Shown here one piece after another: positions 1 to 64,000 of a DNA stretch of 64,000 nucleotides (its first letter is position 1; each line of letters starts with the position of its first letter). The stretch lies in the NCBI RefSeq assembly GCF_017745215.1, contig NZ_JAGHZV010000020.1:1-64000 (forward strand), read 5' to 3'. Source of the stretch: Sphingomonas sp. (GTDB taxonomy: Bacteria > Pseudomonadota > Alphaproteobacteria > Sphingomonadales > Sphingomonadaceae). The notes under the pieces are model-generated. The model did no database searches, was not told the DNA's origin, and was given only the letters and a program-made list of their open reading frames with translations. The position numbers and the translations under genes are program-made.

Positions 1-1329
1 CGGGAAGACCGTCTCGATCAGCTCGGCCTCGGTGGTCTCGAGCGTCTTGCCGACGGTGTAGCCATGGATCATCTCGGTGACCTCGGCGCCGATCATGTGC
101 GCGCCGAGCAGTTCGCCGGTCTTGGCGTCGAACACGGTCTTCACGAAGCCTTCGGCCTCGCCCAGCGCGATCGCCTTGCCGTTGCCGATGAAGGGGAAGT
201 TGCCGACCTTCACCTCATAGCCGGCTTCCTTGGCCTTGGCCTCGGTCAGGCCGACGCTAGCGATCTGCGGGTGGCAATAGGTGCAGCCCGGGATGTTGCG
301 GACGTCCATCGCGTGCGGATGCTTGCCGGCGATCGCCTCGACGGCGATCACGCCCTCATGGCTCGCCTTGTGCGCGAGGAACGGCGGCGCGGTGACGTCG
401 CCGATCGCATAGAGGCCGGGCACATTGGTCTTGCACGCCGCATCGGTGATGATGTGGCCGCGCTCGGTCTTCACGCCCAGCGTCTCCAGCCCGATATTCT
501 CGGTGTTCGGCACGATGCCGATCGCGACGATGACGTGGCTGAACTCCTCGACCGTCGTCTTGCCGTCCTTGTCCTTGATCGAGGCCTTCACGCCCGTGGC
601 CGTCACGTCGATCTTGTCGACGCCGGTCGAGGTGCGGATGTCCATCCCCTGCTTCTTGAACTGCTTCTCGAGATGCGCGGAGACGTCCTTGTCCTCCACC
701 GGCACGATCCGGTCGAGCATCTCGACGATGGTCACCTTGGCGCCCATGTCGTTGTAGAAGCTGGCGAACTCGACGCCGATCGCGCCCGAGCCGATGACCA
801 GCAGCTTGGTCGGCATCTCCGGCGGGGTCATCGCCGTCCGGTAGGTCCAGATGCGCTTGCCGTCGGCCTTGGCGAAGGGCAGGTCGCGGGCGCGGGCACC
901 GGTGGCGACGATGATGTTCTTCGCCTCGAGCTCGGTCTTCTTGCCGTCCTCGGCGGTGACGGTCAGCTTGTTCGCGGCGGTGAGCGTGCCCGTGCCCATG
1001 TGCACCGCGATCTTGTTCTTCTTCATCAGGTGCGTGACGCCCTGGTTGAGCTGCTTCGCCACGCCGCGCGAGCGCTTGACCACCGCTTCCAGGTCGGCGG
1101 TGATCTTCTCCGCCGCCAGGCCATAGTCCTTGGCGTGCTGCATGTGGTGGAACACCTCGGCCGAGCGGAGCAGCGCCTTGGTGGGGATGCAGCCCCAGTT
1201 GAGGCAGATGCCGCCAAGCAGCTCGCGCTCGACGATCGTGGTCTTGAGCCCGAGCTGGCTCGCGCGGATCGCCGCGACATAGCCGCCGGGGCCCGAGCCG
1301 AGAACGATGACGTCGTAGGATTCAGCCAT
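1..1329 (-). CDS. lpdA: Dihydrolipoyl dehydrogenase (E3), C-terminus cut by window
   Basis: FAD flavoenzyme that reoxidises the dihydrolipoyl group of 2-oxoacid dehydrogenase complexes and passes electrons to NAD+. The N-terminus shows the FAD motif GSGPGGYVAA (residues 11-20) and the redox disulfide GGICLNWGC with Cys42 and Cys47. Further on come an NAD-binding GSGAIGVEFAS segment and the FAD-contacting YAIGDV segment. The frame is open to base 1, so 443 codons are visible and only the tail of the dimerisation domain is missing. The start follows a plausible purine-rich region. It is the last gene of a minus-strand run that begins with pdhC, which fits a role as E3 of pyruvate dehydrogenase. 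The DUF559 gene overlaps its start by a few bases. Confidence 0.96.
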   Translation of the reverse strand, partial: MAESYDVIVLGSGPGGYVAAIRASQLGLKTTIVERELLGGICLNWGCIPTKALLRSAEVFHHMQHAKDYGLAAEKITADLEAVVKRSRGVAKQLNQGVTHLMKKNKIAVHMGTGTLTAANKLTVTAEDGKKTELEAKNIIVATGARARDLPFAKADGKRIWTYRTAMTPPEMPTKLLVIGSGAIGVEFASFYNDMGAKVTIVEMLDRIVPVEDKDVSAHLEKQFKKQGMDIRTSTGVDKIDVTATGVKASIKDKDGKTTVEEFSHVIVAIGIVPNTENIGLETLGVKTERGHIITDAACKTNVPGLYAIGDVTAPPFLAHKASHEGVIAVEAIAGKHPHAMDVRNIPGCTYCHPQIASVGLTEAKAKEAGYEVKVGNFPFIGNGKAIALGEAEGFVKTVFDAKTGELLGAHMIGAEVTEMIHGYTVGKTLETTEAELIETVFP

Positions 1330-1828
1330 GGAAAGGTCCGTCCTGAACTCCCTCCCCCCTTGCGGGGGAGGGTTGGGGAGAGGGGCGGCCGCCGCCGGGC
1401 CTCGATGGCCCGGCGGCGGCTTGGAGCGACACGAGGATGGCGCTCAGCGCACCATCCGAATTGGTGAGAATCTCGTGGTTCCACAAGCGGAGCAGGCGGA
1501 AGCCCTGCGATTCAAGCCAGCGGTCGCGCTTCGCGTCGTGCGCGCTATCGAGATGCTGCGAGCCGTCAGCCTCGACGATCAGTCGCGCAGAGAGGCAAAC
1601 GAAGTCGGCGACGTAAGGGCCGATCGGCTGCTGGCGTTTGAACTTCCAGCCGAGCAGGCGCTTGTTGCGGAGCAAGCGCCAGAGCGCGGCTTCGGCATCG
1701 GTCTGGTTGCGGCGCAGATTGCGCGCTCTGGCGAGCGCGCCCCCTCTCCCTCCCACCGCTTCGCGGCGGGGCCCTCCCTCCCCCGCAAGGGGGGAGGGAA
1801 AATTGTCGCCCAGATCGGCCTCAGACAC
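1322..1828 (-). CDS. DUF559-type (Vsr-like) nuclease within hairpin repeats
   Basis: Predicted PD-(D/E)XK-fold nuclease of the DUF559 family, related to very-short-patch repair endonucleases; the substrate is unknown. The domain core is clear: RNLRRNQTDAEAALWRLLRN, then KFKRQQPIGPYVADFVC with a candidate catalytic Asp, then IVEADGSQH with the acidic pair, then RDRWLESQGFRLLRLWNHEI. The start is uncertain: no ATG precedes the domain, and the listed GTG (1828) or a TTG at 1852 would overlap the end of the upstream gene. Both protein ends are translated GC-rich hairpin repeats (SPLAGEGG at the N-end, PSPQPSPARGEG at the C-end). The gene sits between the 138-residue membrane protein and lpdA and looks like an insertion into the pdhC-lpdA operon. 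Confidence 0.75.
   Translation of the reverse strand: MSEADLGDNFPSPLAGEGGPRREAVGGRGGALARARNLRRNQTDAEAALWRLLRNKRLLGWKFKRQQPIGPYVADFVCLSARLIVEADGSQHLDSAHDAKRDRWLESQGFRLLRLWNHEILTNSDGALSAILVSLQAAAGPSRPGGGRPSPQPSPARGEGVQDGPFHG
1348..1385. repeat. GC-rich hairpin repeat, copy 1
   Basis: A CCCTCCCCCxTTGCGGGGGAGGG-type palindrome (stem of about nine G:C pairs, TTGC loop) followed by GGGGAGAGGGG. It lies between the DUF559 domain and the lpdA start and codes for the last residues of the DUF559 frame. Related copies are at 1739-1801 and 39792-39815. Confidence 0.85.
1739..1801. repeat. GC-rich hairpin repeat, copy 2 (double)
   Basis: Two adjacent palindromic units (CCTCCCACCGC/GCGGGG and CCCTCCCCCGC/GGGGGGAGGG) flank the DUF559 domain on its N-terminal side. 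They belong to the same family as 1348-1385. Confidence 0.85.
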
Positions 1829-2237
1829 TCGCCACCACGCCGCCGGTGGCAAGGCACCAGCCCGAGAAGCTCCACACCGAGCCCCAGGCCGCGCCGAGCA
1901 GGAAGGCGGTGCCGAGGCGCACCGCGCTCTCGGCGCGCGCGAGGCGGCGGCGGAGGAACCAGGCCATGCCGGCCAGCAGCACGAAGCCGCCGACGAGCAG
2001 CGCGCGCAGCGAGCGCGCCGGGCCGAGCAGCCAGTCGACCCAGTCGCCCTCGAACGGCCAGAACAGCGCGACGGTGACGATCAGCACGCCGCCGACCGCG
2101 GCCAGCGCCATGCCGACATCGGCCGCGGTGACGCGCAGCCGGCCGCCGAACGGCGCGACCAGCCACGGGCCGACCATCACGAGCGTCGTCACCAGCCCCT
2201 GGAGCAGCGCCGCGCCGAAGGAAGGATAGCCGGTCAT
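1821..2237 (-). CDS. Hypothetical membrane protein, 138 aa
   Basis: Unrecognised protein with four likely membrane segments: near residues 8-28 (LLQGLVTTLVMVGPWLVAPF), 38-60, 78-95 (LLVGGFVLLAGMAWFL) and a C-terminal GTAFLLGAAWGSVWSFSG segment. A short charged loop RRRLARAES separates the last two. The ATG overlaps the stop of the upstream thioesterase gene (ATGA), so the two are probably translationally coupled. No catalytic motif is visible. Its place in the pdhC-lpdA operon is the only functional hint. Confidence 0.75.
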   Translation of the reverse strand: MTGYPSFGAALLQGLVTTLVMVGPWLVAPFGGRLRVTAADVGMALAAVGGVLIVTVALFWPFEGDWVDWLLGPARSLRALLVGGFVLLAGMAWFLRRRLARAESAVRLGTAFLLGAAWGSVWSFSGWCLATGGVVASV

Positions 2238-2647
2238 GCGCCGGCGCCCGCGAGCGGCGGGATCGGGCGCGGCATCCGCTCGGCGTCGATCGCGACGAAG
2301 GTGAAGCGCGCTTCGGTGACCTTGCGCATCGTCTCCTCGTGGCGGTGGCGGCGCCAGGCCTCGACTTCGATCGTCATCGAGGTGCGGCCGGTGCGCACGA
2401 GGCTGGCATAGACCGAGACTTCGTCGCCGACCGAGACCGGCAAGTGGAACTGCATCGCCTCGACAGCGATCGTGACGGCGCGCCCGCGCGAATGGCGCGA
2501 AGCGATCGAGCCGGCGGCGAGGTCCATCATGCTCATCAGCCAGCCGCCGAAGATGTCGCCATAGGGATTGGCGTCGGCGGGCATCGCGACGACGCGGATC
2601 GCGGGCGCGCCCGGGGGCGGACACGGCTCGCCGGTCTCACTCATCAT
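2234..2647 (-). CDS. Acyl-CoA thioesterase, hotdog fold (YciA-like)
   Basis: Predicted acyl-CoA thioesterase that hydrolyses acyl-CoA to free acid and CoA. The hotdog core reads NPYGDIFGGWLMSMMDLAAG (catalytic Asp region), then VTIAVEAMQFHLPVSVGDEVSVYASLVRTGRTSMTIEV and a final strand KVTEARFTFVAID, matching YciA-type enzymes in order and in size (about 137 residues). Two consecutive ATG codons (2647, 2644) are possible starts, and an in-frame extension to 2704 is unlikely because it covers the upstream gene. The start overlaps the stop of the 79-residue membrane protein and the stop overlaps the next start, an operon arrangement. Confidence 0.85.
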   Translation of the reverse strand: MMSETGEPCPPPGAPAIRVVAMPADANPYGDIFGGWLMSMMDLAAGSIASRHSRGRAVTIAVEAMQFHLPVSVGDEVSVYASLVRTGRTSMTIEVEAWRRHRHEETMRKVTEARFTFVAIDAERMPRPIPPLAGAGA

Positions 2648-2876
2648 CCTGCTTCTTTCCGGCTTCGGCGCCAGCCTCGGCAAGCGTCCTGCGATCCTCG
2701 GCATAGGCGCGGCGGATCGGGCCGATGCCCATCGCGACGATCAGGATCATCGCGACATCGGTCACCAGCCAGATGTCGTGCCGCGCGAGCGGATAGGACC
2801 AGGCGGCGAACGACGCGATCAGCATCGCGGCGAGGACGCCGACGACGATGTGGAGCACCTCGATGAAGACGCGCAT
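2637..2876 (-). CDS. Small membrane protein, 79 aa
   Basis: Unrecognised small protein with two likely transmembrane helices (residues about 4-22, FIEVLHIVVGVLAAMLIASF, and about 36-53, VTDVAMILIVAMGIGPI) and a charged C-tail RRAYAEDRRTLAEAGAEAGKK. The ATG at 2876 is chosen over a TTG at 2897 that would overlap pdhC. It starts 13 bases after the pdhC stop and its end overlaps the thioesterase start, so it is cotranscribed with both. Confidence 0.7.
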   Translation of the reverse strand: MRVFIEVLHIVVGVLAAMLIASFAAWSYPLARHDIWLVTDVAMILIVAMGIGPIRRAYAEDRRTLAEAGAEAGKKQDDE

Positions 2877-2889
2877 CGCGGAGCCCCGC

Positions 2890-4188
2890 TCAGGCAATCA
2901 TGCCCAGCGGAGCCTCGACCAGCTCCTTGAAGATCTTCATCATCTCGGCGCCGTCCGCGCCATCGATCGCGCGGTGGTCGAAGCTGCCGGTGACGCTCAT
3001 CACCGTGGCGACGGCGAGCGCGTCGTCGACGATATAGGGGCGCTTCTCGCCCGCGCCGATCGCCATGATCATGCCCTGCGGCGGATTGATCACCGCCTCG
3101 AACTGCTTGATCCCGTACATGCCCATGTTCGACAGGCTGGCGGTGCCGCCCTGATATTCCTGCGGCTGGAGCTTGCCCTCGCGGGCGCGACCGGCAAGGT
3201 CCTTCATCTCGGTCGAGATCGCCGAGACGCTCTTGCCCGCGGCGTCGCGGATGATCGGGGTGATGAGGCCGGTGGGAGTCGAGACCGCGACGGAGACGTC
3301 GGCGCGGCTGTACTTGATCAGCTTGTCGCCGGTGTAGGTGACGTTGCACTTGGGCGCGGCGATCAGCGTGACGCCCAGCGCCTTGATCAGCAGGTCGTTG
3401 ACCGAGAGCTTGACGCCGCGGCTCTCGAGGCTGGCGTTGAGCTCGGTGCGCAGCTTGAGCAGCGCATCGAGGCGGATGTCGACCGTGAGGTAAATGTGCG
3501 GGACGGTCTGCTTCGATTCGGTGAGGCGGCGCGCGATCGTCTTGCGGATGTTGGAGAGCTTCTCCTCCTCGTGCGGGATCGTGTCGTCGTACCAGACCGG
3601 CTTGTGCTCGGCGGGCGCGGCGGCCGGTGCCGGGGCGGCGGAGGGCGCAGGCGCCGCGGCGGCAGTGGCGGGCTGGACGGCCGGAGCGGCGCCGGGCTTG
3701 GCGCCCTCGACATCGGCCTTGACGATCCGGCCGTTCGGGCCCGAGCCGGCGACGCCCGACAGGTCGACGCCCTTCTGCTCGGCGATGCGGCGCGCGAGCG
3801 GGCTCGCCTTGACGCGGTCGCCCGAGGCAGCGGCGGGGGCTGGAGCGGGGCTCGGCGCGGGAGCCGAGGCGAGGGGAGCCGGTGCGGGCGCAGGAGCTGG
3901 GGCCGGAGCCGGGGCGGCGGCGGGCACCGGGGCGGCAATCTCGCCGCCGTCGCCGTCGAGGACCGCGATGACGGTGCCGACCTTCACATTGTCGGTGCCT
4001 TCGGGGACGAGGATCTTGCCGATCACGCCTTCGTCGACGGCTTCGAACTCCATCGTCGCCTTGTCGGTCTCGATCTCGGCCATCAGGTCGCCGGACTTGA
4101 CCGTGTCGCCTTCCTTGACCAGCCATTTGGCGAGCGTGCCTTCCTCCATCGTCGGGGAAAGCGCAGGCATCTTGATCTCGATCGGCAT
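2890..4188 (-). CDS. pdhC: Pyruvate dehydrogenase complex E2, dihydrolipoamide acetyltransferase
   Basis: E2 core enzyme that transfers the acetyl group from lipoyl-lysine to CoA. It is 432 residues long. The N-terminal lipoyl domain carries the lipoylated Lys43 in [17 protein letters not shown]. An Ala/Pro linker (about 86-125) leads to the E3/E1-binding domain ([20 protein letters not shown], about 127-160), then a second linker and the catalytic domain, ending in the active-site motif [11 protein letters not shown] with His405 and Asp409. The [16 protein letters not shown] start is typical of PDH E2 rather than OGDH E2. It heads the minus-strand operon ending in lpdA, and E1 subunits are not in the window. 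Confidence 0.96.
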
Positions 4189-4312
4189 GAGTGTCCGTCC
4201 CGGGGAGTTTGGCTTGGCTCTCCCTTTGCCGCCGCGCCACCCGCGGTCAAGCCCATGGGCTTGCGCATGGCGCAATCGAGGTCCACCTAGACGCACGGGG
4301 AGGAACCCAGCC

Positions 4313-4768
4313 ATGCGCACCTATCTGGTGGTGATCGACGAGAGCCCAGAGGCCGAGATCGCCCTTCGCTTCGCCGCGCGCCGCGCCGTGAAGACCGGCG
4401 GCAGCGTCGAGATCCTGGCGCTCGTGCCCAAGCCCGACTTCGTCCAATGGGGCGGGGTGATGGCGACGATCGAGGAAGAGGCGCGGCTGCGCGCCGAGTC
4501 GCTGGTCACGCGCGCGGCGGGGACGATCCTCTCCGAATCGGGGATCACGCCAGCGATCACGATCCGCGAGGGGGATGGTCCGCGCGAGATCCGCGAGATG
4601 ATCGCCGACAATCCCGAGATCGCCGCGCTGGTGCTCGGCGCCGCCGCGACCGGCGCGCCAGGCCCGCTGGTGACGCATTTCGCCGGGCACGACGCGGGGA
4701 CGCTGAGCGTGCCGATCATGATCATCCCCGGCGCGCTCGACCCCGATGCGATCGACCGGCTGAGTTAG
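4313..4768 (+). CDS. Universal stress protein family
   Basis: UspA-fold protein of 151 residues. The first strand is [23 protein letters not shown], as in nucleotide-binding Usp proteins. The C-terminal half has [22 protein letters not shown], the position of the ATP-binding G-x2-G-x9-G(S/T) loop, although the spacing here is not canonical. A strong ribosome site (GGGGAGGAA) precedes the ATG. It is transcribed divergently from pdhC across about 125 bp. The physiological role is unknown. Confidence 0.87.
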
Positions 4769-4816
4769 ACGGCCGAGTTAGGCGATCCTCAACCCTCCGG
4801 CGCTAAGGCGGAGGCC

Positions 4817-4969
4817 ATGGTCACGAAACGCATCCTCATGATCGCGGCGGCAAGCCTGTGGCTGGCGGGCTGCAGCGCGGCTGCGTCGCAGGAAGCCAAG
4901 CCGCCCAAGGCCGGCGCGACGATGGGCGCGGGACTGAGCGGCAAGGACGTCGGCGCGCCGGGCAATTGA
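4817..4969 (+). CDS. Small lipoprotein, 50 aa
   Basis: Short reading frame with a clear lipoprotein signal: MVTKRILMIAAASLWLAGC, with lipobox LAGC and the modified Cys at residue 19. About 31 mature residues follow, rich in Ala, Gly and Lys (SAAASQEAKPPKAGATMGAG). A GGCGGAGG ribosome site sits just upstream. It lies between the stress protein and the M28 peptidase, same strand, about 30 bp before the latter. Function unknown. The lipobox and ribosome site make it more than a chance frame. Confidence 0.7.
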   Translation: MVTKRILMIAAASLWLAGCSAAASQEAKPPKAGATMGAGLSGKDVGAPGN

Positions 4970-5000
4970 CCCGCCGCCCGGGCCGGGCCACTCAACGGCT

Positions 5001-6299
5001 ATGCGCATCCTCGCCCTCGCCCCGCTCGCCCTGATCGCGACCCCCGCCCTGGCGCAGGCGCCCGAGAAGCCCGACCCCGCGCGCCTCAAGGCGACGGTCG
5101 AGAAGCTCGTCAGCTTCGGCACGCGCCACACGCTCTCCGACCCCGACCACCCCACCCGCGGCATCGGCGCCGCTCGGCGCTGGGCGATGGCCGAGCTCTC
5201 GCGGATCGGCGACGCGTGCAACTGCATCGAAGTCGCCAACATCGGCCGCGGCTTCACCGGCCCGCGTGCGCCGAACGGGGTGCAGATCGTCGACGTGCTC
5301 GGCTTCCAGCAGGGCCGCGATCCCCGGCGCGTGATCATCGTCATGGGCCATATCGACAGCCGCGTGAGCGACGTGATGAACGCGACCTCCGACGCGCCGG
5401 GCGCCAACGACGACGGATCGGGCGTCGCGCTGGTGATCGAGGCGGCGCGCATCCTCTCGCACGAGAAGTTCGACGCGACGATCATCTATGCGATCACGTC
5501 CGGCGAGGAACAGGGGCTGTTCGGCGCGCAGCTGCTCGCCGACACCGCCAAGGAGCGCGGCTGGACGGTGACCGCGGTGCTCAACAACGACATCGTCGGC
5601 AACACGCTCGGCCAGGGCGGCACGAAGGTTGCCGACCGGGTACGCGTCTTCTCCGAGGGCATCCGCGCGTCGGAGGACCTCAAGGGCCAGCAGGCGCGGC
5701 GCGGCGACGGCGGCGAGGACGACGGCCCAAGCCGCGCGCTCGCCAAGGCGGTCGACGGCATCGCCGCGACGATCCCCGGCGGGCTAGACGTATTCCTCGA
5801 CCGGCGGCCCGATCGCTTCTCGCGCAGCGGCGACCACATCCCCTTCCTCGCGCTCGGCTATCCGGCGGTGCGCTTCACCGTGGGGATCGAGAATTGGGAC
5901 GCGCAGCACCAGGACCTGCGCACCGAGAAGGGCATGGCCTATGGCGACACGGTCGACCGGATGGACTTCGCCTATCTCGCCAAGGTCACCGCGATCAACG
6001 TCGCGACGATCCGGCGGCTGGCCAGTGCCCCCGCGGCGCCCGAAGCCGCGACGATGGCGGGCGCGCTGGGGCTCGACACGACGGTGAAGTGGCAGCCGGT
6101 GGCGGGCGCGGCGGGGTACCGCATCCGCTGGCGGCGCACCGACAGGCAGGACTGGACGGGCGCGCGCGACGTGCCCGGCGGCACGATGGCGGAGGCGCTG
6201 CTCGAGGACGTGCCGGTGGACGACAATTTCGTCGGCGTTTCGGCGCTGGCGGCGGACGGGTCGGAGAGTTTGGTGACCTTCGCGGGGCGGGGGAATTAG
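5001..6299 (+). CDS. Exported M28-family zinc aminopeptidase
   Basis: Secreted metallopeptidase, 432 residues. The signal peptide is MRILALAPLALIATPALA (cleavage before Gln19). The dizinc site is visible in order: GHIDSR (His117, Asp119), GANDDGSG (Asp137/138), SGEEQGLFG (Glu169/170), NNDIVG (Asp197) and SRSGDHIPF with the last His. A C-terminal segment from about residue 350, LDTTVKWQPVAGAAGYRIRW, resembles an FN3-like domain. It probably releases N-terminal residues from peptides in the periplasm or outside. A full palindromic repeat follows the stop. Confidence 0.92.
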   Translation: MRILALAPLALIATPALAQAPEKPDPARLKATVEKLVSFGTRHTLSDPDHPTRGIGAARRWAMAELSRIGDACNCIEVANIGRGFTGPRAPNGVQIVDVLGFQQGRDPRRVIIVMGHIDSRVSDVMNATSDAPGANDDGSGVALVIEAARILSHEKFDATIIYAITSGEEQGLFGAQLLADTAKERGWTVTAVLNNDIVGNTLGQGGTKVADRVRVFSEGIRASEDLKGQQARRGDGGEDDGPSRALAKAVDGIAATIPGGLDVFLDRRPDRFSRSGDHIPFLALGYPAVRFTVGIENWDAQHQDLRTEKGMAYGDTVDRMDFAYLAKVTAINVATIRRLASAPAAPEAATMAGALGLDTTVKWQPVAGAAGYRIRWRRTDRQDWTGARDVPGGTMAEALLEDVPVDDNFVGVSALAADGSESLVTFAGRGN

Positions 6300-6325
6300 G
6301 TCCTCCCCTTCCTCGACCTCTCAGT

Positions 6326-6407
6326 CGTCATCCCGGCGAAAGCCGGGACCCAGGGCCACGAGCGACGTCCTCCACAACCCTGGGTCCCGGCTTTCGCCGG
6401 GATGACG
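6326..6407. repeat. 82-bp palindromic repeat, copy A
   Basis: Imperfect inverted repeat with arms CGTCATCCCGGCGAAAGCC and its complement, inner arms GGGACCCAGGG / CCCTGGGTCCC, and a variable centre. It lies between convergent genes. Confidence 0.93.
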
Positions 6408-6429
6408 GATCAGGGGATGAGATCGGCAC

Positions 6430-6488
6430 AAAAAACGGGGTGGAAGCACTGTTGCGATTGACCAGATCGCAGCATCACCTCCACCCCT
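6430..6488 (-). terminator. Rho-independent-type terminator for the RcnB-like gene
   Basis: On the minus strand an outer stem GGGGTGGA/TCCACCCC encloses an inner stem TGCGAT/ATCGCA and is followed by GTTTTTT, a run of six T. It sits 34 bases beyond the RcnB-like stop. Confidence 0.75.
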
Positions 6489-6521
6489 GATCCTCCGTCA
6501 ACGAGGATGTCCCTTGAACCT

Positions 6522-7559
6522 TCAGCGGCAGCCACAGGCCGGCTTGCGTGGGCGGAGCTTCGAGCGGAGCACGCGCTTGGTGCGGCCGACATAGGCGGTC
6601 GAGGTTTCCTCGATCACTTCCGTCGTGGTCGTGGTGGTGATCACCGGACCCGGGATGATGATCGTGGTCGTGCCCCCGCCGTAATAGCCGCCGCCATAAT
6701 AGGCGCTGCCCTGATAGCCCCCTTGATATCCGCCCTGATACCCGTTCCCGTCATAGACCACGCGCGCGCCCGGGCAGCGCTGCGGACAGGGTGGCGGCGG
6801 CAACTGCGCCGCCGGCGGCGCCCCCACCGCCGGCGGTGCATACCCCCCCTCGGGGTATCCGTAATAGTCGTCGGGATCGACCGGCTGGATCGAGCGGTCG
6901 TCATAGCCGTATCCGCCGTTGCCATAGCCGCCCGCGCTCGCGCTGGCCGAGGCCGCGCTGCTCGCATAGGCGGTGCCATAGCCCGCGCCCGCCTCGGCAT
7001 CGGCCCAGGCGATGCCGCCCACCGAATCCCACACCCGGCCCGACCCGTCGACGAGCACGGCGTCGTCGTAATAGCGGACCCAGCCATAGCCATAGTCCGG
7101 GCGGCTCAGCCCGTAATCGGCATAGTCGGGAATGCGGAAGTCCCCGCCGAGCCAATAGGACGGCAGCACCGCGCCCCTCCGCTGGCGGTGATACCCCCGC
7201 CAGCCCCCCGGAGCGCGGGCGCCTCCCCACCAGCGGCCGTCGATCGATCCGCCCCAGCGTCCCCCCGGATGCTGCGGCCCGGCATAGCCCCCCGGGCCGG
7301 GCACATGCGGCGGATTGGGCGACACCCAGGCGCGCGGCGGCTGGGCGCGCGGCGGATTGGGCGAGGCCATCGGGGGGGTGTTGTGGAAGGCCGGGCCGGC
7401 GGGGTCATAGACCACCGAGGGCGGCGGGATGTTCGGCGCGTTGGGCGTGCCCGGCGAGCTGTTGTAGAAGACCGGCCCGCCCGTACGGGCCTGTTGCGCA
7501 TCGGCGGGCGCGGCTGCGACGCCCGAGGCGATCAGCGCTGCCAGTGCCAAACGACGCAT
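6522..7559 (-). CDS. Exported RcnB-family protein, Gly/Tyr/Pro-rich
   Basis: Periplasmic or surface protein of 345 residues with signal peptide MRRLALAALIASGVAAAPADA. The middle carries an RcnB-like segment, GDFRIPDYADYGLSRPDYGYGWVRYYDDAVLVD, the module of the nickel/cobalt-homeostasis protein RcnB and its many alphaproteobacterial paralogues. The flanks are low complexity: Pro-rich NPPRAQPPRAW early, Ser/Ala/Gly in the middle, GYQGGYQGGYQG repeats near residue 285, and a Thr-rich ITTTTTTEVIEETS segment before a basic tail ending in CGCR. ATG 7559 follows a GGGAG site. A metal role is suggested by family only. Confidence 0.75.
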   Translation of the reverse strand: MRRLALAALIASGVAAAPADAQQARTGGPVFYNSSPGTPNAPNIPPPSVVYDPAGPAFHNTPPMASPNPPRAQPPRAWVSPNPPHVPGPGGYAGPQHPGGRWGGSIDGRWWGGARAPGGWRGYHRQRRGAVLPSYWLGGDFRIPDYADYGLSRPDYGYGWVRYYDDAVLVDGSGRVWDSVGGIAWADAEAGAGYGTAYASSAASASASAGGYGNGGYGYDDRSIQPVDPDDYYGYPEGGYAPPAVGAPPAAQLPPPPCPQRCPGARVVYDGNGYQGGYQGGYQGSAYYGGGYYGGGTTTIIIPGPVITTTTTTEVIEETSTAYVGRTKRVLRSKLRPRKPACGCR

Positions 7560-7687
7560 GCAAGACTCCCAAAGCACGCGCCTCGGCGCGGTAAATACTT
7601 TGGTAACCCTTGCGGCGTTTCGGCACCACGGAAGAGGATCGTTAACGGAGTCCCGATGCGGGGCAGCGCCTCGCCCGCGTTAACCTC

Positions 7688-8170
7688 TCAGGCGATGCGC
7701 GGGCCCAGGATCGCCATCAGCGCCTCGCAGCCGGCGGCGTCACCATGGTCGAAGCGCGCCGGGCTGGGGCTGTCGAGGTCGAGCACGCCGAGCAGCTCGC
7801 CCTGGTGGACGATCGGCACGACCAGCTCCGAGCGGCTGTCGGCATCGCAGGCGATATGGCCGGGGAAGGCATGGACGTCCTCGACCAATTGGGTCTCGCG
7901 CGTCGACGCCGCGGTGCCGCATACGCCCTTGCCGAAGGGGATGCGGATGCACGCCGCCTTGCCCTGGAACGGCCCGAGCACCAGCTCGCCGCCGATATTG
8001 CGGTAGAAGCCCGCCCAGTTGAGGTCGGGCAGCACCTGCATCAGCAGCGCCGAGACGTTCGCCATGTTGGCGATCGGATCGGGCTCGCCGGCGGTCAGCG
8101 AATCGAGCGCAGCGGCGAGCTCGCGATAGAGCTCGGCCTTGGAATCGGTGGCGATGTCGAAACTGTACAT
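7688..8170 (-). CDS. msrC: Free methionine-(R)-sulfoxide reductase (GAF domain)
   Basis: Reduces free L-methionine-(R)-sulfoxide with thioredoxin. It is a single GAF domain of 160 residues. The three family cysteines are present: Cys74 (GKAACIRIPFG), Cys84 (KGVCGTAA) and Cys108 (FPGHIACDADSRSELVVP), with the same spacing as Cys84, Cys94 and Cys118 of the E. coli enzyme. This is the full family length. A dispersed repeat occupies its upstream region. Confidence 0.93.
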   Translation of the reverse strand: MYSFDIATDSKAELYRELAAALDSLTAGEPDPIANMANVSALLMQVLPDLNWAGFYRNIGGELVLGPFQGKAACIRIPFGKGVCGTAASTRETQLVEDVHAFPGHIACDADSRSELVVPIVHQGELLGVLDLDSPSPARFDHGDAAGCEALMAILGPRIA

Positions 8171-8244
8171 GGCGCGTATCTAGGCACGATCGACCGCGAG
8201 CGGGAGAGGGTCTTTCGGCGCGGTGCGCGGCCGCCTGTGCCGCC

Positions 8245-8367
8245 TGGCTTGCAATGTAGGATTTCGCCTGCTTGGCTGGCGCGGCTGGAACAATCCGGCC
8301 GCCCCTTGAACCCGCCGGCAACCGGACACCCGATTTTCGGCGACGGGTTGTGACTCTTGTGACTCTT
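8245..8367 (-). repeat. Dispersed ~125-bp element, copy 1
   Basis: Read on the minus strand it starts GAGTCACAAGAGTCACAACC and ends near AGCAGGCGAAATCCTACATT plus CAAGCCA. The copy at 56932-57052 (plus strand) shares both ends with few mismatches and a diverged middle. It fills most of the 333-bp gap between msrC and the chemoreceptor. Confidence 0.85.
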
Positions 8368-8391
8368 CGCTCCTGAACCCGCTCGCGACTC

Positions 8392-8425
8392 GTGGCCCTG
8401 GGTCCCGGCTTTCGCCGGGATGACG
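8392..8425. repeat. Palindromic repeat, half copy B
   Basis: Only the right arm of the 82-bp element is present (CCTGGGTCCCGG through GGGATGACG). It lies downstream of the chemoreceptor gene. Confidence 0.85.
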
Positions 8426-8503
8426 ATTAAAGAGACAAGGCCCCTCCCTCCCGCGCTGCTTTCAAAGCGTGCAATTGAAACGCCCTCGATCCGGCCGGGC
8501 CGC

Positions 8504-9868
8504 TCAGGCCGCCACCTTCGTCACGAAATCGCCCGCGCTGCTCTCGAGGTTCGCCAGCTGGCCGGTCACTGCTTCGAACCCGCGGCCGAGCGCGTCGATC
8601 TCGAGCGCGACGGTCTCGGTGTCGGCGCGGATCGCGGCGACGGTGTCGGACATCGAATCGGCGGCGAGCGCAGTCTCGTCGACCGCCGCGGTGATCGCGG
8701 TCACCGTCTGCGCCTGGATCTCCATCGCGACGCGGATGCGGTTGGCCGAGGCCTTGACCTCGGCGACGGTCGCTTCGATCCCGGCATTGGTCTCGACCGT
8801 CGAGCGCGTCGCAGACTGGATCGCGGCGATCTTGCCCGCGATGTCGTCGGTCGCGCGCGCGGTCTGGCTGGCGAGGCTTTTCACTTCCTGCGCAACCACC
8901 GCGAAGCCGCGGCCCGCGTCGCCGGCGCGCGCAGCCTCGATCGTCGCGTTGAGCGCGAGGAGGTTGGTCTGGCCGGCGATGTCGCGGATCAGCCCCAGGA
9001 TCGATTCGATCGAGCGCGCATGGTCGCTCAGCAATTCGGACATGCCCACCGCCTGGTCGGCCTGGGTCGAGGCGCGCGAAGCGATCTCGGCGGCCGATTC
9101 GACTTCGCCGCGGGCATCCTCGATCGCGCGGATGAGGCCCGCCGCGGTCGACGCCGCCTCGCGCATCGCCACCGCCGACTGCTCGGCCGCGGCAGCGACT
9201 TCGGAGGTCTTGCCCATCATCCCGCGCGCCGAGGAGGAAGCCCCCGCCGCCTGCGCGCGCAGCACATTGCCCTCGCGCGACACCGAGGCGACCGTCGAAG
9301 CGATGCCGTTGCGGAACTCCTCGGCGAGCCGGTCGCGCTCGCGGCGCGCGCCGAACTCGACGTAGTAGGCGTAGAGGCTCGCGTAGACGTCGCATTCGAG
9401 CGAGCGCAGGTGCGAGAAGACGCCGTTGATCTCGTGGCGCTCCTCCTTCGAACATTCGTGGCGGCGGCCGAGGATCTCGAGCGTGCGCGAGCCGCCCGCG
9501 CCGGTCATCGAGAGGATCGCGGTCAGCGTCACATCGGCGGCGATCGCCGCGGCGACGGTGCGCTCGGCCGACTGGACCCAGGCGATGTCGCCCACCTTGG
9601 TGAAGCGGTTGCGCAGATAGTCGACGCCGCGCCGCACCGTCTCGGCATCGGGATGGTCGACGAACTTCTCGCGGCCGCCGAACATGCGGCGCCATTGCAG
9701 CCAGTGCGTCTCGGCGACGGCGGCGGCCTCGGGCTCGAGGATCTCCCAGATCTGCTCGGCGACTTCGAAGTCGCGCGGCTCGAAGTTGAAGAGACGGAGC
9801 CGCTCCTGCAAGTCGATCGCGGCGCTGCCGCTCCCGAGCTCGGGCAATTCTCGACGAGACATCTGCAT
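8504..9868 (-). CDS. Soluble methyl-accepting chemotaxis protein, globin-like sensor
   Basis: Cytoplasmic chemoreceptor-type protein of 454 residues with no membrane segment. Residues about 20-180 are an all-helical N-terminal domain ([20 protein letters not shown], later [20 protein letters not shown]) compatible with the protoglobin fold of globin-coupled sensors; this is inferred and the haem histidine is not assigned. From about residue 200 it is a coiled coil with the conserved signalling tip [20 protein letters not shown] (298-317) and [15 protein letters not shown]. No che genes are nearby. A 16-bp perfect palindrome lies about 45 bp upstream of the start. Confidence 0.85.
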
Positions 9869-9912
9869 GACTGGACGGCCCCCCTTCGGCCCTGGTTCGC
9901 CAGCCTAGGGGT

Positions 9913-9928
9913 CGACCGTTAACGGTCG
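9913..9928. promoter_or_regulatory. 16-bp perfect palindrome upstream of chemoreceptor
   Basis: CGACCGTTAACGGTCG is a perfect inverted repeat, 45 bp upstream of the chemoreceptor ATG and 35 bp downstream of the arfB stop. It has the form of an operator; the regulator is unknown. Confidence 0.5.
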
Positions 9929-9962
9929 GTAATGTTGCAGCTGCGAAATGGCCCGATCCGGT

Positions 9963-10364
9963 TCAGTCGAACTGGACCTTGGCGCGGCCGGCCTTGACCG
10001 CGCCGCGGCCCTTCTTGGCGTCGACGCGGCGCGCCTTGGCGGCCTTGCTCGGCTTGGTCCTGATCCGCTTGGCCTGGCGCTCGTGCGCCTTGTCGATCAG
10101 CTCGGAGAGGCGCTCGCGGGCGTCGGCGCGATTGGCTTCCTGGGTGCGGAAGCGGCGCGCGGTGATCAGCAGCTCGCCGGCGGCGGTGAGCCGGGTGCCG
10201 GCGAGCACCTTGAGCCGCTGATAGGCGTGGACCGGCAGGCCGAGCCTGAACACATCGACGCGCAGCTGCACCGCGGTCGCGACCTTGTTGACGTTCTGCC
10301 CGCCGGGGCCGGTGGCGGCGAGGAACTTCTCCTCGACGATCGCCTCTTCGGGGATGTCAGCCAT
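9963..10364 (-). CDS. arfB: Alternative ribosome-rescue factor ArfB (peptidyl-tRNA hydrolase)
   Basis: Hydrolyses peptidyl-tRNA on stalled ribosomes. It is 133 residues long, with the catalytic GGQ motif at 21-23 in ATGPGGQNVNKVATAVQLR and a long basic C-terminal tail (RQAKRIRTKPSKAAKARRVD and onward) that in ArfB enters the mRNA channel. The short length and tail separate it from RF1/RF2. The start ATG overlaps the stop of the upstream RluA-family gene by 8 bases, implying coupled translation. Confidence 0.93.
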   Translation of the reverse strand: MADIPEEAIVEEKFLAATGPGGQNVNKVATAVQLRVDVFRLGLPVHAYQRLKVLAGTRLTAAGELLITARRFRTQEANRADARERLSELIDKAHERQAKRIRTKPSKAAKARRVDAKKGRGAVKAGRAKVQFD

Positions 10365-11028
10365 TGGCGAACCCCGCTTCCTCGAACCGGCGCGGCCAGG
10401 GCGCATCGGCAGTGATGTCGCGCTTGCCGGGACGCGGCACGCTGAGCGCCGAGGCGTGGAGCATCATCCCCAGCGGCAGCGCGCCGGCGCCATAGACGGG
10501 ATCGCCCATGATCGGAATGCCGAGCCCCTCGGCGGCGTGGACGCGGAGCTGGTGGGTGCGGCCGGTCTCGGGATAGAAGGCGACGAGCGCGCGGCCCTTC
10601 GCCTGGCCCTCGCCCATCTGGAGCAGCCGCCAGCGCGTGCGCGCGGGCTTGCCGTGCCTGGGGTCGCCGCGCATCCGCCAGCCGGTCGCGGCGCTCGAGA
10701 CCTTGGCGAGCGGCAGGTCGACGATGCCCGCCTCGCCTTCGGGCACGCCGTCGAGGATCGCGATGTAGCGTTTGGTGACTTCGCCGGCCTCGAACGCCTG
10801 GCCGAAGCGCTTCATCGCCTTGGGGTTGCGCGCGAGCAGCAGGCAGCCGCTGGTGTCGCGGTCGATGCGGTGGACGGGCTGGGGCAGGCGCTGGAAGCCG
10901 AAGGTGAGCTGGTCGAGCATCGCCTCGACGCTGGGCGAGCCGTCGCGCGGCGTGTCGACGGCGAGCCCGGCGGGCTTGTCGATCACCACGGCCTCGCCGT
11001 CGAGGAAGAGGATGCGCTGGTTGAGCAT
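10357..11028 (-). CDS. RluA-family pseudouridine synthase
   Basis: Converts uridine to pseudouridine in rRNA or tRNA; the target base cannot be read from sequence. It is 223 residues long. Catalytic Asp56 lies in PVHRIDRDTSGCLLLARN, followed by ETGRTHQLRVH and GDPVYG, the conserved RluA motifs. There is no S4 domain, as in RluA-like small members. The ATG at 11028 is chosen; upstream in-frame codons run through a degenerate palindromic repeat and are not convincing. It forms an operon with arfB. Confidence 0.9.
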   Translation of the reverse strand: MLNQRILFLDGEAVVIDKPAGLAVDTPRDGSPSVEAMLDQLTFGFQRLPQPVHRIDRDTSGCLLLARNPKAMKRFGQAFEAGEVTKRYIAILDGVPEGEAGIVDLPLAKVSSAATGWRMRGDPRHGKPARTRWRLLQMGEGQAKGRALVAFYPETGRTHQLRVHAAEGLGIPIMGDPVYGAGALPLGMMLHASALSVPRPGKRDITADAPWPRRFEEAGFANG

Positions 11029-11078
11029 TTGGGAGGCGATATAGCCTGCCGCGCTCAGGGCGCCAGTTCTCCCTCGGT

Positions 11079-11105
11079 CGTCACCCCGGCGAAAGCCGGA
11101 TGACG
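11079..11105. repeat. Palindromic repeat, degenerate short copy C
   Basis: CGTCACCCCGGCGAAAGCC continues directly into GGATGACG: the outer arms are joined without the central part. It lies upstream of the RluA-family gene. Confidence 0.8.
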
Positions 11106-11206
11106 ATTGTAGAAACAAACGCATCACGGCGGCCGGAAGCCATCGCTTCCAGCCGCCGCTCCGGGACCGGCATCAAGGGGGGAGGGACTGCCGGCCCCGG
11201 TAAGGG

Positions 11207-11809
11207 TCAGGCGGCCAGCTTCGCCGCGGTCTCGGCGATGCGGCGGCCCTGGTAGCGGGCGCCCTCGAGTTCGCTTTCGCTCGGCTGGCGGCTGCCGTCG
11301 CCGTCGGCGATCGTCGTCGCGCCATAGGGCGAGCCGCCCTTCACCACGTCGACGCCGGCCTGGCCCTGATAGCCATAGTCGAGGCCGACGATCGTCAGGC
11401 CGAAGTGGAGCAGGTTGGTGATGATCGAGAAGAGCGTGGTCTCCTGGCCGCCGTGCTGCGTCGCGGTCGATGAGAAGGCGCCGCCGACCTTGCCGTGGAG
11501 CTTGCCCTGGAACCAGACGCCGCCCGCCTTGTCCCAGAAGGCCGCCATCTGGCTCGCCATCCGGCCGAAGCGCGTCGGTGCGCCGACGATGATGCCGTCG
11601 TAGTCGGCGAGCTCATTGGGGTCCTCAAGGACCTCATGGCTGTGGTCGACCACGAAGCCCGCGGCCTGGGCGACTTCGAACGGCGCGGTCTCGGGGACGC
11701 GGCGGACGTCGACCTGGGCGCCGGCGCTGCGCGCGCCTTCGGCGACGGCGTCGGCCATCTTCGCGAGGTGGCCGTAGGACGAATAATAGAGAACGAGGAT
11801 CTTCGGCAT
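11207..11809 (-). CDS. wrbA: NAD(P)H:quinone oxidoreductase WrbA
   Basis: FMN-dependent two-electron quinone reductase, 200 residues, the usual WrbA length. The flavodoxin phosphate loop is [12 protein letters not shown] near the N-terminus. The family motifs [18 protein letters not shown] and [16 protein letters not shown], and the C-terminal [20 protein letters not shown], are all intact. It lies about 100 bp downstream of the pirin gene on the same strand, and a LysR regulator diverges from the pair. A redox-stress role is inferred from that grouping. Confidence 0.96.
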
Positions 11810-11911
11810 TGGAGTTGCTCCTGGAGAGTCAGGGGAGGGTCTGTCTTGGGGGGACAGGGAGGATCGACAGGGCCCTCCCCTTCCCGGCCCCGCGAAGGGC
11901 CGGGGATTTCG

Positions 11912-12610
11912 TCATTCGGCGTCGACCAGCACGATCTCGGCATCTTCGAGCGCGGTGATCGTCACGGTCTGCCCGCCCGAGAGCGCTGCCCCATCGCGCG
12001 CCTCGATGCGATCACCATTGAGGGTAACCGCACCAACCGCAGGGACGAGGTACGCATGGCGGCCTTCGCCGATAACGTGCTCGACCGATTCGCCGGCCTT
12101 GAGCGTCGCACCGAGCACGCGGGCGTCGGCGCGGATCATCAGCGCGTCGTTGTCCTCGGCGAACCCCGAGGCGAGCGTCACGAACTTGCCCGAGCGATCG
12201 CCCTTGGGGAACGGCTTGGCGCCCCAGCTCGGCTGGCCGCCGGTCGAGCGCGGCTCGATCCAGATCTGGAAGATCCGGGTGGTCTCGGGCTCGAGGTTGT
12301 ACTCGGCGTGGCGGATGCCCGAGCCGGCGCTCATCACCTGGACGTCGCCGGCCTGGGTGCGGCCGCGGTTGCCCATCGAATCCTGGTGCGTGATCGCGCC
12401 CTGGCGGACATAGGTGATGATCTCCATGTTCGCGTGCGGATGCGGCGGGAAGCCCGAGTTGGAGGCGATCTCGTCGTCGTTCCAGACGCGGATCGCGCCC
12501 CAGTTCATCCGGTCGGGGTCGTAGTAATTGGCGAAGCTGAAATGGTGCTTCGCATTCAGCCAGCCATGGTTGGCATGGCCGAGGCTTTCGAAAGAGCGGC
12601 GTTCGATCAT
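11912..12610 (-). CDS. Pirin family protein
   Basis: Bicupin pirin of 232 residues; some homologues (YhhW) have quercetin 2,3-dioxygenase activity. The metal-binding N-terminal cupin is visible in GFPPHPHANMEIITYVRQG and AGSGIRHAEYN, supplying the His/His/His/Glu set, with FQIWIEP after it. ATG 12610 is used; an in-frame extension to 12721 would run toward the palindromic repeat. It is divergent from the LysR gene and upstream of wrbA. Confidence 0.92.
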   Translation of the reverse strand: MIERRSFESLGHANHGWLNAKHHFSFANYYDPDRMNWGAIRVWNDDEIASNSGFPPHPHANMEIITYVRQGAITHQDSMGNRGRTQAGDVQVMSAGSGIRHAEYNLEPETTRIFQIWIEPRSTGGQPSWGAKPFPKGDRSGKFVTLASGFAEDNDALMIRADARVLGATLKAGESVEHVIGEGRHAYLVPAVGAVTLNGDRIEARDGAALSGGQTVTITALEDAEIVLVDAE

Positions 12611-12715
12611 CGTCGGAACTCCTGAATGGGTTGCAGCATAGATAGGTCGCGCGATGGGAGCGTAAATGGAAACGTTAGAAACAGATCGTTTCCGGTTTAT
12701 ACGACACCCTTCAGT

Positions 12716-12797
12716 CGTCATCCCGGCGAACGCCGGGACCCAGGGCCGCGAGCGACGTCCTCCACAACCCTGGGTCCCGGCTTTCGCCGGGATGACG
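12716..12797. repeat. 82-bp palindromic repeat, copy D
   Basis: Full-length copy located between the divergent pirin and LysR genes, so it sits in or next to both promoters. One arm has CGAACGCCGGG instead of CGAAAGCCGGG. Confidence 0.93.
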
Positions 12798-12843
12798 GGT
12801 TGAGTTGGCTGGGAACCCCTCCCCCAGCGATGGAAGGAACAGA

Positions 12844-13779
12844 ATGAAGCTACCCGACTTCGAGGCCTGGGCGGTGTTCGCCGCGGTGGTCGAGCATCGC
12901 TCGTTCAGCGGCGCGGCCGAGGCGCTGGGGACGTCCAAGGCGACCGTGTCGAAGGCGATCAGCCGCCTGGAGGCGCGGCTGGGCACCACGCTCTTCCACC
13001 GCACTTCGCGCCGGCTCACCCTCACCCAGAGCGGCCAGGGCCTCGCCGAACGCGCACAGCGCATCCTCGAGGAAGCGACCGAGGCCGAGGAAGCCGCGCG
13101 CGACGCCGCCAGCGCGCCCTCCGGGCTGATCCGGCTCGCCGCGCCGCTCACCTTCGGGATCAACACGATCGCGCCGATGCTCGCCGACTTCATGGCCGCC
13201 AACCCGGCGATCCGGATCGAGCTCAAGCTCTCCGATGCCTTTGTCGACATCGTCGCCGAGGGGATCGACATCGCGCTGCGCATCGCCGAGCTGCCCGATT
13301 CATCGCTGCGCGCGCGCCGGGTGGGGCCGATCACCACGCATATCGTCGCCGCGCCAAGCTATTTCGAGCGCCACGGCCGCCCGCGCCACCCCGCCGACCT
13401 CGCGACGCACGCCTGCCTCGTCTATACCAACACCGCCAACCCCGACGTCTGGCGCTTTCGCCGCGCGGGCGGCGAGGAAGCCGCCGTGCGCGTCGACGGG
13501 CCGATGCGCACCGACAGCGGCGACGCGATGCTCCCGCTGCTCCGCCTCGGCCTCGGCATCGCGCGGCTGCCCAACTTCCTCGTCGGGAACGATCTCGCGT
13601 CCGGCGCATTGGAGTCGGTGCTGGAAGACTGGTCGGTAAGCGCGGCCGGACTCCATCTTGTAACCCCGCCGGGAACGCTGCGTCCCGCGCGTGTGGAAGC
13701 GTTGCTGAGCTTCCTCGCAGACCGGCTCAAACCGGTCTGCGAGGAGCGCAATCGCCTTGCCTCCGAAATGCCACTTTAG
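12844..13779 (+). CDS. LysR-family transcriptional regulator
   Basis: DNA-binding regulator, 311 residues. The winged helix-turn-helix reads FAAVVEHRSFSGAAEALG and TSKATVSKAISRLEARLG, followed by FHRTSRRLTLTQSG. The effector domain starts at about residue 90 (SGLIRLAAPLTFG). The ATG follows a GGAAGGAACA site; a start 39 bp upstream is less likely. It is divergent from pirin-wrbA and probably regulates them, by analogy with similar sphingomonad arrangements. Confidence 0.92.
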   Translation: MKLPDFEAWAVFAAVVEHRSFSGAAEALGTSKATVSKAISRLEARLGTTLFHRTSRRLTLTQSGQGLAERAQRILEEATEAEEAARDAASAPSGLIRLAAPLTFGINTIAPMLADFMAANPAIRIELKLSDAFVDIVAEGIDIALRIAELPDSSLRARRVGPITTHIVAAPSYFERHGRPRHPADLATHACLVYTNTANPDVWRFRRAGGEEAAVRVDGPMRTDSGDAMLPLLRLGLGIARLPNFLVGNDLASGALESVLEDWSVSAAGLHLVTPPGTLRPARVEALLSFLADRLKPVCEERNRLASEMPL

Positions 13780-13796
13780 GGAAATCTCTTACTCGT

Positions 13797-13876
13797 GATT
13801 CTCCGCGACTCGTGGATATAGGCCGGTTAGGCAGAAATTAACCTTTTGCCTTCAGATGTGCTTAGGTTAATGAATC
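13797..13876 (+). promoter_or_regulatory. ctrA upstream region: GANTC sites and TTAACCT inverted repeat
   Basis: Three GANTC sequences (CcrM methylation sites) lie at 13797-13801, 13807-13811 and 13872-13876. An inverted pair TTAACCT (13838-13844) / AGGTTAA (13864-13870) resembles CtrA half-sites. All are within 140 bp of the ctrA start, as expected for a methylation- and CtrA-controlled promoter. This is inferred from Caulobacter. Confidence 0.55.
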
Positions 13877-13933
13877 GCTCAGCGTGCGCCACCGGTCCGG
13901 ACGGCGACGCCGATGGGGCAAGGGGAAGTTGCG

Positions 13934-14616
<683 letters not shown>

Positions 14617-14641
<25 letters not shown>

Positions 14642-14681
14642 CCGCCGATTGGGGCAGCGTCTCGGCGGTCGCCTGACCGCC
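14617..14681 (+). repeat. 30-bp direct repeat over the ctrA stop codon
   Basis: Two 30-nt units (14617-14646 and 14652-14681) differ at one base and are separated by 5 nt. Each contains a perfect hairpin GGCGGTC-GCCT-GACCGCC. The first unit encodes the last CtrA residues and the TGA. It looks like a local tandem duplication. Confidence 0.85.
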
Positions 14682-14710
14682 ATTTCTCCGGGGGCAACGG
14701 GGGCAAGGGA

Positions 14711-14750
14711 AGGCCGCGGGTCCTAGGGGGACCGCGGCCTTTTCTGTTTT
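14711..14750 (+). terminator. Terminator after ctrA
   Basis: Stem AAGGCCGCGGTCC-type arms (AGGCCGCGGGTCC / GGACCGCGGCCT) are followed by TTTTCTGTTTT on the plus strand, about 70 bp after the ctrA stop. Confidence 0.85.
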
Positions 14751-14773
14751 CTCGGCCATGCCGACTCTCAAAC

Positions 14774-14854
14774 CGTCATCCCGGCGAAAGCCGGGACCCA
14801 GGGTTGCAGAGGACGCCGCTCGTGGCCCTGGGTCCCAGCTTTCGCCGGGATGAC
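14774..14854. repeat. 82-bp palindromic repeat, copy E
   Basis: Full-length copy between the convergent ctrA and siderophore-interacting protein genes. One end reads GATGACATT, slightly degraded. Confidence 0.92.
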
Positions 14855-14865
14855 ATTGCGGATCG

Positions 14866-15582
14866 TCAATCCAACCCGGTCTTGCCCGGTGCCCAATAGG
14901 CCTTGGCGAGGATGCGCGATCCCGGAACCGCGTGGCGCTTCAGGGCCTGGCGGAGGCGCTGGATCGTGCCGGCCTTGCCGGTGAGGACGAAGCTCGCGCC
15001 CGCGGCGGCGAGCGCGGGGAGCGTGGCTTCCAGTTCGGCCAGGTGCGAATCGTCCGCGCACCGCTCGAACAGCGTCGGCGGGGCGAGGGCCAGCTTGGCG
15101 GCGACCCGGCTGCTTTCCGTCGCGTCGTTGACTTCGAGATACGCCGGGCAGGCCAGGGCATAGGCCAGCCCGATCGACGTCTCGTCGCCGAACAGCGCGA
15201 GCGGACCGGCCAGGCTGCGCGGGTCGAGCGAGCCGCGCGGGCCGAACAGGTCGCATTGGTCCCCCGGCCTGGCGGCCAGCACCCAGGCGCTGCCCGGCCC
15301 CTCGCCATGCGCATAGCCGAGCAGGCAGGTGCGGCCGGTCGCGGCGTCCCACTCGATCGGCGTGTAGGTCCGCGCGACGAAGGCAGAACCCATCGCGACC
15401 TGGACCTTCTGCCCCGGCACCCAGCCGACGCCTTCGAGCGCCGGGCCCTCGAGCGTGATCAGCCGGAAGCGATCGGACAGCGCTTCGCTCGCCGTGACGG
15501 TGGCGCGCTTCATCAGCAAGCGGATCAGCGCCTGGCTCAGCCGGCCGGACGCCTTCGCGGGCGTATCGGTCATCGCGGTCAT
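14866..15582 (-). CDS. Siderophore-interacting FAD-binding protein
   Basis: Predicted ferric-siderophore reductase of the SIP/ViuB family, 238 residues. FAD-binding signature VARTYTPIEWD (about residues 69-79) sits in a beta barrel, followed by FGPRGSLDPRSLAGPLALFGDETSIGLAYAL, the nucleotide-binding half typical of the family, and a C-terminal RILAKAYWAPGKTG motif. It releases iron from siderophores by reduction in the cytoplasm. The ATG overlaps the stop of the O-methyltransferase gene (ATGA). No siderophore genes are in the window. Confidence 0.87.
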   Translation of the reverse strand: MTAMTDTPAKASGRLSQALIRLLMKRATVTASEALSDRFRLITLEGPALEGVGWVPGQKVQVAMGSAFVARTYTPIEWDAATGRTCLLGYAHGEGPGSAWVLAARPGDQCDLFGPRGSLDPRSLAGPLALFGDETSIGLAYALACPAYLEVNDATESSRVAAKLALAPPTLFERCADDSHLAELEATLPALAAAGASFVLTGKAGTIQRLRQALKRHAVPGSRILAKAYWAPGKTGLD

Positions 15583-16286
15583 GCCACTCTCACGGCGAAT
15601 TCATTGCCGCGGCCCTCGTCGATCGGCAGCGACTGCGAGACGTACCCATTGGCCGGATCGCGGACATGGTCGAGATAGGCGCGCTCGAAGGCATTCTCAC
15701 CAAGGACGATCGCGCCGGGGCGCAGCTGCGGCTCGACCAGCCTGAGCACGGGCAGGTAGAGCGAGAAAGCGCCGTCGACGAGCAGCAGGTCGACTTCGCC
15801 GCCGACGTCGCGGAGCGTCTCGAGCGCGTCGCCTTCGCGGATCTCGACGAGGTCGGCGAGCCCCGCCGCTTCGAGGTGCGCACGGGCGCGCGCGGCCTTG
15901 GCGGGTTCGAGCTCGGAGCCGATCAGCCTGCCGCCGCCCCCAATGCCCCAATTGTCGCGCAGCGCCGCGGCGAGATAGATCGTCGAGACGCCCATCGACG
16001 TGCCGAACTCGACGATCCGGCTCGCCCGGCAGGCGCGCGCCATCGCGTAGAGGAAGCGGCCGTACGCCGGCGACACCGCGAGGAAATGCCCGGCATGGCC
16101 GCGATAGGTGGCGCGGTAATCGGCGCGCTCCTCGGCGATGAAGCCGGCCACCGCGCGTTCGAGGTCCTGCCCCGAGGCTTCGATCGCCGCCATCATCTGG
16201 GCGTGAAGCTCGCGATCCGCCGCCTCGCCCTCCGCGTGGAGCCGCTCGAGGAGCCGGGCCACGCGCCCGCTGGTCAATGTGTTCAC
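15579..16286 (-). CDS. Class I SAM-dependent O-methyltransferase
   Basis: Methyltransferase of the catechol/caffeoyl-CoA OMT type, 235 residues. SAM-binding motif I is RIVEFGTSMGVSTIYLAAAL, followed by LIGSELEPAKAARARAHLEAAG, an acidic EVDLLLVDGAF segment and LRPGAIVLGEN. A GTG start at 16286 is chosen because GGAGGCGAACCA precedes it; an ATG at 16331 lacks a ribosome site. It is the first gene of the pair with the SIP protein, divergent from an AraC regulator that may control it. The substrate is unknown. Confidence 0.85.
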   Translation of the reverse strand: MNTLTSGRVARLLERLHAEGEAADRELHAQMMAAIEASGQDLERAVAGFIAEERADYRATYRGHAGHFLAVSPAYGRFLYAMARACRASRIVEFGTSMGVSTIYLAAALRDNWGIGGGGRLIGSELEPAKAARARAHLEAAGLADLVEIREGDALETLRDVGGEVDLLLVDGAFSLYLPVLRLVEPQLRPGAIVLGENAFERAYLDHVRDPANGYVSQSLPIDEGRGNEFAVRVA

Positions 16287-16418
16287 TGGTTCGCCTCCAA
16301 TCGAAGCTGCGGCCTCGTTCGACCCGTGCACAAGAGATGCCGGACGCCAGGCTTGGCGTCATTCCGAATAGATGCCAGACTATTATTCAAATCGGACAAT
16401 CGAAAGCCGCCGCCCCGC

Positions 16419-17234
16419 ATGCCCATCCTCACCGGCCATCCCGACGAATCGGAGGACTGGGTCGAGCCCGACGACGTGCCGCGCCCGGTCGTGGCGTTCG
16501 GCGCGGCGATGACCGACGTCGGGCAGCTCGAGCTCGACGCGCACCGCCATCGCAAGGGCCAGCTGCTGCTGGTGCAGCAGGGCGCGCTCAGCTGCGAGGT
16601 CGAGGGCGGGCTGTGGATGGTGCCGCCGCGCAGCGCGATCTGGATCCCGGGCGGCGCGCTCCACGCGATCAAGGCGGCCGGCGCGCTCGAAGGCTATAAC
16701 GCCTTCGTCGAACCCGAGGTCGGCGCGGCGCTGCCGGTGGCCTGCTGCGCGGTCTCGGTGACGCCGCTGCTGCGCGAGCTGCTGATCCGCGCGGCGCGGC
16801 TGCCGCTGTTCTACGAGGAGAGCGGCGCGAACCAGCGGCTGGTGGCGGTGCTGCTCGACGAGCTGGCATGCGCCGAGGTCGAGGACCTGCACCTGCCGAT
16901 GCCGGTGGACGCGCGGCTGCGGCGGATCGTCGACCGGATGATGGCGGCGCCGGCCGAGCGCGGCACGCTCGACGGCTGGGCGAAGGTCGCGGGGATGAGC
17001 GAGCGGACGCTGGCGCGGCTGATCGCACGCGAGACGGGGATGAGCTTCGGCCGCTGGCGCCAGCAGTTGGGGGTGATGCTCGCGGTGAAGTGGCTCGCCG
17101 GCGGCGCCTCGATCCAGCAGGTCGCGGGGGACCTGGGCTATGAGAGCGTGCCCAGCTTCGTGACGATGTTCCGCAAGGCGCTGGGGACCTCGCCGGGGCG
17201 CTACATGGCCGAGCGGCATTCGGGACGGGGTTAA
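16419..17234 (+). CDS. AraC-family regulator with N-terminal cupin
   Basis: Transcription factor of 271 residues. The N-terminal cupin (HRHRKGQLLLVQQGALSCEV, WMVPPRSAIWIPGGALHAIK) probably senses a ligand. Two C-terminal helix-turn-helix motifs follow: GTLDGWAKVAGMSERTLARL and ASIQQVAGDLGYESVPSFVT with FRKALGTSPGRYM. The ATG at 16419 begins just before the cupin; longer upstream frames only cover the opposite-strand gene. It is divergent from the OMT/SIP pair. Confidence 0.9.
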   Translation: MPILTGHPDESEDWVEPDDVPRPVVAFGAAMTDVGQLELDAHRHRKGQLLLVQQGALSCEVEGGLWMVPPRSAIWIPGGALHAIKAAGALEGYNAFVEPEVGAALPVACCAVSVTPLLRELLIRAARLPLFYEESGANQRLVAVLLDELACAEVEDLHLPMPVDARLRRIVDRMMAAPAERGTLDGWAKVAGMSERTLARLIARETGMSFGRWRQQLGVMLAVKWLAGGASIQQVAGDLGYESVPSFVTMFRKALGTSPGRYMAERHSGRG

Positions 17235-17401
17235 CAATCGACAGAAAGTTACGCGACAGTTCCAATGAATACACCCGAATTTTGATCGATATTCAGATGA
17301 TACTCAACGATCCGGATCGGATTCGATAGATAGATCTCGACGGATCAGAGTCATGCCTCCAATGATTTAAGGCGACATCTCAATTTCATCGGAGTTTGAT
17401 C
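17235..17401 (+). promoter_or_regulatory. AT-richer promoter region with 12-bp palindrome
   Basis: Base composition here is clearly lower in GC than the flanking genes. It holds the perfect palindrome CGATCCGGATCG (17308-17319) and ends in a GGAG ribosome site at 17391. It is probably the promoter of the unknown two-gene unit downstream. No certain -10/-35 pair could be assigned. Confidence 0.45.
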
Positions 17402-17941
17402 ATGACTGGACTTGCCAGTGCTGAATTCAGCAACATGTCTACGCATGCGTTCAAGCGCGACAATTTCGGACTCGCAACAGCCAACACGATCTACGACGCG
17501 GTCCTCGGCGGCGCCGCGGCCCAGCTCGACGCGCTCACCCTTGCCTTCTCGCAGTCCCCCGCGCCGCAGATGCCGTCGAGCGACGCCGAGACCATGGCGG
17601 TGAGCGGCACCTCGCTGGCGCTGTTCAGCCTCGAGGACATTGCGAAATCCGCCTTCGACATCTTCTGCGTGTGGCGCGACGAAGCCTCGGGCTATCGCTT
17701 CGGCGTGAAGATCCACGTGCCCGAACAGGTCCTCGACATCGGCACGCGCCCCTATTGGTTCGTGATGACCGACACCGCGCCGGCGGGCACCGAGCCCGAC
17801 TGGACCCAGCCGAACGACGATCCCAGCCAGCCCTATAGCTGGCCCGCCGCCGACGGGCTGAACATCTCGGTCGCGCCGGACAGCCAGCATTCCAGCCTGG
17901 CCCTACTGGTCAACATCGCGAACAGCGGCACCGGGGCATAG
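17402..17941 (+). CDS. Hypothetical protein, 179 aa
   Basis: Not recognised. There is no signal peptide or membrane segment. An N-terminal helical part (FGLATANTIYDAVLGGAAAQ, then DALTLAFSQSPAPQ) leads into a strand-rich part: AVSGTSLALFSLEDIAKSAF, FCVWRDEASGYRFGVKIHVP, GTRPYWFVMTDTAPAGTEPD, then a Pro/Trp-rich loop and SLALLVNIANSG. ATG 17402 is chosen because GGAG lies seven bases upstream. It forms a unit with the 138-residue gene nine bases downstream. A soluble beta-rich protein is a guess from composition. Confidence 0.7.
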   Translation: MTGLASAEFSNMSTHAFKRDNFGLATANTIYDAVLGGAAAQLDALTLAFSQSPAPQMPSSDAETMAVSGTSLALFSLEDIAKSAFDIFCVWRDEASGYRFGVKIHVPEQVLDIGTRPYWFVMTDTAPAGTEPDWTQPNDDPSQPYSWPAADGLNISVAPDSQHSSLALLVNIANSGTGA

Positions 17942-17950
17942 GAGGTCGAC

Positions 17951-18367
17951 ATGGCAGGCATCTTTGCCATCGTGCCCGATGGGCCTGACGCATTCCGCAT
18001 CGCTTCCGGGGGAACCTCCATACCCCTGGGAGACGCCGCTCAAACCCGCATGTTCGTCAACGCCATGCAGAACAACACGGTGCTGCAATATTTCAAGGAC
18101 CGCTCCGATGCGATGACGGCGACCCATGACTGGGAAGACATCTCCGACATGTTCGACAACGGCCCCAAGGTCGAGGAACTGCTGCAGACGAGCACGCGGA
18201 TGGTCTTCGAGAATACGACCGTCTATGTCGCGCCGATCGGCGAGAACCTCGCCACGGCGATGGACGGCGACATGGCCTCGCTGCAGTCGGGCCTCGCGGG
18301 CGAGGCGGAGACCGGCACCATGTCCGAAGCGCTCGACAAGGTGGTCGCCGAGCTGGTGGCGGTCTAA
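17951..18367 (+). CDS. Hypothetical protein, 138 aa
   Basis: Not recognised. A soluble, acidic protein that begins MAGIFAIVPDGPDAFRIASG and includes FVNAMQNNTVLQYFKDRSDA, DWEDISDMFDNGPKVEELLQ and a C-terminal helical segment ending in ALDKVVAELVAV. It has an AGGAGG ribosome site across the junction with the upstream 179-residue gene, so the two are almost certainly cotranscribed. It ends ten bases from the convergent amidohydrolase gene. Confidence 0.75.
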   Translation: MAGIFAIVPDGPDAFRIASGGTSIPLGDAAQTRMFVNAMQNNTVLQYFKDRSDAMTATHDWEDISDMFDNGPKVEELLQTSTRMVFENTTVYVAPIGENLATAMDGDMASLQSGLAGEAETGTMSEALDKVVAELVAV

Positions 18368-18376
18368 GGGTCCAGC

Positions 18377-20035
18377 CTATTTCCGCTGCCACACCCGCTC
18401 GCCGCCGATCCACGTCTCGAGGACCTGCGTCTTGCGCAGCTCCTCGGGCGTGGCGAACAGCGGGTCGCGGTCGACGAGGATGAAATCGGCGCGCAGGCCC
18501 GGGGCGAGGCGGCCGAACTTGGTCTCGGCGAAGCCCGCGTACGCCGCGCCGGTGGTGAAGCCCGCCCAGGCCTGTTCGCGCGTCACGCGCTCCTCGGGGC
18601 GCCAGCCGCCCGCCGGCTCGCCGTCGGGGCCCTGGCGAGTCACCGCGGCGGCCCAGCCGGCGAAGGGATCGGGGCTCTCGACCGGATAGTCCGAGCCGAA
18701 CGCCAGCCCCGCGCCGTTCTTGAGCATCGTCGCCCAGGCATAGGCGCCCTTCAGCCGGTCCGGGCCCAGCCGCGCCTCGGCCATCAGCCGGTCCGACGTC
18801 TGGTGGACGGGCTGCATCGAGGCGATGGTGCCGAACTTGCCGAAGCGCGGCAGGTCGGCCGGGTCGACGATCTGGGCATGCTCGATCCGCCAGCGCCGGT
18901 CGCCCTTGTAGGTGTCCGAGAGGATCTCGATCGCGTCGAGCACCTGCTGGTTGGCGCGATCGCCGATCGCGTGGACGGCGATCTGGAAATTGTCCATCGC
19001 GCCGCGCGTCATCAGGTTGAGCAGCTGGTCGTCGGCGAGGCGCGGCAGCCCGCGCTGGCCCGGCGCATCGGCGTAATCGGCCTTGAGCCAGGCGCCGCGC
19101 GAGCCGAGCGCGCCGTCGGCGAACAGCTTGATCCCGCCCATCCGCAGCCGATCGGCGTAGAGCCAGGGCGTCGGCCCCTGTCCGCCCACCGCCAGCGCCG
19201 TGTCGACGCCCAGCGCGTAGCTCATGATCCGGATCTTGAGCAGCCCCAGGTCGCCCATGCGGCGATAGACGAGCCAGTCGGTGCCGCTGGTGCCCATGTC
19301 CGAGGTCGCGGTGATGCCGAGCTTCTCGAGCGTCTCCTGCGCGGCGAGGAAGGCGGCGTTGCGCTCGCGCGGGGTGGGATCGGGCACCGCCTTGGCGACG
19401 AGCGCCATCGCGCCGTCGACGAACACGCCCGCGGGCGCGCCGCCTTCGCCGCGCTCGATCCGGCCGCCGGCAGGATCCTTGCTGTCGGCGGTCACCCCGG
19501 CGAGCTTGATCGCGCGGCCGTTCGCCCAGCCGGCATGGCCGTCGACGCGCTCGAGCCACACCGGGCGATCGGCGACCGCCTGGTCGAGCTCGGCAGCGGT
19601 CGGATAGCGGCCGAGCTTCCAGCGTTCCTGGTTCCAGCCGAAGCCGGTGATCCACTTGGTCGGGTTGGCGTCGGCATAGGCCTTGATCTTCGCCAGCGCC
19701 TCTTCGAGCGACCTGGTGTCCGAGAGGTCGAGGCGGAGCTTCTGGAAGCCCAGGTCCATGACATGGCCGTGCGCGTCGATCATGCCGGGGATCAGCGTCT
19801 TGCCGCCGCCGTCGATCGTCCATTCGAGCGTCTTGGCCTTGGGGCGCTTCTGGCGCGGGAAGAGCAGCGCGGTGACATAGCCGTCGCGGTTGAACAGGAT
19901 GCCGTTGAAGCGCAGCACCTGGCCCTTGTCGTCGAGCGTGATGCCGTTGACGTTGTCGATCAGGCCATCGGCGAAGGCAGCGGGCGCCGCGACCAGCAGC
20001 GCGAGCAGCGCGGCGACGAACTTCCAAGGCTTCAC
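18377..20035 (-). CDS. Exported YtcJ-like metal-dependent amidohydrolase
   Basis: Amidohydrolase-superfamily enzyme of 552 residues. The signal peptide is KPWKFVAALLALLVAAPAAFA. The metal-binding DAHGHVMDLG and the later strands IKLFADGALGSRGAWL, IAVHAIGDRANQQVLD, RRWRIEHAQIV and LAFGSDYPVES match the YtcJ type. The C-terminus ADFILVDRDPLF closes the small beta domain. GTG 20035 is chosen because AAGGAG precedes it and the signal peptide begins there. The substrate is unknown. It is divergent from ilvA. Confidence 0.88.
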   Translation of the reverse strand: MKPWKFVAALLALLVAAPAAFADGLIDNVNGITLDDKGQVLRFNGILFNRDGYVTALLFPRQKRPKAKTLEWTIDGGGKTLIPGMIDAHGHVMDLGFQKLRLDLSDTRSLEEALAKIKAYADANPTKWITGFGWNQERWKLGRYPTAAELDQAVADRPVWLERVDGHAGWANGRAIKLAGVTADSKDPAGGRIERGEGGAPAGVFVDGAMALVAKAVPDPTPRERNAAFLAAQETLEKLGITATSDMGTSGTDWLVYRRMGDLGLLKIRIMSYALGVDTALAVGGQGPTPWLYADRLRMGGIKLFADGALGSRGAWLKADYADAPGQRGLPRLADDQLLNLMTRGAMDNFQIAVHAIGDRANQQVLDAIEILSDTYKGDRRWRIEHAQIVDPADLPRFGKFGTIASMQPVHQTSDRLMAEARLGPDRLKGAYAWATMLKNGAGLAFGSDYPVESPDPFAGWAAAVTRQGPDGEPAGGWRPEERVTREQAWAGFTTGAAYAGFAETKFGRLAPGLRADFILVDRDPLFATPEELRKTQVLETWIGGERVWQRK

Positions 20036-20144
20036 TGGCGCATTCTCCTTGCGGGCCCGTCCGCTGCGTGCGCCGTGCCGACCCAAACACCGATCGCATA
20101 GGGCCTGTTCCCCCGCCGCGCCAGATGGTCTAGGGCCGGGCGCC

Positions 20145-21389
20145 ATGGCCACTCGACCCGCTTCCGCATCCAATCCGCTCCCGGTCACCATCGACGACGT
20201 GCGCGCCGCGCGCATGCGGATCGGCGACGCCATCGTCCGCACGCCGACGCTGCACAGCAAGACGCTGTCGGACCTCACCGGGGCGACGATCTACATCAAG
20301 TTCGAGAACCTGCAGTTCACCGCGGCCTACAAGGAGCGCGGCGCGCTCAACACGCTGCTCCAGCTCGACGAGGCGGCGCGCGCCAAGGGCGTGATCGCGG
20401 CCTCGGCCGGCAACCATGCCCAGGGCCTCGCCTATCACGGCAGCCGGCTGGGCGTGCCGGTGACGATCGTGATGCCGAAGAACACGCCGACGGTGAAGGT
20501 CACCCAGACCGAGGGCCACGGCGCCGACGTGATCCTGGAAGGCGAGACCTATGACGCCGCCAATGCGCACGCCCGCGCGCTCGAAGCGGAGAAGGGCTTC
20601 ACCTTCGTCCATCCGTTCGACGATGCGCGAATCATCGCGGGGCAAGGCACGGTCGCGCTCGAGCTGCTCGAAGACGTGCCGGCGATCGACACGCTGGTGG
20701 TGCCGATCGGCGGCGGCGGGCTGATCTCGGGCATGGCGACGGTCGCCAAGGCGCAGGACCGGCCGATCGAAGTGATCGGGGTCGAGGCCGAGCTCTACCC
20801 CTCGATGTACAACCGCATCCACCATACCGAGATGCCCTGCGGCGGCGACACGCTGGCCGAGGGCATTGCGGTGAAGGAGCCTGGAGAGCTCACCTCGCGC
20901 TTCGTCGAGGCGCTGGTCGACGACATCGTGCTGGTCGGCGAGCGGCGGCTGGAGGAAGCGGTGAGCCTGCTGCTCCAGATCGAGAAGACCGTGGTCGAGG
21001 GCGCGGGCGCGGCGGGACTGGCGGCGATGCTCTCCGAGCCCGAGCGATTCCGCGGCAAGACCGTGGGGACGGTGCTGTGCGGCGGCAACATCGACACGCG
21101 GCTGCTGGCGAACGTGCTGCTGCGCGACCTCGCGCGATCGGGGCGGCTGGCCCGCCTCCGGCTGCGGCTGCAGGACCGGCCGGGCGCCTTGTTCAACGTC
21201 GCGCGGATCTTCCACGAGCAGGGCGTGAACATCATCGAGGTCTACCACCAGCGCGTGTTCACCACGCTGCCGGCGAAGGGCCTGATCACCGACATCGAAT
21301 GCGAGACGCGCGACCGCAACCACCTCGACCGGCTGATCACGGCGCTGCGGCGGGCGCAATATGAAGTGAGCCAGGTCGAGCTGGCCTGA
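20145..21389 (+). CDS. ilvA: Threonine ammonia-lyase with C-terminal ACT domain
   Basis: PLP enzyme that deaminates threonine to 2-oxobutyrate, feeding isoleucine synthesis or threonine breakdown. It is 414 residues long. The PLP lysine is in FTAAYKERGAL, the asparagine loop is SAGNHAQGLAYH, and the phosphate-binding loop is PIGGGGLISGM. From about residue 335, RLRLRLQDRPGALFNVARIF is an ACT-type regulatory domain. The single ACT module places it with the shorter threonine dehydratases rather than E. coli IlvA with two. Confidence 0.94.
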   Translation: MATRPASASNPLPVTIDDVRAARMRIGDAIVRTPTLHSKTLSDLTGATIYIKFENLQFTAAYKERGALNTLLQLDEAARAKGVIAASAGNHAQGLAYHGSRLGVPVTIVMPKNTPTVKVTQTEGHGADVILEGETYDAANAHARALEAEKGFTFVHPFDDARIIAGQGTVALELLEDVPAIDTLVVPIGGGGLISGMATVAKAQDRPIEVIGVEAELYPSMYNRIHHTEMPCGGDTLAEGIAVKEPGELTSRFVEALVDDIVLVGERRLEEAVSLLLQIEKTVVEGAGAAGLAAMLSEPERFRGKTVGTVLCGGNIDTRLLANVLLRDLARSGRLARLRLRLQDRPGALFNVARIFHEQGVNIIEVYHQRVFTTLPAKGLITDIECETRDRNHLDRLITALRRAQYEVSQVELA

Positions 21390-21448
21390 ATTCCGGCGGC
21401 GAACGGACGGAGGCTGGAAGCGCAACCCGCTTTCCCGATTCCACCCCC

Positions 21449-21534
21449 GTCACGCCGAACTGGTTTCAGGGCCCGACCCTCTGCGGGCGATGTCGCCAAG
21501 AGGAGGGTCGGATGCTGAAACAGGGGCGTGCCAT
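21449..21534. repeat. Second dispersed repeat family, copy S1
   Basis: CGTCACGCCGAACTGGTTTC through GGATGCTGAAACAGGGGCGTG, with TCGCCAAGAGGAGGGTCGG in the centre. It matches 29172-29262 over the whole length. It lies downstream of ilvA. Confidence 0.85.
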
Positions 21535-21561
21535 CGCTTGTTGAACGGCCTCCCCCTCAGA

Positions 21562-21589
21562 CGTCATCCCGGCTTTCGCCGGGATGACG
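21562..21589. repeat. Palindromic repeat, short copy F
   Basis: CGTCATCCCGGC-TTTC-GCCGGGATGACG: outer arms only, forming a perfect hairpin between the convergent ilvA and phosphatase genes. It may serve as a bidirectional terminator. Confidence 0.88.
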
Positions 21590-21607
21590 GTTGAAAGGTC
21601 CTGGACG

Positions 21608-23287
21608 TTATCTGCAGCTATCCCCCGGCCCCGCATCGAGATCCAGGCACCGCCCGTCGACCTGCACCGGCACGGCGATCCCCAGCAGCGCCGCCAGCGT
21701 CGGCGCGATGTCCACCGTCTCGACCGACAGCGGCTGCTCGAACCCGGTCATGCCCTTGCGCCAGAACAGCATCGGCACGCGGCGGTCATAGTCCCAGAAG
21801 CTGCCGTGCGTCGCGATCGTCCCTGCGGGGACCGCGATCGGCGTCACGCGCGGCTTCAGCGCCACGATCAGGTCGCCCGAGCGCCCCGGCACATAGGAGG
21901 CGCGGGCGCGCTCGAGCAGCGTCCAGGTCTCGGGCGGTGTCGTCGCCGGCACGGTCGCGGCGATCTGCGCGCCGCTGAACGCGCCCGCCACCTGCGGGTT
22001 GGCGCGATAGAGTTTCAGCGCCTCGGCGAGCACCGCCGCGCGCTGCTTCCCCTTGATCGCCGCGTCGATGTAGACGTCGCCCGCCGCGCCGCCATAGAGC
22101 ACCGGGCCCTTGATCCTGAGCTTGGCGCCGATCGCCTTGCCCACCATCCCTGCCGTCAGCTCGGGCGCGACGCGCGCCGCCATCGGCGCGGCATGTTCGT
22201 CGTTGCGCTCGGGGATGTCGTGGCCGCCATGGTCGGCGGTCAGCACCACCGCATAGTCGACCCCGGTCGCGTCGAGCCGGTCGAACAGCTTGCCCAGCGT
22301 CCGGTCGAGCCCGAGCAGCTGGAGGCACATCTCGCTGCCCTCGGTGCCGAGCGTATGGCCGACATAGTCGGTCGCCGAGGCGCCGACGATCAGCAGGTCG
22401 GGCGCCGCGCCCTGGCCGAGCTTGAGGTCGACCGCCAGGTCGCCCGCGAGCCCCGCGATCGCCGCGTCGAAGTATGGCGAAGCCTTCCACTTGCCCATGG
22501 CCTTGTGTTCGGGATCGGCATCCATCGCGAGCCGCCCATCGCCGACGACGCGCCTGCCCACCTGGATGCCCCGCGCGCGGGGCTTGCAAAAGTCGGGCAG
22601 GTCGAGCGCCTCATGCCCCCTGGCGCGCTCGTCGTTCACCGCGTCGTTGGCGCGCTTGACCGCCGCCGGCATCGCGCGGCCGGGATAGGAAATGAACGCC
22701 TGGTTCTTGTCGAACCAGAACCAGAGCTCGTCGATCCGGTGCCCGCCCATCATGATCGCCGCGCGGTCCTTGCCCGCGACCGAGACGACGCGGCTCGCGG
22801 GATTGGCGAGCTTCATCCACTCGCCGAGCGTCGGCACCTTCAGATGCTTGTCGGAGGGCTGGTAATTGTACGCATCGGTGCCCGGCAGCGTCTCGTCCTC
22901 GGCGCAATAGACACTGTGGTCGCCGTCCTTGCCGCGCGCCACACCGAAATCGATCCAGTCGTTCGCGGCGATGCCGGTGCGCGCGGGATGGTCGCCGGTG
23001 AGGATGGTCGAATGGCCGGGGCAGGTCTCGGTCGCGGCATGGCTCTGATAGCCCGAGGGAAAGACCGCGCCGGTCATCAGCCGCGCGAGGCCGTAGCGGA
23101 ACTGGGCGCGATATTCGGCGAAGAGGTCGGCCGAGAACTGATCGACCGAGATCACCACGATCAGCTGGGGCGCGGCCGCTGGCGCAGGCGCGGTGGCGGC
23201 AGTCGGGCCCGCATCCTGCGCGGCGAGCGGCGCGGCCGCGAGGAGCGAAAGGGCTGCTGCGAGCGAACGTCCGAATCTCATGGCCAC
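21608..23287 (-). CDS. Exported alkaline phosphatase, PhoK/PafA type
   Basis: Type I phosphodiesterase/nucleotide-pyrophosphatase-fold alkaline phosphatase, 559 residues, with a signal peptide (LAAALSLLAAAPLAAQ). The first metal site is in VVISVDQF. The nucleophile Thr88 lies in SHAATETCPGHSTILTG, as in Sphingomonas PhoK, with Asn at NDW. Further metal ligands lie in TADHGGHDIPERNDEHA and GTIATHGSFWDYDRRVP. It releases phosphate from organic esters outside the cytoplasm. Met3 is an alternative start. There is no clear Pho box in the short divergent spacer to dsbD. Confidence 0.92.
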   Translation of the reverse strand: MAMRFGRSLAAALSLLAAAPLAAQDAGPTAATAPAPAAAPQLIVVISVDQFSADLFAEYRAQFRYGLARLMTGAVFPSGYQSHAATETCPGHSTILTGDHPARTGIAANDWIDFGVARGKDGDHSVYCAEDETLPGTDAYNYQPSDKHLKVPTLGEWMKLANPASRVVSVAGKDRAAIMMGGHRIDELWFWFDKNQAFISYPGRAMPAAVKRANDAVNDERARGHEALDLPDFCKPRARGIQVGRRVVGDGRLAMDADPEHKAMGKWKASPYFDAAIAGLAGDLAVDLKLGQGAAPDLLIVGASATDYVGHTLGTEGSEMCLQLLGLDRTLGKLFDRLDATGVDYAVVLTADHGGHDIPERNDEHAAPMAARVAPELTAGMVGKAIGAKLRIKGPVLYGGAAGDVYIDAAIKGKQRAAVLAEALKLYRANPQVAGAFSGAQIAATVPATTPPETWTLLERARASYVPGRSGDLIVALKPRVTPIAVPAGTIATHGSFWDYDRRVPMLFWRKGMTGFEQPLSVETVDIAPTLAALLGIAVPVQVDGRCLDLDAGPGDSCR

Positions 23288-23353
23288 CTCGGCTTCAAAT
23301 GATGCGCCGCGCTGCTATGGTCGAAGCAGCGGGGGCGCGGCAAGGACAGCTCA

Positions 23354-25408
23354 ATGCGATCGATGCGTTTCTGGTTGATGACGATGCTGCTCGCGCTGGC
23401 GGCGCTCCGGGCGATGCCCGCGGCCGCGCAGGCGCCGGGCGAGGGGCCGCACGTCAAGATCACGCTGGTCGCCGAGACGGACACGCCCGCGCCGGGGAGT
23501 GACGTAACGCTCGCCTTCGCCTCGGTGCCCGATTCGGGCTGGCACGCCTATTGGCTCAACACCGGCGACGCCGGCATCCCCACCGAAGCGAAGTGGACGC
23601 TCCCGGCGGGCGTGAGCGCCGGCCCGCTCGACTATCCCGTGCCCGGCCGGCTGCTGATCGCCGGGCTGATGAACTACGTCTACGAGCACCCCTTCGCGCT
23701 GCTGACGCAGCTCAAGATCCCGGCCGACGCCAGGCCGGGCACGAAGCTCCCGGTCAGGGTCCTGCTCGACTATCTCGTATGCAGCGCCACCGTCTGCGTG
23801 CCCGAGAAGGCCGACCTCGCGATCGACCTGACCGTCGGCGACGGCGCGATCGCCGCCGATCGCCGCGCCCGGTTCGACCAGTGGCGCGCCGCGCTGCCGC
23901 GCCCGCTCGGCGCCAAGGCGAGCTTCCAGATCGCGAACAACCTGGTGCGTATCGCCATTCCCTTCCCCGCCGGCGCCGGCGCCAGGGACGTCTATTTCTT
24001 CCCCGCGACCGACGGGGTGATCGACTATGCCGCCCCGCAGAAGGTCGCGCGCGACGGCGACCGGCTGGTGATCGAGACCAAGGCACGCGGCACCAAGCCC
24101 ATGCTCGACGGCGTGCTCGCCACCGGCACCACCGGCTTCTTCGTCCAGGCCGCGCCCGGCACCGTCGCGCCCGCATCGGCGATGCCTGCGCCGTCCTCGG
24201 CGACCTGGTGGACCGCGCTCGTTGCCTTCGCCGGCGCAGTGCTCGGCGGGCTGATCCTCAACATCATGCCGTGCGTCTTCCCGATCCTGAGCCTGAAGGC
24301 GCTCAGCCTCGCCAAGGCCAACCATGGGGAAGGCAAGCCGCGCGCCGAAGCGATCGCCTATGCCGCGGGGGTGATCCTCGTCTGCGTCGCGCTCGGCGGC
24401 ACGCTGCTCGCGCTGCGCGCGGCGGGGGCGACGGTCGGCTGGGCGTTCCAGCTCCAGGACCCGCGCGTGATCGTGGTGCTGCTGCTCCTCGTCAGCGCGA
24501 TCGCGCTCAACCTCGCCGGGCTGTTCGAGATGACCGCGCCCGGCCTCGTCAACCGCATGGCCGCGCAAGGCACCGGCGGCGCCTTCATGACCGGTGCGCT
24601 CGCCGCCTTCATCGCGACGCCGTGCACCGGCCCGTTCATGGGCGCGGCGCTCGGCGCGGCGTTGGTGCTGCCCGCCGCGGCCGCGCTCGCGGTGTTCGCG
24701 GGGCTGGGGCTCGGCATCGCGCTGCCCTTCCTGCTGATCGGATTCGTGCCCGCGCTGCGCCGCCGCCTGCCCAGGCCCGGCGCCTGGATGGAGACGATGC
24801 GCCACATCCTCTCGATCCCGATGTTCCTGACCGCGCTCGCGCTTGCCTGGGTGCTCGGCAAGCAGGCCGGCGTCGACGGGATGACGATCGGCCTGGCTGC
24901 CGCGCTGGTCGCCGGCTTCGCGCTCTGGTGGGTCGGCCGCCGCCAGCGCAAGGGCCGCGGCTACGCCTGGCTGCCCGCCTTGCCGCTGCTGCTCGTCGCG
25001 CTCGCCGGCGCCTTCCTCGTCCGCACCATGCCCGCGACTGCCACCGCGCAGGCGGCGCAGGGTCTCCCCGGTGCCGAGCCCTTCACCGAGGCGCGCCTCG
25101 CCGAGCTCGTCCAGCAGCGCCGCCCGGTCTTCGCCTATTTCACTGCCGACTGGTGCCTCACCTGCAAGGTCAACGAGAAAGCGGTGATCGAGACCGACGC
25201 GGTCCGCAAGGCGCTGGCCGAAGGCAAGGTCGCGGTGCTCGTCGGCGACTGGACCAACGGGGATCCCGCGCTCGGCCGCTTCATCCAGGCGCACAATCGC
25301 GCGGGTGTGCCGCTCTACCTCTGGTATAAGCCGGGCGAGGCAGGGCCGCAGGTCCTGCCGCAGCTCCTCACGCAGGATATGCTGCAGACCCTGGCGAAAG
25401 GCGGCTGA
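23354..25408 (+). CDS. dsbD: Thiol:disulfide interchange protein DsbD/ScsB type
   Basis: Inner-membrane electron transporter that carries reducing power from cytoplasmic thioredoxin to the periplasm, 684 residues. A signal peptide is followed by an N-terminal periplasmic domain with the Cys pair LVCSATVCVPEK. The membrane domain of about eight helices has its redox cysteines in NIMPCVFPILSLK and ATPCTGPFMG. The C-terminal thioredoxin-like domain has the active site DWCLTCKVNEK. Two close starts (23354, 23363) are possible. It is divergent from the phosphatase gene. Confidence 0.94.
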   Translation: MRSMRFWLMTMLLALAALRAMPAAAQAPGEGPHVKITLVAETDTPAPGSDVTLAFASVPDSGWHAYWLNTGDAGIPTEAKWTLPAGVSAGPLDYPVPGRLLIAGLMNYVYEHPFALLTQLKIPADARPGTKLPVRVLLDYLVCSATVCVPEKADLAIDLTVGDGAIAADRRARFDQWRAALPRPLGAKASFQIANNLVRIAIPFPAGAGARDVYFFPATDGVIDYAAPQKVARDGDRLVIETKARGTKPMLDGVLATGTTGFFVQAAPGTVAPASAMPAPSSATWWTALVAFAGAVLGGLILNIMPCVFPILSLKALSLAKANHGEGKPRAEAIAYAAGVILVCVALGGTLLALRAAGATVGWAFQLQDPRVIVVLLLLVSAIALNLAGLFEMTAPGLVNRMAAQGTGGAFMTGALAAFIATPCTGPFMGAALGAALVLPAAAALAVFAGLGLGIALPFLLIGFVPALRRRLPRPGAWMETMRHILSIPMFLTALALAWVLGKQAGVDGMTIGLAAALVAGFALWWVGRRQRKGRGYAWLPALPLLLVALAGAFLVRTMPATATAQAAQGLPGAEPFTEARLAELVQQRRPVFAYFTADWCLTCKVNEKAVIETDAVRKALAEGKVAVLVGDWTNGDPALGRFIQAHNRAGVPLYLWYKPGEAGPQVLPQLLTQDMLQTLAKGG

Positions 25409-25486
25409 CGCGCTGCGCCCCCTTGTGCATCGCAACAAAGCGTTGCAGCATGGAACCCATAGGCACTTCCGTGGCTTGGGGAGCTG

Positions 25487-26962
25487 ATGGCGAAAGGGGC
25501 GTTCGACGAGATCTGGGGGCATGGCGGGCCTGAGGCGCCGCGTCCCGAATTCGCTGCGCTCGCCCGCTGGATCGCCGACACGCCGTCCGAGGAGCTCGAG
25601 CGCCGCCAGCAATCCGCCGAGGCCACCTTCCGCCAGCTCGGCATCACCTTCGCCGTCTATGGCGACAGCGAGGCGGCCGAGCGGATCATCCCCTTCGACA
25701 TCGTGCCGCGCGTCTTCCTGGCGGACGAATGGGAGCGGCTCTCGCAGGGGCTCATCCAGCGCGTCGAGGCGATCAACGCCTTCCTCGAGGACATCTACGG
25801 CGATCGCCGCATCCTCGCCGAGGGCGTGATCCCGCCAGAGCTCGTGCTGATGAACGAGCAGTTCCGCCCCGAGGTCGCCGGCATCCGCCCGCCGCACGGC
25901 GTGTGGGCGCACATCTGCGGGATCGACCTCGTCCGCACCGGACCCGACGAATTCCACGTTCTCGAGGACAATGCGCGCACGCCCTCGGGCGTGTCCTACA
26001 TGCTCGAGAATCGCGAGGCGATGATGCGCCTCTGCCCCGAGCTGTTCCGCGACTTCCGCATCGCGCCGGTGGATTCCTATCCGGACAAGCTGCTCCAGAC
26101 GATGCAGTCGGTCGCGCCCGGGCGGAACGCCAATCCGGTGTGCGTCGTGCTCACCCCCGGCCATTTCAACTCGGCCTATTACGAGCACAGCTTCCTCGCC
26201 GATTCGATGGGCGTCGAGCTGGTCGAATCGGCGGACCTGGTGGTCGACGACGACGTCGTCTGGATGCAGACGATCCAGGGCCGGGTGAAGGTCGACGTCA
26301 TCTATCGCAGGATCGACGACGACTATCTCGATCCGCTCGCCTTCCGCCCCGATTCGCTGCTCGGCGTGCCGGGGCTGATCGCTGCCTATCGCGCGGGCAA
26401 TGTCGCGCTGATCAACGCGCCGGGCAACGGCATCGCCGACGACAAGGCGATCTACAGCTACATGCCCGAGATCGTCCGCTTCTATTCGGGCAGCGAGGCG
26501 AAGCTGCCCAACGTCGAGACGTACCGCTGCCGCGAACCGGAAGCGCTCAAATACACGCTCGACCATCTGGGCGAATTGGTGGTCAAGCTGGTCGACGGTT
26601 CGGGCGGCTACGGCATGCTCGTCGGCCCGACCGCCTCGAAGAAGCAGATCGAGGAGTTCCGCGCCGCGCTCATCGCCGAGCCGCACCGCTACATCGCCCA
26701 GCCGACGCTCGCGCTCTCGACCGTCCCGACGGTGACCGAGAAGGGCCTCGCCCCGCGGCATGTCGACTTCCGCCCCTTCGTGCTCACCGGCAGCGATGGC
26801 GTCCGCGTCGTCCCCGGCGGGCTCACCCGCGTCGCGCTACGCGAAGGCTCGCTGGTGGTGAACTCGAGCCAGGGCGGCGGGACGAAGGACAGCTTCGTGC
26901 TGCTCGGCGAAAGCGGCTGCGCTTCGCAGGGCCAATCGCAGAGCCAGGGGCAGGGGGTATGA
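25487..26962 (+). CDS. Circularly permuted ATP-grasp type 2 protein
   Basis: Predicted ATP-dependent carboxylate-amine ligase of the DUF404/DUF407 class, 491 residues. The conserved motifs are present: GIRPPHGVWAHICGIDLVRT, VLEDNARTPSGVSYMLENRE, a late ADDKAIYSYMPEIVRFY segment, KLVDGSGGYGMLVGP (grasp loop) and HVDFRPFVL. It ends in a Gln/Ser/Gly tail. It is the first gene of a conserved cluster with alpha-E and transglutaminase-like genes, for which a peptide-type amide bond reaction has been proposed; the substrate is unknown. The next gene begins four bases after its stop. Confidence 0.92.
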   Translation: MAKGAFDEIWGHGGPEAPRPEFAALARWIADTPSEELERRQQSAEATFRQLGITFAVYGDSEAAERIIPFDIVPRVFLADEWERLSQGLIQRVEAINAFLEDIYGDRRILAEGVIPPELVLMNEQFRPEVAGIRPPHGVWAHICGIDLVRTGPDEFHVLEDNARTPSGVSYMLENREAMMRLCPELFRDFRIAPVDSYPDKLLQTMQSVAPGRNANPVCVVLTPGHFNSAYYEHSFLADSMGVELVESADLVVDDDVVWMQTIQGRVKVDVIYRRIDDDYLDPLAFRPDSLLGVPGLIAAYRAGNVALINAPGNGIADDKAIYSYMPEIVRFYSGSEAKLPNVETYRCREPEALKYTLDHLGELVVKLVDGSGGYGMLVGPTASKKQIEEFRAALIAEPHRYIAQPTLALSTVPTVTEKGLAPRHVDFRPFVLTGSDGVRVVPGGLTRVALREGSLVVNSSQGGGTKDSFVLLGESGCASQGQSQSQGQGV

Positions 26963-26966
26963 GCGC

Positions 26967-27908
26967 ATGCTGATGCTCTCGCGCACCGCCGCGGCGCTCT
27001 ACTGGCTCGGCCGCTACCTCGAGCGCGCCGACTTCATCGCCCGCCTCGTCGAGGCCACTATCCGCCTTGATGCGCTCTCCGCGCGGCCCGCAGGCGAAGC
27101 GGCCTGGGCCAGCGCGCTCGCGGTCAGCTATACCGACGAGGCCTTCGCGCTCACCGAAAAGCCCGTCGACCAGGCGCATGTCGCGCGCTTCCTCACGATC
27201 GATTCGAGCCATCCCGGCTCGATCGTCCGCTGCCTCGATATGGCGCGCAACAACGCCCGGGCCGTCCGGACCGCGCTCACCCGCGAGGCCTGGACCGCGA
27301 TCAACCGCGCTTGGCTGATGTTCCACAACCGCGCCTCGACTGGCGGCTCCAACGCCACGCTCAACCTGCTCGAGCAGGTCAAGGGCGAAACGCGCGGCTT
27401 CGAAGGCGCGATCCACCGGATGATGCGCAACGAAGCGACCTTGCTCATCCAGCTCGGCGCCGCGATCGAGCGCGCCGACAACACCGCGCGGCTGCTCGAC
27501 GTGAAATATCATTTGCTGCTTCCCGAGGGCGAGCCGGTGGGCGGCGTGGTCGACCGCGATCAATGGACGACGATCCTCCAGACCGTCTCCGCGGTGACTG
27601 CCTATCGCTGGCTCTACAGCGAGGGGCTCACGCCCGCGAACGTCATCGACCTGCTGATCAGCCGCTTCGAGCTGCCGCGCAGCCTTGCCGCCTGCATCGA
27701 GGAGACGATGAGCCTGCTCAGCGCGCTCGGCAAGCGCACCGGGCTCCAGGGCGAGGCCGACCGGATGGCGCGCGCACGGATGGCGCGGATGCAGCGCGTG
27801 CGCACCCACGACGTGATCGTCGCCGGACTGCACGAATATCTCGAGGCGTTCGTCAGCGAGAATGCCGAGCTCGACGGCGCCGTCGCGCGCCAGTTCCGGT
27901 TCATCTGA
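26967..27908 (+). CDS. Alpha-E domain protein (DUF403)
   Basis: All-helical protein of 313 residues that accompanies circularly permuted ATP-grasp proteins. The N-terminal signature MLSRTAAALYWLGRYLERAD is diagnostic, and a related AAIERADNTARLLDVKYHLL occurs in the middle. Its biochemical role is not established; it may be a partner or regulator of the ligase. It lies directly between the ATP-grasp and transglutaminase-like genes. Confidence 0.92.
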   Translation: MLMLSRTAAALYWLGRYLERADFIARLVEATIRLDALSARPAGEAAWASALAVSYTDEAFALTEKPVDQAHVARFLTIDSSHPGSIVRCLDMARNNARAVRTALTREAWTAINRAWLMFHNRASTGGSNATLNLLEQVKGETRGFEGAIHRMMRNEATLLIQLGAAIERADNTARLLDVKYHLLLPEGEPVGGVVDRDQWTTILQTVSAVTAYRWLYSEGLTPANVIDLLISRFELPRSLAACIEETMSLLSALGKRTGLQGEADRMARARMARMQRVRTHDVIVAGLHEYLEAFVSENAELDGAVARQFRFI

Positions 27909-27927
27909 AGGAGGAAGGGGACGGGGG

Positions 27928-28728
27928 ATGCGGATCGCGGTGGAGCACAAGTCGCAATACCGCTTCACCGAGCCGCAGTCGCGCATCGTCCAGATGCTGC
28001 GCCTCACGCCCTCGGACACGATCGACCAGACCGTCGTGAGCTGGATGATCAGCGTCGAATGCGACGCGCGGCTGCGCGATGCGGTCGACGGTTACGGCAA
28101 CGCCGTCACCATGCTCTACGCCGAGGGGCCGATCGAGGAGATCGAAGTCAGCGTCTCGGGCGAGGTGCTCACGCTAGAAGCAAGCGGGGTGATCCGCGGC
28201 GCCGACGAGCCGTTGCCGCCGCTCTTCTATTGCCGCGCCACGCCGCGCACCAAGCCCAGCACCGAGCTCGCCGACTTTGCCGCGGGGTTTGGGGGGGACC
28301 CGCTCGACCGCCTCCACCGGCTCAACGCCGCGCTGTTCGAGCGCTTTCCCCAGGTTCCCGACAAGCCCGACCGCGGCGTCTCGGCCGCCCAGGCGTTCCG
28401 TCGCAAGGCGATCACGTCGCGCGAGATCACCCAGGTCTTCATCGCCGGTGCGCGGAGCCTGGGCGTGCCCGCGCGCTACGTCAGCGGCTATCGCGCCGAC
28501 AGCGGCAGCCCCTGCGCCCCGCACGGCTGGGCCGAGGCCTGGGTGGACGGGCTCGGCTGGGTGGGCTTCGACCCCTCGGCGGGCCTGTCCCCCGACGAGC
28601 GCTACGTCCGCGTCGCGGTGGGGCTGGACTCGGCGGGTGCCGCGGCGATCGCCGGCTGGCGGCTCGGCCACGGCGACGAACAGCTCGACGTCGACCTCCA
28701 CGTCGATGATCTGGGCCGCGAGGAATGA
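27928..28728 (+). CDS. Transglutaminase-like protein lacking the catalytic cysteine
   Basis: Transglutaminase-superfamily protein of 266 residues with the usual N-terminal beta domain (RIAVEHKSQYRFTEPQSRIV) and a transglutaminase core. Homologues read GVCQDFAH before the VFIAxARxLGxPARYVSGY segment; here the text is AITSREITQVFIAGARSLGV, so the catalytic Cys position is Ser164. His199 (APHGWAEAW) and Asp215 (VGFDPSAG) are kept. It may be a Ser variant, a pseudoenzyme or a binding protein. ATG 27928 follows AAGGAGGAAGGGG. The stop overlaps the DUF1801 start (ATGA). Confidence 0.9.
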   Translation: MRIAVEHKSQYRFTEPQSRIVQMLRLTPSDTIDQTVVSWMISVECDARLRDAVDGYGNAVTMLYAEGPIEEIEVSVSGEVLTLEASGVIRGADEPLPPLFYCRATPRTKPSTELADFAAGFGGDPLDRLHRLNAALFERFPQVPDKPDRGVSAAQAFRRKAITSREITQVFIAGARSLGVPARYVSGYRADSGSPCAPHGWAEAWVDGLGWVGFDPSAGLSPDERYVRVAVGLDSAGAAAIAGWRLGHGDEQLDVDLHVDDLGREE

Positions 28729-29144
28729 GCGTCGAGGCCGAGATCGAGGCCTATATCGCCGCCCAGCCCGAGCCCAAGCGCGACGAATTGCGCGATCTGC
28801 ACCGCCGCGTGCTCGCCATCGCGCCGGGCGCCAGCCTGTGGTTCCTCGACGGCCGGGACGAGACGGGCAAGATCGTCTCGAACCCCAATATCGGCTACGG
28901 CACGCGGACGATCCACTATGCCAACGGCAAGACCAGGGACTTCTACCGGATCGGCCTTAGCGCGAACACCACGGGCATATCGGTGTACGTCATGGGCATC
29001 GAGGACCGGAAATATTTGTCGCGGACCTATGCGGATCGACTCGGGAAGGCCAGCGTCACCGGATATTGCGTCAAGTTCAAAACGCTTGGGGACGTCGATA
29101 TTCGCGTCCTCGAAGAAATGATCCGGTACGGGTTCGAAGTCTAG
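28725..29144 (+). CDS. DUF1801-type protein, 139 aa
   Basis: Small soluble protein resembling the DUF1801/YdhG family: EAEIEAYIAAQPEPKRDELR, LHRRVLAIAPGA, then IGYGTRTIHYANGKTRDFYR and a C-terminal GDVDIRVLEEMIRYGF. Function unknown. Its ATG overlaps the stop of the transglutaminase-like gene, so it belongs to the same operon, which is an unusual addition to the ATP-grasp/alpha-E cluster. The last third has noticeably lower GC than its neighbours. Confidence 0.8.
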   Translation: MSVEAEIEAYIAAQPEPKRDELRDLHRRVLAIAPGASLWFLDGRDETGKIVSNPNIGYGTRTIHYANGKTRDFYRIGLSANTTGISVYVMGIEDRKYLSRTYADRLGKASVTGYCVKFKTLGDVDIRVLEEMIRYGFEV

Positions 29145-29171
29145 AGCAGATTTCGAGCAGGACGAACAAGC

Positions 29172-29262
29172 TGTCACCCTGAACTTGTTTCAGGGTCCAA
29201 TCCTCCACGAGCTGCTATCTCGCCAAGAGGAAGGCTGGATGCTGAAACCAGGGCATGTCATC
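29172..29262. repeat. Second dispersed repeat family, copy S2
   Basis: GTCACCCTGAACTTGTTTC, then AGGGTCCAATCC, TCGCCAAGAGGAAGGCTGG and ATGCTGAAACCAGGGCATG. It is similar throughout to 21449-21534. With 29294-29321 and 29372-29398 it fills the 344-bp gap after the DUF1801 gene; nothing else is seen there. Confidence 0.85.
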
Positions 29263-29293
29263 AATTGCCGAATGGGCTTCGGCCTTCTTCAGC

Positions 29294-29321
29294 CGTCATC
29301 CCGGCTTTCGCCGGGATGACG
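29294..29321. repeat. Palindromic repeat, short copy G
   Basis: CGTCATCCCGGC-TTTC-GCCGGGATGACG, identical to copy F. It forms a perfect 12-bp stem. Confidence 0.88.
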
Positions 29322-29371
29322 ATGGAGGAGAGCAGAATCCCCTCTTCGCGATCTCTCCAAAGAGCGTAATT

Positions 29372-29398
29372 GATGACACGCCCAAGTTCAGCATGACG
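29372..29398. repeat. Second dispersed repeat family, fragment S5
   Basis: GATGACACGCCCAAGTTCAG followed by CATGACG. Its complement is close to 48129-48154. Confidence 0.7.
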
Positions 29399-29488
29399 AG
29401 CCTATTTGACCACCATCCGCTCCAGGCGTGGAAGTGATGGCCGGCCCACCCCTTCAAGCAGCCAAGCGATTCTGCACGCCGCCTTCGC

Positions 29489-29757
29489 TCAGTCCGGCAG
29501 CGGTCCGCGGATCATGAAGTCCAGCGGCCCGCTCCAGCCATGTTCGGCTTCGTGGGGGATCCGGCGCTCGATCGCCGCCGCGCGAAGCCGGAAGAGCGCG
29601 ATGTCGTCCAACGCCTCCTCGCGCCCATGGGATCGGGCTGCGCCAGCGCCGATCGGTCGATGTGCACTTGCCTGCGCTCGCCGTCGACCTCGATCCACGG
29701 CGCGACCCCGTCTCGTGATTGCCACGCGGAGGAGAGGTCGACCTTGATCTCGGCCAT
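29489..29757 (-). pseudogene. Frameshifted small protein (DUF1488-like)
   Basis: The first frame from ATG 29757 gives MAEIKVDLSSAWQSRDGVAP, WIEVDGERRQVHIDRSALAQ and PDPMG. The expected continuation, EEALDDIALFRLRAAAIERR then IPHEAEHGWSGPLDFMIRG, is in another frame that stops at 29489. The whole is 269 nt, two more than a multiple of three, so one base has been lost or two gained near 29625-29635. It may be a real frameshift or a base-call error. The product faintly resembles DUF1488; that assignment is weak. It is followed upstream by a GST gene 7 bp away. Confidence 0.6.
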
Positions 29758-29764
29758 CCGCCCC

Positions 29765-30403
<639 letters not shown>

Positions 30404-30440
30404 TTGCAGTCTCCGTCAGTCGGGGCCCGCACCGGACAAC

Positions 30441-31238
30441 TCAGGCGAAGACGTTGAGGTTCACCGGCAGCGGCGCCGCGGGGGCCTCGGGCGCGGTCTC
30501 GTCGTCCTCGTAGACCGCCCAGCCGTTGGGACCGAGCACTTCGATCGGGCGATAGCGCGTCTTGTACGCCATCCGGTCCGAACCCTTCACCCAATAGCCG
30601 AGGTAGACATAGGGCAGGCCCGCGTTCCGCGCGCGCAGGATATGGTCCATGATGATGTAGTTGCCCAGGCCCGGGCGGTTCTCGTCGTCGGCGAGGAAGA
30701 AGCTGTAGATCATCGACAGGCCGTCGGCCTGCTGGTCGGTGATGCACGCGCCCACCAGCCGGCCGCGCTCACCCGGCGCCGGCGAAGGCTCGCGATATTC
30801 GATCACGAACGAGGTGACCGGGCTCTGCTCGACCATGTCGGCATAGTCGCCCTCGTCCATCGCCGCCATGCCGCCGCCCGGATGGCGCGCCGCGAGATAG
30901 CGGTGGAGCAGCTCATATTGCTCCTCGGTCGCCCAGGGCTTGCTCGCGGTGACTTCGAGGTCCGAATGGCGGCGGATTAGCTTGCGCTGGCTGGCGTTGG
31001 GCTTGAACTGGCCCGAGACGACGCGGACCGAGACGCAGGCGTTGCACCCCGCGCAGCTCGGCCGGTACGCGACCGACTGGCTGCGGCGGAAGCCGATACG
31101 GCCCAGCGCGTCGTTGAGCTCGGAAGCATGCGCGCCGGAGAGTTCGGTGAAGATCTTCCGCTCCTGCCGGCCCGGCAGATAGGGACACGGGCTGGGACTC
31201 GTCACGAAGAACCGCGGGAAACGGGAAAGTGCAGTCAC
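30441..31238 (-). CDS. bpt: Aspartate/glutamate leucyltransferase
   Basis: Transfers Leu from leucyl-tRNA to proteins with N-terminal Asp or Glu, marking them for ClpAP degradation (N-end rule). It is 265 residues long, the normal size. The N-terminal [16 protein letters not shown] and the cysteine-rich [16 protein letters not shown] are diagnostic of the ATE1/Bpt family. The acyltransferase-fold C-half includes [20 protein letters not shown] and [20 protein letters not shown]. Confidence 0.94.
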
Positions 31239-31437
31239 CGCCTTCAGCCCCTTGCTCTCGGCCCCGACGCAACGGGTCCGTGGACGAGACTATGAAGCGG
31301 GAAAAAGACGATGAAAAGCCGCTTTACCATGAAAGAGAGTTAACGGCTCGGGAAGGATGTTTCGAAGCGAAAACGAGCCGCGGCAAAGCACGGATCCGGC
31401 TTGGTGACCCAAGTATATCTACGGAGGCGGCCCGTGT

Positions 31438-31496
31438 GAATCCCGCGACGACTCGGTTCGCCGCAGTGGGGATTCGTTTCGCCGGAAGCGCGAGTC
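31438..31496. promoter_or_regulatory. Cluster of four GANTC sites
   Basis: GAATC 31438-31442, GACTC 31450-31454, GATTC 31471-31475 and GAGTC 31492-31496 lie in 59 bp of the 437-bp gap upstream of bpt. CcrM methylates GANTC in this class. The rest of the gap holds repeats at 31543-31662 and no convincing gene. Confidence 0.5.
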
Positions 31497-31542
31497 GCGA
31501 CGCTCAGGGAGGATTGAGCAGGTCGCCCGCCACACTTCGAAC

Positions 31543-31569
31543 CGTCATGCTGAAACAAGGGCGTGTCAT
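31543..31569. repeat. Second dispersed repeat family, fragment S3
   Basis: CGTCATGCTGAAACAAGG followed by GCGTGTCAT: the right end of the S1/S2 element, placed directly before palindromic repeat copy H. Confidence 0.75.
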
Positions 31570-31583
31570 TTGGGAACCCCGGC

Positions 31584-31662
31584 CGTCATCCCGGCGAAAG
31601 CCGGGACCCAGGGTTAAAGACGTCGCTCGCGGCCCTGGGTGCCGGCTTTCGCCGGGATGACG
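31584..31662. repeat. 82-bp palindromic repeat, copy H
   Basis: Full-length copy (79 bp here) with a shortened centre GGTTAAAGACGTCGCTC. It lies just downstream of the beta-helix gene stop. Confidence 0.92.
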
Positions 31663-31675
31663 GTCCAAAGCGCGG

Positions 31676-32605
31676 CTACCGCTGCACCAACGGCTGGATG
31701 CCCGGCCCCAGCTGGTTCGCGCCCAGCCTGAGCGCGGCATGGCTGAAGTCGGTCACGAACGCCGGGCCCTGCGGCGCGCCGGGGGCCAGCGTCGCGGTGT
31801 TGTACTCGATCGCGAGGCCGTTCGACGGATAGGTCCGCGCCTCGGGCGCCACTGCGATCAAGGTCGACGCATTCTCCTTGTGCGCACCCTGGACGAAGAC
31901 ATTGCCCGCGATCGTCCCGGTGCCGCCCTCGGACAAGTCGATCATATAGTTGGTGCCGCGCCCGGCGCTGTCGTCGAAGCTGTTGCCGGTGATGGTGAAG
32001 CTCGGCACGCGCAGCTTGACGTAATGGCCGCCGGTGCCGCGCTCGAAGCGCGAGCGGGTGATCGTCACCTGGCCGCGGTTGATCAGATAGACCGCATGGC
32101 TGCAGTTCACCGATTCGTCGCACTGGCCGAGCCCCGCGAAGGTCGAATGGTCGATGGTGATGCGCTGCGCCGAGGGATTGCCACCGAGGATGCCCTGCTG
32201 GCTGTCGAGGAACATCGCGTTGGCGACGCTGAGGTCGCCCGTCTCGATGCGGATGCCCGCGCCGTTGCCATCGTTCACCGAATAGCCGCGGAAGACGAGC
32301 CCGTCGACGATCGAGGCGCGGCCGCGCAGGACGAGCGCAGCCTTGTCCTCGCAGGTCTCGCGCTCAAACACCGCCGTGCCGGGCTGAACGGCCTTGTAGG
32401 TGACCATGCCGTCGGTCTGGACCGCGCATTCGCGATACGTGCCCGGCGCGATCAGGATCGTGCCGCGCCCGCCGCCGATCGCCTGCACGGCATCCTGGAG
32501 CGAGCCATAGCCGCGGCCCGTCTCGGCGACACTGAAGGGCGCGGCCGCCCGCTGCGCCGACGCGGGGGCGGCAAGGGCCAGGGCGAGAAGAAGGGCGCGG
32601 CGCAT
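31676..32605 (-). CDS. Exported right-handed beta-helix protein
   Basis: Secreted or periplasmic protein of 309 residues with signal peptide MRRALLLALALAAPASA. The body consists of parallel beta-helix turns: GRGTILIAPGTYRECAVQ, ASIVDGLVFRGYSVNDG, ITIDHSTFAGLG, VTITRSRFERGTGGHYVKLR, FTITGNSFDDSAG and GTIAGNVFVQGAH, as in pectate-lyase-like and CASH-domain proteins. No catalytic residue is evident. Cys pairs (ECAVQ...ETCEDK, QCDESVNCS) may form disulfides. Palindromic repeats flank both sides. Confidence 0.87.
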   Translation of the reverse strand: MRRALLLALALAAPASAQRAAAPFSVAETGRGYGSLQDAVQAIGGGRGTILIAPGTYRECAVQTDGMVTYKAVQPGTAVFERETCEDKAALVLRGRASIVDGLVFRGYSVNDGNGAGIRIETGDLSVANAMFLDSQQGILGGNPSAQRITIDHSTFAGLGQCDESVNCSHAVYLINRGQVTITRSRFERGTGGHYVKLRVPSFTITGNSFDDSAGRGTNYMIDLSEGGTGTIAGNVFVQGAHKENASTLIAVAPEARTYPSNGLAIEYNTATLAPGAPQGPAFVTDFSHAALRLGANQLGPGIQPLVQR

Positions 32606-32682
32606 CGGTGGGGAACCTCTCACCACGCGCTTAGCCGCGGAAGGCGAATTCGAAGTTAACCCCCCGCTCCCGCCCGACAAAC

Positions 32683-32764
32683 CGTCATCCCGGCGAAAGC
32701 CGGGATCCAGAGCCACAGGCGACACGGCTCGCTGCCCGGGATCCCGGCTTTCGCCCGGATGACG
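32683..32764. repeat. 82-bp palindromic repeat, copy I
   Basis: Full-length copy between the beta-helix gene and mmsB. The inner arm carries GGGATCC in place of GGGACCC, with the matching change in the other arm, so pairing is kept. Confidence 0.92.
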
Positions 32765-32787
32765 ATGACTGAGTAAAACGGCGCAGG

Positions 32788-33663
32788 CTATTTCAGCGTG
32801 CGGATGATCCCCGAGAAGTCGGTCGCGGCATTGCCTGCCTCGACAAAGGCTTCGTAGAGCTGCGCGGCGCGCTTGCCCATCGGGGTGTCGGCATGGACGC
32901 TCGCTGCCGCTTCCATCGCGAGGCGCAGGTCCTTGAGCATCAGCCCGGCCGCGAAACCGCCCTGGTAATCGCGGTCGGCCGGCGTCTCGGGGCCGACGCC
33001 CGGCACCGGGCAATAGCTCGTCATCGACCAGCTCTGGCCCGAGCTCACCGAGGCGATGTCGTAGAATTTCTGCAGGTCGAGCCCGAGCTTCTCGGCGAGC
33101 GCGAAGGCCTCGCAGGTCGCGATCATCTCGGCGCCGAGCAGCATGTTGTTGCAGATCTTCGCCGCCTGCCCCGCGCCGCTCGCGCCGGCGTGGATCACGG
33201 CCTTGCCCATCGCGGCGAGATAGGGCTCGGCGAGGTCGAACGCCTGATCTGTGCCGCCGACCATGAAGGTGAGCGACCCCGCGTTGGCCGCGGCGATCCC
33301 GCCCGAGACGGGCGCGTCCACCGCGAGCAGCCCCTTCGCCTGCGCGGCCTCGGCGACGCGGCGGGCAGTGGCGACGTCGATCGTCGAACAATCGATCAGC
33401 ACCGTGCCGGGATCGGCGTTGGGGAAGAGCTGGTCGGCGTAGACGGTCTCGACGTGACGGCCGGCGGGAAGCATCGTCACGACCGCCTCGGCGCCCTTCA
33501 CCGCTTCGCCCGCGCTCGGCGCGGCGAGGCAGCCGGCCGCTTCGGCCTTCTGCAAGGCTTCGGGAACGAGGTCATAGGCGCGGACGTCGTGCCCCGCCTT
33601 CGCGAGGTTCGCGGCCATGCCGCCGCCCATGTTGCCCAGGCCGATGAATGCTACGCGTGCCAC
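32788..33663 (-). CDS. mmsB: 3-hydroxyisobutyrate dehydrogenase
   Basis: Oxidises 3-hydroxyisobutyrate to methylmalonate semialdehyde with NAD+ in valine degradation. It is 291 residues long. Motifs are the Rossmann loop FIGLGNMGGGMAANLAKAGH, the substrate-binding DAPVSGGIAAANAGSLTFMV, and the catalytic Lys in AGQAAKICNNMLLG, followed by GKxxGLD-type LAEKLGLDLQ. A GTG start (33663) is preferred because GGAGAGGAACGACA precedes it and VARVAFIG begins the fold. It is the last gene of the valine cluster after the enoyl-CoA hydratase. Confidence 0.94.
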   Translation of the reverse strand: MARVAFIGLGNMGGGMAANLAKAGHDVRAYDLVPEALQKAEAAGCLAAPSAGEAVKGAEAVVTMLPAGRHVETVYADQLFPNADPGTVLIDCSTIDVATARRVAEAAQAKGLLAVDAPVSGGIAAANAGSLTFMVGGTDQAFDLAEPYLAAMGKAVIHAGASGAGQAAKICNNMLLGAEMIATCEAFALAEKLGLDLQKFYDIASVSSGQSWSMTSYCPVPGVGPETPADRDYQGGFAAGLMLKDLRLAMEAAASVHADTPMGKRAAQLYEAFVEAGNAATDFSGIIRTLK

Positions 33664-33691
33664 TGTCGTTCCTCTCCAGATCCCACCGGGA

Positions 33692-34465
33692 TTACTTCCC
33701 CGTCCACTGCCCCGGTCGCTTCTCGACGAAGGCGGCCATCCCTTCGGACTGGTCGGCAGTGCCGAACAGCGCGTGGAACAGCCGGCGCTCGAACTGGACG
33801 CCCTGCGCAAGGCTCGTCTCATAGGCAGCGTTGACCATCTCCTTGTTGGCCAGAATCGCGAGCGGCGCCATCGACGCGATCAGCTCGGCGGTCTTCACCG
33901 CTTCGTCGACCAGCTCGGCCGCCGGCAGGATGCGGCTGACGAGGCCCGAACGCTCGGCCTCGGCGGCGTCCATCATCCGGCCGGTCAGGCACATCTCCAT
34001 CGCCTTGGCCTTGCCGACCGCGCGCGCGAGCCGCTGCGACCCGCCCATGCCGGGCGAGACCGCGAGCTTGATCTCGGGCTGGCCGAACCTGGCGGTCTCC
34101 GAGGCGAGGATGAAGTCGCACATCATCGCGAGCTCGCAACCGCCGCCCAGCGCATAGCCCGAGACCGCGGCGATGATCGGCTTGCGCGTGCGGGTGAAGG
34201 CGTCCCAGCCGGCGAAGAAGTCGTGGCCGTACATGTCGGCGAAGCCCTGCGCCTGCATCTCCTTGATGTCGGCGCCCGCCGCGAACGCCTTTTCGCTGCC
34301 GGTGATGACCGCGCAGCCCTGCGCGGCGTCGGCGTCGAACGCCTTCATCGCGTCGAGCAGCTCGGCGAGGATCTTCGAGTTGAGCGCGTTGAGCGCCTGG
34401 GGGCGATTGAGCGTGACGAGCGTAACGGCGCCGCGCTGCTCGACGAGGATGGTTTCGTAGGTCAT
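33692..34465 (-). CDS. Enoyl-CoA hydratase
   Basis: Crotonase-fold hydratase of 257 residues, here probably converting methacrylyl-CoA to 3-hydroxyisobutyryl-CoA in valine breakdown. Oxyanion-hole segments are [12 protein letters not shown] and [13 protein letters not shown]; the two catalytic Glu lie in ELAMMCD and in the [20 protein letters not shown] stretch. ATG 34465 is preferred over 34471 because AAAGGA is then six bases upstream. A palindromic repeat separates it from the hydrolase gene. Confidence 0.92.
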
Positions 34466-34478
34466 GTCCATTCCTTTA

Positions 34479-34560
34479 CGTCATCCCGGCGAAAGCCGGG
34501 ACCCAGGGTTCGAGGCGACGTCGCTTGTGACCCTGGGTCCCGGCTTTCGCCGGGATGACG
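34479..34560. repeat. 82-bp palindromic repeat, copy J (inside an operon)
   Basis: Full-length copy that fills the 103-bp spacer between two co-directional valine-degradation genes, so it is probably transcribed as part of their mRNA. Confidence 0.92.
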
Positions 34561-34568
34561 GTTGAATT

Positions 34569-35603
34569 TCAAGCGGGCGTCCAAGCTTTCTCCACGGGCA
34601 AGGGCGCGAAGATCGCATCGATCAGCGCATCGGTCACGCCGTCGAGCGTAGCCGGATTCCATTTCGGCGCATTGTCCTTGTCGACGATCACCGCGCGCAC
34701 GCCCTCGACGATGTCGGGGCGGAGAACGACATGGGTGGCGACGGCGAACTCGCGGGTCATCTCCTCGGCGAAGCTCCGGGCGGTGCGGCCCTCGCGGACG
34801 ATGCGGAGCGAGACCTTGCATGCCTGGGGCGATTTGGTGCGCAGCGTCGCGAGCGCCTGCGCGGCCCAGTCGCCGGAATCGGCTTCGAGCGCGGCGAAGA
34901 TCGCCTCGACGGTGTCGCCGGCGAAGAAGCGGTCGATCTCGGCCTGGTGCGCGATCGCCGCGGCGGGGCTTTCGGCGAGGCTTTCGAGGATCGCGTCGAT
35001 CGCGCCGGGATCGGCGACGATGCGCGCCTTCGCCTCGTCGAGCGCGGCGGCGGGGAGGGAATGGGTGGCGAGGCCGAGCGCGAGGCATTCGGCGCCGTCG
35101 AGCCGCGCGCCGGTGAGCGCGAGATACTCGCCCATCCGGCCGGGCAGCCGCGAGAGATACCAGCCGCCGCCGACGTCGGGGAACAGGCCGATCCCGGTCT
35201 CGGGCATGGCGAAGCGCGTGTTCTCGGTGGCGATTCGGTAGCGCGCCGGCTGCGAGATGCCGACGCCGCCACCCATGGTGATGCCGTCCATGAAGGCCGC
35301 GATTGGCTTGGGATAAGTGAACAGCTTGTGGTTCAGCCGATATTCGGTGCGGAAGAAGTCGGCCGCCGACGCGCCGTCGCCCGCACCGCTCTCGGCGATC
35401 ATCCGGATGTCGCCCCCCGCACAGAAACCGCGCCCCTCCGCATGGTCGATCAGCACCGCCTCGACCGTCGGATCGGCTTCCCAGCCGACCAGCGCCTCGA
35501 GCATCGCCGCGCACATGCCGGTGTTGAGCGCGTGCAGCGCCCTGGGCCGGTTGAGCCGGATACGGCCGACGCGGCCCTCGACGAAAGTAAGGACGTCACT
35601 CAT
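34569..35603 (-). CDS. 3-hydroxyisobutyryl-CoA hydrolase
   Basis: Crotonase-family thioesterase of 344 residues that releases 3-hydroxyisobutyrate from its CoA ester. It has the HIBCH features: GRGFCAGGDIRMIAE, PKPIAAFMDGITMGGGVGIS, ATENTRFAMPETGIGLFPDV with the catalytic Glu, then GGGWYLSRLPG. The length and the C-terminal NAPKWNPATLDGVTDALIDA separate it from plain hydratases. The ATG overlaps the stop of the acyl-CoA dehydrogenase gene (ATGA). Confidence 0.93.
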   Translation of the reverse strand: MSDVLTFVEGRVGRIRLNRPRALHALNTGMCAAMLEALVGWEADPTVEAVLIDHAEGRGFCAGGDIRMIAESGAGDGASAADFFRTEYRLNHKLFTYPKPIAAFMDGITMGGGVGISQPARYRIATENTRFAMPETGIGLFPDVGGGWYLSRLPGRMGEYLALTGARLDGAECLALGLATHSLPAAALDEAKARIVADPGAIDAILESLAESPAAAIAHQAEIDRFFAGDTVEAIFAALEADSGDWAAQALATLRTKSPQACKVSLRIVREGRTARSFAEEMTREFAVATHVVLRPDIVEGVRAVIVDKDNAPKWNPATLDGVTDALIDAIFAPLPVEKAWTPA

Positions 35604-36745
35604 TGGCGCGTGAGCTCGCGGCCGACGATCATCCGCATCACCTGGTTTGTGCCTTCGAGGATCGAATGGACGCGGAGGTCGCGCCAGAAACGCTCGATCG
35701 GATAGTCCATCAGATAGCCATAGCCGCCGTGGAGCTGGAGCGCGCGGTCGACCACGCTGCTGCCGGTGTCGGTCGCGAAGCGCTTGGCCATCGCGGCGAA
35801 GCGCGTCTTGTCGGGCGCGCCCGCGGTCACCTTGGCGGCAGCGAGGTAGAGGAGCGCGCGGGCGGCTTCGAGTTCGGTCGCCATGTCGGCGAGCGTGAAC
35901 TGGGTGTTCTGGAAGTCGGCGATCGCCTGGCCGAACTGCTTGCGGTCCCTGGTATAGGCGATCGCTTCGTCGAGGCAGCGCTGGGCCCCGCCGAGCGAGC
36001 AGGCGCCGATGTTCAGCCGGCCGCCGTCCAGCCCCATCATCGCGAAGCGGAAGCCCTCGCCTTCGCCGCCGACGCGGTTCTCGACCGGCACGCGGACGTT
36101 GTCGAACGTCACCTGGCGCGTGGGCTGGGCATGCCAGCCGAGCTTGCGCTCGTTCGCGCCGAAGCCGACGCCGGGCATGTCCTTCTCGATCACCAGGCAC
36201 GAGATGCCCTTGGGGCCCTCGGCGCCGGTGCGGACCATGGTGACGTACACTTCATTCTCGCCCGCGCCCGAGATGAACTGCTTGGAGCCGTTGACGACAT
36301 AATGGTCGCCGTCCAGCACCGCGCTGGTCTTGAGCGCGGCGGCGTCCGAGCCCGAGCCCGGCTCGGTGAGGCAATAGCTCGCCATCGCTTCCATCGTGAC
36401 GAGGCGGGGCAGGAACTTGTCCTTCACCGGCTGCGATCCGAAGCGGTCGATCATCCAGGCAGCCATGTTGTGGATCGAGATGAAGGCGCTGGTCGCGGGG
36501 CAGCCATAGGCCATCGCTTCCATGATCAGCGCCGCCTCGAGCCGGCCGAGCCCGATCCCGCCGCTCTCCTCCGAGACATAGATCGCCGCGAAGCCCAGCT
36601 CCGCGGCGGACCGGATCGTCTCCTTGGGGAAGAGGTGCTTCTCGTCCCACTCCGCCGCGAACGGCGTGATCGCGTCGGCGGTGAACTTGCGCGCCATGTC
36701 CTGGATCGCGAGCTGGTCGTCGGTCAGGTCGAACTGCTGGGTCAT
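35600..36745 (-). CDS. Isobutyryl-CoA dehydrogenase (acyl-CoA dehydrogenase)
   Basis: FAD acyl-CoA dehydrogenase of 381 residues, first enzyme of this valine cluster. Signature segments are SYCLTEPGSGSDAAALKTSA, RKQFGQAIADFQNTQFTLAD, LQLHGGYGYLMDYPIERFWR and RVHSILEGTNQVMRMIVGRE. The position upstream of the HIBYL-CoA hydrolase, hydratase and mmsB genes points to isobutyryl-CoA as substrate. ATG 36745 follows GAGGAAG. Confidence 0.92.
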   Translation of the reverse strand: MTQQFDLTDDQLAIQDMARKFTADAITPFAAEWDEKHLFPKETIRSAAELGFAAIYVSEESGGIGLGRLEAALIMEAMAYGCPATSAFISIHNMAAWMIDRFGSQPVKDKFLPRLVTMEAMASYCLTEPGSGSDAAALKTSAVLDGDHYVVNGSKQFISGAGENEVYVTMVRTGAEGPKGISCLVIEKDMPGVGFGANERKLGWHAQPTRQVTFDNVRVPVENRVGGEGEGFRFAMMGLDGGRLNIGACSLGGAQRCLDEAIAYTRDRKQFGQAIADFQNTQFTLADMATELEAARALLYLAAAKVTAGAPDKTRFAAMAKRFATDTGSSVVDRALQLHGGYGYLMDYPIERFWRDLRVHSILEGTNQVMRMIVGRELTRQ

Positions 36746-36818
36746 CTTCCTCGGCCTCTCCGCCGCACGCCCCATGGAGTCGGGGCTTGCGGCTAGAGCA
36801 ATAAAATTGCGCACCAAG

Positions 36819-37763
36819 TCAATGGGCAGCGGGGGTCGGACGAAGCACGCGCGCGTCGAACAACGCCTTGAGCACCGTCTCGTCGTTGCGCTCGTACCAG
36901 CGCGGGCGCGGCAGGCCGCGCTCCCAGGCGACGAGCTCGGTCAGCGTGCCCTGCGCCGAGGGCACGTCGGGGCGCTCGCGGCCGATCGGATCGGCATAGG
37001 CCTGGTCGGCGGTCGCGATCGCCCAGCCATCGGCGCGCAAGGCCGCGACGAGGTCCTCGACGAACAGCGCGGCGAGGTCGGTCTCGTGGAGCAGCAGCAT
37101 GTGCACCGGCGAGCGGCCGGTGGCCTTGACCGCGAGGCCGTCGAAGAAATCCGCGGCGCCGACCATCGTCTCGATGTAGAGCATCCTCAGCGCCGCGAGA
37201 TCGACCGGCCGTCCGGCGCGGATCGCTTCGATCGTCAGGCCTTCGAGGTACCAGTCGTAGCCGTCGGCAGTGACATGGCCGTTCCGAAGCCCGCGCGCGT
37301 CGAGCCCGGCGCGGACGGCGTCGCGCTTGGCCTTGTCGGCGCGGCCCTCGTTGAGGAAGGGATAGCGGAACCAGGGGCGACGGCCGGGCCGGCCCCTGAG
37401 CCAGTCCTCCGCGCTGTCGATGTCGGCGAGATAGGCCTCGGCGGTGAGGTCGGTGAGGCTCTTGTGGCTGAAGCTGTGGTTGGCGATGACGTGCCCCGCG
37501 CGGACATAGGCGGCGATCCGCGCCTCACCGCTCGCGCCGTCGGGATTGGCGAGCCGGCCGGGGTTCACGAAGAACGCCGCCTGCTTCACGCGCGCCCGCT
37601 TGAGCGCGGCGATCAGCGCTTCGGTGCGTTGGTCGGGGGTGAGGAAGGGCCCGTGGCCGCGAGGCACATCGTCGAAGCTCAGCGCGATTCGCTTCTGCGC
37701 CTGGGCAGGCGCTAGGCTCGTGAAGAGCAGCGCGATCACGGCGATCCAGCGAAACCAGGCCAT
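36819..37763 (-). CDS. Exported polysaccharide deacetylase family protein
   Basis: NodB-fold deacetylase of 314 residues with signal peptide MAWFRWIAVIALLFTSLAPAQAQ. Motif 1 with the metal/catalytic Asp pair is IALSFDDVPRG; motif 2 is VIANHSFSHKSLTD with the two His; motif 3 is near WFRYPFLNEG. It may deacetylate a cell-wall or capsule sugar. ATG 37763 follows GGGGAGGACA. Divergent from an AraC regulator 61 bp away. Confidence 0.9.
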   Translation of the reverse strand: MAWFRWIAVIALLFTSLAPAQAQKRIALSFDDVPRGHGPFLTPDQRTEALIAALKRARVKQAAFFVNPGRLANPDGASGEARIAAYVRAGHVIANHSFSHKSLTDLTAEAYLADIDSAEDWLRGRPGRRPWFRYPFLNEGRADKAKRDAVRAGLDARGLRNGHVTADGYDWYLEGLTIEAIRAGRPVDLAALRMLYIETMVGAADFFDGLAVKATGRSPVHMLLLHETDLAALFVEDLVAALRADGWAIATADQAYADPIGRERPDVPSAQGTLTELVAWERGLPRPRWYERNDETVLKALFDARVLRPTPAAH

Positions 37764-37824
37764 TCGATGTCCTCCCCGCGAGGCGATAGACGCTCGCCCG
37801 GCCGGGCGCCATAACGCGCGCGCG

Positions 37825-38883
37825 ATGGACGTGCTGCTGATCCTCGACACCTGCTTCCGCCTGTTCGCGGCGGGACAGCTGATGCTGATCGGGCTGCTCG
37901 TCGCGCGCAGCCCGGCGCCGCGGGAGCTGCGCGCGGTGACCGTGCTGCTGTTCGTGTCGGTGACCTGCTATCTCGCACTCGCCTCGTCCGCGGTGCGCGG
38001 CTGGTTCCTGCCGATCTGGCCGCCGGTGCAGTTCTTCTCGATGTCGGCGCCGCTGTTCCTCTGGCTGTTCGCGCACCGGCTGCTCGAACGGCCGGTCGAC
38101 CGGCGAATCGCGATCGCGTCGGGGGTGATCCTGGCGCTGAGCTGGCTCGACATGATGCGTGCTCGGTACGTGACGCACCAATGGCCTTGGGCGGGCGACA
38201 TCGCGATGCACACGCTCTCGCTGCTGCTCGCGCTCCACGCGATCCGCATCGCCTGGAGCGAGCGCGGCGACGACCTGATCGAGCGGCGGCGCGCCTTCCG
38301 GATCGGCTTCGTGATCGTGGTGAGCGTGCAGACGATCGGCGTGATCCTGGCCGAGACGGTCTATGGCTTCGGGCACGGCGCCGACTGGCTGGGCGTGCTG
38401 CAATCGGGGACGACCTTCGTGACGGTGATGGTGCTGGGGGGCGTGCTGCTCACCGCCAATGCCGAGCTGCTGTTCGACACCAGCGCCCCCGCGGCGCCCG
38501 AGCCGGCGCCGGCGCTGTCGCCCGCCGAGCATGTGCTCAGGCAGAAGCTCGACACAGCGATGGCGGAGGGCGTGTACCGCGAGCCCGGCCTGAGCATCGG
38601 CGGGCTCGCCGAGCGGCTGGGCGTGCCCGAGCATCGGCTGCGCGCACTGATCAACCAGCGGCTGGGCTATCGCAACTTCTCGACCTTCCTGAACGAGCAT
38701 CGCATCACCGAGGCGCGGGCGTGGCTGGCCGATCCGGCGAAGGTCAATTTGCCCGTGCTCACCATGGCGATGGACCTGGGCTATGGCAGCCTTGCGCCGT
38801 TCAACCGCGCCTTCCGCGACGCGACCGGGCAGACGCCCACCGACTATCGCAAGGCGATGATCGTCGGCGCTGGAAATCCCTGA
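37825..38883 (+). CDS. AraC-family regulator with N-terminal membrane domain
   Basis: Membrane-anchored regulator of 352 residues. About seven hydrophobic segments fill residues 1-215 (for example FAAGQLMLIGLLVARS and TFVTVMVLGGVLLTA). The C-terminal DNA-binding domain follows: LSIGGLAERLGVPEHRLRAL and VNLPVLTMAMDLGYGSLAPF with FRDATGQTPTDYRK. It probably senses an envelope signal. It is divergent from the deacetylase gene and upstream of the sterol desaturase, either of which could be its target. Confidence 0.9.
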   Translation: MDVLLILDTCFRLFAAGQLMLIGLLVARSPAPRELRAVTVLLFVSVTCYLALASSAVRGWFLPIWPPVQFFSMSAPLFLWLFAHRLLERPVDRRIAIASGVILALSWLDMMRARYVTHQWPWAGDIAMHTLSLLLALHAIRIAWSERGDDLIERRRAFRIGFVIVVSVQTIGVILAETVYGFGHGADWLGVLQSGTTFVTVMVLGGVLLTANAELLFDTSAPAAPEPAPALSPAEHVLRQKLDTAMAEGVYREPGLSIGGLAERLGVPEHRLRALINQRLGYRNFSTFLNEHRITEARAWLADPAKVNLPVLTMAMDLGYGSLAPFNRAFRDATGQTPTDYRKAMIVGAGNP

Positions 38884-38980
38884 TCGATTTCGAAATCGGC
38901 GCTGATTTTCCGGCATCGCAGCGACGCACCGGCAGGGTTCGGGCAGGCATTTCGGGACACTTCGCACAAGGAGCCGACCG

Positions 38981-39770
38981 ATGCCCGACTGGCTGATGCG
39001 CTTCGCCGAACATGGCGCGCATGTCTTTGGACTGGAGCTGACGCGCTTATCTCGTCGCAGCCGGCGCGGTGACGCTGCTGCTGTGGATCGCCGCGCGCTG
39101 GACGCGGCCGCGGCGCATCCAGAGCCGCACCCCGGAATGGGAGCAGAAGCGCCGCGAGTTCGGCAATTCGCTGGTGACGGTGGGGATCTTCGCGGTGAAC
39201 GGCATCGGGATCTTCGCCGGCGCGCGGGCGGGGATCTTCCATGTGAGCGACGCGCTGCCCGCCTGGTGGCTGGGGCTGCTCGAGTTCGCTGCGATCGTCC
39301 TCGCGCACGACGCCTATTTCTACTGGATGCACCGGGGGCTGCATGCCCGGGCGATGTTCCGGATCGCGCATCTCGAGCACCACAAGTCGCGCACCCCCAC
39401 CCCCTGGGCCGCCTACAGCTTCGCGCCGCTGGAAGGCGGGTTCGAAGCGATGTTCATGCCGATCTTCCTGCTCTTCGTGCCGATGCACGCGGTGGTGGTG
39501 ATCGCCTTCGTGCTCCACCAGATCAGCCGCAATGTGCTCGGGCACATGGGCCACGAGCTCGCCTGGCCGGGCTTCACCCGCTCGCGCTGGACGGGGTGGC
39601 TGACCACCACGACGCACCACGACCTGCACCACAGCCAGGGTCGCTATAATTTCGGGCTCTACTTCACCTGGTGGGACCGGTGGATGGGCACCGAGCACCC
39701 GCTCTACCACGACGCGTTCGAGACCGCGGCGCAGCCCTGGTTCGGGCGGCGGAAGGACGCGATCGCCTGA
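38981..39770 (+). CDS. Sterol desaturase/fatty acid hydroxylase, frameshifted near 5' end
   Basis: Integral membrane di-iron hydroxylase. The His boxes are intact: HDAYFYWMHRGLH, HLEHHKSRTPTPW, HQISRNVLGHMGHE and THHDLHHSQGRYNFGLYFTW. The N-terminus MPDWLMRFAEHGAHVFGLEL is in one frame and YLVAAGAVTLLLWIAARW in the next. The total of 790 nt is one more than a multiple of three, and an extra T at about 39047 explains it. A GTG at 39069 could start a shortened product of 233 residues lacking the first membrane part. It may be a true mutation or an assembly error. Confidence 0.85.
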
Positions 39771-39791
39771 ACCGCGTCTCCAGGAGGCACC

Positions 39792-39815
39792 CCTCCTCCC
39801 CCGCAAGGGGGAGGC
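39792..39815. repeat. GC-rich hairpin repeat, copy 3
   Basis: CCTCCTCCCCC-GCAA-GGGGGAGG between convergent genes. Same family as the hairpins around the DUF559 gene. Confidence 0.8.
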
Positions 39816-39822
39816 TTTGTCT

Positions 39823-40215
39823 TCAGGCGGCGCGCTTGCAGCCGCCGAAATGGACGCGGTCGAAGAAGGCGCGGTCGCTGGCATCGCCCTTGAAGACGGC
39901 GCCGAAGAAATGGTTCTGCGCGCCGTTCTCGCCGGTGACCAGATAGCCGCGGAACACGCCGTCGATGCGCATGCGATTCACCTGATGGCCGTCGATCACG
40001 AACGCCTTCTCGGCATCGCCGCCCGAGACCTGCGCATAATAGCCGTCATAGACGCCGAACTGCCCCGCGGGTCCGTCGACATAATAGACGTCGAAATCCG
40101 GGCCCTCGGTACGCTCCATCTTGTCGCCCTCCGCAAGGGTGACGCCCGAGAGGGTGGTGCAGAGGAGCTGTGGCGCGGCCTGGACGGCGAGGAGCAGGGC
40201 GAGTGCGGTCAGCAT
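39823..40215 (-). CDS. Hypothetical exported protein, 130 aa
   Basis: Not recognised. The N-terminus MLTALALLLAVQAAPQLLCT is a probable signal sequence. The mature part is strand-rich (DFDVYYVDGPAGQFGVYDGY, AFVIDGHQVNRMRIDGVFRG, NHFFGAVFKGDASDRAFFDR) and has two or three cysteines. It begins four bases after the mmsA stop and is therefore probably cotranscribed with it, although no functional link is obvious. Confidence 0.75.
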   Translation of the reverse strand: MLTALALLLAVQAAPQLLCTTLSGVTLAEGDKMERTEGPDFDVYYVDGPAGQFGVYDGYYAQVSGGDAEKAFVIDGHQVNRMRIDGVFRGYLVTGENGAQNHFFGAVFKGDASDRAFFDRVHFGGCKRAA

Positions 40216-40219
40216 CGCC

Positions 40220-41713
40220 TCAGCCCATCGTCGGGATGACGAAGGCGCTGTCGCCCGCGCCGCCATCGGGCCAGCGCTGGGTGACGGTCTTGACCCGCGT
40301 CCAGAACTTCACGCCTTCCATGCCGTGCTGGTTGGTGTCGCCGAACGCCGAGCGCTTCCAGCCGCCGAAAGTGTGGTAGGCCACCGGCACCGGGATCGGC
40401 ACGTTGATTCCCACCATGCCGACGTTCACGCGCGCGGCGAACTCGCGCGCGGCGTGGCCGTTGCGGGTGAAGATCGCGACGCCGTTGCCGTACTGGTGCT
40501 CGCTCGGGAGCCTCAGCGCCGCCTCGAAGTCCGGCGCGCGGACGATCTGGAGGACCGGGCCGAAGATCTCCTCCTTGTAGCTCTGCATCGCCGGCGTGAC
40601 GCGGTCGAACAGCGACGGGCCGATGAAGAAGCCCTGCTCGTGCCCCTGGAGCTGGAAGCCGCGGCCGTCGACCACCAGTTCGGCGCCTTCGTCGACGCCG
40701 GTCTGGATCCAGTTCTCCACCCGCTGCTTGTGCGCGGCGTTGACCACCGGGCCGTAATGCGCCTCGGCATCGGTCGAGACGCCGACGCGGAGCTTCTCGA
40801 TTGCCGGGACCAGCTTCTCGCGCAGCGCGTCGGCGGTCCTGTCGCCGACCGGCACGACCACCGGCAGCGCCATGCAGCGCTCGCCCGCCGAGCCGAAGGC
40901 CGCGCCCGAGAGATCGGCCACGACCTGGTCCATGTCGGCATCGGGCATGACGATGCCGTGGTTCTTCGCCCCGCCCATCGCCTGGACGCGCTTGCCCGCG
41001 TCGACGCCGCGGCGATAGACGTAATGCGCGATGTCCGACGAGCCGACGAAGCTGATCGCGCCGATCGCGGGGTGGTCGAGGATCGCGTCGACCATCTCCT
41101 TGTCGCCATGGACGACCTGGAGGATGCCTTCGGGCAGCCCGGCCTCGGCCATCAGCTCGGCGAGGCGGACGGGCACCGAGGGATCCCGCTCGGAAGGCTT
41201 GAGGATGAAGGCGTTGCCGCAGGCGATCGCGACGCCGAACATCCACATCGGGATCATCGCCGGGAAGTTGAACGGCGTGATGCCCGCGCCGATGCCGATC
41301 GGCTGGCGCATCGAATAGACGTCGATGCCCGGGCCGGCGCCCTGGGTGTACTCGCCCTTGAGCACATGGGGCACGCCGCAGGCAAACTCGATCACTTCGA
41401 GCCCCCGCTGGATGTCGCCCCTGGCGTCGGCGATCACCTTGCCGTGCTCGGAGGAGAGCAGGTGCGCGAGGGCGTCCATGTTCGCCTCGACCAGTTCCTT
41501 GAAGCGGAACATCACGCGGGCGCGGCGCTGCGGGTTGGTCGCCGCCCAGGCGGGCTGCACGGCCTGCGCGGCGGCGACGGCGCGGTCGAGGTCGGCGGCG
41601 GTACCGAGCGTCACCGTCGCCTGGACCTGGCCGGTGTTGGGATCGAACACGTCCCCGCTGCGCGCGGCGCCTCCGCCTGAATGGCCGACGATCACATGGT
41701 CGATGGTGCGCAT
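40220..41713 (-). CDS. mmsA: Methylmalonate-semialdehyde dehydrogenase (CoA-acylating)
   Basis: Converts methylmalonate semialdehyde to propionyl-CoA with NAD+ and CoA, the step after mmsB in valine degradation. It is 497 residues long. It has the family-specific GIGAGITPFNFPAMIPMWMF, LKPSERDPSVP, and the catalytic Cys in AFGSAGERCMALPVVVPVG, which is the MmsA form of the aldehyde dehydrogenase active site. It is split from the isobutyryl-CoA cluster by about 4.8 kb. Confidence 0.96.
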   Translation of the reverse strand: MRTIDHVIVGHSGGGAARSGDVFDPNTGQVQATVTLGTAADLDRAVAAAQAVQPAWAATNPQRRARVMFRFKELVEANMDALAHLLSSEHGKVIADARGDIQRGLEVIEFACGVPHVLKGEYTQGAGPGIDVYSMRQPIGIGAGITPFNFPAMIPMWMFGVAIACGNAFILKPSERDPSVPVRLAELMAEAGLPEGILQVVHGDKEMVDAILDHPAIGAISFVGSSDIAHYVYRRGVDAGKRVQAMGGAKNHGIVMPDADMDQVVADLSGAAFGSAGERCMALPVVVPVGDRTADALREKLVPAIEKLRVGVSTDAEAHYGPVVNAAHKQRVENWIQTGVDEGAELVVDGRGFQLQGHEQGFFIGPSLFDRVTPAMQSYKEEIFGPVLQIVRAPDFEAALRLPSEHQYGNGVAIFTRNGHAAREFAARVNVGMVGINVPIPVPVAYHTFGGWKRSAFGDTNQHGMEGVKFWTRVKTVTQRWPDGGAGDSAFVIPTMG

Positions 41714-41810
41714 CTGACTCTCCTGCGCGGGGCTCGCGGCGCCCGACTCGCGTTGTAATTAAATTGCGCAATGGCACAGCGGCCGGGGGATGTCATCCTT
41801 CCCTCTCCAC

Positions 41811-41892
41811 CGTCATCCCGGCGAAAGCCGGGACCCAGGGCCACGAGCGACATCCTGCTTGGCCCTGAGTCCCGGCTTTCGCCGGGATGACG
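41811..41892. repeat. 82-bp palindromic repeat, copy K
   Basis: Full-length copy just downstream of the btuD stop (two bases away) and upstream of mmsA. Confidence 0.93.
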
Positions 41893-41894
41893 GC

Positions 41895-42683
41895 TTAAGA
41901 TTGGAGCGGCTTGCTCCGACCGATCGGCACCGGGAGGAGGCGGCCCTGGTCGTCGCCGATCACCATCACCTCGACGCCGAACGCGTCGCGCAGCGGCTGG
42001 TGCGAAAGCACGTCGCGCGCGGGGCCGAAGGCGACGATCCGGCCCTCGCGCAGCAGCAGCACGTCGTCGGCGGCGCGCGCGGCCTGGAGCAGGTCGTGGA
42101 GCACCACCACCACCCCCATCCCCGCGCCCGCCAACCCGCGCAGCTGGTCGAGCAGGTCGAGCTGGTGGACGGGGTCGAGGCTGGCGAGCGGCTCGTCGGC
42201 GAGCAGCCAGTCGGGCATGCCAGCGAGGACGCGCGCGAGCAGCACGCGGGCACGCTCGCCGCCCGAGAGCTCGGTAACGATGCGGCCCGCGAAGCTCGCC
42301 GTGCCCGTCGCCTGGAGCGCGGCGGCGACGGCCTGGCGATCCTCCGCCGACGGACCCGCGAAAGGCGCGCGGCGCGGCAGGCGGCCGAGCGCGACGAGGT
42401 CCTCGACCGTGACGCGCCAATGGACGTCGGGCTCCTGCGGCAGATAGCCGATCAGGCGCGCGCGCTCGCGCGGGTCGAGCCGGCCGACGGCGCGCTTGTC
42501 GAGCGTGACATGGCCGCGGTCGAGCTCGATCAGCCCGGCGAGCGCCTTGACCAGGGTCGACTTGCCCGAGCCGTTGGGGCCCAGGATCGCCGTGACGCGG
42601 CCGGGCTGGAACTCGGCGTCGATCCCCGAGAGGACGCGACGGTTGCCCAGGCTGACCTCGAGCTCGCGGAGCTTCAGCGCCAT
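41895..42683 (-). CDS. btuD: Cobalamin ABC transporter ATP-binding protein
   Basis: ATPase of the vitamin B12 importer, 262 residues. Walker A GPNGSGKST (residues 35-43), signature LSGGERARVLLARVLAG, Walker B DWLLADEPLASLDP and switch His in VVVVLHDLLQAARAADD are all present. The start overlaps the end of the permease gene by 10 bp. Assignment to cobalamin rather than iron-siderophore rests on the riboswitch-controlled btuB at the head of the operon. Confidence 0.92.
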   Translation of the reverse strand: MALKLRELEVSLGNRRVLSGIDAEFQPGRVTAILGPNGSGKSTLVKALAGLIELDRGHVTLDKRAVGRLDPRERARLIGYLPQEPDVHWRVTVEDLVALGRLPRRAPFAGPSAEDRQAVAAALQATGTASFAGRIVTELSGGERARVLLARVLAGMPDWLLADEPLASLDPVHQLDLLDQLRGLAGAGMGVVVVLHDLLQAARAADDVLLLREGRIVAFGPARDVLSHQPLRDAFGVEVMVIGDDQGRLLPVPIGRSKPLQS

Positions 42684-43645
42684 GCCGAGTTCCTCAAGCG
42701 GAGGACGAGCAGCAGGAAGAAGGGCGCGCCGAGCAGCGACATGGCGACGCCCAATCGCAGTTCCTGCGCGCCGGGCGCGAGACGGACGAGGCTGTCGGCG
42801 GCGAGGACGAGCGCGGCGCCGCCGAACAGGCTCGGCAGCAGCAGCGCGCCCGGCCGCGCGCCGGTGAGCGGGCGCAGCAGGTGCGGGACGATCAGCCCGA
42901 CGAAGCCGACCACGCCGGTCACCGCGACGCTCGCGCCCACCGCCAGCCCCGCGCCGAGCACGATCAGCAGCTGGGTCCGCGCCAGCCGGACGCCGAGCGA
43001 GCGCGCGGCATCCTCGCCCAGCGTGAGCGCGTCGAGCGCGCGGCCGGTGAGGAGCAGCAGCACGCAGCCCGCGGCGATGAACGGCACCGCGAGCTGCGCC
43101 TCGGCGAAGCTCCGGTCGGTGAGCGAGCCCATGATCCAGTCGATGATCTCGGCGACGGCATAGGGGTTGGGCGCGATCGAGATGAGGAAGGCGGTGAGTG
43201 CGGCCGAGAGGCTGGCGAGCACCGTGCCCGCAAGCACGAAGGCGACCGCGCTGTCGGCGCGCCAGGCGAGGCCGGCGAGCAGCAGCATCGAGCCGCAGCC
43301 CGCCGCCATCGCGCCGGCGAAGACGAGCAGCGGCGTCGCGGCGGCGATGAGGACGATCGTCGCGACCGCGCCCAGCGCGGCGCTCGACGAGACGCCGACC
43401 ACCGCCGGATCGGCGAGCGGATTGCGGAGATAACCCTGCAGCACCGCGCCGGTGAGCCCCAGCCCCGCGCCGATCGCGGTGCCGAGGATCGCGCGCGGGA
43501 CACGCAGCTCGAGCACGATCCACCAGCGCGGATCGGCGCTGAACCAGGCCGAGAAGGGCACCCACAGCTTCCCCGCCATCAGCGACCCCGCGAACAGGAT
43601 TGCGACCAGCGCGGCGAGCAGGGCGAGCAACAGCGGGCGGCTCAT
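42674..43645 (-). CDS. btuC: Cobalamin ABC transporter permease
   Basis: FecCD/BtuC-type inner-membrane permease of 323 residues with about ten helices. Family motifs: WIVLELRVPRAILGTAIGAG, GLTGAVLQGYLRNPLADPAV, VGVSSSAALGAV and, near the end, VAVTGVVGFVGLIVPHLLRP. The ATG overlaps the stop of btuF (ATGA) and its end overlaps btuD, a tightly coupled operon. Confidence 0.93.
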   Translation of the reverse strand: MSRPLLLALLAALVAILFAGSLMAGKLWVPFSAWFSADPRWWIVLELRVPRAILGTAIGAGLGLTGAVLQGYLRNPLADPAVVGVSSSAALGAVATIVLIAAATPLLVFAGAMAAGCGSMLLLAGLAWRADSAVAFVLAGTVLASLSAALTAFLISIAPNPYAVAEIIDWIMGSLTDRSFAEAQLAVPFIAAGCVLLLLTGRALDALTLGEDAARSLGVRLARTQLLIVLGAGLAVGASVAVTGVVGFVGLIVPHLLRPLTGARPGALLLPSLFGGAALVLAADSLVRLAPGAQELRLGVAMSLLGAPFFLLLVLRLRNSAWR

Positions 43646-44481
43646 GACGCGAGCCCCCGGCGGATTTCGGCAAGCCGCGTCATCGCGCGCTCGATCACCG
43701 GGCCACCGCAATTGACGAGACTGCGCGGGAACGAGGCCTGCGTCACGCGCGCGCCGAAATGGGCGAGCGCGCGGGCGCGGATCTGGGCGGCGCGCGAATC
43801 ACCGTCGCGGCCGGGGCGGTCGGGAACGAGCATCACGCGCGGCGGATCGACGATCACGCGCTCGATGGGAAGGGTTCCCGTGAATTGCAGGCCATAATGC
43901 GCCGCCTGATCACGGAAGCCGGCGCGCGTCAGCATCTCGTCGAGCAAATTGCCGCCGCCCGAGACGAGGTTGCCGCCGATCCACACGAGCGCCGGCACCG
44001 GCGCGCCGGGCGGAGGCGCGGCAACGGTGACGGCGCGGTCGATCCGCGCGTTCATCGCCCTGCCCTGCGCTTCGGCGCCGATCGCGGCGGCGAGCTGGGT
44101 GACCTGCGCCTTGCTCGCGTCGATCGTCACCGGCGAATCGAGATAGAGGACCTTGAGCCCCGCCCGCGCGAACGCCTCGCGCGCCGAGGGCGAGGTGAAG
44201 CTGCTCGCGATCAGCAAATCGGGATGGAGCGCGATCACTTCCTCCGCCGTGCCGGTGGTGGCGCGGAAGCGGCGCGCGACGTCGAGCGGGATCGAAGTCG
44301 CCGCGGCGTCCTGCGAATAATGGCTGATCGCGGCGATCCGCCCGGGCGGCACCAGCTCGACGAGCATCGCATCGGCGCAGGGGTTGGTCGAGACGATCCC
44401 CCCGCCACCCCGATTGGCCTGGGGCGGTGGCGCCGCGCAGCTCGCAGCCAGCAGGCAGCATAGCAGCGCGGCGCCGCGCAT
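43642..44481 (-). CDS. btuF: Cobalamin-binding ABC transporter lipoprotein
   Basis: Substrate-binding protein of 279 residues. MRGAALLCCLLAASC is a lipoprotein signal with Cys at the cleavage site. The periplasmic binding fold reads GIVSTNPCADAMLVELVPPG, RFRATTGTAEEVIALHPDLL, PALVWIGGNLVSGGGNLLDE, as in BtuF/FhuD-like proteins. It would hand B12 from the outer-membrane receptor to BtuCD. Start and btuB stop overlap (TGATG). Confidence 0.88.
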   Translation of the reverse strand: MRGAALLCCLLAASCAAPPPQANRGGGGIVSTNPCADAMLVELVPPGRIAAISHYSQDAAATSIPLDVARRFRATTGTAEEVIALHPDLLIASSFTSPSAREAFARAGLKVLYLDSPVTIDASKAQVTQLAAAIGAEAQGRAMNARIDRAVTVAAPPPGAPVPALVWIGGNLVSGGGNLLDEMLTRAGFRDQAAHYGLQFTGTLPIERVIVDPPRVMLVPDRPGRDGDSRAAQIRARALAHFGARVTQASFPRSLVNCGGPVIERAMTRLAEIRRGLAS

Positions 44482-46352
44482 CAGTTGAGCTTCAGCCGCA
44501 CGCCGGCATAGGCCGCGCGGCCATAGGTGCCGTAGCCCGACACGACTTCATACTTCTCGTCGGTCACGTTCTCGATCCGGCCGTAGACCGAGAAACGCTC
44601 GCCGATCGGCATCTCGGCGCGGATGCTGCCGATCGCATAGCCGTCGATCCGCGTGAGATTGCCGGCATCGTTGAAGCTGTCACCCACCATCGTCACCGCG
44701 CCCCCCAGCGAAAGCCCGAACGGCAGCCGGTAGTCGGCCGACACGCTGGCCGTGTCGCGCGGGCGGCGGGCCAGGTCGTTGCCGACGAACCCCGCCGAGC
44801 GATTCTCGGTGTCGGTATAGGTGTAGTTGGCGGTGACCGTGAGCGCTTCGATCGGCTTCACCGCCAGCTCCAGCTCGACACCCTGGGCGCGGGCGCGGGC
44901 GATGTTGCGATAGGTGAAACTGACGAGGTCGAAGTCGATCTGGTTGCGCGTGTCGCGGTGGAACCAGGTCGCAGCGACGCGGACCTTGCCGCCCAGGAAG
45001 CGCTGCTCGATGCCCGCGTCCCAGGCCTTGGCGGTCTCGGGGCGGAGGTCCTTATAGCCATAGAAAGGCGCGAACAGCTGGTAGAGCGTCGGAGCCTTGA
45101 AGCCCTCGTTGTAGCTTGCGCGCAGCAGCGTCGTGTCGCTTGCGCGCACCGCGGCGCTGGCGCCCCAGCTCGCGTGGTTGCCGAAGCGGCTGTGGTCGTC
45201 ATTGCGCACGCCGGCAGTGAGCGTCACGGCGTCGATCGGGGTGACGATCGCCTGGCCGTAGAAGCTGGTGGTGCGCGCACGATAGGTCTTGTCGCCGTCG
45301 AAGAAGCGGCTGGTCTCGCGCTCGGCGCCGAACGCGAAGCGGAGCTGGTCCATCAGCGCCGCGTCGCCGCGATATTCGAAACGCTCGCTGCGGCCGCGAT
45401 AGAGATAGAGCGGCGCGCTTTGGGCCGTGGGATCGAAATTATCGCGATCGATGTCCGCAAGGCTGAAGCCGGCGTGGTTGTCGACCGGGCCAAGCTTCGC
45501 GAAGACCCCGGCATAGCCGTAGAATTCCTTCGCGGTCGAATATTCGGCGGTGTCCGAAAAGGCATAATTGGGCGGCGGGAACCCGTCGAGATCCGTACGT
45601 GAATTGGCGTAATAGGCGCGGACCTCGGCGCCGATGCCGGGCCGGAGCTCGGCCTTGAGCCGGCCGCTGGCATTATACTGGCGATAGCCGTCGGGCTCGG
45701 TGCCGACCGCGGCCTGCGACACGCCGTCGGTACGGAAATAGCCCGCGGTGAGCGCGCCCTGGACATGGTCGCTGCCCGCCGCGATCGCGCCGTTGGCCAC
45801 GATCTGGTCGGCATAGCCGTACTCGGCATTGGCGCGCGCCGAGAGGCCGTCGGCCGGCGCCTGGGTCACGACGTTGACCACGCCGCCGATCGCCTGGCTG
45901 CCCCACACCACCGAATTGGCGCCGCGCAGCACTTCGACGCGCTGGATCGAGCCGGTGAGCAGGTTGCCGAAGTCGAAGGCGCCAGCGGGCGACGACGGAT
46001 CGTTGGCGCGCACGCCGTCGATCAGCACCAGCGTCTGCGCGTCCTCGGCGCCGCGGATGCGCACCGCGGTCACCGCACCGGGGCCGCCGTTGCGCGTGAC
46101 ACCGACGCCCGGCGTGGTCGCGAGCAGGTCGGAGAGGACAACAGTCTGGCGCTGGTCGATCTCGGCGCGGTCGATCACGGTGACGGCGCGGCCCGTATCC
46201 TCGACGCGCTGCTCGACACCCGAGGCGACGACGACGATGTCGTTGGGATCGATACGCAGGTCGGCGATCACGATCTCGTCGTCCTGGGCATGCGCGGCCG
46301 CGGGCACGATCGCCGCGGCAGTGGCCAGCAGCAGCTGGGCAAAGGTCTTCAT
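44481..46352 (-). CDS. btuB: TonB-dependent vitamin B12 receptor
   Basis: Outer-membrane gated barrel of 623 residues. The signal peptide is MKTFAQLLLATAAAIVPAAAHA. A TonB-box-like DPNDIVVVASG precedes the plug domain (GRAVTVIDRAEIDQRQTVVL, LSDLLATTPGVGVTRNGGPG, VRIRGAEDAQTLVLIDGVRA, VEVLRGANSVVWGSQAIGGV). The barrel ends with the typical aromatic/hydrophobic strand YAGVRLKLN. The cobalamin riboswitch directly upstream identifies the ligand. It heads the btuBFCD operon. ATG 46352 follows AAGGGG. Confidence 0.95.
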   Translation of the reverse strand: MKTFAQLLLATAAAIVPAAAHAQDDEIVIADLRIDPNDIVVVASGVEQRVEDTGRAVTVIDRAEIDQRQTVVLSDLLATTPGVGVTRNGGPGAVTAVRIRGAEDAQTLVLIDGVRANDPSSPAGAFDFGNLLTGSIQRVEVLRGANSVVWGSQAIGGVVNVVTQAPADGLSARANAEYGYADQIVANGAIAAGSDHVQGALTAGYFRTDGVSQAAVGTEPDGYRQYNASGRLKAELRPGIGAEVRAYYANSRTDLDGFPPPNYAFSDTAEYSTAKEFYGYAGVFAKLGPVDNHAGFSLADIDRDNFDPTAQSAPLYLYRGRSERFEYRGDAALMDQLRFAFGAERETSRFFDGDKTYRARTTSFYGQAIVTPIDAVTLTAGVRNDDHSRFGNHASWGASAAVRASDTTLLRASYNEGFKAPTLYQLFAPFYGYKDLRPETAKAWDAGIEQRFLGGKVRVAATWFHRDTRNQIDFDLVSFTYRNIARARAQGVELELAVKPIEALTVTANYTYTDTENRSAGFVGNDLARRPRDTASVSADYRLPFGLSLGGAVTMVGDSFNDAGNLTRIDGYAIGSIRAEMPIGERFSVYGRIENVTDEKYEVVSGYGTYGRAAYAGVRLKLN

Positions 46353-46480
46353 CTTGGACACCCCTTGTCTGGGCCGTCCTGCCGTCATGTGGCGAGGGAG
46401 CGACCCGGTTTGGTGTCGCTCGCACGGGGATTTCTCTCCCCGTCCGCCCGGCACACCCCGTCCGCGCAGAGGAATCGACG

Positions 46481-46662
46481 GCGACGGGCAGGTCTCCTGA
46501 CTCCCGGGTCATCGCTGGCGCACCGCCTTCCCGGGCCCAAGGCCCAGTGGCTTGTCTGTGGCACGCCGGCTCGCCGGTCACAGTTGCGGGGGCAGCGCCG
46601 GAATTCCGCCGGCTTCCCTTTTCATCCCCCTCGCGAGGGACACCCGTCACGGAGGCGGCCTC
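46481..46662 (-). ncRNA. Cobalamin riboswitch
   Basis: Adenosylcobalamin-binding leader upstream of btuB. On the minus strand the diagnostic pieces occur in order: GGGAAGCCGG, then the B12 box core GCTGCCCCCGCAACTGT, GCCACTGGGC, GGGAAGGCGG and the closing GAGTCAGGAGACCTGCC. It would shut down btuB expression when B12 is plentiful. The 418-bp gap also holds an AT-richer stretch at about 46690-46700 that could be the promoter. Confidence 0.95.
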
Positions 46663-46751
46663 TAGCGGCGAAGGACGCCCCGGAGCAAGGCCCGCAATTA
46701 TTTTGCGTTGTAACGCAGCCGTAACCCACGGCTAAGTCGGCATTTACTATC

Positions 46752-46765
46752 TTGATCTAGCTCAA
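46752..46765 (+). promoter_or_regulatory. FNR/FixK-type box before chemoreceptor gene
   Basis: TTGATCTAGCTCAA fits TTGA-N6-TCAA, the Crp/FNR-FixK half-site pattern, and differs from the TTGAT-N4-ATCAA consensus at one position. It ends five bases before ATG 46771. This suggests that the true start is the later ATG 46837, or that the site represses. Confidence 0.5.
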
Positions 46766-46770
46766 GCTCC

Positions 46771-48102
46771 ATGTTCCGCGCCGACGCACCGACTCTGCCT
46801 TCTCAACGCCTTACCAGCGAGTCGCCGGGCCATTGGATGAGCGACGCCGAGCGCAGTACGCCGACGCTCAGTCTCGAGGATTCGCTGTTCCGCGCGGTCG
46901 ACCTGTTCCAGGCGGACCCGGACCTCCGCCTGATCCCGGTGATCGAAGGCGAGCGCCGTCCGGTGGGCGCGGTGTTCGAGAAGGATGTGCGGCGGCTGCT
47001 GCTCAATCCCTTCGGTCATGCGCTGCTCAAGAACCCCGCCTATGGCCACGGCGTCGCGCGGCACCTGCGGCTCTGCCCGATCGTCGAGGCGAGCTTGCCG
47101 GTGCGCGAGCTGATCGACGCCTATCGCGCTGCGGGCGGCAGCGAGGGGATGATCCTGACGCTCGACGGCAAGCTGTTCGGCTCGGTCGGCAATCGCCGGC
47201 TCGTCCACCTCGCCGCCGAGCGCGACATGGCCGAGGCGAGCCAGCGCATCGCCCGCGCGCAGCGGATCGAGCAGGCGAGCGAGCGGTTCGAGGCCGGGAT
47301 CGCCGAGCTGTCGCGCGCGATGGCCGAGCTTTCGGACAAGCTCGAGCGGAATGCCGCCTCGACCGTCGAGCGCGCCGCCGAGCTCAGCCAGCGCGCGACC
47401 TTCCTCGCCGGCGCGGCGACGCAGACCACCGACAACATGACCGAGATCGCCGGGCGCGGGCGCGGGCTCGCCGATGCGCTGGGCGGGATCGGGCAAAGCG
47501 CCGAGCAGACCGAGCGCGCCGCGGGCCAGGTCGCTTCGCTGGTGACAACCGGCAGCGCGCGGGCACGCGAGCTGCTCCATTCGGCGCAGTCGATCGATTC
47601 GGTGATCGGGCTGATCAGCGAGATCGCGCGCAAGGTGAACCTGCTCGCGCTCAACGCGACGATCGAAGCCGCGCGCGCGGGCGAATCGGGCCGCGGCTTC
47701 ACCGTGGTCGCAAACGAAGTGAAGCAGCTCTCGACCCAGGCGGGGATCGCCGCGGCGCGAATCACCGCGCACGTCACCGAGATCCGCGGCGGCATCGGCG
47801 ACGTCGCCGAGGGCCACGCCGGCGTCGAGCAGGCGATCGGGACGATGGTGGGGCTGGCGCACCAGGTGCAGGCAGCGGTGGCGGCGCAGGAATCGGCGAC
47901 GCGGCTGATCGCGCGCAACGTCGGCGAGGCAGTCGATGCGGGCAGCGCGATCCAGCGCGACGTCGAGGCGATCGGCGGCACCTCGCGCGAAGCCGAGGAC
48001 AGCGCCCGCGAGATGCGCGCGCTGGCGCAGCGGCTCCACGCCGATTCGAGCGCGCTCTCGCGCGAAGTCGGCAGCTTCCTCGCGACGATCCGGCAGCATT
48101 GA
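46771..48102 (+). CDS. CBS-like sensor/methyl-accepting chemotaxis protein
   Basis: Soluble chemoreceptor-type protein of 443 residues (421 if it starts at ATG 46837, [16 protein letters not shown]). The N-terminal 150 residues look like a CBS-domain pair: [40 protein letters not shown] and [21 protein letters not shown] coiled coil with the signalling tip [20 protein letters not shown] and [16 protein letters not shown] follows. No membrane segment is seen. An FNR/FixK-type box overlaps the first start. The partner kinase is not in the window. Confidence 0.87.
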
Positions 48103-48128
48103 AGCAGGCCGACCGCCCGGTTCCAAAC

Positions 48129-48154
48129 CGTCGCCCTGAACTTGGACGTGTCAT
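48129..48154. repeat. Second dispersed repeat family, fragment S4
   Basis: CGTCGCCCTGAACTTGGACG followed by TGTCATC. Close to the complement of 29372-29398. Confidence 0.7.
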
Positions 48155-48184
48155 CGATCATCGAGCGGTCCGCGCCCTTCCTGC

Positions 48185-48266
48185 CGTCATCCCGGCGAAA
48201 GCCGGGACCCAGGGCCACAAAGGTCGTCGCTCGCTGCCCTGGGTCCCGGCTTTCGCCGGGATGACG
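48185..48266. repeat. 82-bp palindromic repeat, copy L
   Basis: Full-length copy between the CBS chemoreceptor gene and the tRNA-Val terminator, a convergent intergenic region. Confidence 0.93.
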
Positions 48267-48301
48267 GGGATTGGATCGGAAGCGCCGGAGCGGCCTGGGC
48301 C

Positions 48302-48343
48302 CAAAACCAAGAAACCCGCCACCCTTGCGGGCGGCGGGCTTTC
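48302..48343 (-). terminator. Terminator of tRNA-Val
   Basis: On the minus strand GAAAGCCCGCCGCCC-GCAA-GGGTGGCGGGTTTC forms a strong stem and runs into TTGGTTTT. It begins four bases after the tRNA 3' end. Confidence 0.8.
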
Positions 48344-48346
48344 AAA

Positions 48347-48421
48347 TGGTGGGCGTGGCAAGGATTGAACTTGCGACCCCTGCGATGTCAACACAGTGCT
48401 CTACCACTGAGCTACACGCCC
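48347..48421 (-). tRNA. tRNA-Val (anticodon GAC)
   Basis: The 75-nt cloverleaf reads on the minus strand: acceptor GGGCGTG/CACGCCC, D-arm TAGCTCAGTGGTAGAGCA, anticodon stem CTGTG/CGCAG with loop TTGACAT (anticodon GAC), T-arm GGGGTCGCAAGTTCAATCC-type, and encoded ACCA end. It is followed by its own terminator and by no neighbouring tRNA. Confidence 0.97.
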
Positions 48422-48492
48422 ATGGCCCATAGGGCCGAAACTCGGGGAAGCGGCGCCATAGCGGGCGATTCCCCCCCGCGCAAGGCGGCATT

Positions 48493-48867
48493 TCAATTGC
48501 GGCTCACGTTCTCGCTCTCGAACAGCCGGTCGACCTCGAGCACCAGGTCGCGCAGGTGGAACGGCTTGGAGAGCACGCGCGCCTGCGGCACTTGCTTGCC
48601 GGCCTTGAGCGTCACTGCCGCGAAGCCGGTGATGAACATCACGCGCATCCCCGGCGCCATCTCCGCGGCGCGCTGGGCGAGCTCGATGCCGTCCATCTCG
48701 GGCATCACGATGTCGGTGAGCAGCAGGTCGAACCGCTCGGTCTCGAGCAGCGGCAACGCCTCGGTGCCGCGGTCGACCGCGCTGACGGCATAGCCGGCAC
48801 GCTCGAGCGCACGAGTAAGATACTCGCGCATCACGCGGTCGTCTTCTGCCAGCAAGATCCGAAACAT
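48493..48867 (-). CDS. cpdR: Single-domain response regulator CpdR
   Basis: Receiver-only protein of 124 residues that in Caulobacter, when unphosphorylated, recruits ClpXP to degrade CtrA and other targets. The sequence is very close to CpdR: MFRILLAEDDRVMREYLTRA, FDLLLTDIVMPEMDGIELAQ with the phospho-acceptor Asp (LLTD), MRVMFITGFAAVTLKAGKQV and VLSKPFHLRDLVLEVDRLF. ATG 48867 gives the conserved start. It is divergent from an N-formylglutamate amidohydrolase gene, as in other alphaproteobacteria. It links functionally to ctrA at 13934. Confidence 0.94.
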   Translation of the reverse strand: MFRILLAEDDRVMREYLTRALERAGYAVSAVDRGTEALPLLETERFDLLLTDIVMPEMDGIELAQRAAEMAPGMRVMFITGFAAVTLKAGKQVPQARVLSKPFHLRDLVLEVDRLFESENVSRN

Positions 48868-48983
48868 GCTTGTCCCACCCGTGAATGACGGGACCGACAC
48901 TATGCGCGAACCCTTTAAGATTTTCCAGATGGCGCGTCACGCGGCATTGCCCCGAATTGACGCCGTCCGTAGGGTTCGTGGCG

Positions 48984-49829
48984 ATGAGCGGAACGCCGTC
49001 CTTCGTGCGCCATGGCCCCGAGTTGCCCGAGAGCCCGGTGCTGCTGTCGGTGCCGCATGCCGGGCGCGACTATCCGCTGGCACTGCGCGCTGGGTTGCGC
49101 GTGCCGCTGCTGGCGCTGCGCCCGCTCGAGGACCGGCACGCCGATTCGGTGGCGATGGCAGCAGCGGCGGGCGAGACGATGTTCGTCGCCCAGCGCGCGC
49201 GCGCCTGGATCGACCTCAACCGCGCCGAGGACGAGCGCGACCCGCGGCTCGACGACGGCGCCCCGCCCCAGCCCCAGCCGCTCTCGGCCAAGCTGCGCAG
49301 CGGCCTGGGGCTGGTGCCGCGCCGCGTCGCCCAGGCGGGCGACATCTGGCTCAGGCGGCTGAGCGACGAGGAAGTCCAGGCGCGGATCCGCAGCGATCAC
49401 CGGCCCTATCACGACGCCGTGGCGGCGGCGCTCGACGCGGCGCGGCGGCGATTCGGCGTGGCGGTGCTGCTCGACCTGCATTCGATGCCGCCGATCGGCC
49501 CTGCCGGCTTCGCGCCGCGCGTGGTGATCGGCGACCGATTCGGCCGCTCGGCGCCGGCGCGGCTGGTCGGACGGCTCGAGGGCGTGGCGCGCGCGCATGG
49601 CGTGCGCAGCGCGATCAACGCGCCCTATTCGGGCGGGCACATCCTCGATCGCCATGCCGATCCGGCGCGTGGCATCCATGCCATCCAGATCGAGCTCGAC
49701 CGCTCGCTCTACCTCGATCCGGCCTTCGACCAGCCCGGCCCCGGCCTGGCGCGCACTGCAGCGATGCTGCGCGCGATGATCGACGCGGTGGCCGATGAAG
49801 CGATGCCCGGCGCAGTCGCCGCGGAATAA
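48984..49829 (+). CDS. N-formylglutamate amidohydrolase family protein
   Basis: Predicted hydrolase of N-formylglutamate to glutamate and formate, 281 residues. Family motifs: PVLLSVPHAGRDYPLAL, ARAWIDLNRAEDERDP, LLDLHSMPPIGP, HGVRSAINAPYSGGHILDRH and GIHAIQIELDRSLYLD. ATG 48984 is the first plausible start (MSGTPSFVRHG). Other hut genes are absent from the window, so a role in histidine breakdown is not shown here. Divergent from cpdR. Confidence 0.9.
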   Translation: MSGTPSFVRHGPELPESPVLLSVPHAGRDYPLALRAGLRVPLLALRPLEDRHADSVAMAAAAGETMFVAQRARAWIDLNRAEDERDPRLDDGAPPQPQPLSAKLRSGLGLVPRRVAQAGDIWLRRLSDEEVQARIRSDHRPYHDAVAAALDAARRRFGVAVLLDLHSMPPIGPAGFAPRVVIGDRFGRSAPARLVGRLEGVARAHGVRSAINAPYSGGHILDRHADPARGIHAIQIELDRSLYLDPAFDQPGPGLARTAAMLRAMIDAVADEAMPGAVAAE

Positions 49830-49855
49830 GTCCCACGGCCTTGAACCGGGCACAT

Positions 49856-49887
49856 AAAAAACCACCTCGTGCAAGCGCACGAGGTGG
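49856..49887 (-). terminator. Strong terminator
   Basis: Perfect 11-bp stem CCACCTCGTGC / GCACGAGGTGG with a GCTT loop, followed by six T on the minus strand. Confidence 0.88.
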
Positions 49888-49962
49888 CCAAGGTTCAGGG
49901 AGGAGACACGCCCGCAGGCGTGCCGTACGACCTCGCGAAAGGGGGGACACGACGCCGTACAA
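49856..49962 (-). ncRNA. Predicted small RNA, about 105 nt
   Basis: Transcript inferred from a sigma70-like promoter (49968-49996) and a strong terminator (49856-49887). It would fold into three stem-loops: GTACG/CGTAC with a C-rich loop (CCCCCCTTTCGCGAGG), CACGCC-TGCG-GGCGTG, and the 11-bp terminator stem. The linker before the terminator is CTCCTCCCTGAACC, an anti-Shine-Dalgarno-like CCUCC stretch known from several alphaproteobacterial trans-acting sRNAs. No peptide frame of note lies inside. Confidence 0.6.
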
Positions 49963-49967
49963 AAGAG

Positions 49968-49996
49968 AATATAGGCAAGCGGTCGAAAGGTTTCAA
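49968..49996 (-). promoter_or_regulatory. Sigma70-like promoter of the predicted sRNA
   Basis: Minus-strand TTGAAA (49991-49996), 17-bp spacer, TATATT (49968-49973). It lies 40-70 bp beyond the cytochrome b561 stop and points toward the terminator at 49856. Confidence 0.6.
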
Positions 49997-50037
49997 TACG
50001 GACATCCACCTAAGGATATCCCGTTTACCATCCGCGA

Positions 50038-50583
50038 TCAGTTGCGCTGCTTGGCGCGCGGCAGCATCCGCGAGGCGATGGTATCACGAAGCAGGAACTG
50101 GTGGCGCAGCGCGGCGGCGATGTGGATCACCACCAGCGCCGCCATCAGATAGCCGAGCAGCTCGTGCGCCTCGCGCGCCGCCTGGGCGATCGGCGTGGTG
50201 ACGGGCAGCAGCGGCAGGTCGAACAGCCAGAAGAAGGTCGCCGGGCGCGGCCGCGCGGGGTTCGACCCGAAGGCCCAGCCGCTGAGCGGCAGGACGATGA
50301 TCAGCACGTAGAACAGCCAATGGACCGACTTGGCGGCCAGTCGCTCCCAGGTCGGCATCGTCGACGGGAGCGACGGCGGCCTGTGCGTCAGCCGCCAGCC
50401 GAGCCGGCCGATGCTGAGCAGCAGCACCAGGATGCCGATCGACTTGTGGATCGGGATCAGGTTCCACGCGCGCGGTGCGCCCTCGTGGAACAGCCCGATG
50501 AGCAGGTTGGCGATGACGAGCGCGGCGATCGTCCAGTGAAAGGCGATCGCCCCCCGGCTGTAACGGTCGCCGCGCTCGATCAT
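50038..50583 (-). CDS. Cytochrome b561
   Basis: Di-haem membrane cytochrome of 181 residues with four helices. Haem-ligand histidines lie in AIAFHWTIAALVIANL, IPIHKSIGILVLLLSIG, SVHWLFYVLIIVLPLSGW and AHELLGYLMAALVVIHIAAAL. A short Arg/Lys C-tail follows. It probably oxidises quinol or moves electrons in the inner membrane. It starts eight bases after the SapC stop, same strand. Confidence 0.92.
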   Translation of the reverse strand: MIERGDRYSRGAIAFHWTIAALVIANLLIGLFHEGAPRAWNLIPIHKSIGILVLLLSIGRLGWRLTHRPPSLPSTMPTWERLAAKSVHWLFYVLIIVLPLSGWAFGSNPARPRPATFFWLFDLPLLPVTTPIAQAAREAHELLGYLMAALVVIHIAAALRHQFLLRDTIASRMLPRAKQRN

Positions 50584-50591
50584 CCGCCTGG

Positions 50592-51368
50592 TCAGCCGAT
50601 AAGGTTCGGCGCGGGCATCTTGCCCTGGGCCATCTGGCGCGCGAAGATCTCGCGGATCTGCGACAGCGAGAAGAGGTGCGCGAAGATGAGCGGCAGCATG
50701 CCGTTCTGCACCATCTTGCGAAGCTGGTCGCCGCGCAGCTCGTTGACCTTGTTCTCGTCGATCATGCGGAAGCCGCGATAGACGAAGGGCTGCGACGCAT
50801 TGTCGGGCTGGATCGAGACCTCGCCGTCGATCAGCAGGTCCATCTCGACCAGCTCCTTGACGAAGGCCGCAGTGTTCTGGCCCGCGCGCTCGAACTGCTC
50901 GTTGAACTGGAGCACTGCCTTGGTGGTCTCGCTCGGCTCGGCGCCGGCGAACAGCGCCTCGCCTTCCTCGAACGCGCCGATCGTGTCGGCAGTCGGGTCG
51001 AAGCAGAGCGAAAGCTCGTCGGTGTCCGGGCGCAGGCGCGCCAGCAGGAACGGATAGCGGCGAACATAGGCCGGCACGTAGAAGGCCTGCTCGAGCAGCT
51101 TGCCGTCCGAATCGAAGAAGACGTTCACGCCCTCGTTGAGGCCCATCAGCGCGAGCGGAATGGGATCGTCGCCGACCGAGAAGACGATCGGCATGTGCCG
51201 CTGGACGAACGGGAATTCCTCGACCGTGACCGGAACGGCATGCGTCGTCGCGAGCGCCGGCAGGCGATCCGAGGGACGCATCTTGAACTCGGCATGCGCC
51301 TGGCTCGAGAGCGGTTCGAGGTCGTTGTAGAAAAGCGGAAGCGTCTGCGGCTGCGGCGCGCTGGCCAT
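50592..51368 (-). CDS. SapC family protein
   Basis: Soluble protein of 258 residues with the SapC signature: PVTVEEFPFVQRHMPIVFSV, IPLALMGLNEGVNVFFDSDG, FYVPAYVRRYPFLLA and LCFDPTADTIGAF. Its function is not established; the family was named after a Campylobacter S-layer locus and is common next to TonB systems in Caulobacterales and Sphingomonadales. Upstream of cytochrome b561 in a two-gene unit. Confidence 0.9.
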   Translation of the reverse strand: MASAPQPQTLPLFYNDLEPLSSQAHAEFKMRPSDRLPALATTHAVPVTVEEFPFVQRHMPIVFSVGDDPIPLALMGLNEGVNVFFDSDGKLLEQAFYVPAYVRRYPFLLARLRPDTDELSLCFDPTADTIGAFEEGEALFAGAEPSETTKAVLQFNEQFERAGQNTAAFVKELVEMDLLIDGEVSIQPDNASQPFVYRGFRMIDENKVNELRGDQLRKMVQNGMLPLIFAHLFSLSQIREIFARQMAQGKMPAPNLIG

Positions 51369-51418
51369 TATTGTCTCCTAGGGAATCTTCATCTTGGTGC
51401 GATTGGCGCGGCGTGGGT

Positions 51419-52867
51419 CTATGACCCGGCGGCTTCCTGCGCAAGCGGGACCAGCTTTCCCGGATTGAGAATCCCGTGGGGATCCATCGCCGCCTTGATC
51501 GCCCGGAGCGCCGCGATGCGCGACGGCGCGCTCAGCCGAGCGAGCTCGGCGCGCTTCAGCTGGCCGATGCCATGCTCGGCCGAGATCGACCCGCCCGCGG
51601 CGACGACGAGGTCGTGCACCAGCCGGGTGATTCGCGGCGCATCCTCGGCATACCAGCGCGCGCCGTCCGCCCCCTCGGGCGCGCGGGCGTGGAAATGGAC
51701 GTTGCCATCGCCGAGGTGCCCGAAGGCGATCGCGTGGACGCCGGGATAGTGCCGCTCCACTTCCCTGCCGCCCTCGACCATGAAGCGCGGCATGTCGGCG
51801 ACGGGCACCGAGATGTCGTACTGCGTCGCCGGCCCGCTCGCGCGCTCGGCCTCGGCGATCGAATCGCGCAAATGCCAGAATGCCTCGGCCTGGGCTTCGT
51901 TCGCGGCGATCACCGCGTCGATTATCCGCCCCGATTCAATCGCTTCTGCGAGAAGGCGCTGGAGCAGGTCGGCGGGTGGCTCGTCGTCGTCGCTCGTCGC
52001 CACGGCTTCGATCAGCACGTTCCACGGCGCGCGCTCGGCCAGCGGAGCGCGAGTGCCCGGGATATGCTCGAGCACCATCGCCAGCGTGTCCTCGGGCACG
52101 ATCTCGAAGCTCTCGATCGCGCGCGTGCGGGCCTCCATCGCGCGGAGCAGGTCGAGCCCGGCCTGGGGATTCGCCACCCCGATCCAGGCGACCGCGCGCG
52201 ACGCGATCGCGGGAACAAGGCGCAGGCTCGCCGCGGTGACAATGCCGAGCGTCCCTTCGGCGCCGACGAGCAACTGGTTGAGGTCGTAGCCGCGATTGTC
52301 CTTCTTGAGGCTCGGCAGGCCATGGTGGATGCTGCCGTCGGGCAGCACTGCCTCGATCCCCGCGACGAGCGCGCGCATCGTCCCGAATCGAAGCACCTGG
52401 GTGCCGCCGGCGTTGGTCGAGATCAGCCCGCCGATCGTCGCCGAGCCGCGCGCGCCGAGCGTGAGCGGGAAGCGGCGCCCCTGGGCGAGCACCGCCTCGT
52501 GGAGGTCGGCGAGGATCACCCCGGCCTCGGCGACCGCGAGGTTGCTCGCCGGATCGATCGAGCGGATCCGGTTCATCCGGCGCAGCGAGACGAGCAGCGA
52601 CGCGCCGTCCATCAGCGGCGTGGCGCCGCCGACCAGCCCGGTGTTGCCGCCCTGCGGCACGAGCGGCACGCCCTGCTCGCCCGCGAGCGTGACGATCGCG
52701 GCGACTTCGTCGACCGAGGCGGGCGCGAGCATCGCCGGCGCGCTGCCCTTGAAGCGGCCGCGCCAGTCGGTGAGCCATGGCGCGAGCTCGTGCGGGTCGG
52801 TGACCGCGGCCTTGGGACCGAACCGCGCCTGGACGGTCTCGACGATATTGCGCTGTTGCGGTGTCAT
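51419..52867 (-). CDS. FAD-linked D-2-hydroxyacid dehydrogenase
   Basis: VAO-fold flavoenzyme of 482 residues (GlcD / D-2-hydroxyglutarate dehydrogenase group). FAD-binding: VPLVPQGGNTGLVGGATPLM, TLGARGSATIGGLISTNAGG and GAEGTLGIVTAASLRLVP. The metal/substrate site HLGDGNVHFH and the C-terminal ISAEHGIGQLKRAEL are intact. D-2-hydroxyglutarate or D-lactate are likely substrates. ATG 52867 is chosen; a longer frame reaching 52933 overlaps the promoter area of the divergent gene. Confidence 0.92.
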   Translation of the reverse strand: MTPQQRNIVETVQARFGPKAAVTDPHELAPWLTDWRGRFKGSAPAMLAPASVDEVAAIVTLAGEQGVPLVPQGGNTGLVGGATPLMDGASLLVSLRRMNRIRSIDPASNLAVAEAGVILADLHEAVLAQGRRFPLTLGARGSATIGGLISTNAGGTQVLRFGTMRALVAGIEAVLPDGSIHHGLPSLKKDNRGYDLNQLLVGAEGTLGIVTAASLRLVPAIASRAVAWIGVANPQAGLDLLRAMEARTRAIESFEIVPEDTLAMVLEHIPGTRAPLAERAPWNVLIEAVATSDDDEPPADLLQRLLAEAIESGRIIDAVIAANEAQAEAFWHLRDSIAEAERASGPATQYDISVPVADMPRFMVEGGREVERHYPGVHAIAFGHLGDGNVHFHARAPEGADGARWYAEDAPRITRLVHDLVVAAGGSISAEHGIGQLKRAELARLSAPSRIAALRAIKAAMDPHGILNPGKLVPLAQEAAGS

Positions 52868-52971
52868 CGCGCGGCGCGATAGCATGGGGGCATGGCCCAG
52901 CCAATTCACTCGCCGGTTCATCCCCAAGTTCATCCGCTGTTCAATCGCAGCCGGTAGAACGCTCGCCCGAC

Positions 52972-53445
52972 ATGCTGAACCCGACGATCCCCGCAGCCGC
53001 GATGCTGATGCTCCTCGCCGCCCCCGGTGCGGCGACGGCGCCCGCGCTGCCGGCGGCGACGGCGGTCTCGCCCGACCTCGGCCAGCACATCACCATCCAT
53101 GTGCCGCGGATGACGGTGACCACCACCACGATCATCGCGACCACGACGACGACGGCGCGCAGCACCCCCGCCTTCCGCGAGAAGAAGGCGGACAATTGCC
53201 TCAAGATGAAGAAGATCATCGGCTTCTGGGTGATGACCAACGACAGCATCGACTTGCTGCTCGACGACGGCACGCGGCTGCGCGCGCAGCTGGGCTCGGA
53301 CTGCCCGTCGCTCGGCTTCTACGCGGGCTTCTACGTGAAGCCGACGCAGGACGGGAAGATCTGCGCCAAGCGCGACGTGCTGCGCTCGCGCTCGGGCAAG
53401 GCCTGTGCGGTCGGCGGATTTTCGAAGCTGGTGCCGGTGAAGTAG
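52972..53445 (+). CDS. Hypothetical exported protein, 157 aa
   Basis: Not recognised. The signal-like N-terminus is MLNPTIPAAAMLMLLAAPGA. A Thr-rich linker (RMTVTTTTIIATTTTTARST) leads to a conserved-looking C-half: KADNCLKMKKIIGFWVMTND, SIDLLLDDGTRLRAQLGSDC, FYAGFYVKPTQDGKICAKRD and LRSRSGKACAVGGFSKLVPV. Four cysteines suggest two disulfides. Probably periplasmic. It lies upstream of a palindromic repeat and the helicase gene. Confidence 0.78.
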   Translation: MLNPTIPAAAMLMLLAAPGAATAPALPAATAVSPDLGQHITIHVPRMTVTTTTIIATTTTTARSTPAFREKKADNCLKMKKIIGFWVMTNDSIDLLLDDGTRLRAQLGSDCPSLGFYAGFYVKPTQDGKICAKRDVLRSRSGKACAVGGFSKLVPVK

Positions 53446-53493
53446 CGCCAGAGTTCGAATGGCGTGCGCTTCCCGAACCCCGCGATCTTGAAT

Positions 53494-53575
53494 CGTCATC
53501 CCGGCGAAAGCCGGGACCCGGGGCCACGGGCGATGCGGCTTGCTGCCCTGGGTCCCGGCTTCCGCCGGGATGACG
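53494..53575. repeat. 82-bp palindromic repeat, copy M
   Basis: Full-length copy in the 308-bp gap upstream of the helicase gene. One arm reads CTTCCGCCGGG, a compensable change. The remaining gap shows no gene. Confidence 0.92.
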
Positions 53576-53753
53576 GCTGGTTAGACCCGATCGGGTTCAC
53601 TTCCAGTCAGTGAGGGAAATAGGCGCGCTTCGAGCTCCGAAGCCCCCTCAACCGGAAACACATGGCACCCGAGAGCGTTCATTCGCTTGACATGGGCAGG
53701 CAAATCCGCAAGCGCGAACGCGAATCCCGGCGCGTCCTGCGCCGTTTCCGGAC

Positions 53754-55319
53754 ATGCGCATGAGCTTTGCCGATCTCGGCCTTTCTGACGAACTTCTGCG
53801 GTCGGTAACCGATGCCGGTTACAGCGACCCTACGCCGATTCAGCGCCAGGCGATCCCCAGCGTCCTGATGGGCAAGGACCTGATCGGCATCGCGCAGACG
53901 GGCACGGGCAAGACCGCCGCCTTCGTGCTGCCGATGATCGACATCCTCGGCGAGGGCCGCACCCGCGCGATGATGCCGCGCAGCCTGATCCTCGAGCCCA
54001 CGCGCGAGCTGGCCGCGCAGGTTGCCGAGAATTTCGAGAAATACGGGCAGAACCACAAGCTCTCGATGGCGCTGCTGATCGGCGGCGTCTCGATGGGCGA
54101 CCAGACCAAGGCGCTCGAAAAGGGCGTCGACGTGCTGATCGCCACGCCGGGCCGGCTGATGGACCTGTTCGGCCGGGGCAAGATCCTGCTCACCGGCTGC
54201 AACCTGCTCGTGATCGACGAGGCGGACCGGATGCTCGACATGGGGTTCATCCCCGACATCGAGGAAATCTGCACCAAGCTGCCCAAGCAGCGCCAGACCC
54301 TCCTCTTCTCGGCGACGATGCCGCCGCCGATCAAGAAGCTCGCCGACAAGTTCCTCACCGATCCCAAGCGGATCGAAGTCGCGCGGCCGGCGACGACCAA
54401 CACCAACATCACCCAGCGAATCGTCGAGACGCGCGCCGACAAGAAGCGCGACGTGCTGCGCGAGCTGCTGCAGCAGGAGGACGTGCGCACCGCGATCATC
54501 TTCTGCAACCGCAAGACGATGGTTCGCGAGCTCAACAAGAGCCTGAAGCGCCACGGCTTCCGCTCGGCCGAGATCCATGGCGACATGGACCAGCCCGCGC
54601 GGCTCGCGGAGCTCGACCGGTTCAAGAAGGGCGACGTCAACATCCTCGTCGCCTCCGACGTCGCGGCCCGCGGGCTCGACATCAAGGGCGTGAGCCATGT
54701 CTTCAACTTCGACGCGCCCTGGCATCCCGACGATTACGTCCACCGCATCGGCCGCACCGGCCGTGCGGGCGCGACGGGCACCGCCTACACGCTGGTGACC
54801 CCCGACGACGCCGAGCATATCGCCGAGATCGAGAAGCTCACCGGGCAGAAGATCGAGCGGATCAAGGGGAGTTCGCTGGGCGGCGGCAGCGGTGGCGCGG
54901 AAACCGAGGCGGACGAGGCCGAGGCGCCGCGCCGCGAGGCGCGCGGACGCCGCGGCGGCCAGGGCCGCAAGGACGGCAAGGCCAAGGACCAGCCCCGTGA
55001 GGACCTTCCGCGTGAGGACCGGCCGCGTGAGGACCGGCCGCGTGAGGACCGGCCGCGCGAGGACCGGCCGCGCGAGGATCGGCCGCGCGAGGAGAAGCCG
55101 AAGCAGGCGCGCGAGGATCGTCCCGGTGGGGACCGTCCGCGTGAGGATCGGCCCCGCGACGAGCGTCCGCGCCAGGACGCGCCGCGCGCCGAGAAGCCGC
55201 GCCGCGACGACCGCTCGCGCAGCGGCAACCGTCGCCGCGATCGCCACGAGGACGATGGCCCGGACGATGGCTGGAACGGACCGATGCCCGACTTCCTGCG
55301 CTTCACGCTGACGGAATAG
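53754..55319 (+). CDS. rhlE: DEAD-box RNA helicase, RhlE type
   Basis: ATP-dependent RNA helicase of 521 residues. Motifs in order: Q motif PTPIQRQAIPSVL, I AQTGTGKTAAF, Ia PTRELAAQV, II VIDEADRMLDMGF, III SATMP, IV IIFCNRKTMV, V ASDVAARGLDI, VI HRIGRTGRAGATG. The core ends near residue 375. The remaining 145 residues are an Arg/Glu/Asp/Pro-rich tail built partly of REDRP repeats. ATG 53760 is an equally good start. It probably acts in ribosome assembly or RNA decay. Confidence 0.94.
   Translation: MRMSFADLGLSDELLRSVTDAGYSDPTPIQRQAIPSVLMGKDLIGIAQTGTGKTAAFVLPMIDILGEGRTRAMMPRSLILEPTRELAAQVAENFEKYGQNHKLSMALLIGGVSMGDQTKALEKGVDVLIATPGRLMDLFGRGKILLTGCNLLVIDEADRMLDMGFIPDIEEICTKLPKQRQTLLFSATMPPPIKKLADKFLTDPKRIEVARPATTNTNITQRIVETRADKKRDVLRELLQQEDVRTAIIFCNRKTMVRELNKSLKRHGFRSAEIHGDMDQPARLAELDRFKKGDVNILVASDVAARGLDIKGVSHVFNFDAPWHPDDYVHRIGRTGRAGATGTAYTLVTPDDAEHIAEIEKLTGQKIERIKGSSLGGGSGGAETEADEAEAPRREARGRRGGQGRKDGKAKDQPREDLPREDRPREDRPREDRPREDRPREDRPREEKPKQAREDRPGGDRPREDRPRDERPRQDAPRAEKPRRDDRSRSGNRRRDRHEDDGPDDGWNGPMPDFLRFTLTE
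54997..55094 (+). repeat. 15-bp tandem repeats in the helicase tail
   Basis: About six copies of GAGGACCGGCCGCGT encode consecutive PREDR units; later REDRP-like units are degenerate. The near-identity of the DNA units suggests recent slippage expansion. Confidence 0.88.
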
Positions 55320-55378
55320 CCGGGCGCCGGTTCGGGCGCTTCGGCAACTCCCCACAACCGTCTCCCAGCTTCCACAGC

Positions 55379-55461
55379 CGTCATCCCGGCGAAAGCCGGG
55401 ATCCAGGGGCCACGAGCCGTGACCCTTGGGATCCTGGGTCCCGGCTTTCGCCGGGATGACG
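55379..55461. repeat. 82-bp palindromic repeat, copy N
   Basis: Full-length copy between the helicase and the thioredoxin-like gene, same orientation on both sides. Confidence 0.92.
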
Positions 55462-55501
55462 GCTTCGCTTTAGTTTCACGCGAGCCGCCGCTAGGATCGC
55501 C

Positions 55502-56038
55502 ATGAACTCAGGGGTTTGGGCTGACATGCGACTGAAGCTGTTCCTCGCGCTGCCCTCAGCGCTGCTGCTGACCGCCGCGCTCGCGCCGGGCGAGCCGGCG
55601 CCGAAGATGAGCATCGGCGACATCCAGCAACTCCACACGCCGCTGCCCGCGCCTTATCGCCCCGGGGCCGACGCCACGACGGAAGTGAAGGCGGCGCTCG
55701 AACGGGCCAAGGCGCGGGGCAAGCCGCTGCTGATCGATTTCGGCGCGAACTGGTGCCTTGACTGCCGCGTGCTCGCGGGGGTGCTCGAGGTCCCCGAACT
55801 CAAGGCCTATGTCGCGCGCAACTTCGAGCTGGTGCAGGTCGACGTCGGCCGCTTCGACCACAACATCCAGATCGCGCAGGGCTATACCGGCGAGCCGCTC
55901 GGCGCGATTCCGGCGGTGTTCGTGGTCGATCCGGCGACCGGCAAGCTGCGCAACCGGCGCGACACGCTGGGGCTCGGCGATGCGCGCGTGATGAAACCAC
56001 AGGCGATCGCCAACTGGCTGGCGAAGTGGGGCCAATGA
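55502..56038 (+). CDS. Exported thioredoxin-fold protein
   Basis: Thioredoxin-like protein of 178 residues with an N-terminal signal (MRLKLFLALPSALLLTAALA). The active site is GANWCLDCRVLAGVLEVPE, a CxxC motif as in the C-terminal domain of DsbD-like proteins, followed by FELVQVDVGRFDHN and the cis-Pro region GAIPAVFVVDPATG. It probably acts in periplasmic disulfide exchange. The start is either 55502 (AGGA site) or 55526. The stop overlaps the DUF1289 start. Confidence 0.88.
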   Translation: MNSGVWADMRLKLFLALPSALLLTAALAPGEPAPKMSIGDIQQLHTPLPAPYRPGADATTEVKAALERAKARGKPLLIDFGANWCLDCRVLAGVLEVPELKAYVARNFELVQVDVGRFDHNIQIAQGYTGEPLGAIPAVFVVDPATGKLRNRRDTLGLGDARVMKPQAIANWLAKWGQ

Positions 56039-56223
56039 TCGAGCTGGTTCCCCCGATCGAGAGCCCGTGCGTCAACATCTGCCGGGTCGAGCGCGGCAGC
56101 TGCGTCGGCTGCGGGCGGACCGTCGCCGAGATCGCGCGCTGGGGCAGCACCACCGACGAGGACCGCAGCGCGGTGATGGCCGAACTGCCCGCGCGGATGG
56201 CGCGGCTGCGCAAGGCTGGGTGA
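56035..56223 (+). CDS. DUF1289 protein, 62 aa
   Basis: Small cysteine-containing protein of the DUF1289 family: ESPCVNICRVERGSCVGCGR with four cysteines, probably a metal site, then TVAEIARWGSTTDEDRSAVM. Function unknown. Its ATG overlaps the upstream stop (AATGA), so it is coupled to the thioredoxin-like gene. Confidence 0.88.
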   Translation: MIELVPPIESPCVNICRVERGSCVGCGRTVAEIARWGSTTDEDRSAVMAELPARMARLRKAG

Positions 56224-56244
56224 CGCGCGCGTCGCTGGCCGCGC

Positions 56245-56775
56245 TCAGGCCGGTGGCGACTTGGTCGCGCGCGACGAGAGCCAGTCGGTGAGGGCCGAGA
56301 GCACCGCAGTCACCACGAACGTGAAATGGATGATCGTCGCCCACATCAGCTCGGTCGGGCCGATCTCGGAGCCATGGCCGATGCCCATGAACAGCTTGAG
56401 CAGCTGGATGCCCGAAATCGCGACGATCGAGGCGTAGAGCTTGAGCTTCAGCCCGGCGAATGTGGTCGTGCCCATCCAGGCGGGGCGATCCTCATGGCCC
56501 TCGGTGTCGATCTTCGAGACGAAGCTCTCATAGCCCGCGAGGATCACCACCAGCACCAAGTTCGCCGCGAGCGCGAGGTCGAGCAACGTCAACACCATCA
56601 GGATCGCATCCTCGACCGACAGCGTCGCGATCTCGACGATCGAGCCGAGGAAGGTGCGGATGAACACCGCCGCCAGTACGAGGATCGCAGCGATCAGCCC
56701 GACATAGAAGGGCACGAGCAGCCAGCGCGAAGCGAACAGCCCGTTCTCGAATCCGCGTTCCAGCTTCTTGAGCAT
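56245..56775 (-). CDS. UPF0114 (YqhA-like) membrane protein
   Basis: Inner-membrane protein of 176 residues with four helices (SRWLLVPFYVGLIAAILVLA, VLTLLDLALAANLVLVVILA, LKLKLYASIVAISGIQLLKL and a C-terminal ATIIHFTFVVTAVLSALTDW). ILAGYESFVSKID in the loop is typical of the UPF0114/TIGR00645 family. Its function is unknown. A 339-bp gap upstream contains a dispersed element. Confidence 0.92.
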   Translation of the reverse strand: MLKKLERGFENGLFASRWLLVPFYVGLIAAILVLAAVFIRTFLGSIVEIATLSVEDAILMVLTLLDLALAANLVLVVILAGYESFVSKIDTEGHEDRPAWMGTTTFAGLKLKLYASIVAISGIQLLKLFMGIGHGSEIGPTELMWATIIHFTFVVTAVLSALTDWLSSRATKSPPA

Positions 56776-56931
56776 CTTTCCCCCTGTCGCCCGTGGCTTA
56801 GCGCCCCAGGCTAGGCAGGGATATGCTGCGGTGCAACCTATTCGGCGTCCTCCTCGGCATCCCGTCCCAGAACATATCTACATCCAGCCTCCGGCTCCGA
56901 GTCGCTGCCGCATCGAGGGATGAAAAGTCAC

Positions 56932-57052
56932 AAAAGTCACAACCCGTCGCGGCGATTCCGATGCCTGATCCCTGCCAGGTTCAAAGACCTACTGAATTGC
57001 TCCAGCGCTCCAGCCAAGCAGGTGAAATCCTACATTACAAGCCACGCCGCCC
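56932..57052 (+). repeat. Dispersed ~125-bp element, copy 2
   Basis: It starts AAGTCACAAAAGTCACAACC and ends AGCAGGTGAAATCCTACATT plus ACAAGCCA. The partner is 8245-8367 on the opposite strand. It occupies the downstream side of the second GST gene; the remainder of the 339-bp gap (56776-56931) shows nothing recognisable. Confidence 0.85.
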
Positions 57053-57114
57053 CGAGGCCGCGCGGGCGACGCGGACTTCCACCGTTCTCGCCGAACGTCG
57101 ATCCAGCCCGGCGC

Positions 57115-57738
57115 TCAGGCCGGCGCTTGCTCCGGCATCAGCGCGTCGTCCTGGGCATTCGCGCGCAGATAGGCGTCGCGGCCCGAGAGGCGTTCGAAAT
57201 AGGCGACGAAGGCGTCGCGCCGGGGCAAGGTGCCGAACTGCACGCCCCAGCCCACCGCCGAGCCGACATAGACGTCGGCCGCAGTGAAGCGATCGCCAGC
57301 GATATAGCGATGCGCCGACACCGCCTTCTCGAGCACGTCGACCGCGGCGGCATAGGTGCCGTAGCCGAACATCCGCGTCTGCTCGGGCGACGGCTCGAAC
57401 TTGGCGTGGTTGTTGGTCACCGCCTGCTCGATCGGGCCGGCAGCGAAGAACAGCCAGCGGTAATAGTCGGCGCGCTCGTCCTCGGTGGGGGCAAGGCGGG
57501 CTTCGGGAAAAGCCTCCGCCAGATAGGCGCAGATCGCCGCGCATTCGGTGACCACCTTGCCGCGATGGACGATCGCCGGCACCTTCCCCATCGGATTGAC
57601 CGCGAGATAGGCCTCGCTCTTCATGCTGTCGGCATAGCCGAGCACCACCGTGTCATAATCGGCACCGGTCTCTTCGAGCATCCAGCGCGCGATCCGCCCG
57701 CGAGACATCGGATTGGTGTAGAGGGTCAGTTCGCTCAT
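57115..57738 (-). CDS. Glutathione S-transferase family protein
   Basis: GST of 207 residues. N-domain: LTLYTNPMSRGRIARWMLEE (possible catalytic Ser), YLAVNPMGKVPAIVHRGKVV and TECAAICAYLAEAFPEA. The C-domain includes HRYIAGDRFTAADVYVGSAV with the N-cap motif. It fits the beta-proteobacterial-like or YfcG-like soluble GSTs; substrate unknown. One of three GST genes in the window. Confidence 0.9.
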   Translation of the reverse strand: MSELTLYTNPMSRGRIARWMLEETGADYDTVVLGYADSMKSEAYLAVNPMGKVPAIVHRGKVVTECAAICAYLAEAFPEARLAPTEDERADYYRWLFFAAGPIEQAVTNNHAKFEPSPEQTRMFGYGTYAAAVDVLEKAVSAHRYIAGDRFTAADVYVGSAVGWGVQFGTLPRRDAFVAYFERLSGRDAYLRANAQDDALMPEQAPA

Positions 57739-57877
57739 CTCGTCTCTCCCCGGGGGACGCGACTCGGGCGTCGCCAGAACAAAATAGGAACCAGAATCGC
57801 CGCGAGGTCAAGCCGCGAGGATCGGAACGGCGGCGTTCCGGCTGGCGCAAGCCGGCGATTCCAGCCTAGACGATGCC

Positions 57878-58696
57878 ATGGACCTCGGCGCCTATTTCGC
57901 ACGCATCGGCTATTCGGGCCCCCGCGCGCCCGACCTCGCCACGCTGACCGCGCTGACGACGCGCCATGTCGCGAGCGTGCCGTTCGACAATCTCGACGTG
58001 CAGCTCGGCCGGCCGGTGACGATCGGCCTCGACGCGGCGTTCGCCAAGCTGGTGGGCGCGCGGCGCGGCGGCTGGTGCTTCGAGCAGAACGGGCTGTTCG
58101 GCTGTGCGCTGGGCGAGCTGGGGTTCAGCGTTCGGCGGATCGCCGCGGGCGTGATGCGTGCCGAACGCGGCGACGCGGCGCTGGGCAATCATCTCGCGCT
58201 CATCGTCACGCTCGAGGGCGCCGACTGGCTGGTCGACGTGGGCTTCGGCGGGAGCCAGGCCCGGCCGATCCCGCTCGCCGAGGGCGAGCACCCCCACTCG
58301 CCCTATCGCATCCGGCTCGTGCGGCTCGGGAACGGCTATTGGCGATTGAGCGAATGGACCGATCCGGCAAAGCCGTTCAGCTTCGACTTCGCTGGGACGC
58401 CGGCGGACGAGGCGCTGCTCGCGGCGAAATGCGAGGCGCTGCAAGTGAGCGCCGAATCGCCTTTCGTGCAGAACCTCGTGGTGCAGCAGCGGCATGGCGA
58501 CACGCACCTCAGCCTGCGGGGGCGGGTGCTGGTGGAGAAATCCGCGGCGTACGAGACGCGGCGCCTGATCGAGAGCGCGGACGATCTGGTCGAGACGATC
58601 GCGACCCGGTTCGGGATGGACGTGCCCGAAGTCGCGGGGCTGTGGGAACGCGTGCGCGAGCGGCACGAGGCACTGTTCCCGTCGCAGGGAGCTTGA
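57878..58696 (+). CDS. Arylamine N-acetyltransferase
   Basis: Acetyl-CoA-dependent acetylation of arylamines or related amines, 272 residues, the usual NAT length. The catalytic triad is visible: Cys67 in RRGGWCFEQNGLF, His105 in ALGNHLALIV and Asp120 in WLVDVGFGGSQARP. The N-terminus YFARIGYSGPRAPDLATLTA is also typical. It is convergent with trcR, with a short palindromic repeat in between. Confidence 0.94.
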   Translation: MDLGAYFARIGYSGPRAPDLATLTALTTRHVASVPFDNLDVQLGRPVTIGLDAAFAKLVGARRGGWCFEQNGLFGCALGELGFSVRRIAAGVMRAERGDAALGNHLALIVTLEGADWLVDVGFGGSQARPIPLAEGEHPHSPYRIRLVRLGNGYWRLSEWTDPAKPFSFDFAGTPADEALLAAKCEALQVSAESPFVQNLVVQQRHGDTHLSLRGRVLVEKSAAYETRRLIESADDLVETIATRFGMDVPEVAGLWERVRERHEALFPSQGA

Positions 58697-58722
58697 GCAC
58701 GGCAAGGCTCCCAGACCAAAGC

Positions 58723-58751
58723 CGTCACCCCGGCCCCGTGCCGGGATGACG
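58723..58751. repeat. Palindromic repeat, short diverged copy O
   Basis: CGTCACCCCGGC-CCCGT-GCCGGGATGACG between convergent genes: same outer arms as copies F and G with a different loop. Confidence 0.8.
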
Positions 58752-58777
58752 GTGAGCGGCCGAGCGGAGGCCCCAGC

Positions 58778-59449
58778 TTACTTCTTGAACGGATCGATGA
58801 ACGCCGGCGTCTCGACCACGCCATGCTCGGCGAGCTCGGCTTCGCGCGCAGCGGCTTCGCGCTCGGCGCGGAGCTGCTCGATCAGCGCCTCGCGGTCGCC
58901 TTCCAGGCGCGTGTCGGTCGGCGCTTCGATGCCCGCAGCCTTCGCTGCCTTCGCCACCGCCGAATCGAGCTCGCGCTGCGTGGTGAGGCCCAGCGTCACC
59001 GGGTCCTTGGGAACGATGTTGGCGATGTTCCAATGGCTGCGGTCGCGGATCGCGGCGATGGTGGTGCGGGTGGTGCCGATCAGCTTGCCGATCGCGCCGT
59101 CCGAGATTTCCGGGTGGTGGCGCAGGATCCAGGCGATGCCGTCTGGCTTGTCCTGTCGCTTCGAGACCGGCGTGTAGCGCGGGCCCTTGGTGCGGCGGAC
59201 CTGGTCGGGGCCCTTCATCATCTTGAGGCGGTAATCGGGGTTGGCCTGGCCGCGATCGATCTCGTCCATCGTCAGTTCGTGCGCGCGGACGGGGTCGCGG
59301 CCGGTGAGCTTGGTCGCCGCGGTATCGTCGGCGATCGCCTGCACCTCCAGGATGTGGAGCCCGCAGAAATCGGCGATCTGCTCGAAGGTCAGCGAGGTAT
59401 TCTCGACCAGCCAGGAAGCGGTCGCATGCGGCATCAGCGGCTGGGCCAC
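58778..59449 (-). CDS. trcR: Cell-cycle transcriptional regulator TrcR (DUF1013)
   Basis: DUF1013 protein of 223 residues, conserved in alphaproteobacteria and named TrcR. N-terminal ATASWLVENTSLTFEQIADFCGLH is helix-turn-helix-like; a second such segment is ILRHHPEISDGAIGKLIGTT with TRTTIAAIRDRSHWN. The C-tail is a charged helix ending in TPAFIDPFKK. A GTG start at 59449 is chosen: GGAGAACCATA precedes it, and VAQPLMP is the conserved N-terminus of the family. Third cell-cycle-type regulator in the window. Confidence 0.92.
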   Translation of the reverse strand: MAQPLMPHATASWLVENTSLTFEQIADFCGLHILEVQAIADDTAATKLTGRDPVRAHELTMDEIDRGQANPDYRLKMMKGPDQVRRTKGPRYTPVSKRQDKPDGIAWILRHHPEISDGAIGKLIGTTRTTIAAIRDRSHWNIANIVPKDPVTLGLTTQRELDSAVAKAAKAAGIEAPTDTRLEGDREALIEQLRAEREAAAREAELAEHGVVETPAFIDPFKK

Positions 59450-59565
59450 TATGGTTCTCCGAACACTAGAAACAATAAGGGCCGCCCCTTGCCGGAGCGG
59501 CCGCGTCACGCGGGTGACTTAATCCGATCGGCCAGCAGGAGCAAGCGCGTTAAGGCTTTACTTGC

Positions 59566-60588
59566 TCAGGCCGCCTCGCGGACCGGGCGGATCTGGACCA
59601 GCGCGTGGAGGAACTGCGCCGCGCTCGCTTCCCAGGTGAAGCTGCGGCCATAGGCGGCGCAGGCGGCCCGGTCCTTGGTCAGCGCTTCGCCGATCGCCAC
59701 CGTCAGGTCCGCATCCATCGCGCCGGTCTCGGGCGTGAGCACGTCGATCGGGCCGGTAACCGGATAGGCGGCGACGGGGACGCCGCACGCCAGCGCCTCG
59801 ATCATCACCAGCCCGAAAGTGTCGGTCTTGCTCGGGAAGACGAACACGTCCGCCGCGGCATAGGCCTGCGCCAGCGCCTCGCCGAACATCGCGCCGAGGA
59901 ACCTGGCCTCGGGATAGCGCGCCGCGAGCGTCGCCCGCGCCGGGCCGTCGCCGACGACCACCTTGGTCCCGGGATGGCTCGACGCGAGGAACGCCTCGAG
60001 ATTCTTCTCGACCGCGACGCGGCCGACGTAGAGCTGCACCGGCCCCCGGAGGTCCCTCATCGCGGAAAGCGGCTCGGCGCCGGCGCGGAAGGTCGAGAGG
60101 TCGACCCCGCGGCCCCAGTGGCGAACCTGCTTCAGCCCATGGTCGACCAGCGACTGGCGGATCGATGGCGTCGAGGCGAGGATCGTCGAACTCGGCTCGT
60201 GGAACCAGCGGATGTAGCGCCAGATCCACTCCGCCGGCACCCCCGAGCGCGCCGAGACATAGTCGGGGAACTGGGTGTGATAGGCCGTGGTGAAGGGGAA
60301 GTCGTTCCTGAGGCACCAGCGCCGCGCCGCGACGCACAGCGGCCCCTCGGTCGCCAGGTGGATCGCGTCGGGGTCGAACTCCTCGAGCAGGCCGCCGACG
60401 CGCGAGACGCTGGCGATCGCCAGGCGAATCTCGGGATAGGTGGGGCACGGCAACGAGTGGAACAGGTCGGGCGAGATGACCATCACGCCATGGCCATGCG
60501 CTTCCAGCACGCGGCGCACCGACTGGAGCGTGCGCACGACGCCATTGACCTGCGGCTCCCATGCATCGGTTACGATCGCGATCCGCAT
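59566..60588 (-). CDS. Glycosyltransferase family 4 (Agt-like)
   Basis: GT-B glycosyltransferase of 340 residues. N-domain: MRIAIVTDAWEPQVNGVVRT; acceptor side FPFTTAYHTQFPDYVSARSG; donor-site motifs VQLYVGRVAVEKNLEAFL, VVVGDGPARATLAARYP and FVFPSKTDTFGLVMIEALAC. It lies 14 bp downstream of the PlcP-like phosphoesterase gene on the same strand. In phosphate-starved bacteria such a plcP-agt pair replaces phospholipid with glycolipid (diacylglycerol as acceptor). The assignment to Agt is by context and motif. Confidence 0.88.
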   Translation of the reverse strand: MRIAIVTDAWEPQVNGVVRTLQSVRRVLEAHGHGVMVISPDLFHSLPCPTYPEIRLAIASVSRVGGLLEEFDPDAIHLATEGPLCVAARRWCLRNDFPFTTAYHTQFPDYVSARSGVPAEWIWRYIRWFHEPSSTILASTPSIRQSLVDHGLKQVRHWGRGVDLSTFRAGAEPLSAMRDLRGPVQLYVGRVAVEKNLEAFLASSHPGTKVVVGDGPARATLAARYPEARFLGAMFGEALAQAYAAADVFVFPSKTDTFGLVMIEALACGVPVAAYPVTGPIDVLTPETGAMDADLTVAIGEALTKDRAACAAYGRSFTWEASAAQFLHALVQIRPVREAA

Positions 60589-60602
60589 CGGCTCGTAGTC
60601 CT

Positions 60603-61469
60603 CTACGCGGCCAGGGTCGTCACCCGTTCCCGGGGCTTCTCCCTTGCTGTGATTTCGTCCACCCAGTGAAGAATCTCCATGCGGCCATCGTGGTGCTCGA
60701 CCAATGCGGTACAGCCCTCGACCCAATCGCCGTCGTTATAATAGTCGACCCCGTGGATCCTGCGGATCTCGGCAGCATGGATATGCCCTGCCACGACTCC
60801 GTCAACTCCCTTGGCGCCGGCCTCGCGTGCGACGACCTCCTCGAAGCGCGAGATGAAGGAGACGGCGTTCTTGACGCGCGACTTGGCATATTTCGAAAGC
60901 GACCAATAAGGTAGCCCCATCAGGCCGCGCACCGCGTTCAGCCAGCGGTTGCAACCCATCAGCATCTCATAGGCCATGTCGCCGACATGCGCGAGCCAGC
61001 GGTGCGAGAGCATGATCGCGTCGAACTCGTCGCCGTGGAGGACCAGCAGCCGGCGGCCGTCGGCGGTCTCGTGGACCGCGGTGCGGCTGATCTCGACGCC
61101 GCCGAAGTTCAGCCCGGTGAACTGGCGGAAGAATTCGTCGTGGTTGCCGGGGACGTAGACGATCCGCGTGCCGCGGCGCGCGCGCTTGAGGATGCGCCAG
61201 ACGATGTCGTTGTGCGCCGACGGCCAGTAGAAGCGCTTGCGGAGCGCCCAGCCGTCGATGATGTCGCCGACGAGGTACATGATGTCGCTGTCGACATGGT
61301 CGAGGAAGTCGATCAGGGCCTCGGCGTTGCAGCCGCGCGTGCCGAGATGGACGTCCGAGATCCACACGGTGCGGTAGCGCCGCCGCTCGGTGACGGCACG
61401 CTCGGGAATCGAAGGCGTCGAAGCGGCGAAGTCGGAAACGTCGAACGGAAGCCTGGTAATCGTCGCCAT
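60603..61469 (-). CDS. plcP: Calcineurin-type phosphoesterase, PlcP-like
   Basis: Metallophosphoesterase of 288 residues, often annotated as a UDP-2,3-diacylglucosamine hydrolase. Motifs: WISDVHLGTRGCN, YLVGDIIDGW, YVPGNHDEFFRQF, LLVLHGDEFDAIM and VVAGHIHAAEIRR, a complete dimetal site. The RRYRTVWISDVHLG start and the FYWPSAHNDIVWRILKRARR segment match the PlcP group that cleaves phospholipids during phosphate limitation. The neighbouring GT4 gene supports this. A diverged Pho-box-like repeat lies about 80 bp upstream. Confidence 0.87.
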   Translation of the reverse strand: MATITRLPFDVSDFAASTPSIPERAVTERRRYRTVWISDVHLGTRGCNAEALIDFLDHVDSDIMYLVGDIIDGWALRKRFYWPSAHNDIVWRILKRARRGTRIVYVPGNHDEFFRQFTGLNFGGVEISRTAVHETADGRRLLVLHGDEFDAIMLSHRWLAHVGDMAYEMLMGCNRWLNAVRGLMGLPYWSLSKYAKSRVKNAVSFISRFEEVVAREAGAKGVDGVVAGHIHAAEIRRIHGVDYYNDGDWVEGCTALVEHHDGRMEILHWVDEITAREKPRERVTTLAA

Positions 61470-61545
61470 TGCGCGAAACCCCAGCAGTTTGCCCTTGCCT
61501 GTAGGCGGCCTTTGGCGGGGGAATGTTACAAATAGAATCGTTGGC

Positions 61546-61567
61546 GTTTCATGGACTTGTCATATTT
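61546..61567 (+). promoter_or_regulatory. Pho-box-like direct repeat upstream of plcP
   Basis: GTTTCAT-GGAC-TTGTCAT-ATTT has the 7+4+7+4 layout of a Pho box (CTGTCAT consensus; 5/7 and 6/7 matches). It lies 77-98 bp upstream of the plcP start but reads on the opposite strand to the gene. Confidence 0.35.
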
Positions 61568-61702
61568 CTTCGGGGAAAGTCCGGGTCCCGCCGGGTTGAG
61601 GCGAATCAACTGGTTGAGCCGACTCGGGTTTCGCTTGCGATCGCTGTCGCGCCGGCGCGATCCTTCATCGCTGCATTGACCCACGCATTCAAAAATAATT
61701 CC

Positions 61703-62317
61703 TCACGCTCCGATCGTCACATGCCCCGGCTGCGCGGCGACGCGGGCGAGCCAGGTCTGGACATGGGGATAGTCGCCCAGCCGGAAGCCGCCGTCCTCGC
61801 AAACGTGCGTGTAGGCGTAGAGCGCGATGTCGGCGAGGGTGAAGCTCCCCGCGGCGAACCAGTCGTGCGCCGCCAGATGCGCCTCCATCAGCTGCAGCGC
61901 CGCTTGGCCCGCCGCGCGCTTGCCCGGCAGCATCGCGCGCTGGACATCGCTGAAATTGTCCTCGCCGATCCAGCCGTACCAGAAGCGCAGCGTCGCGACG
62001 TTGGGCTCGTGGTTATACTGTTCCCAGAACATCCAGCGCAGCATGTCGGCGTGGTCGAAGGGATCGGCCGGGACCAGCGCCGAGCCGTCGGCGAGATAGT
62101 GGCAGGCGGCGTTGCTCTCGGGCAGGAAGCGGTCGCCGACCTGGAGCACCGGGATCCGGCCGTTGGCGTTCACCCCTTCGAGGAACGCCGGCGTGCGCGT
62201 CTCGCCCGTCATGATGTCGTACTCGCGCCGCTCGAGCGCGAGGCCGAGGTGCGCGGCGGTCAGCCGGATCTTGTAGCAATTGCCCGACCGGGCATATTCG
62301 TGAAGCACCAGCGTCAT
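61703..62317 (-). CDS. Glutathione S-transferase family protein
   Basis: GST of 204 residues. N-domain: LHEYARSGNCYKIRLTAAHL (Ser/Cys active-site region), RTPAFLEGVNANGRIPVLQV and PESNAACHYLADGS. The C-domain ends DWFAAGSFTLADIALYAYTH with the N-cap motif. Its substrate is unknown. ATG 62317 is the start before MTLVLHEYA. A 233-bp AT-richer gap lies downstream, toward plcP. Confidence 0.9.
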   Translation of the reverse strand: MTLVLHEYARSGNCYKIRLTAAHLGLALERREYDIMTGETRTPAFLEGVNANGRIPVLQVGDRFLPESNAACHYLADGSALVPADPFDHADMLRWMFWEQYNHEPNVATLRFWYGWIGEDNFSDVQRAMLPGKRAAGQAALQLMEAHLAAHDWFAAGSFTLADIALYAYTHVCEDGGFRLGDYPHVQTWLARVAAQPGHVTIGA

Positions 62318-62416
62318 GTCGGAACCCTCCCTCGCTGCCGCTTCCATGCGGATCGGGCCGCCGCGGTCCAATCGAAACCGCGCGGCGAATTGCAAGCTGG
62401 ACTTATGGGTCGACGC

Positions 62417-63016
62417 TCAGTCGATCAGCCCCAGTTCCTCGCGGCGCTTCACCTGGGCGCGGTGCCAGAGCCACAGCGCCAGCCCCAGCCCGGCGACCCA
62501 CAGCCAGCCCCAGCAATGGTTCCAGAAGGGGAAGAGATTGCCTTGGGTCACGTCGCCGCCGTTGGCCTTGTTGACCGCCGCCATCGCCGGCGGTTCGAGG
62601 GGGCCGTAGATCGTGCCCCAGTCGTTGCGCACATAGACGACGTCGCCATACTCCCTGTACCAGCCGAACGGCATGCCGAAGAAGCCGATCTCGCGGATCG
62701 AATAGCCGACCGCCGGCGCGGTCATGTTGGCGAAGCTCGCCGGCGCGACCGTCTGGCCGTGCGCGGCGCGGAAGACGCGGAGGAACTGCTCGGCCTTGCT
62801 CGTGCGGTTCCGGACCTGGACCCCGCCCGCCAGGATCTCCCCGGTCAGGTCGCCGAGCTCGCTCGGCACCTTGATCGCTCGCATGTGCGCCACCACCGGC
62901 TGATCGTGCAGCACCCAGTAGCGCGGGCTGCCGAGCAACCCATAGAGCAGCACCAGCGCCAGCACGCCCACGACGATCTTGAACGGCAGCAGCCGCTTCG
63001 CCTCGTTTCCCCCCAT
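62417..63016 (-). CDS. Hypothetical membrane protein, 199 aa
   Basis: Not recognised. One N-terminal helix (FKIVVGVLALVLLYGLL) and one C-terminal helix (CWGWLWVAGLGLALWLW) enclose a periplasmic part of about 130 residues (YSIREIGFFGMPFGWYREYG, DVVYVRNDWGTIYGPLEPPA). It is conserved-looking but of unknown role. Divergent from the hemerythrin-like gene. Confidence 0.82.
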   Translation of the reverse strand: MGGNEAKRLLPFKIVVGVLALVLLYGLLGSPRYWVLHDQPVVAHMRAIKVPSELGDLTGEILAGGVQVRNRTSKAEQFLRVFRAAHGQTVAPASFANMTAPAVGYSIREIGFFGMPFGWYREYGDVVYVRNDWGTIYGPLEPPAMAAVNKANGGDVTQGNLFPFWNHCWGWLWVAGLGLALWLWHRAQVKRREELGLID

Positions 63017-63112
63017 CGCGCCTTCCCCCGAATGACTTGCGCGATCTTAACGCCTCCTCTGCGCGATTCCACCCGGCCGATCGCTCTATAAGAGTCCGAA
63101 GGAGTAAAGGGC

Positions 63113-63553
63113 GTGCAAGGACTGGACATCATCTACCACGAGCATCGCGAGCTCGTGCGGCTCACCGAGGCCGTCATGGCCGTTGCCAGCGAGCCCGAGC
63201 TCAGCATCGATCGAATCGCTGCCGCCCGCCACGCACTCGGCAAGGTGATCGTCACCCATGTCCTCAACAAGCAGGCGCTCATCACCGCGACGCTGCAGGC
63301 CAGCGAAGACCCCGAGCACCGCCGGCTCGCATGGAAGTTCACCCAGGACCTGATCAAGCTCCGCCAGAGCACCACCCAGCATTACGGCGTGTGGACGATG
63401 GAGCGCATCTGCAAGGATCCCAAGGGCTTCCACGCCGGGGTGAGCGAGCAGCGCCGGCTGCTCCGGCTGCGCATCGCCTGGGAGGAAAAGGAAGTCTTCC
63501 CGATCGTCGCCCGCCTCCTCGCCGCGAGCGAGCCGGAGCGTCGCCGGGCCTGA
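63113..63553 (+). CDS. Hemerythrin-like helical protein, 146 aa
   Basis: Small helical protein that begins with GTG after a strong GAAGGAG site. Hemerythrin-like pieces are IIYHEHRELVRLTEAVMAVA (His9, His11), a middle HVLNKQALITATLQ and a C-terminal WEEKEVFPIVARLLA. Not all iron-ligand histidines of the HHE pattern are seen, so metal binding is uncertain. Convergent with the partial quinone oxidoreductase gene, whose stop is the next base. Confidence 0.75.
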   Translation: MQGLDIIYHEHRELVRLTEAVMAVASEPELSIDRIAAARHALGKVIVTHVLNKQALITATLQASEDPEHRRLAWKFTQDLIKLRQSTTQHYGVWTMERICKDPKGFHAGVSEQRRLLRLRIAWEEKEVFPIVARLLAASEPERRRA

Positions 63554-64000
63554 TCAGCCGCCGACCTGGAGCACGATCTTCCCCACATGCTCCCCCGATT
63601 CCATCCGCCGGTGCGCGCCCGCGGCGTCGGCGAGCGGGAACACCGAATCGATCACCGGCTTGAGCCGCCCCTCGGCGACATGCGGCCAGACGGTGCGCGC
63701 GAGCTCGTCGGCGAGCATCGCCTTGAACTCGACCGAGCGCGGGCGCAGCGTCGAGCCGGTCAGCGTCAGCCGGCGGCGCATCACCTGCCAGATCGGGATC
63801 GTCGCCTCGACGCCGCGCTGCACCGCGATCGAAACGTGCCGGCCGTCCTCGGCGAGGCAGGCGAGGTTGCGCGGGACATAGTCGCCGCCGACCATGTCGA
63901 GCACGACGTTCACTCCCGCGCCACCGGTGATCGCCTTGACCCGCGCGACGAAATCCTCGGCCTTGTAGTCGATCGCATGCGCGGCCCCCAGGTCGAGCGC
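63554..64000 (-). CDS. Quinone oxidoreductase family protein, N-terminus outside window
   Basis: C-terminal 148 codons of a zinc-independent MDR/quinone oxidoreductase (PIG3-like). Visible: AVDYKAEDF-type linker, GGAGVNVVLDMVGGDYVPRN, LAEDGRHVSIAVQRG, TLTGSTLRPRS and the closing FPLADAAGAHRRMESGEHVG with KIVLQV. It would reduce quinones or enones with NADPH. The frame is open at base 64000. Confidence 0.9.
   Translation of the reverse strand, partial: ALDLGAAHAIDYKAEDFVARVKAITGGAGVNVVLDMVGGDYVPRNLACLAEDGRHVSIAVQRGVEATIPIWQVMRRRLTLTGSTLRPRSVEFKAMLADELARTVWPHVAEGRLKPVIDSVFPLADAAGAHRRMESGEHVGKIVLQVGG

Follow-up and report, generated by a model that had tools for sequence, protein, structure and literature searches.

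The minus-strand stretch at 49856..49962 of the window (the whole 64,000-nucleotide stretch of Sphingomonas DNA analysed here) is almost certainly a real small RNA gene, and its product is very probably related to the suhB/MmgR RNAs. Our preferred reading, to which we assign a probability of about 0.72, is that the locus encodes an independently transcribed regulatory RNA of ~107 nt, a Sphingomonadaceae descendant of suhB/MmgR that has remained at its ancestral address and would act by Hfq-dependent pairing and repression. The original prediction, which did not recognise the RNA, had placed here a gene for a trans-acting alphaproteobacterial small RNA whose CUCCUCCC stretch could pair with ribosome-binding sites; evidence for the gene now comes from its structure and covariation, the place of its promoter, and synteny. 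RNAs of this kind are known; in the literature searched, we found no description of the variant, of its spread below the Rfam cut-off, or of the way in which RF00519 appears to unite two RNAs.

Architecture of the locus

The locus comprises the following elements.

49991..49996, minus: -35 element TTGAAA (promoter scan and conserved position)
49968..49973, minus: -10 element TATATT (promoter scan)
49856..49962, minus: small RNA gene of a diverged suhB/MmgR type, ~107 nt, from the predicted start
49925..49960, minus: hairpin 1, the 5' hairpin (fold and covariation)
49938..49947, minus: C-rich unpaired loop UCCCCCCUUU of hairpin 1, candidate second anti-Shine-Dalgarno seed
49905..49924, minus: hairpin 2 (fold and covariation)
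49890..49904, minus: unpaired linker CUCCUCCCUGAACCU, candidate anti-Shine-Dalgarno seed
49856..49889, minus: hairpin 3, the intrinsic terminator with its U tail (scan and fold), putative Hfq site by analogy

The promoter that had been proposed, a minus-strand TTGAAA and TATATT separated by 17 nt (49996..49968, minus), is present, as is the perfect 11-bp terminator with six T: its stem reads CCACCTCGTGC-GCTT-GCACGAGGTGG, two G-U pairs lengthen it to 13, and the six T end at 49856, ~112 nt from the -10 element. With a promoter of this housekeeping type, transcription would start near 49962. Neither the promoter nor the terminator signal alone is above chance, because scans of the 10 kb around the locus found about as many sites as scans of shuffles (one promoter-like site versus 0.5 +/- 0.6, and five terminator-like sites versus 4.6 +/- 2.3). 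Among homologues, the spacing between hairpin 1 and the TTG of the -35 element is preserved in 127 of 129 unique loci, compared with 0-28 of 127-129 loci in seven upstream control windows, and the aligned position of the -10 element is moderately conserved. The set of loci behind these counts comprises 149, repeats included, of which 129 are unique; L087, L115, L138 and L168, which lie near fetch edges, were left out of the promoter counts, leaving 145 loci and 129 unique stretches.

Between promoter and terminator, the predicted fold reproduces the two further hairpins and the unpaired CUCCUCCCUGAACCU of the original prediction. The folding energy of the RNA is -59.2 kcal/mol, versus -35.6 +/- 3.2 for shuffled sequences (z -7.3), with none of 200 shuffles as good. 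The three predicted hairpins leave two C-rich stretches unpaired, namely the loop of hairpin 1, where UCCCCCCUUU has an unpaired probability of at least 0.9, and the 15-nt linker before the terminator, which is unpaired at every base with a probability of at least 0.8. Of the two, the loop goes unmentioned in the original prediction.

Covariation and the coding test

For the alignment, L160 was left out since its terminator stem lacks the T run that had been searched for, and from the remaining 128 RNAs the 70 with less than 93% mutual identity were kept (alignment A1). At least 119 of the loci (L061-L179) had been gathered by an exact loop-plus-linker pattern, so that the invariance of loop and linker in A1 is partly forced; the stems lie outside the pattern. 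Two-sided compensatory changes occur in 24 of the 34 pairs that make up the three helices: 10 of 13 in hairpin 1, 7 of 8 in hairpin 2, and 7 of 13 in hairpin 3, where 99.0% of cells are paired. Overall, 96.9% of cells in A1 are paired versus 88.0% in shuffles, and the covariation score of 0.379 compares with 0.196 in shuffled alignments (0/500) and with 0.091 or less when the partners are slid.

Two further sets of loci were free of the pattern. In the first, the best 30 of 34 strong DNA matches, the hairpin-1 loop contains CCCCCTTTCGC and the linker CTCCTCCCTGAACC in 30/30. The second comprises 20 loci from 20 genomes in 16 other genera of the family, hand-picked among the listed strong matches of the covariance model described below (E 9e-20 to 7e-14). 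The same three hairpins are kept in the predicted fold of 18 of these (L212 and L227 fold without hairpin 1 as drawn), the hairpin-1 loop is C-rich in all 20 with a varying sequence (e.g. UCCCCUCAUGG), and the linker carries CCTCCCTGAACCT in 19; in the predicted folds of a few, the linker is partly paired.

The locus had also been said to encode no protein, and we agree: among the 128 homologues every length between 103 and 114 nt occurs, and stop codons interrupt each of the three frames in 58-66 of them. On these grounds we reject a protein-coding reading.

Distribution

A DNA search of 61 genomes, that of the window included, returned strong matches (E <1e-13) in 34, all from the same genus; 37 of the genomes belong to it, and those three that lack a strong match (G007, G015 and G019) are 83-86% complete. 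A covariance model built from A1 (R1) matches 244 of 250 genomes of the genus, among them every one of good quality (222/222); the six that are not matched are 71-86% complete. It is conservation that decides in favour of a real RNA gene. In the order, R1 matches 314 of 396 genomes (302 of 373 of good quality), representing 75 of 84 genera. E-values run from 9e-20 to about 2e-4 in the family outside the genus and from about 1e-8 to 2e-3 in the other families of the order. Under the strict filters used, 82 of the 396 genomes have no match, and at least 20 of these, all that are listed, belong to Sphingomonadaceae, so that within the window's own family the RNA is either not universal or in some genomes too diverged for such filters.

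Relation to suhB/MmgR

At the curated cut-offs, Rfam reports nothing at the locus. The best permissive match there is RF00519 (suhB/MmgR), with 26.8 bits and E 0.00096 over a 281-base stretch, below the gathering cut-off of 41; matches to Betaproteobacteria toxic sRNA, PyrR, anti-hemB, Bp1_781 and ceN48 fall far below their cut-offs and were rejected. Elsewhere in the window, a cobalamin riboswitch (46470-46662, minus, 123.9 bits) lies ahead of the reading frame 44481..46454, which presumably encodes a TonB-dependent receptor. Orthologues in the genus score 28.5-40.2 bits against RF00519, none of 22 exceeding 41 among the matches listed, and of eight loci from other genera four score 32-34 bits and four have no match up to E 0.01. 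Because the curated cut-off is missed, we file the RNA as a diverged variant and not as a member of RF00519. The core of that family, a hairpin followed by an unpaired CCUCCCU linker and a terminator, is present at the locus.

RF00519 itself exceeds its cut-off in 57 of the 61 genomes and in 86 of 190 genomes across the class. In two genomes from one family of another order (L251 in G638 and L252 in G766), three such suhB matches stand in tandem within ~600 bases. As we read them, 32 RF00519 loci form two classes of 16.

Class A, other families of the order (L031-L036, L039, L040, L042-L046, L048, L049, L052): hairpin, UCCUCCCU linker, terminator
Class B, pair in the genome of the window (L234, G000:C32:27102-27174; L235, G000:C13:80967-81040): over-cut-off Sphingomonas matches, a shorter RNA whose linker resembles CCUCUCCUAA(A/G)ACUUU
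Class B, further loci (L037, L038, L041, L047, L050, L051, L053-L060): as above

A second model (R3) was made from 30 RNAs of other orders alone, without Sphingomonadales, on the hairpin-linker-terminator structure, and was searched in 48 sources. It recovers the window locus at a modest 23.6 bits (E 2.6e-4 over 259 kb), all 19 Sphingomonadaceae RNAs at this position that were searched (17.5-39.6 bits), and the 13 class A RNAs searched at 56-71 bits; 12 of the 16 class B RNAs match at 10.3-15.4 bits and four are unmatched, so that a narrow margin separates the best of the short RNAs (15.4) from the lowest-scoring RNA at this position (17.5). In the reverse direction, R1 matches all 16 class A RNAs and all seven other-order RNAs searched at 28-42 bits, while in the 16 class B sources it gives 10.3 bits at the L235 RNA and a partial match of 21.1 bits elsewhere in L050. 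These reciprocal matches, together with the shared address described below, lead us to regard the RNA as a positional relative of the suhB/MmgR RNAs of other orders. They also suggest that in Sphingomonas RF00519 joins two different RNAs, and that the ones we read there above its cut-off are not the positional counterparts of other-order suhB.

A probably ancestral address

The genes next to the RNA are the following; the fifth neighbour that was typed is an FAD-linked oxidase.

48885..49829, plus: N-formylglutamate amidohydrolase (FGase, PF05013), convergent; the true start may be further in
48493..48900, minus: CpdR response regulator (NF046022, 196.5 bits, cut-off 180)
50038..50592, minus: cytochrome b561 gene (PF01292), upstream; the frame is open further up and the start is putative
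50592..51368, minus: SapC-family gene (PF07277), upstream (family match)

CpdR is a cell-cycle regulator. In the 149 loci (129 unique), some of which end at contig or fetch edges, FGase was found in 126, SapC in 123, CpdR in 113 and cytochrome b561 in 69, and since cytochrome b561 was detected in just 69/149, the RNA is not tied to it. In the other genera of the family, FGase is convergent and CpdR present in 20/20 loci, and SapC and the FAD-linked oxidase in 19/20. FGase is likewise convergent in 12 of the 16 flanks examined for the suhB/MmgR RNAs of other Sphingomonadales families, with CpdR next in 6/16, and at the 3' side of 24 of the best-scoring 30 loci of other orders (L240-L269; neighbours within 1.5 kb), 11 of which have CpdR as well. 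No FGase was found in the 16 class B flanks examined. The counts support an RNA that still lies at its ancestral address, convergent to FGase and with CpdR beyond. This address is a feature found in the present analysis and is not taken from a published definition. Lagares, Roux and Valverde are said to have treated the distribution of mmgR in 2016, and may already report the linkage to FGase.

A convergent arrangement that recurs in family, order and class invites the thought that the RNA acts in cis on FGase, either as an antisense to its 3' end or through a transcription block between the two convergent genes. We consider this improbable, if the least so of the alternatives: 26 nt separate the end of the RNA from the FGase stop codon, and any overlap would require read-through; some Sphingomonas loci (L025 and L026 among them) keep the RNA with no FGase detected in the flank; and the unpaired C-rich parts would be left without a role.

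Mechanism and targets

We favor instead a trans-acting RNA. By analogy with its relatives, it would be bound by Hfq at the U tail, and the linker and hairpin-1 loop would pair with the Shine-Dalgarno regions of mRNAs encoded elsewhere, an interaction that would block their translation. On these analogies, the probable mechanism is that the two unpaired C-rich stretches bring about a repression of translation that depends on Hfq. In the accessible text of PMC8844928, AbcR1/2 of Sinorhizobium use two anti-Shine-Dalgarno seeds to repress translation, for the most part with Hfq, and the review PMC6563040, in the part available, describes a 61-nt SuhB of Sphingopyxis granuli that binds the thnR 5' UTR and represses translation with Hfq. 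MmgR limits PHB granules, and as of the review PMC7143759, as far as its available text goes, no direct mRNA target of it had been described.

Hfq is encoded in all 31 genomes searched. In the genome of the window it is a single reading frame that contains two tandem Hfq domains (L302, G000:C22:134160-134582), and two side-by-side Hfq matches occur in 18 of 19 genomes of the genus, this one included, the remaining genome having a single match. A pattern search of the same genome for TCAGGGAGG with an ATG 2-10 nt downstream returned four rows in three start regions, with proteins unrelated by eye. The pattern occurs in 55 of the 61 genomes, and any Shine-Dalgarno-like pattern should exceed a reversed-pattern control.

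That neither pattern search, in the own genome or across the 61, yielded convincing mRNA targets is what would be expected if the RNA did not pair with mRNAs but worked chiefly as a sponge or protein ligand that titrates, for example, Hfq or another small RNA. We consider this improbable, as the 15-nt unpaired linker is conserved past its CUCCC core and the relatives act on mRNAs (available text of PMC6563040 and PMC8844928).

Promoter input

According to the part of PMC12542648 that is accessible, PhaR binds the mmgR promoter at a site with the core YGCRNYGCR. We counted this core in rule-placed promoter windows of 80 nt and in shuffles preserving base counts only. It is present in 24 of 30 other-order promoters (0.5 in shuffles), in 10 of 16 class B promoters (0.3), in 18 of 129 positional promoters of Sphingomonas (2.8) and in 0 of 16 from other Sphingomonadales families; 13 of the 18 belong to a single promoter type that has the core upstream of the -35 element. 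The promoter of the RNA in the window contains no YGCRNYGCR core and hence no PhaR (AniA) site like that of S. meliloti mmgR, and because this PHB-sensing core is missing, the signal input probably differs from that of most of the other-order relatives examined. PhaR itself (PF07879) is encoded in 28 of the 31 genomes searched, including all 19 of the genus. Class B promoters are also rich in TTGCA/TGCAA repeats (3.75 per 80 nt, at least two in 16/16) and have CGCACTTGCA repeats, the recurring motifs being in part PhaR-like. Taken together, the counts suggest that the PHB-linked input has moved to the class B RNAs, and that it is missing in the other Sphingomonadales families too (0/16 cores).

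It is possible, if rather speculative, that this reflects a split of an ancestral function. The RNA at the old address would have kept the seeds and lost the PHB-sensing promoter, becoming a general repressor with a plain promoter, two different C-rich seeds and a tandem double-domain Hfq, and PhaR-type input would have passed to the separate short RNAs.

Discussion

Before the RNA is accepted as an independent gene, it should be asked whether the locus might be the 3' untranslated end and terminator of an upstream cytochrome b561 or SapC transcript, as it lies on the same strand and follows the stop codon of cytochrome b561 at a distance of ~75 nt. We think this very unlikely: the RNA is present in all 149 loci (which were chosen by it) and cytochrome b561 in fewer than half, the -35 TTG is fixed in nearly all unique loci, and two hairpins besides the terminator covary. 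Membership in AbcR (alpha-r15), RNAs of 114-121 nt with three hairpins and two anti-Shine-Dalgarno seeds that repress transporter mRNAs, is very unlikely despite the similar length and layout, as the family model RF02345 excludes it (cut-off 40 bits; three weak matches in the own genome, the best at 21.7 bits, none here and one on contig C9, L239) and as AbcR1/2 are reported to adjoin lsrB in S. meliloti (accessible text of PMC8844928), whereas lsrB is not among the five neighbours typed at this locus.

A descendant of suhB/MmgR with its own promoter thus remains our reading. Our literature search, which reached few subscription papers, found no paper on this RNA in Sphingomonas and hardly any small-RNA work on the genus; the available part of a paper on Zymomonas small RNAs (PMC6970203) contains nothing comparable. 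What the analysis provides is a genus-wide RNA of Sphingomonas with an evolutionary identity and a fixed address, fit for deletion and target mapping. The apparent presence of two RNAs under RF00519 bears on how findings on PHB control made in rhizobia can be applied to sphingomonads.

Comparison with known systems

AbcR1/AbcR2 (RF02345) resemble the Sphingomonas RNA in having three stem-loops (PMC7143759, available text) and anti-Shine-Dalgarno seeds in both the 5' loop and the linker. Their seeds, CUCCUCCC in the 5' loop and UUCCCCUC in the linker (PMC8844928, accessible part), are near those found here, but in opposite places, and they differ further in their neighbours and in a family model that the Sphingomonas RNA does not match. 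SmelA075/SmelA099 and NfeR1, compared by description, likewise repeat C-rich anti-Shine-Dalgarno motifs; in SmelA075/SmelA099, however, the motif lies in each hairpin loop, whereas here it occupies one loop and one linker. A candidate from Paracoccus, 'Intergenic 60', has relatives in Sphingomonadales according to the part of PMC5107571 that is available. SuhB of Sphingopyxis granuli TFA is also a sphingomonad RNA, but at 61 nt versus ~107 nt it appears, by length, to fit the short RNAs of class B. MmgR is a Hfq-dependent RNA of 77 nt with three stem-loops (PMC7143759, available text), shorter than the ~107-nt RNA of Sphingomonas. With the suhB/MmgR RNAs, the RNA described here shares the hairpin, the unpaired UCCUCCCU-AAC linker, the GGCC terminator stem and a convergent FGase gene, often accompanied by CpdR.
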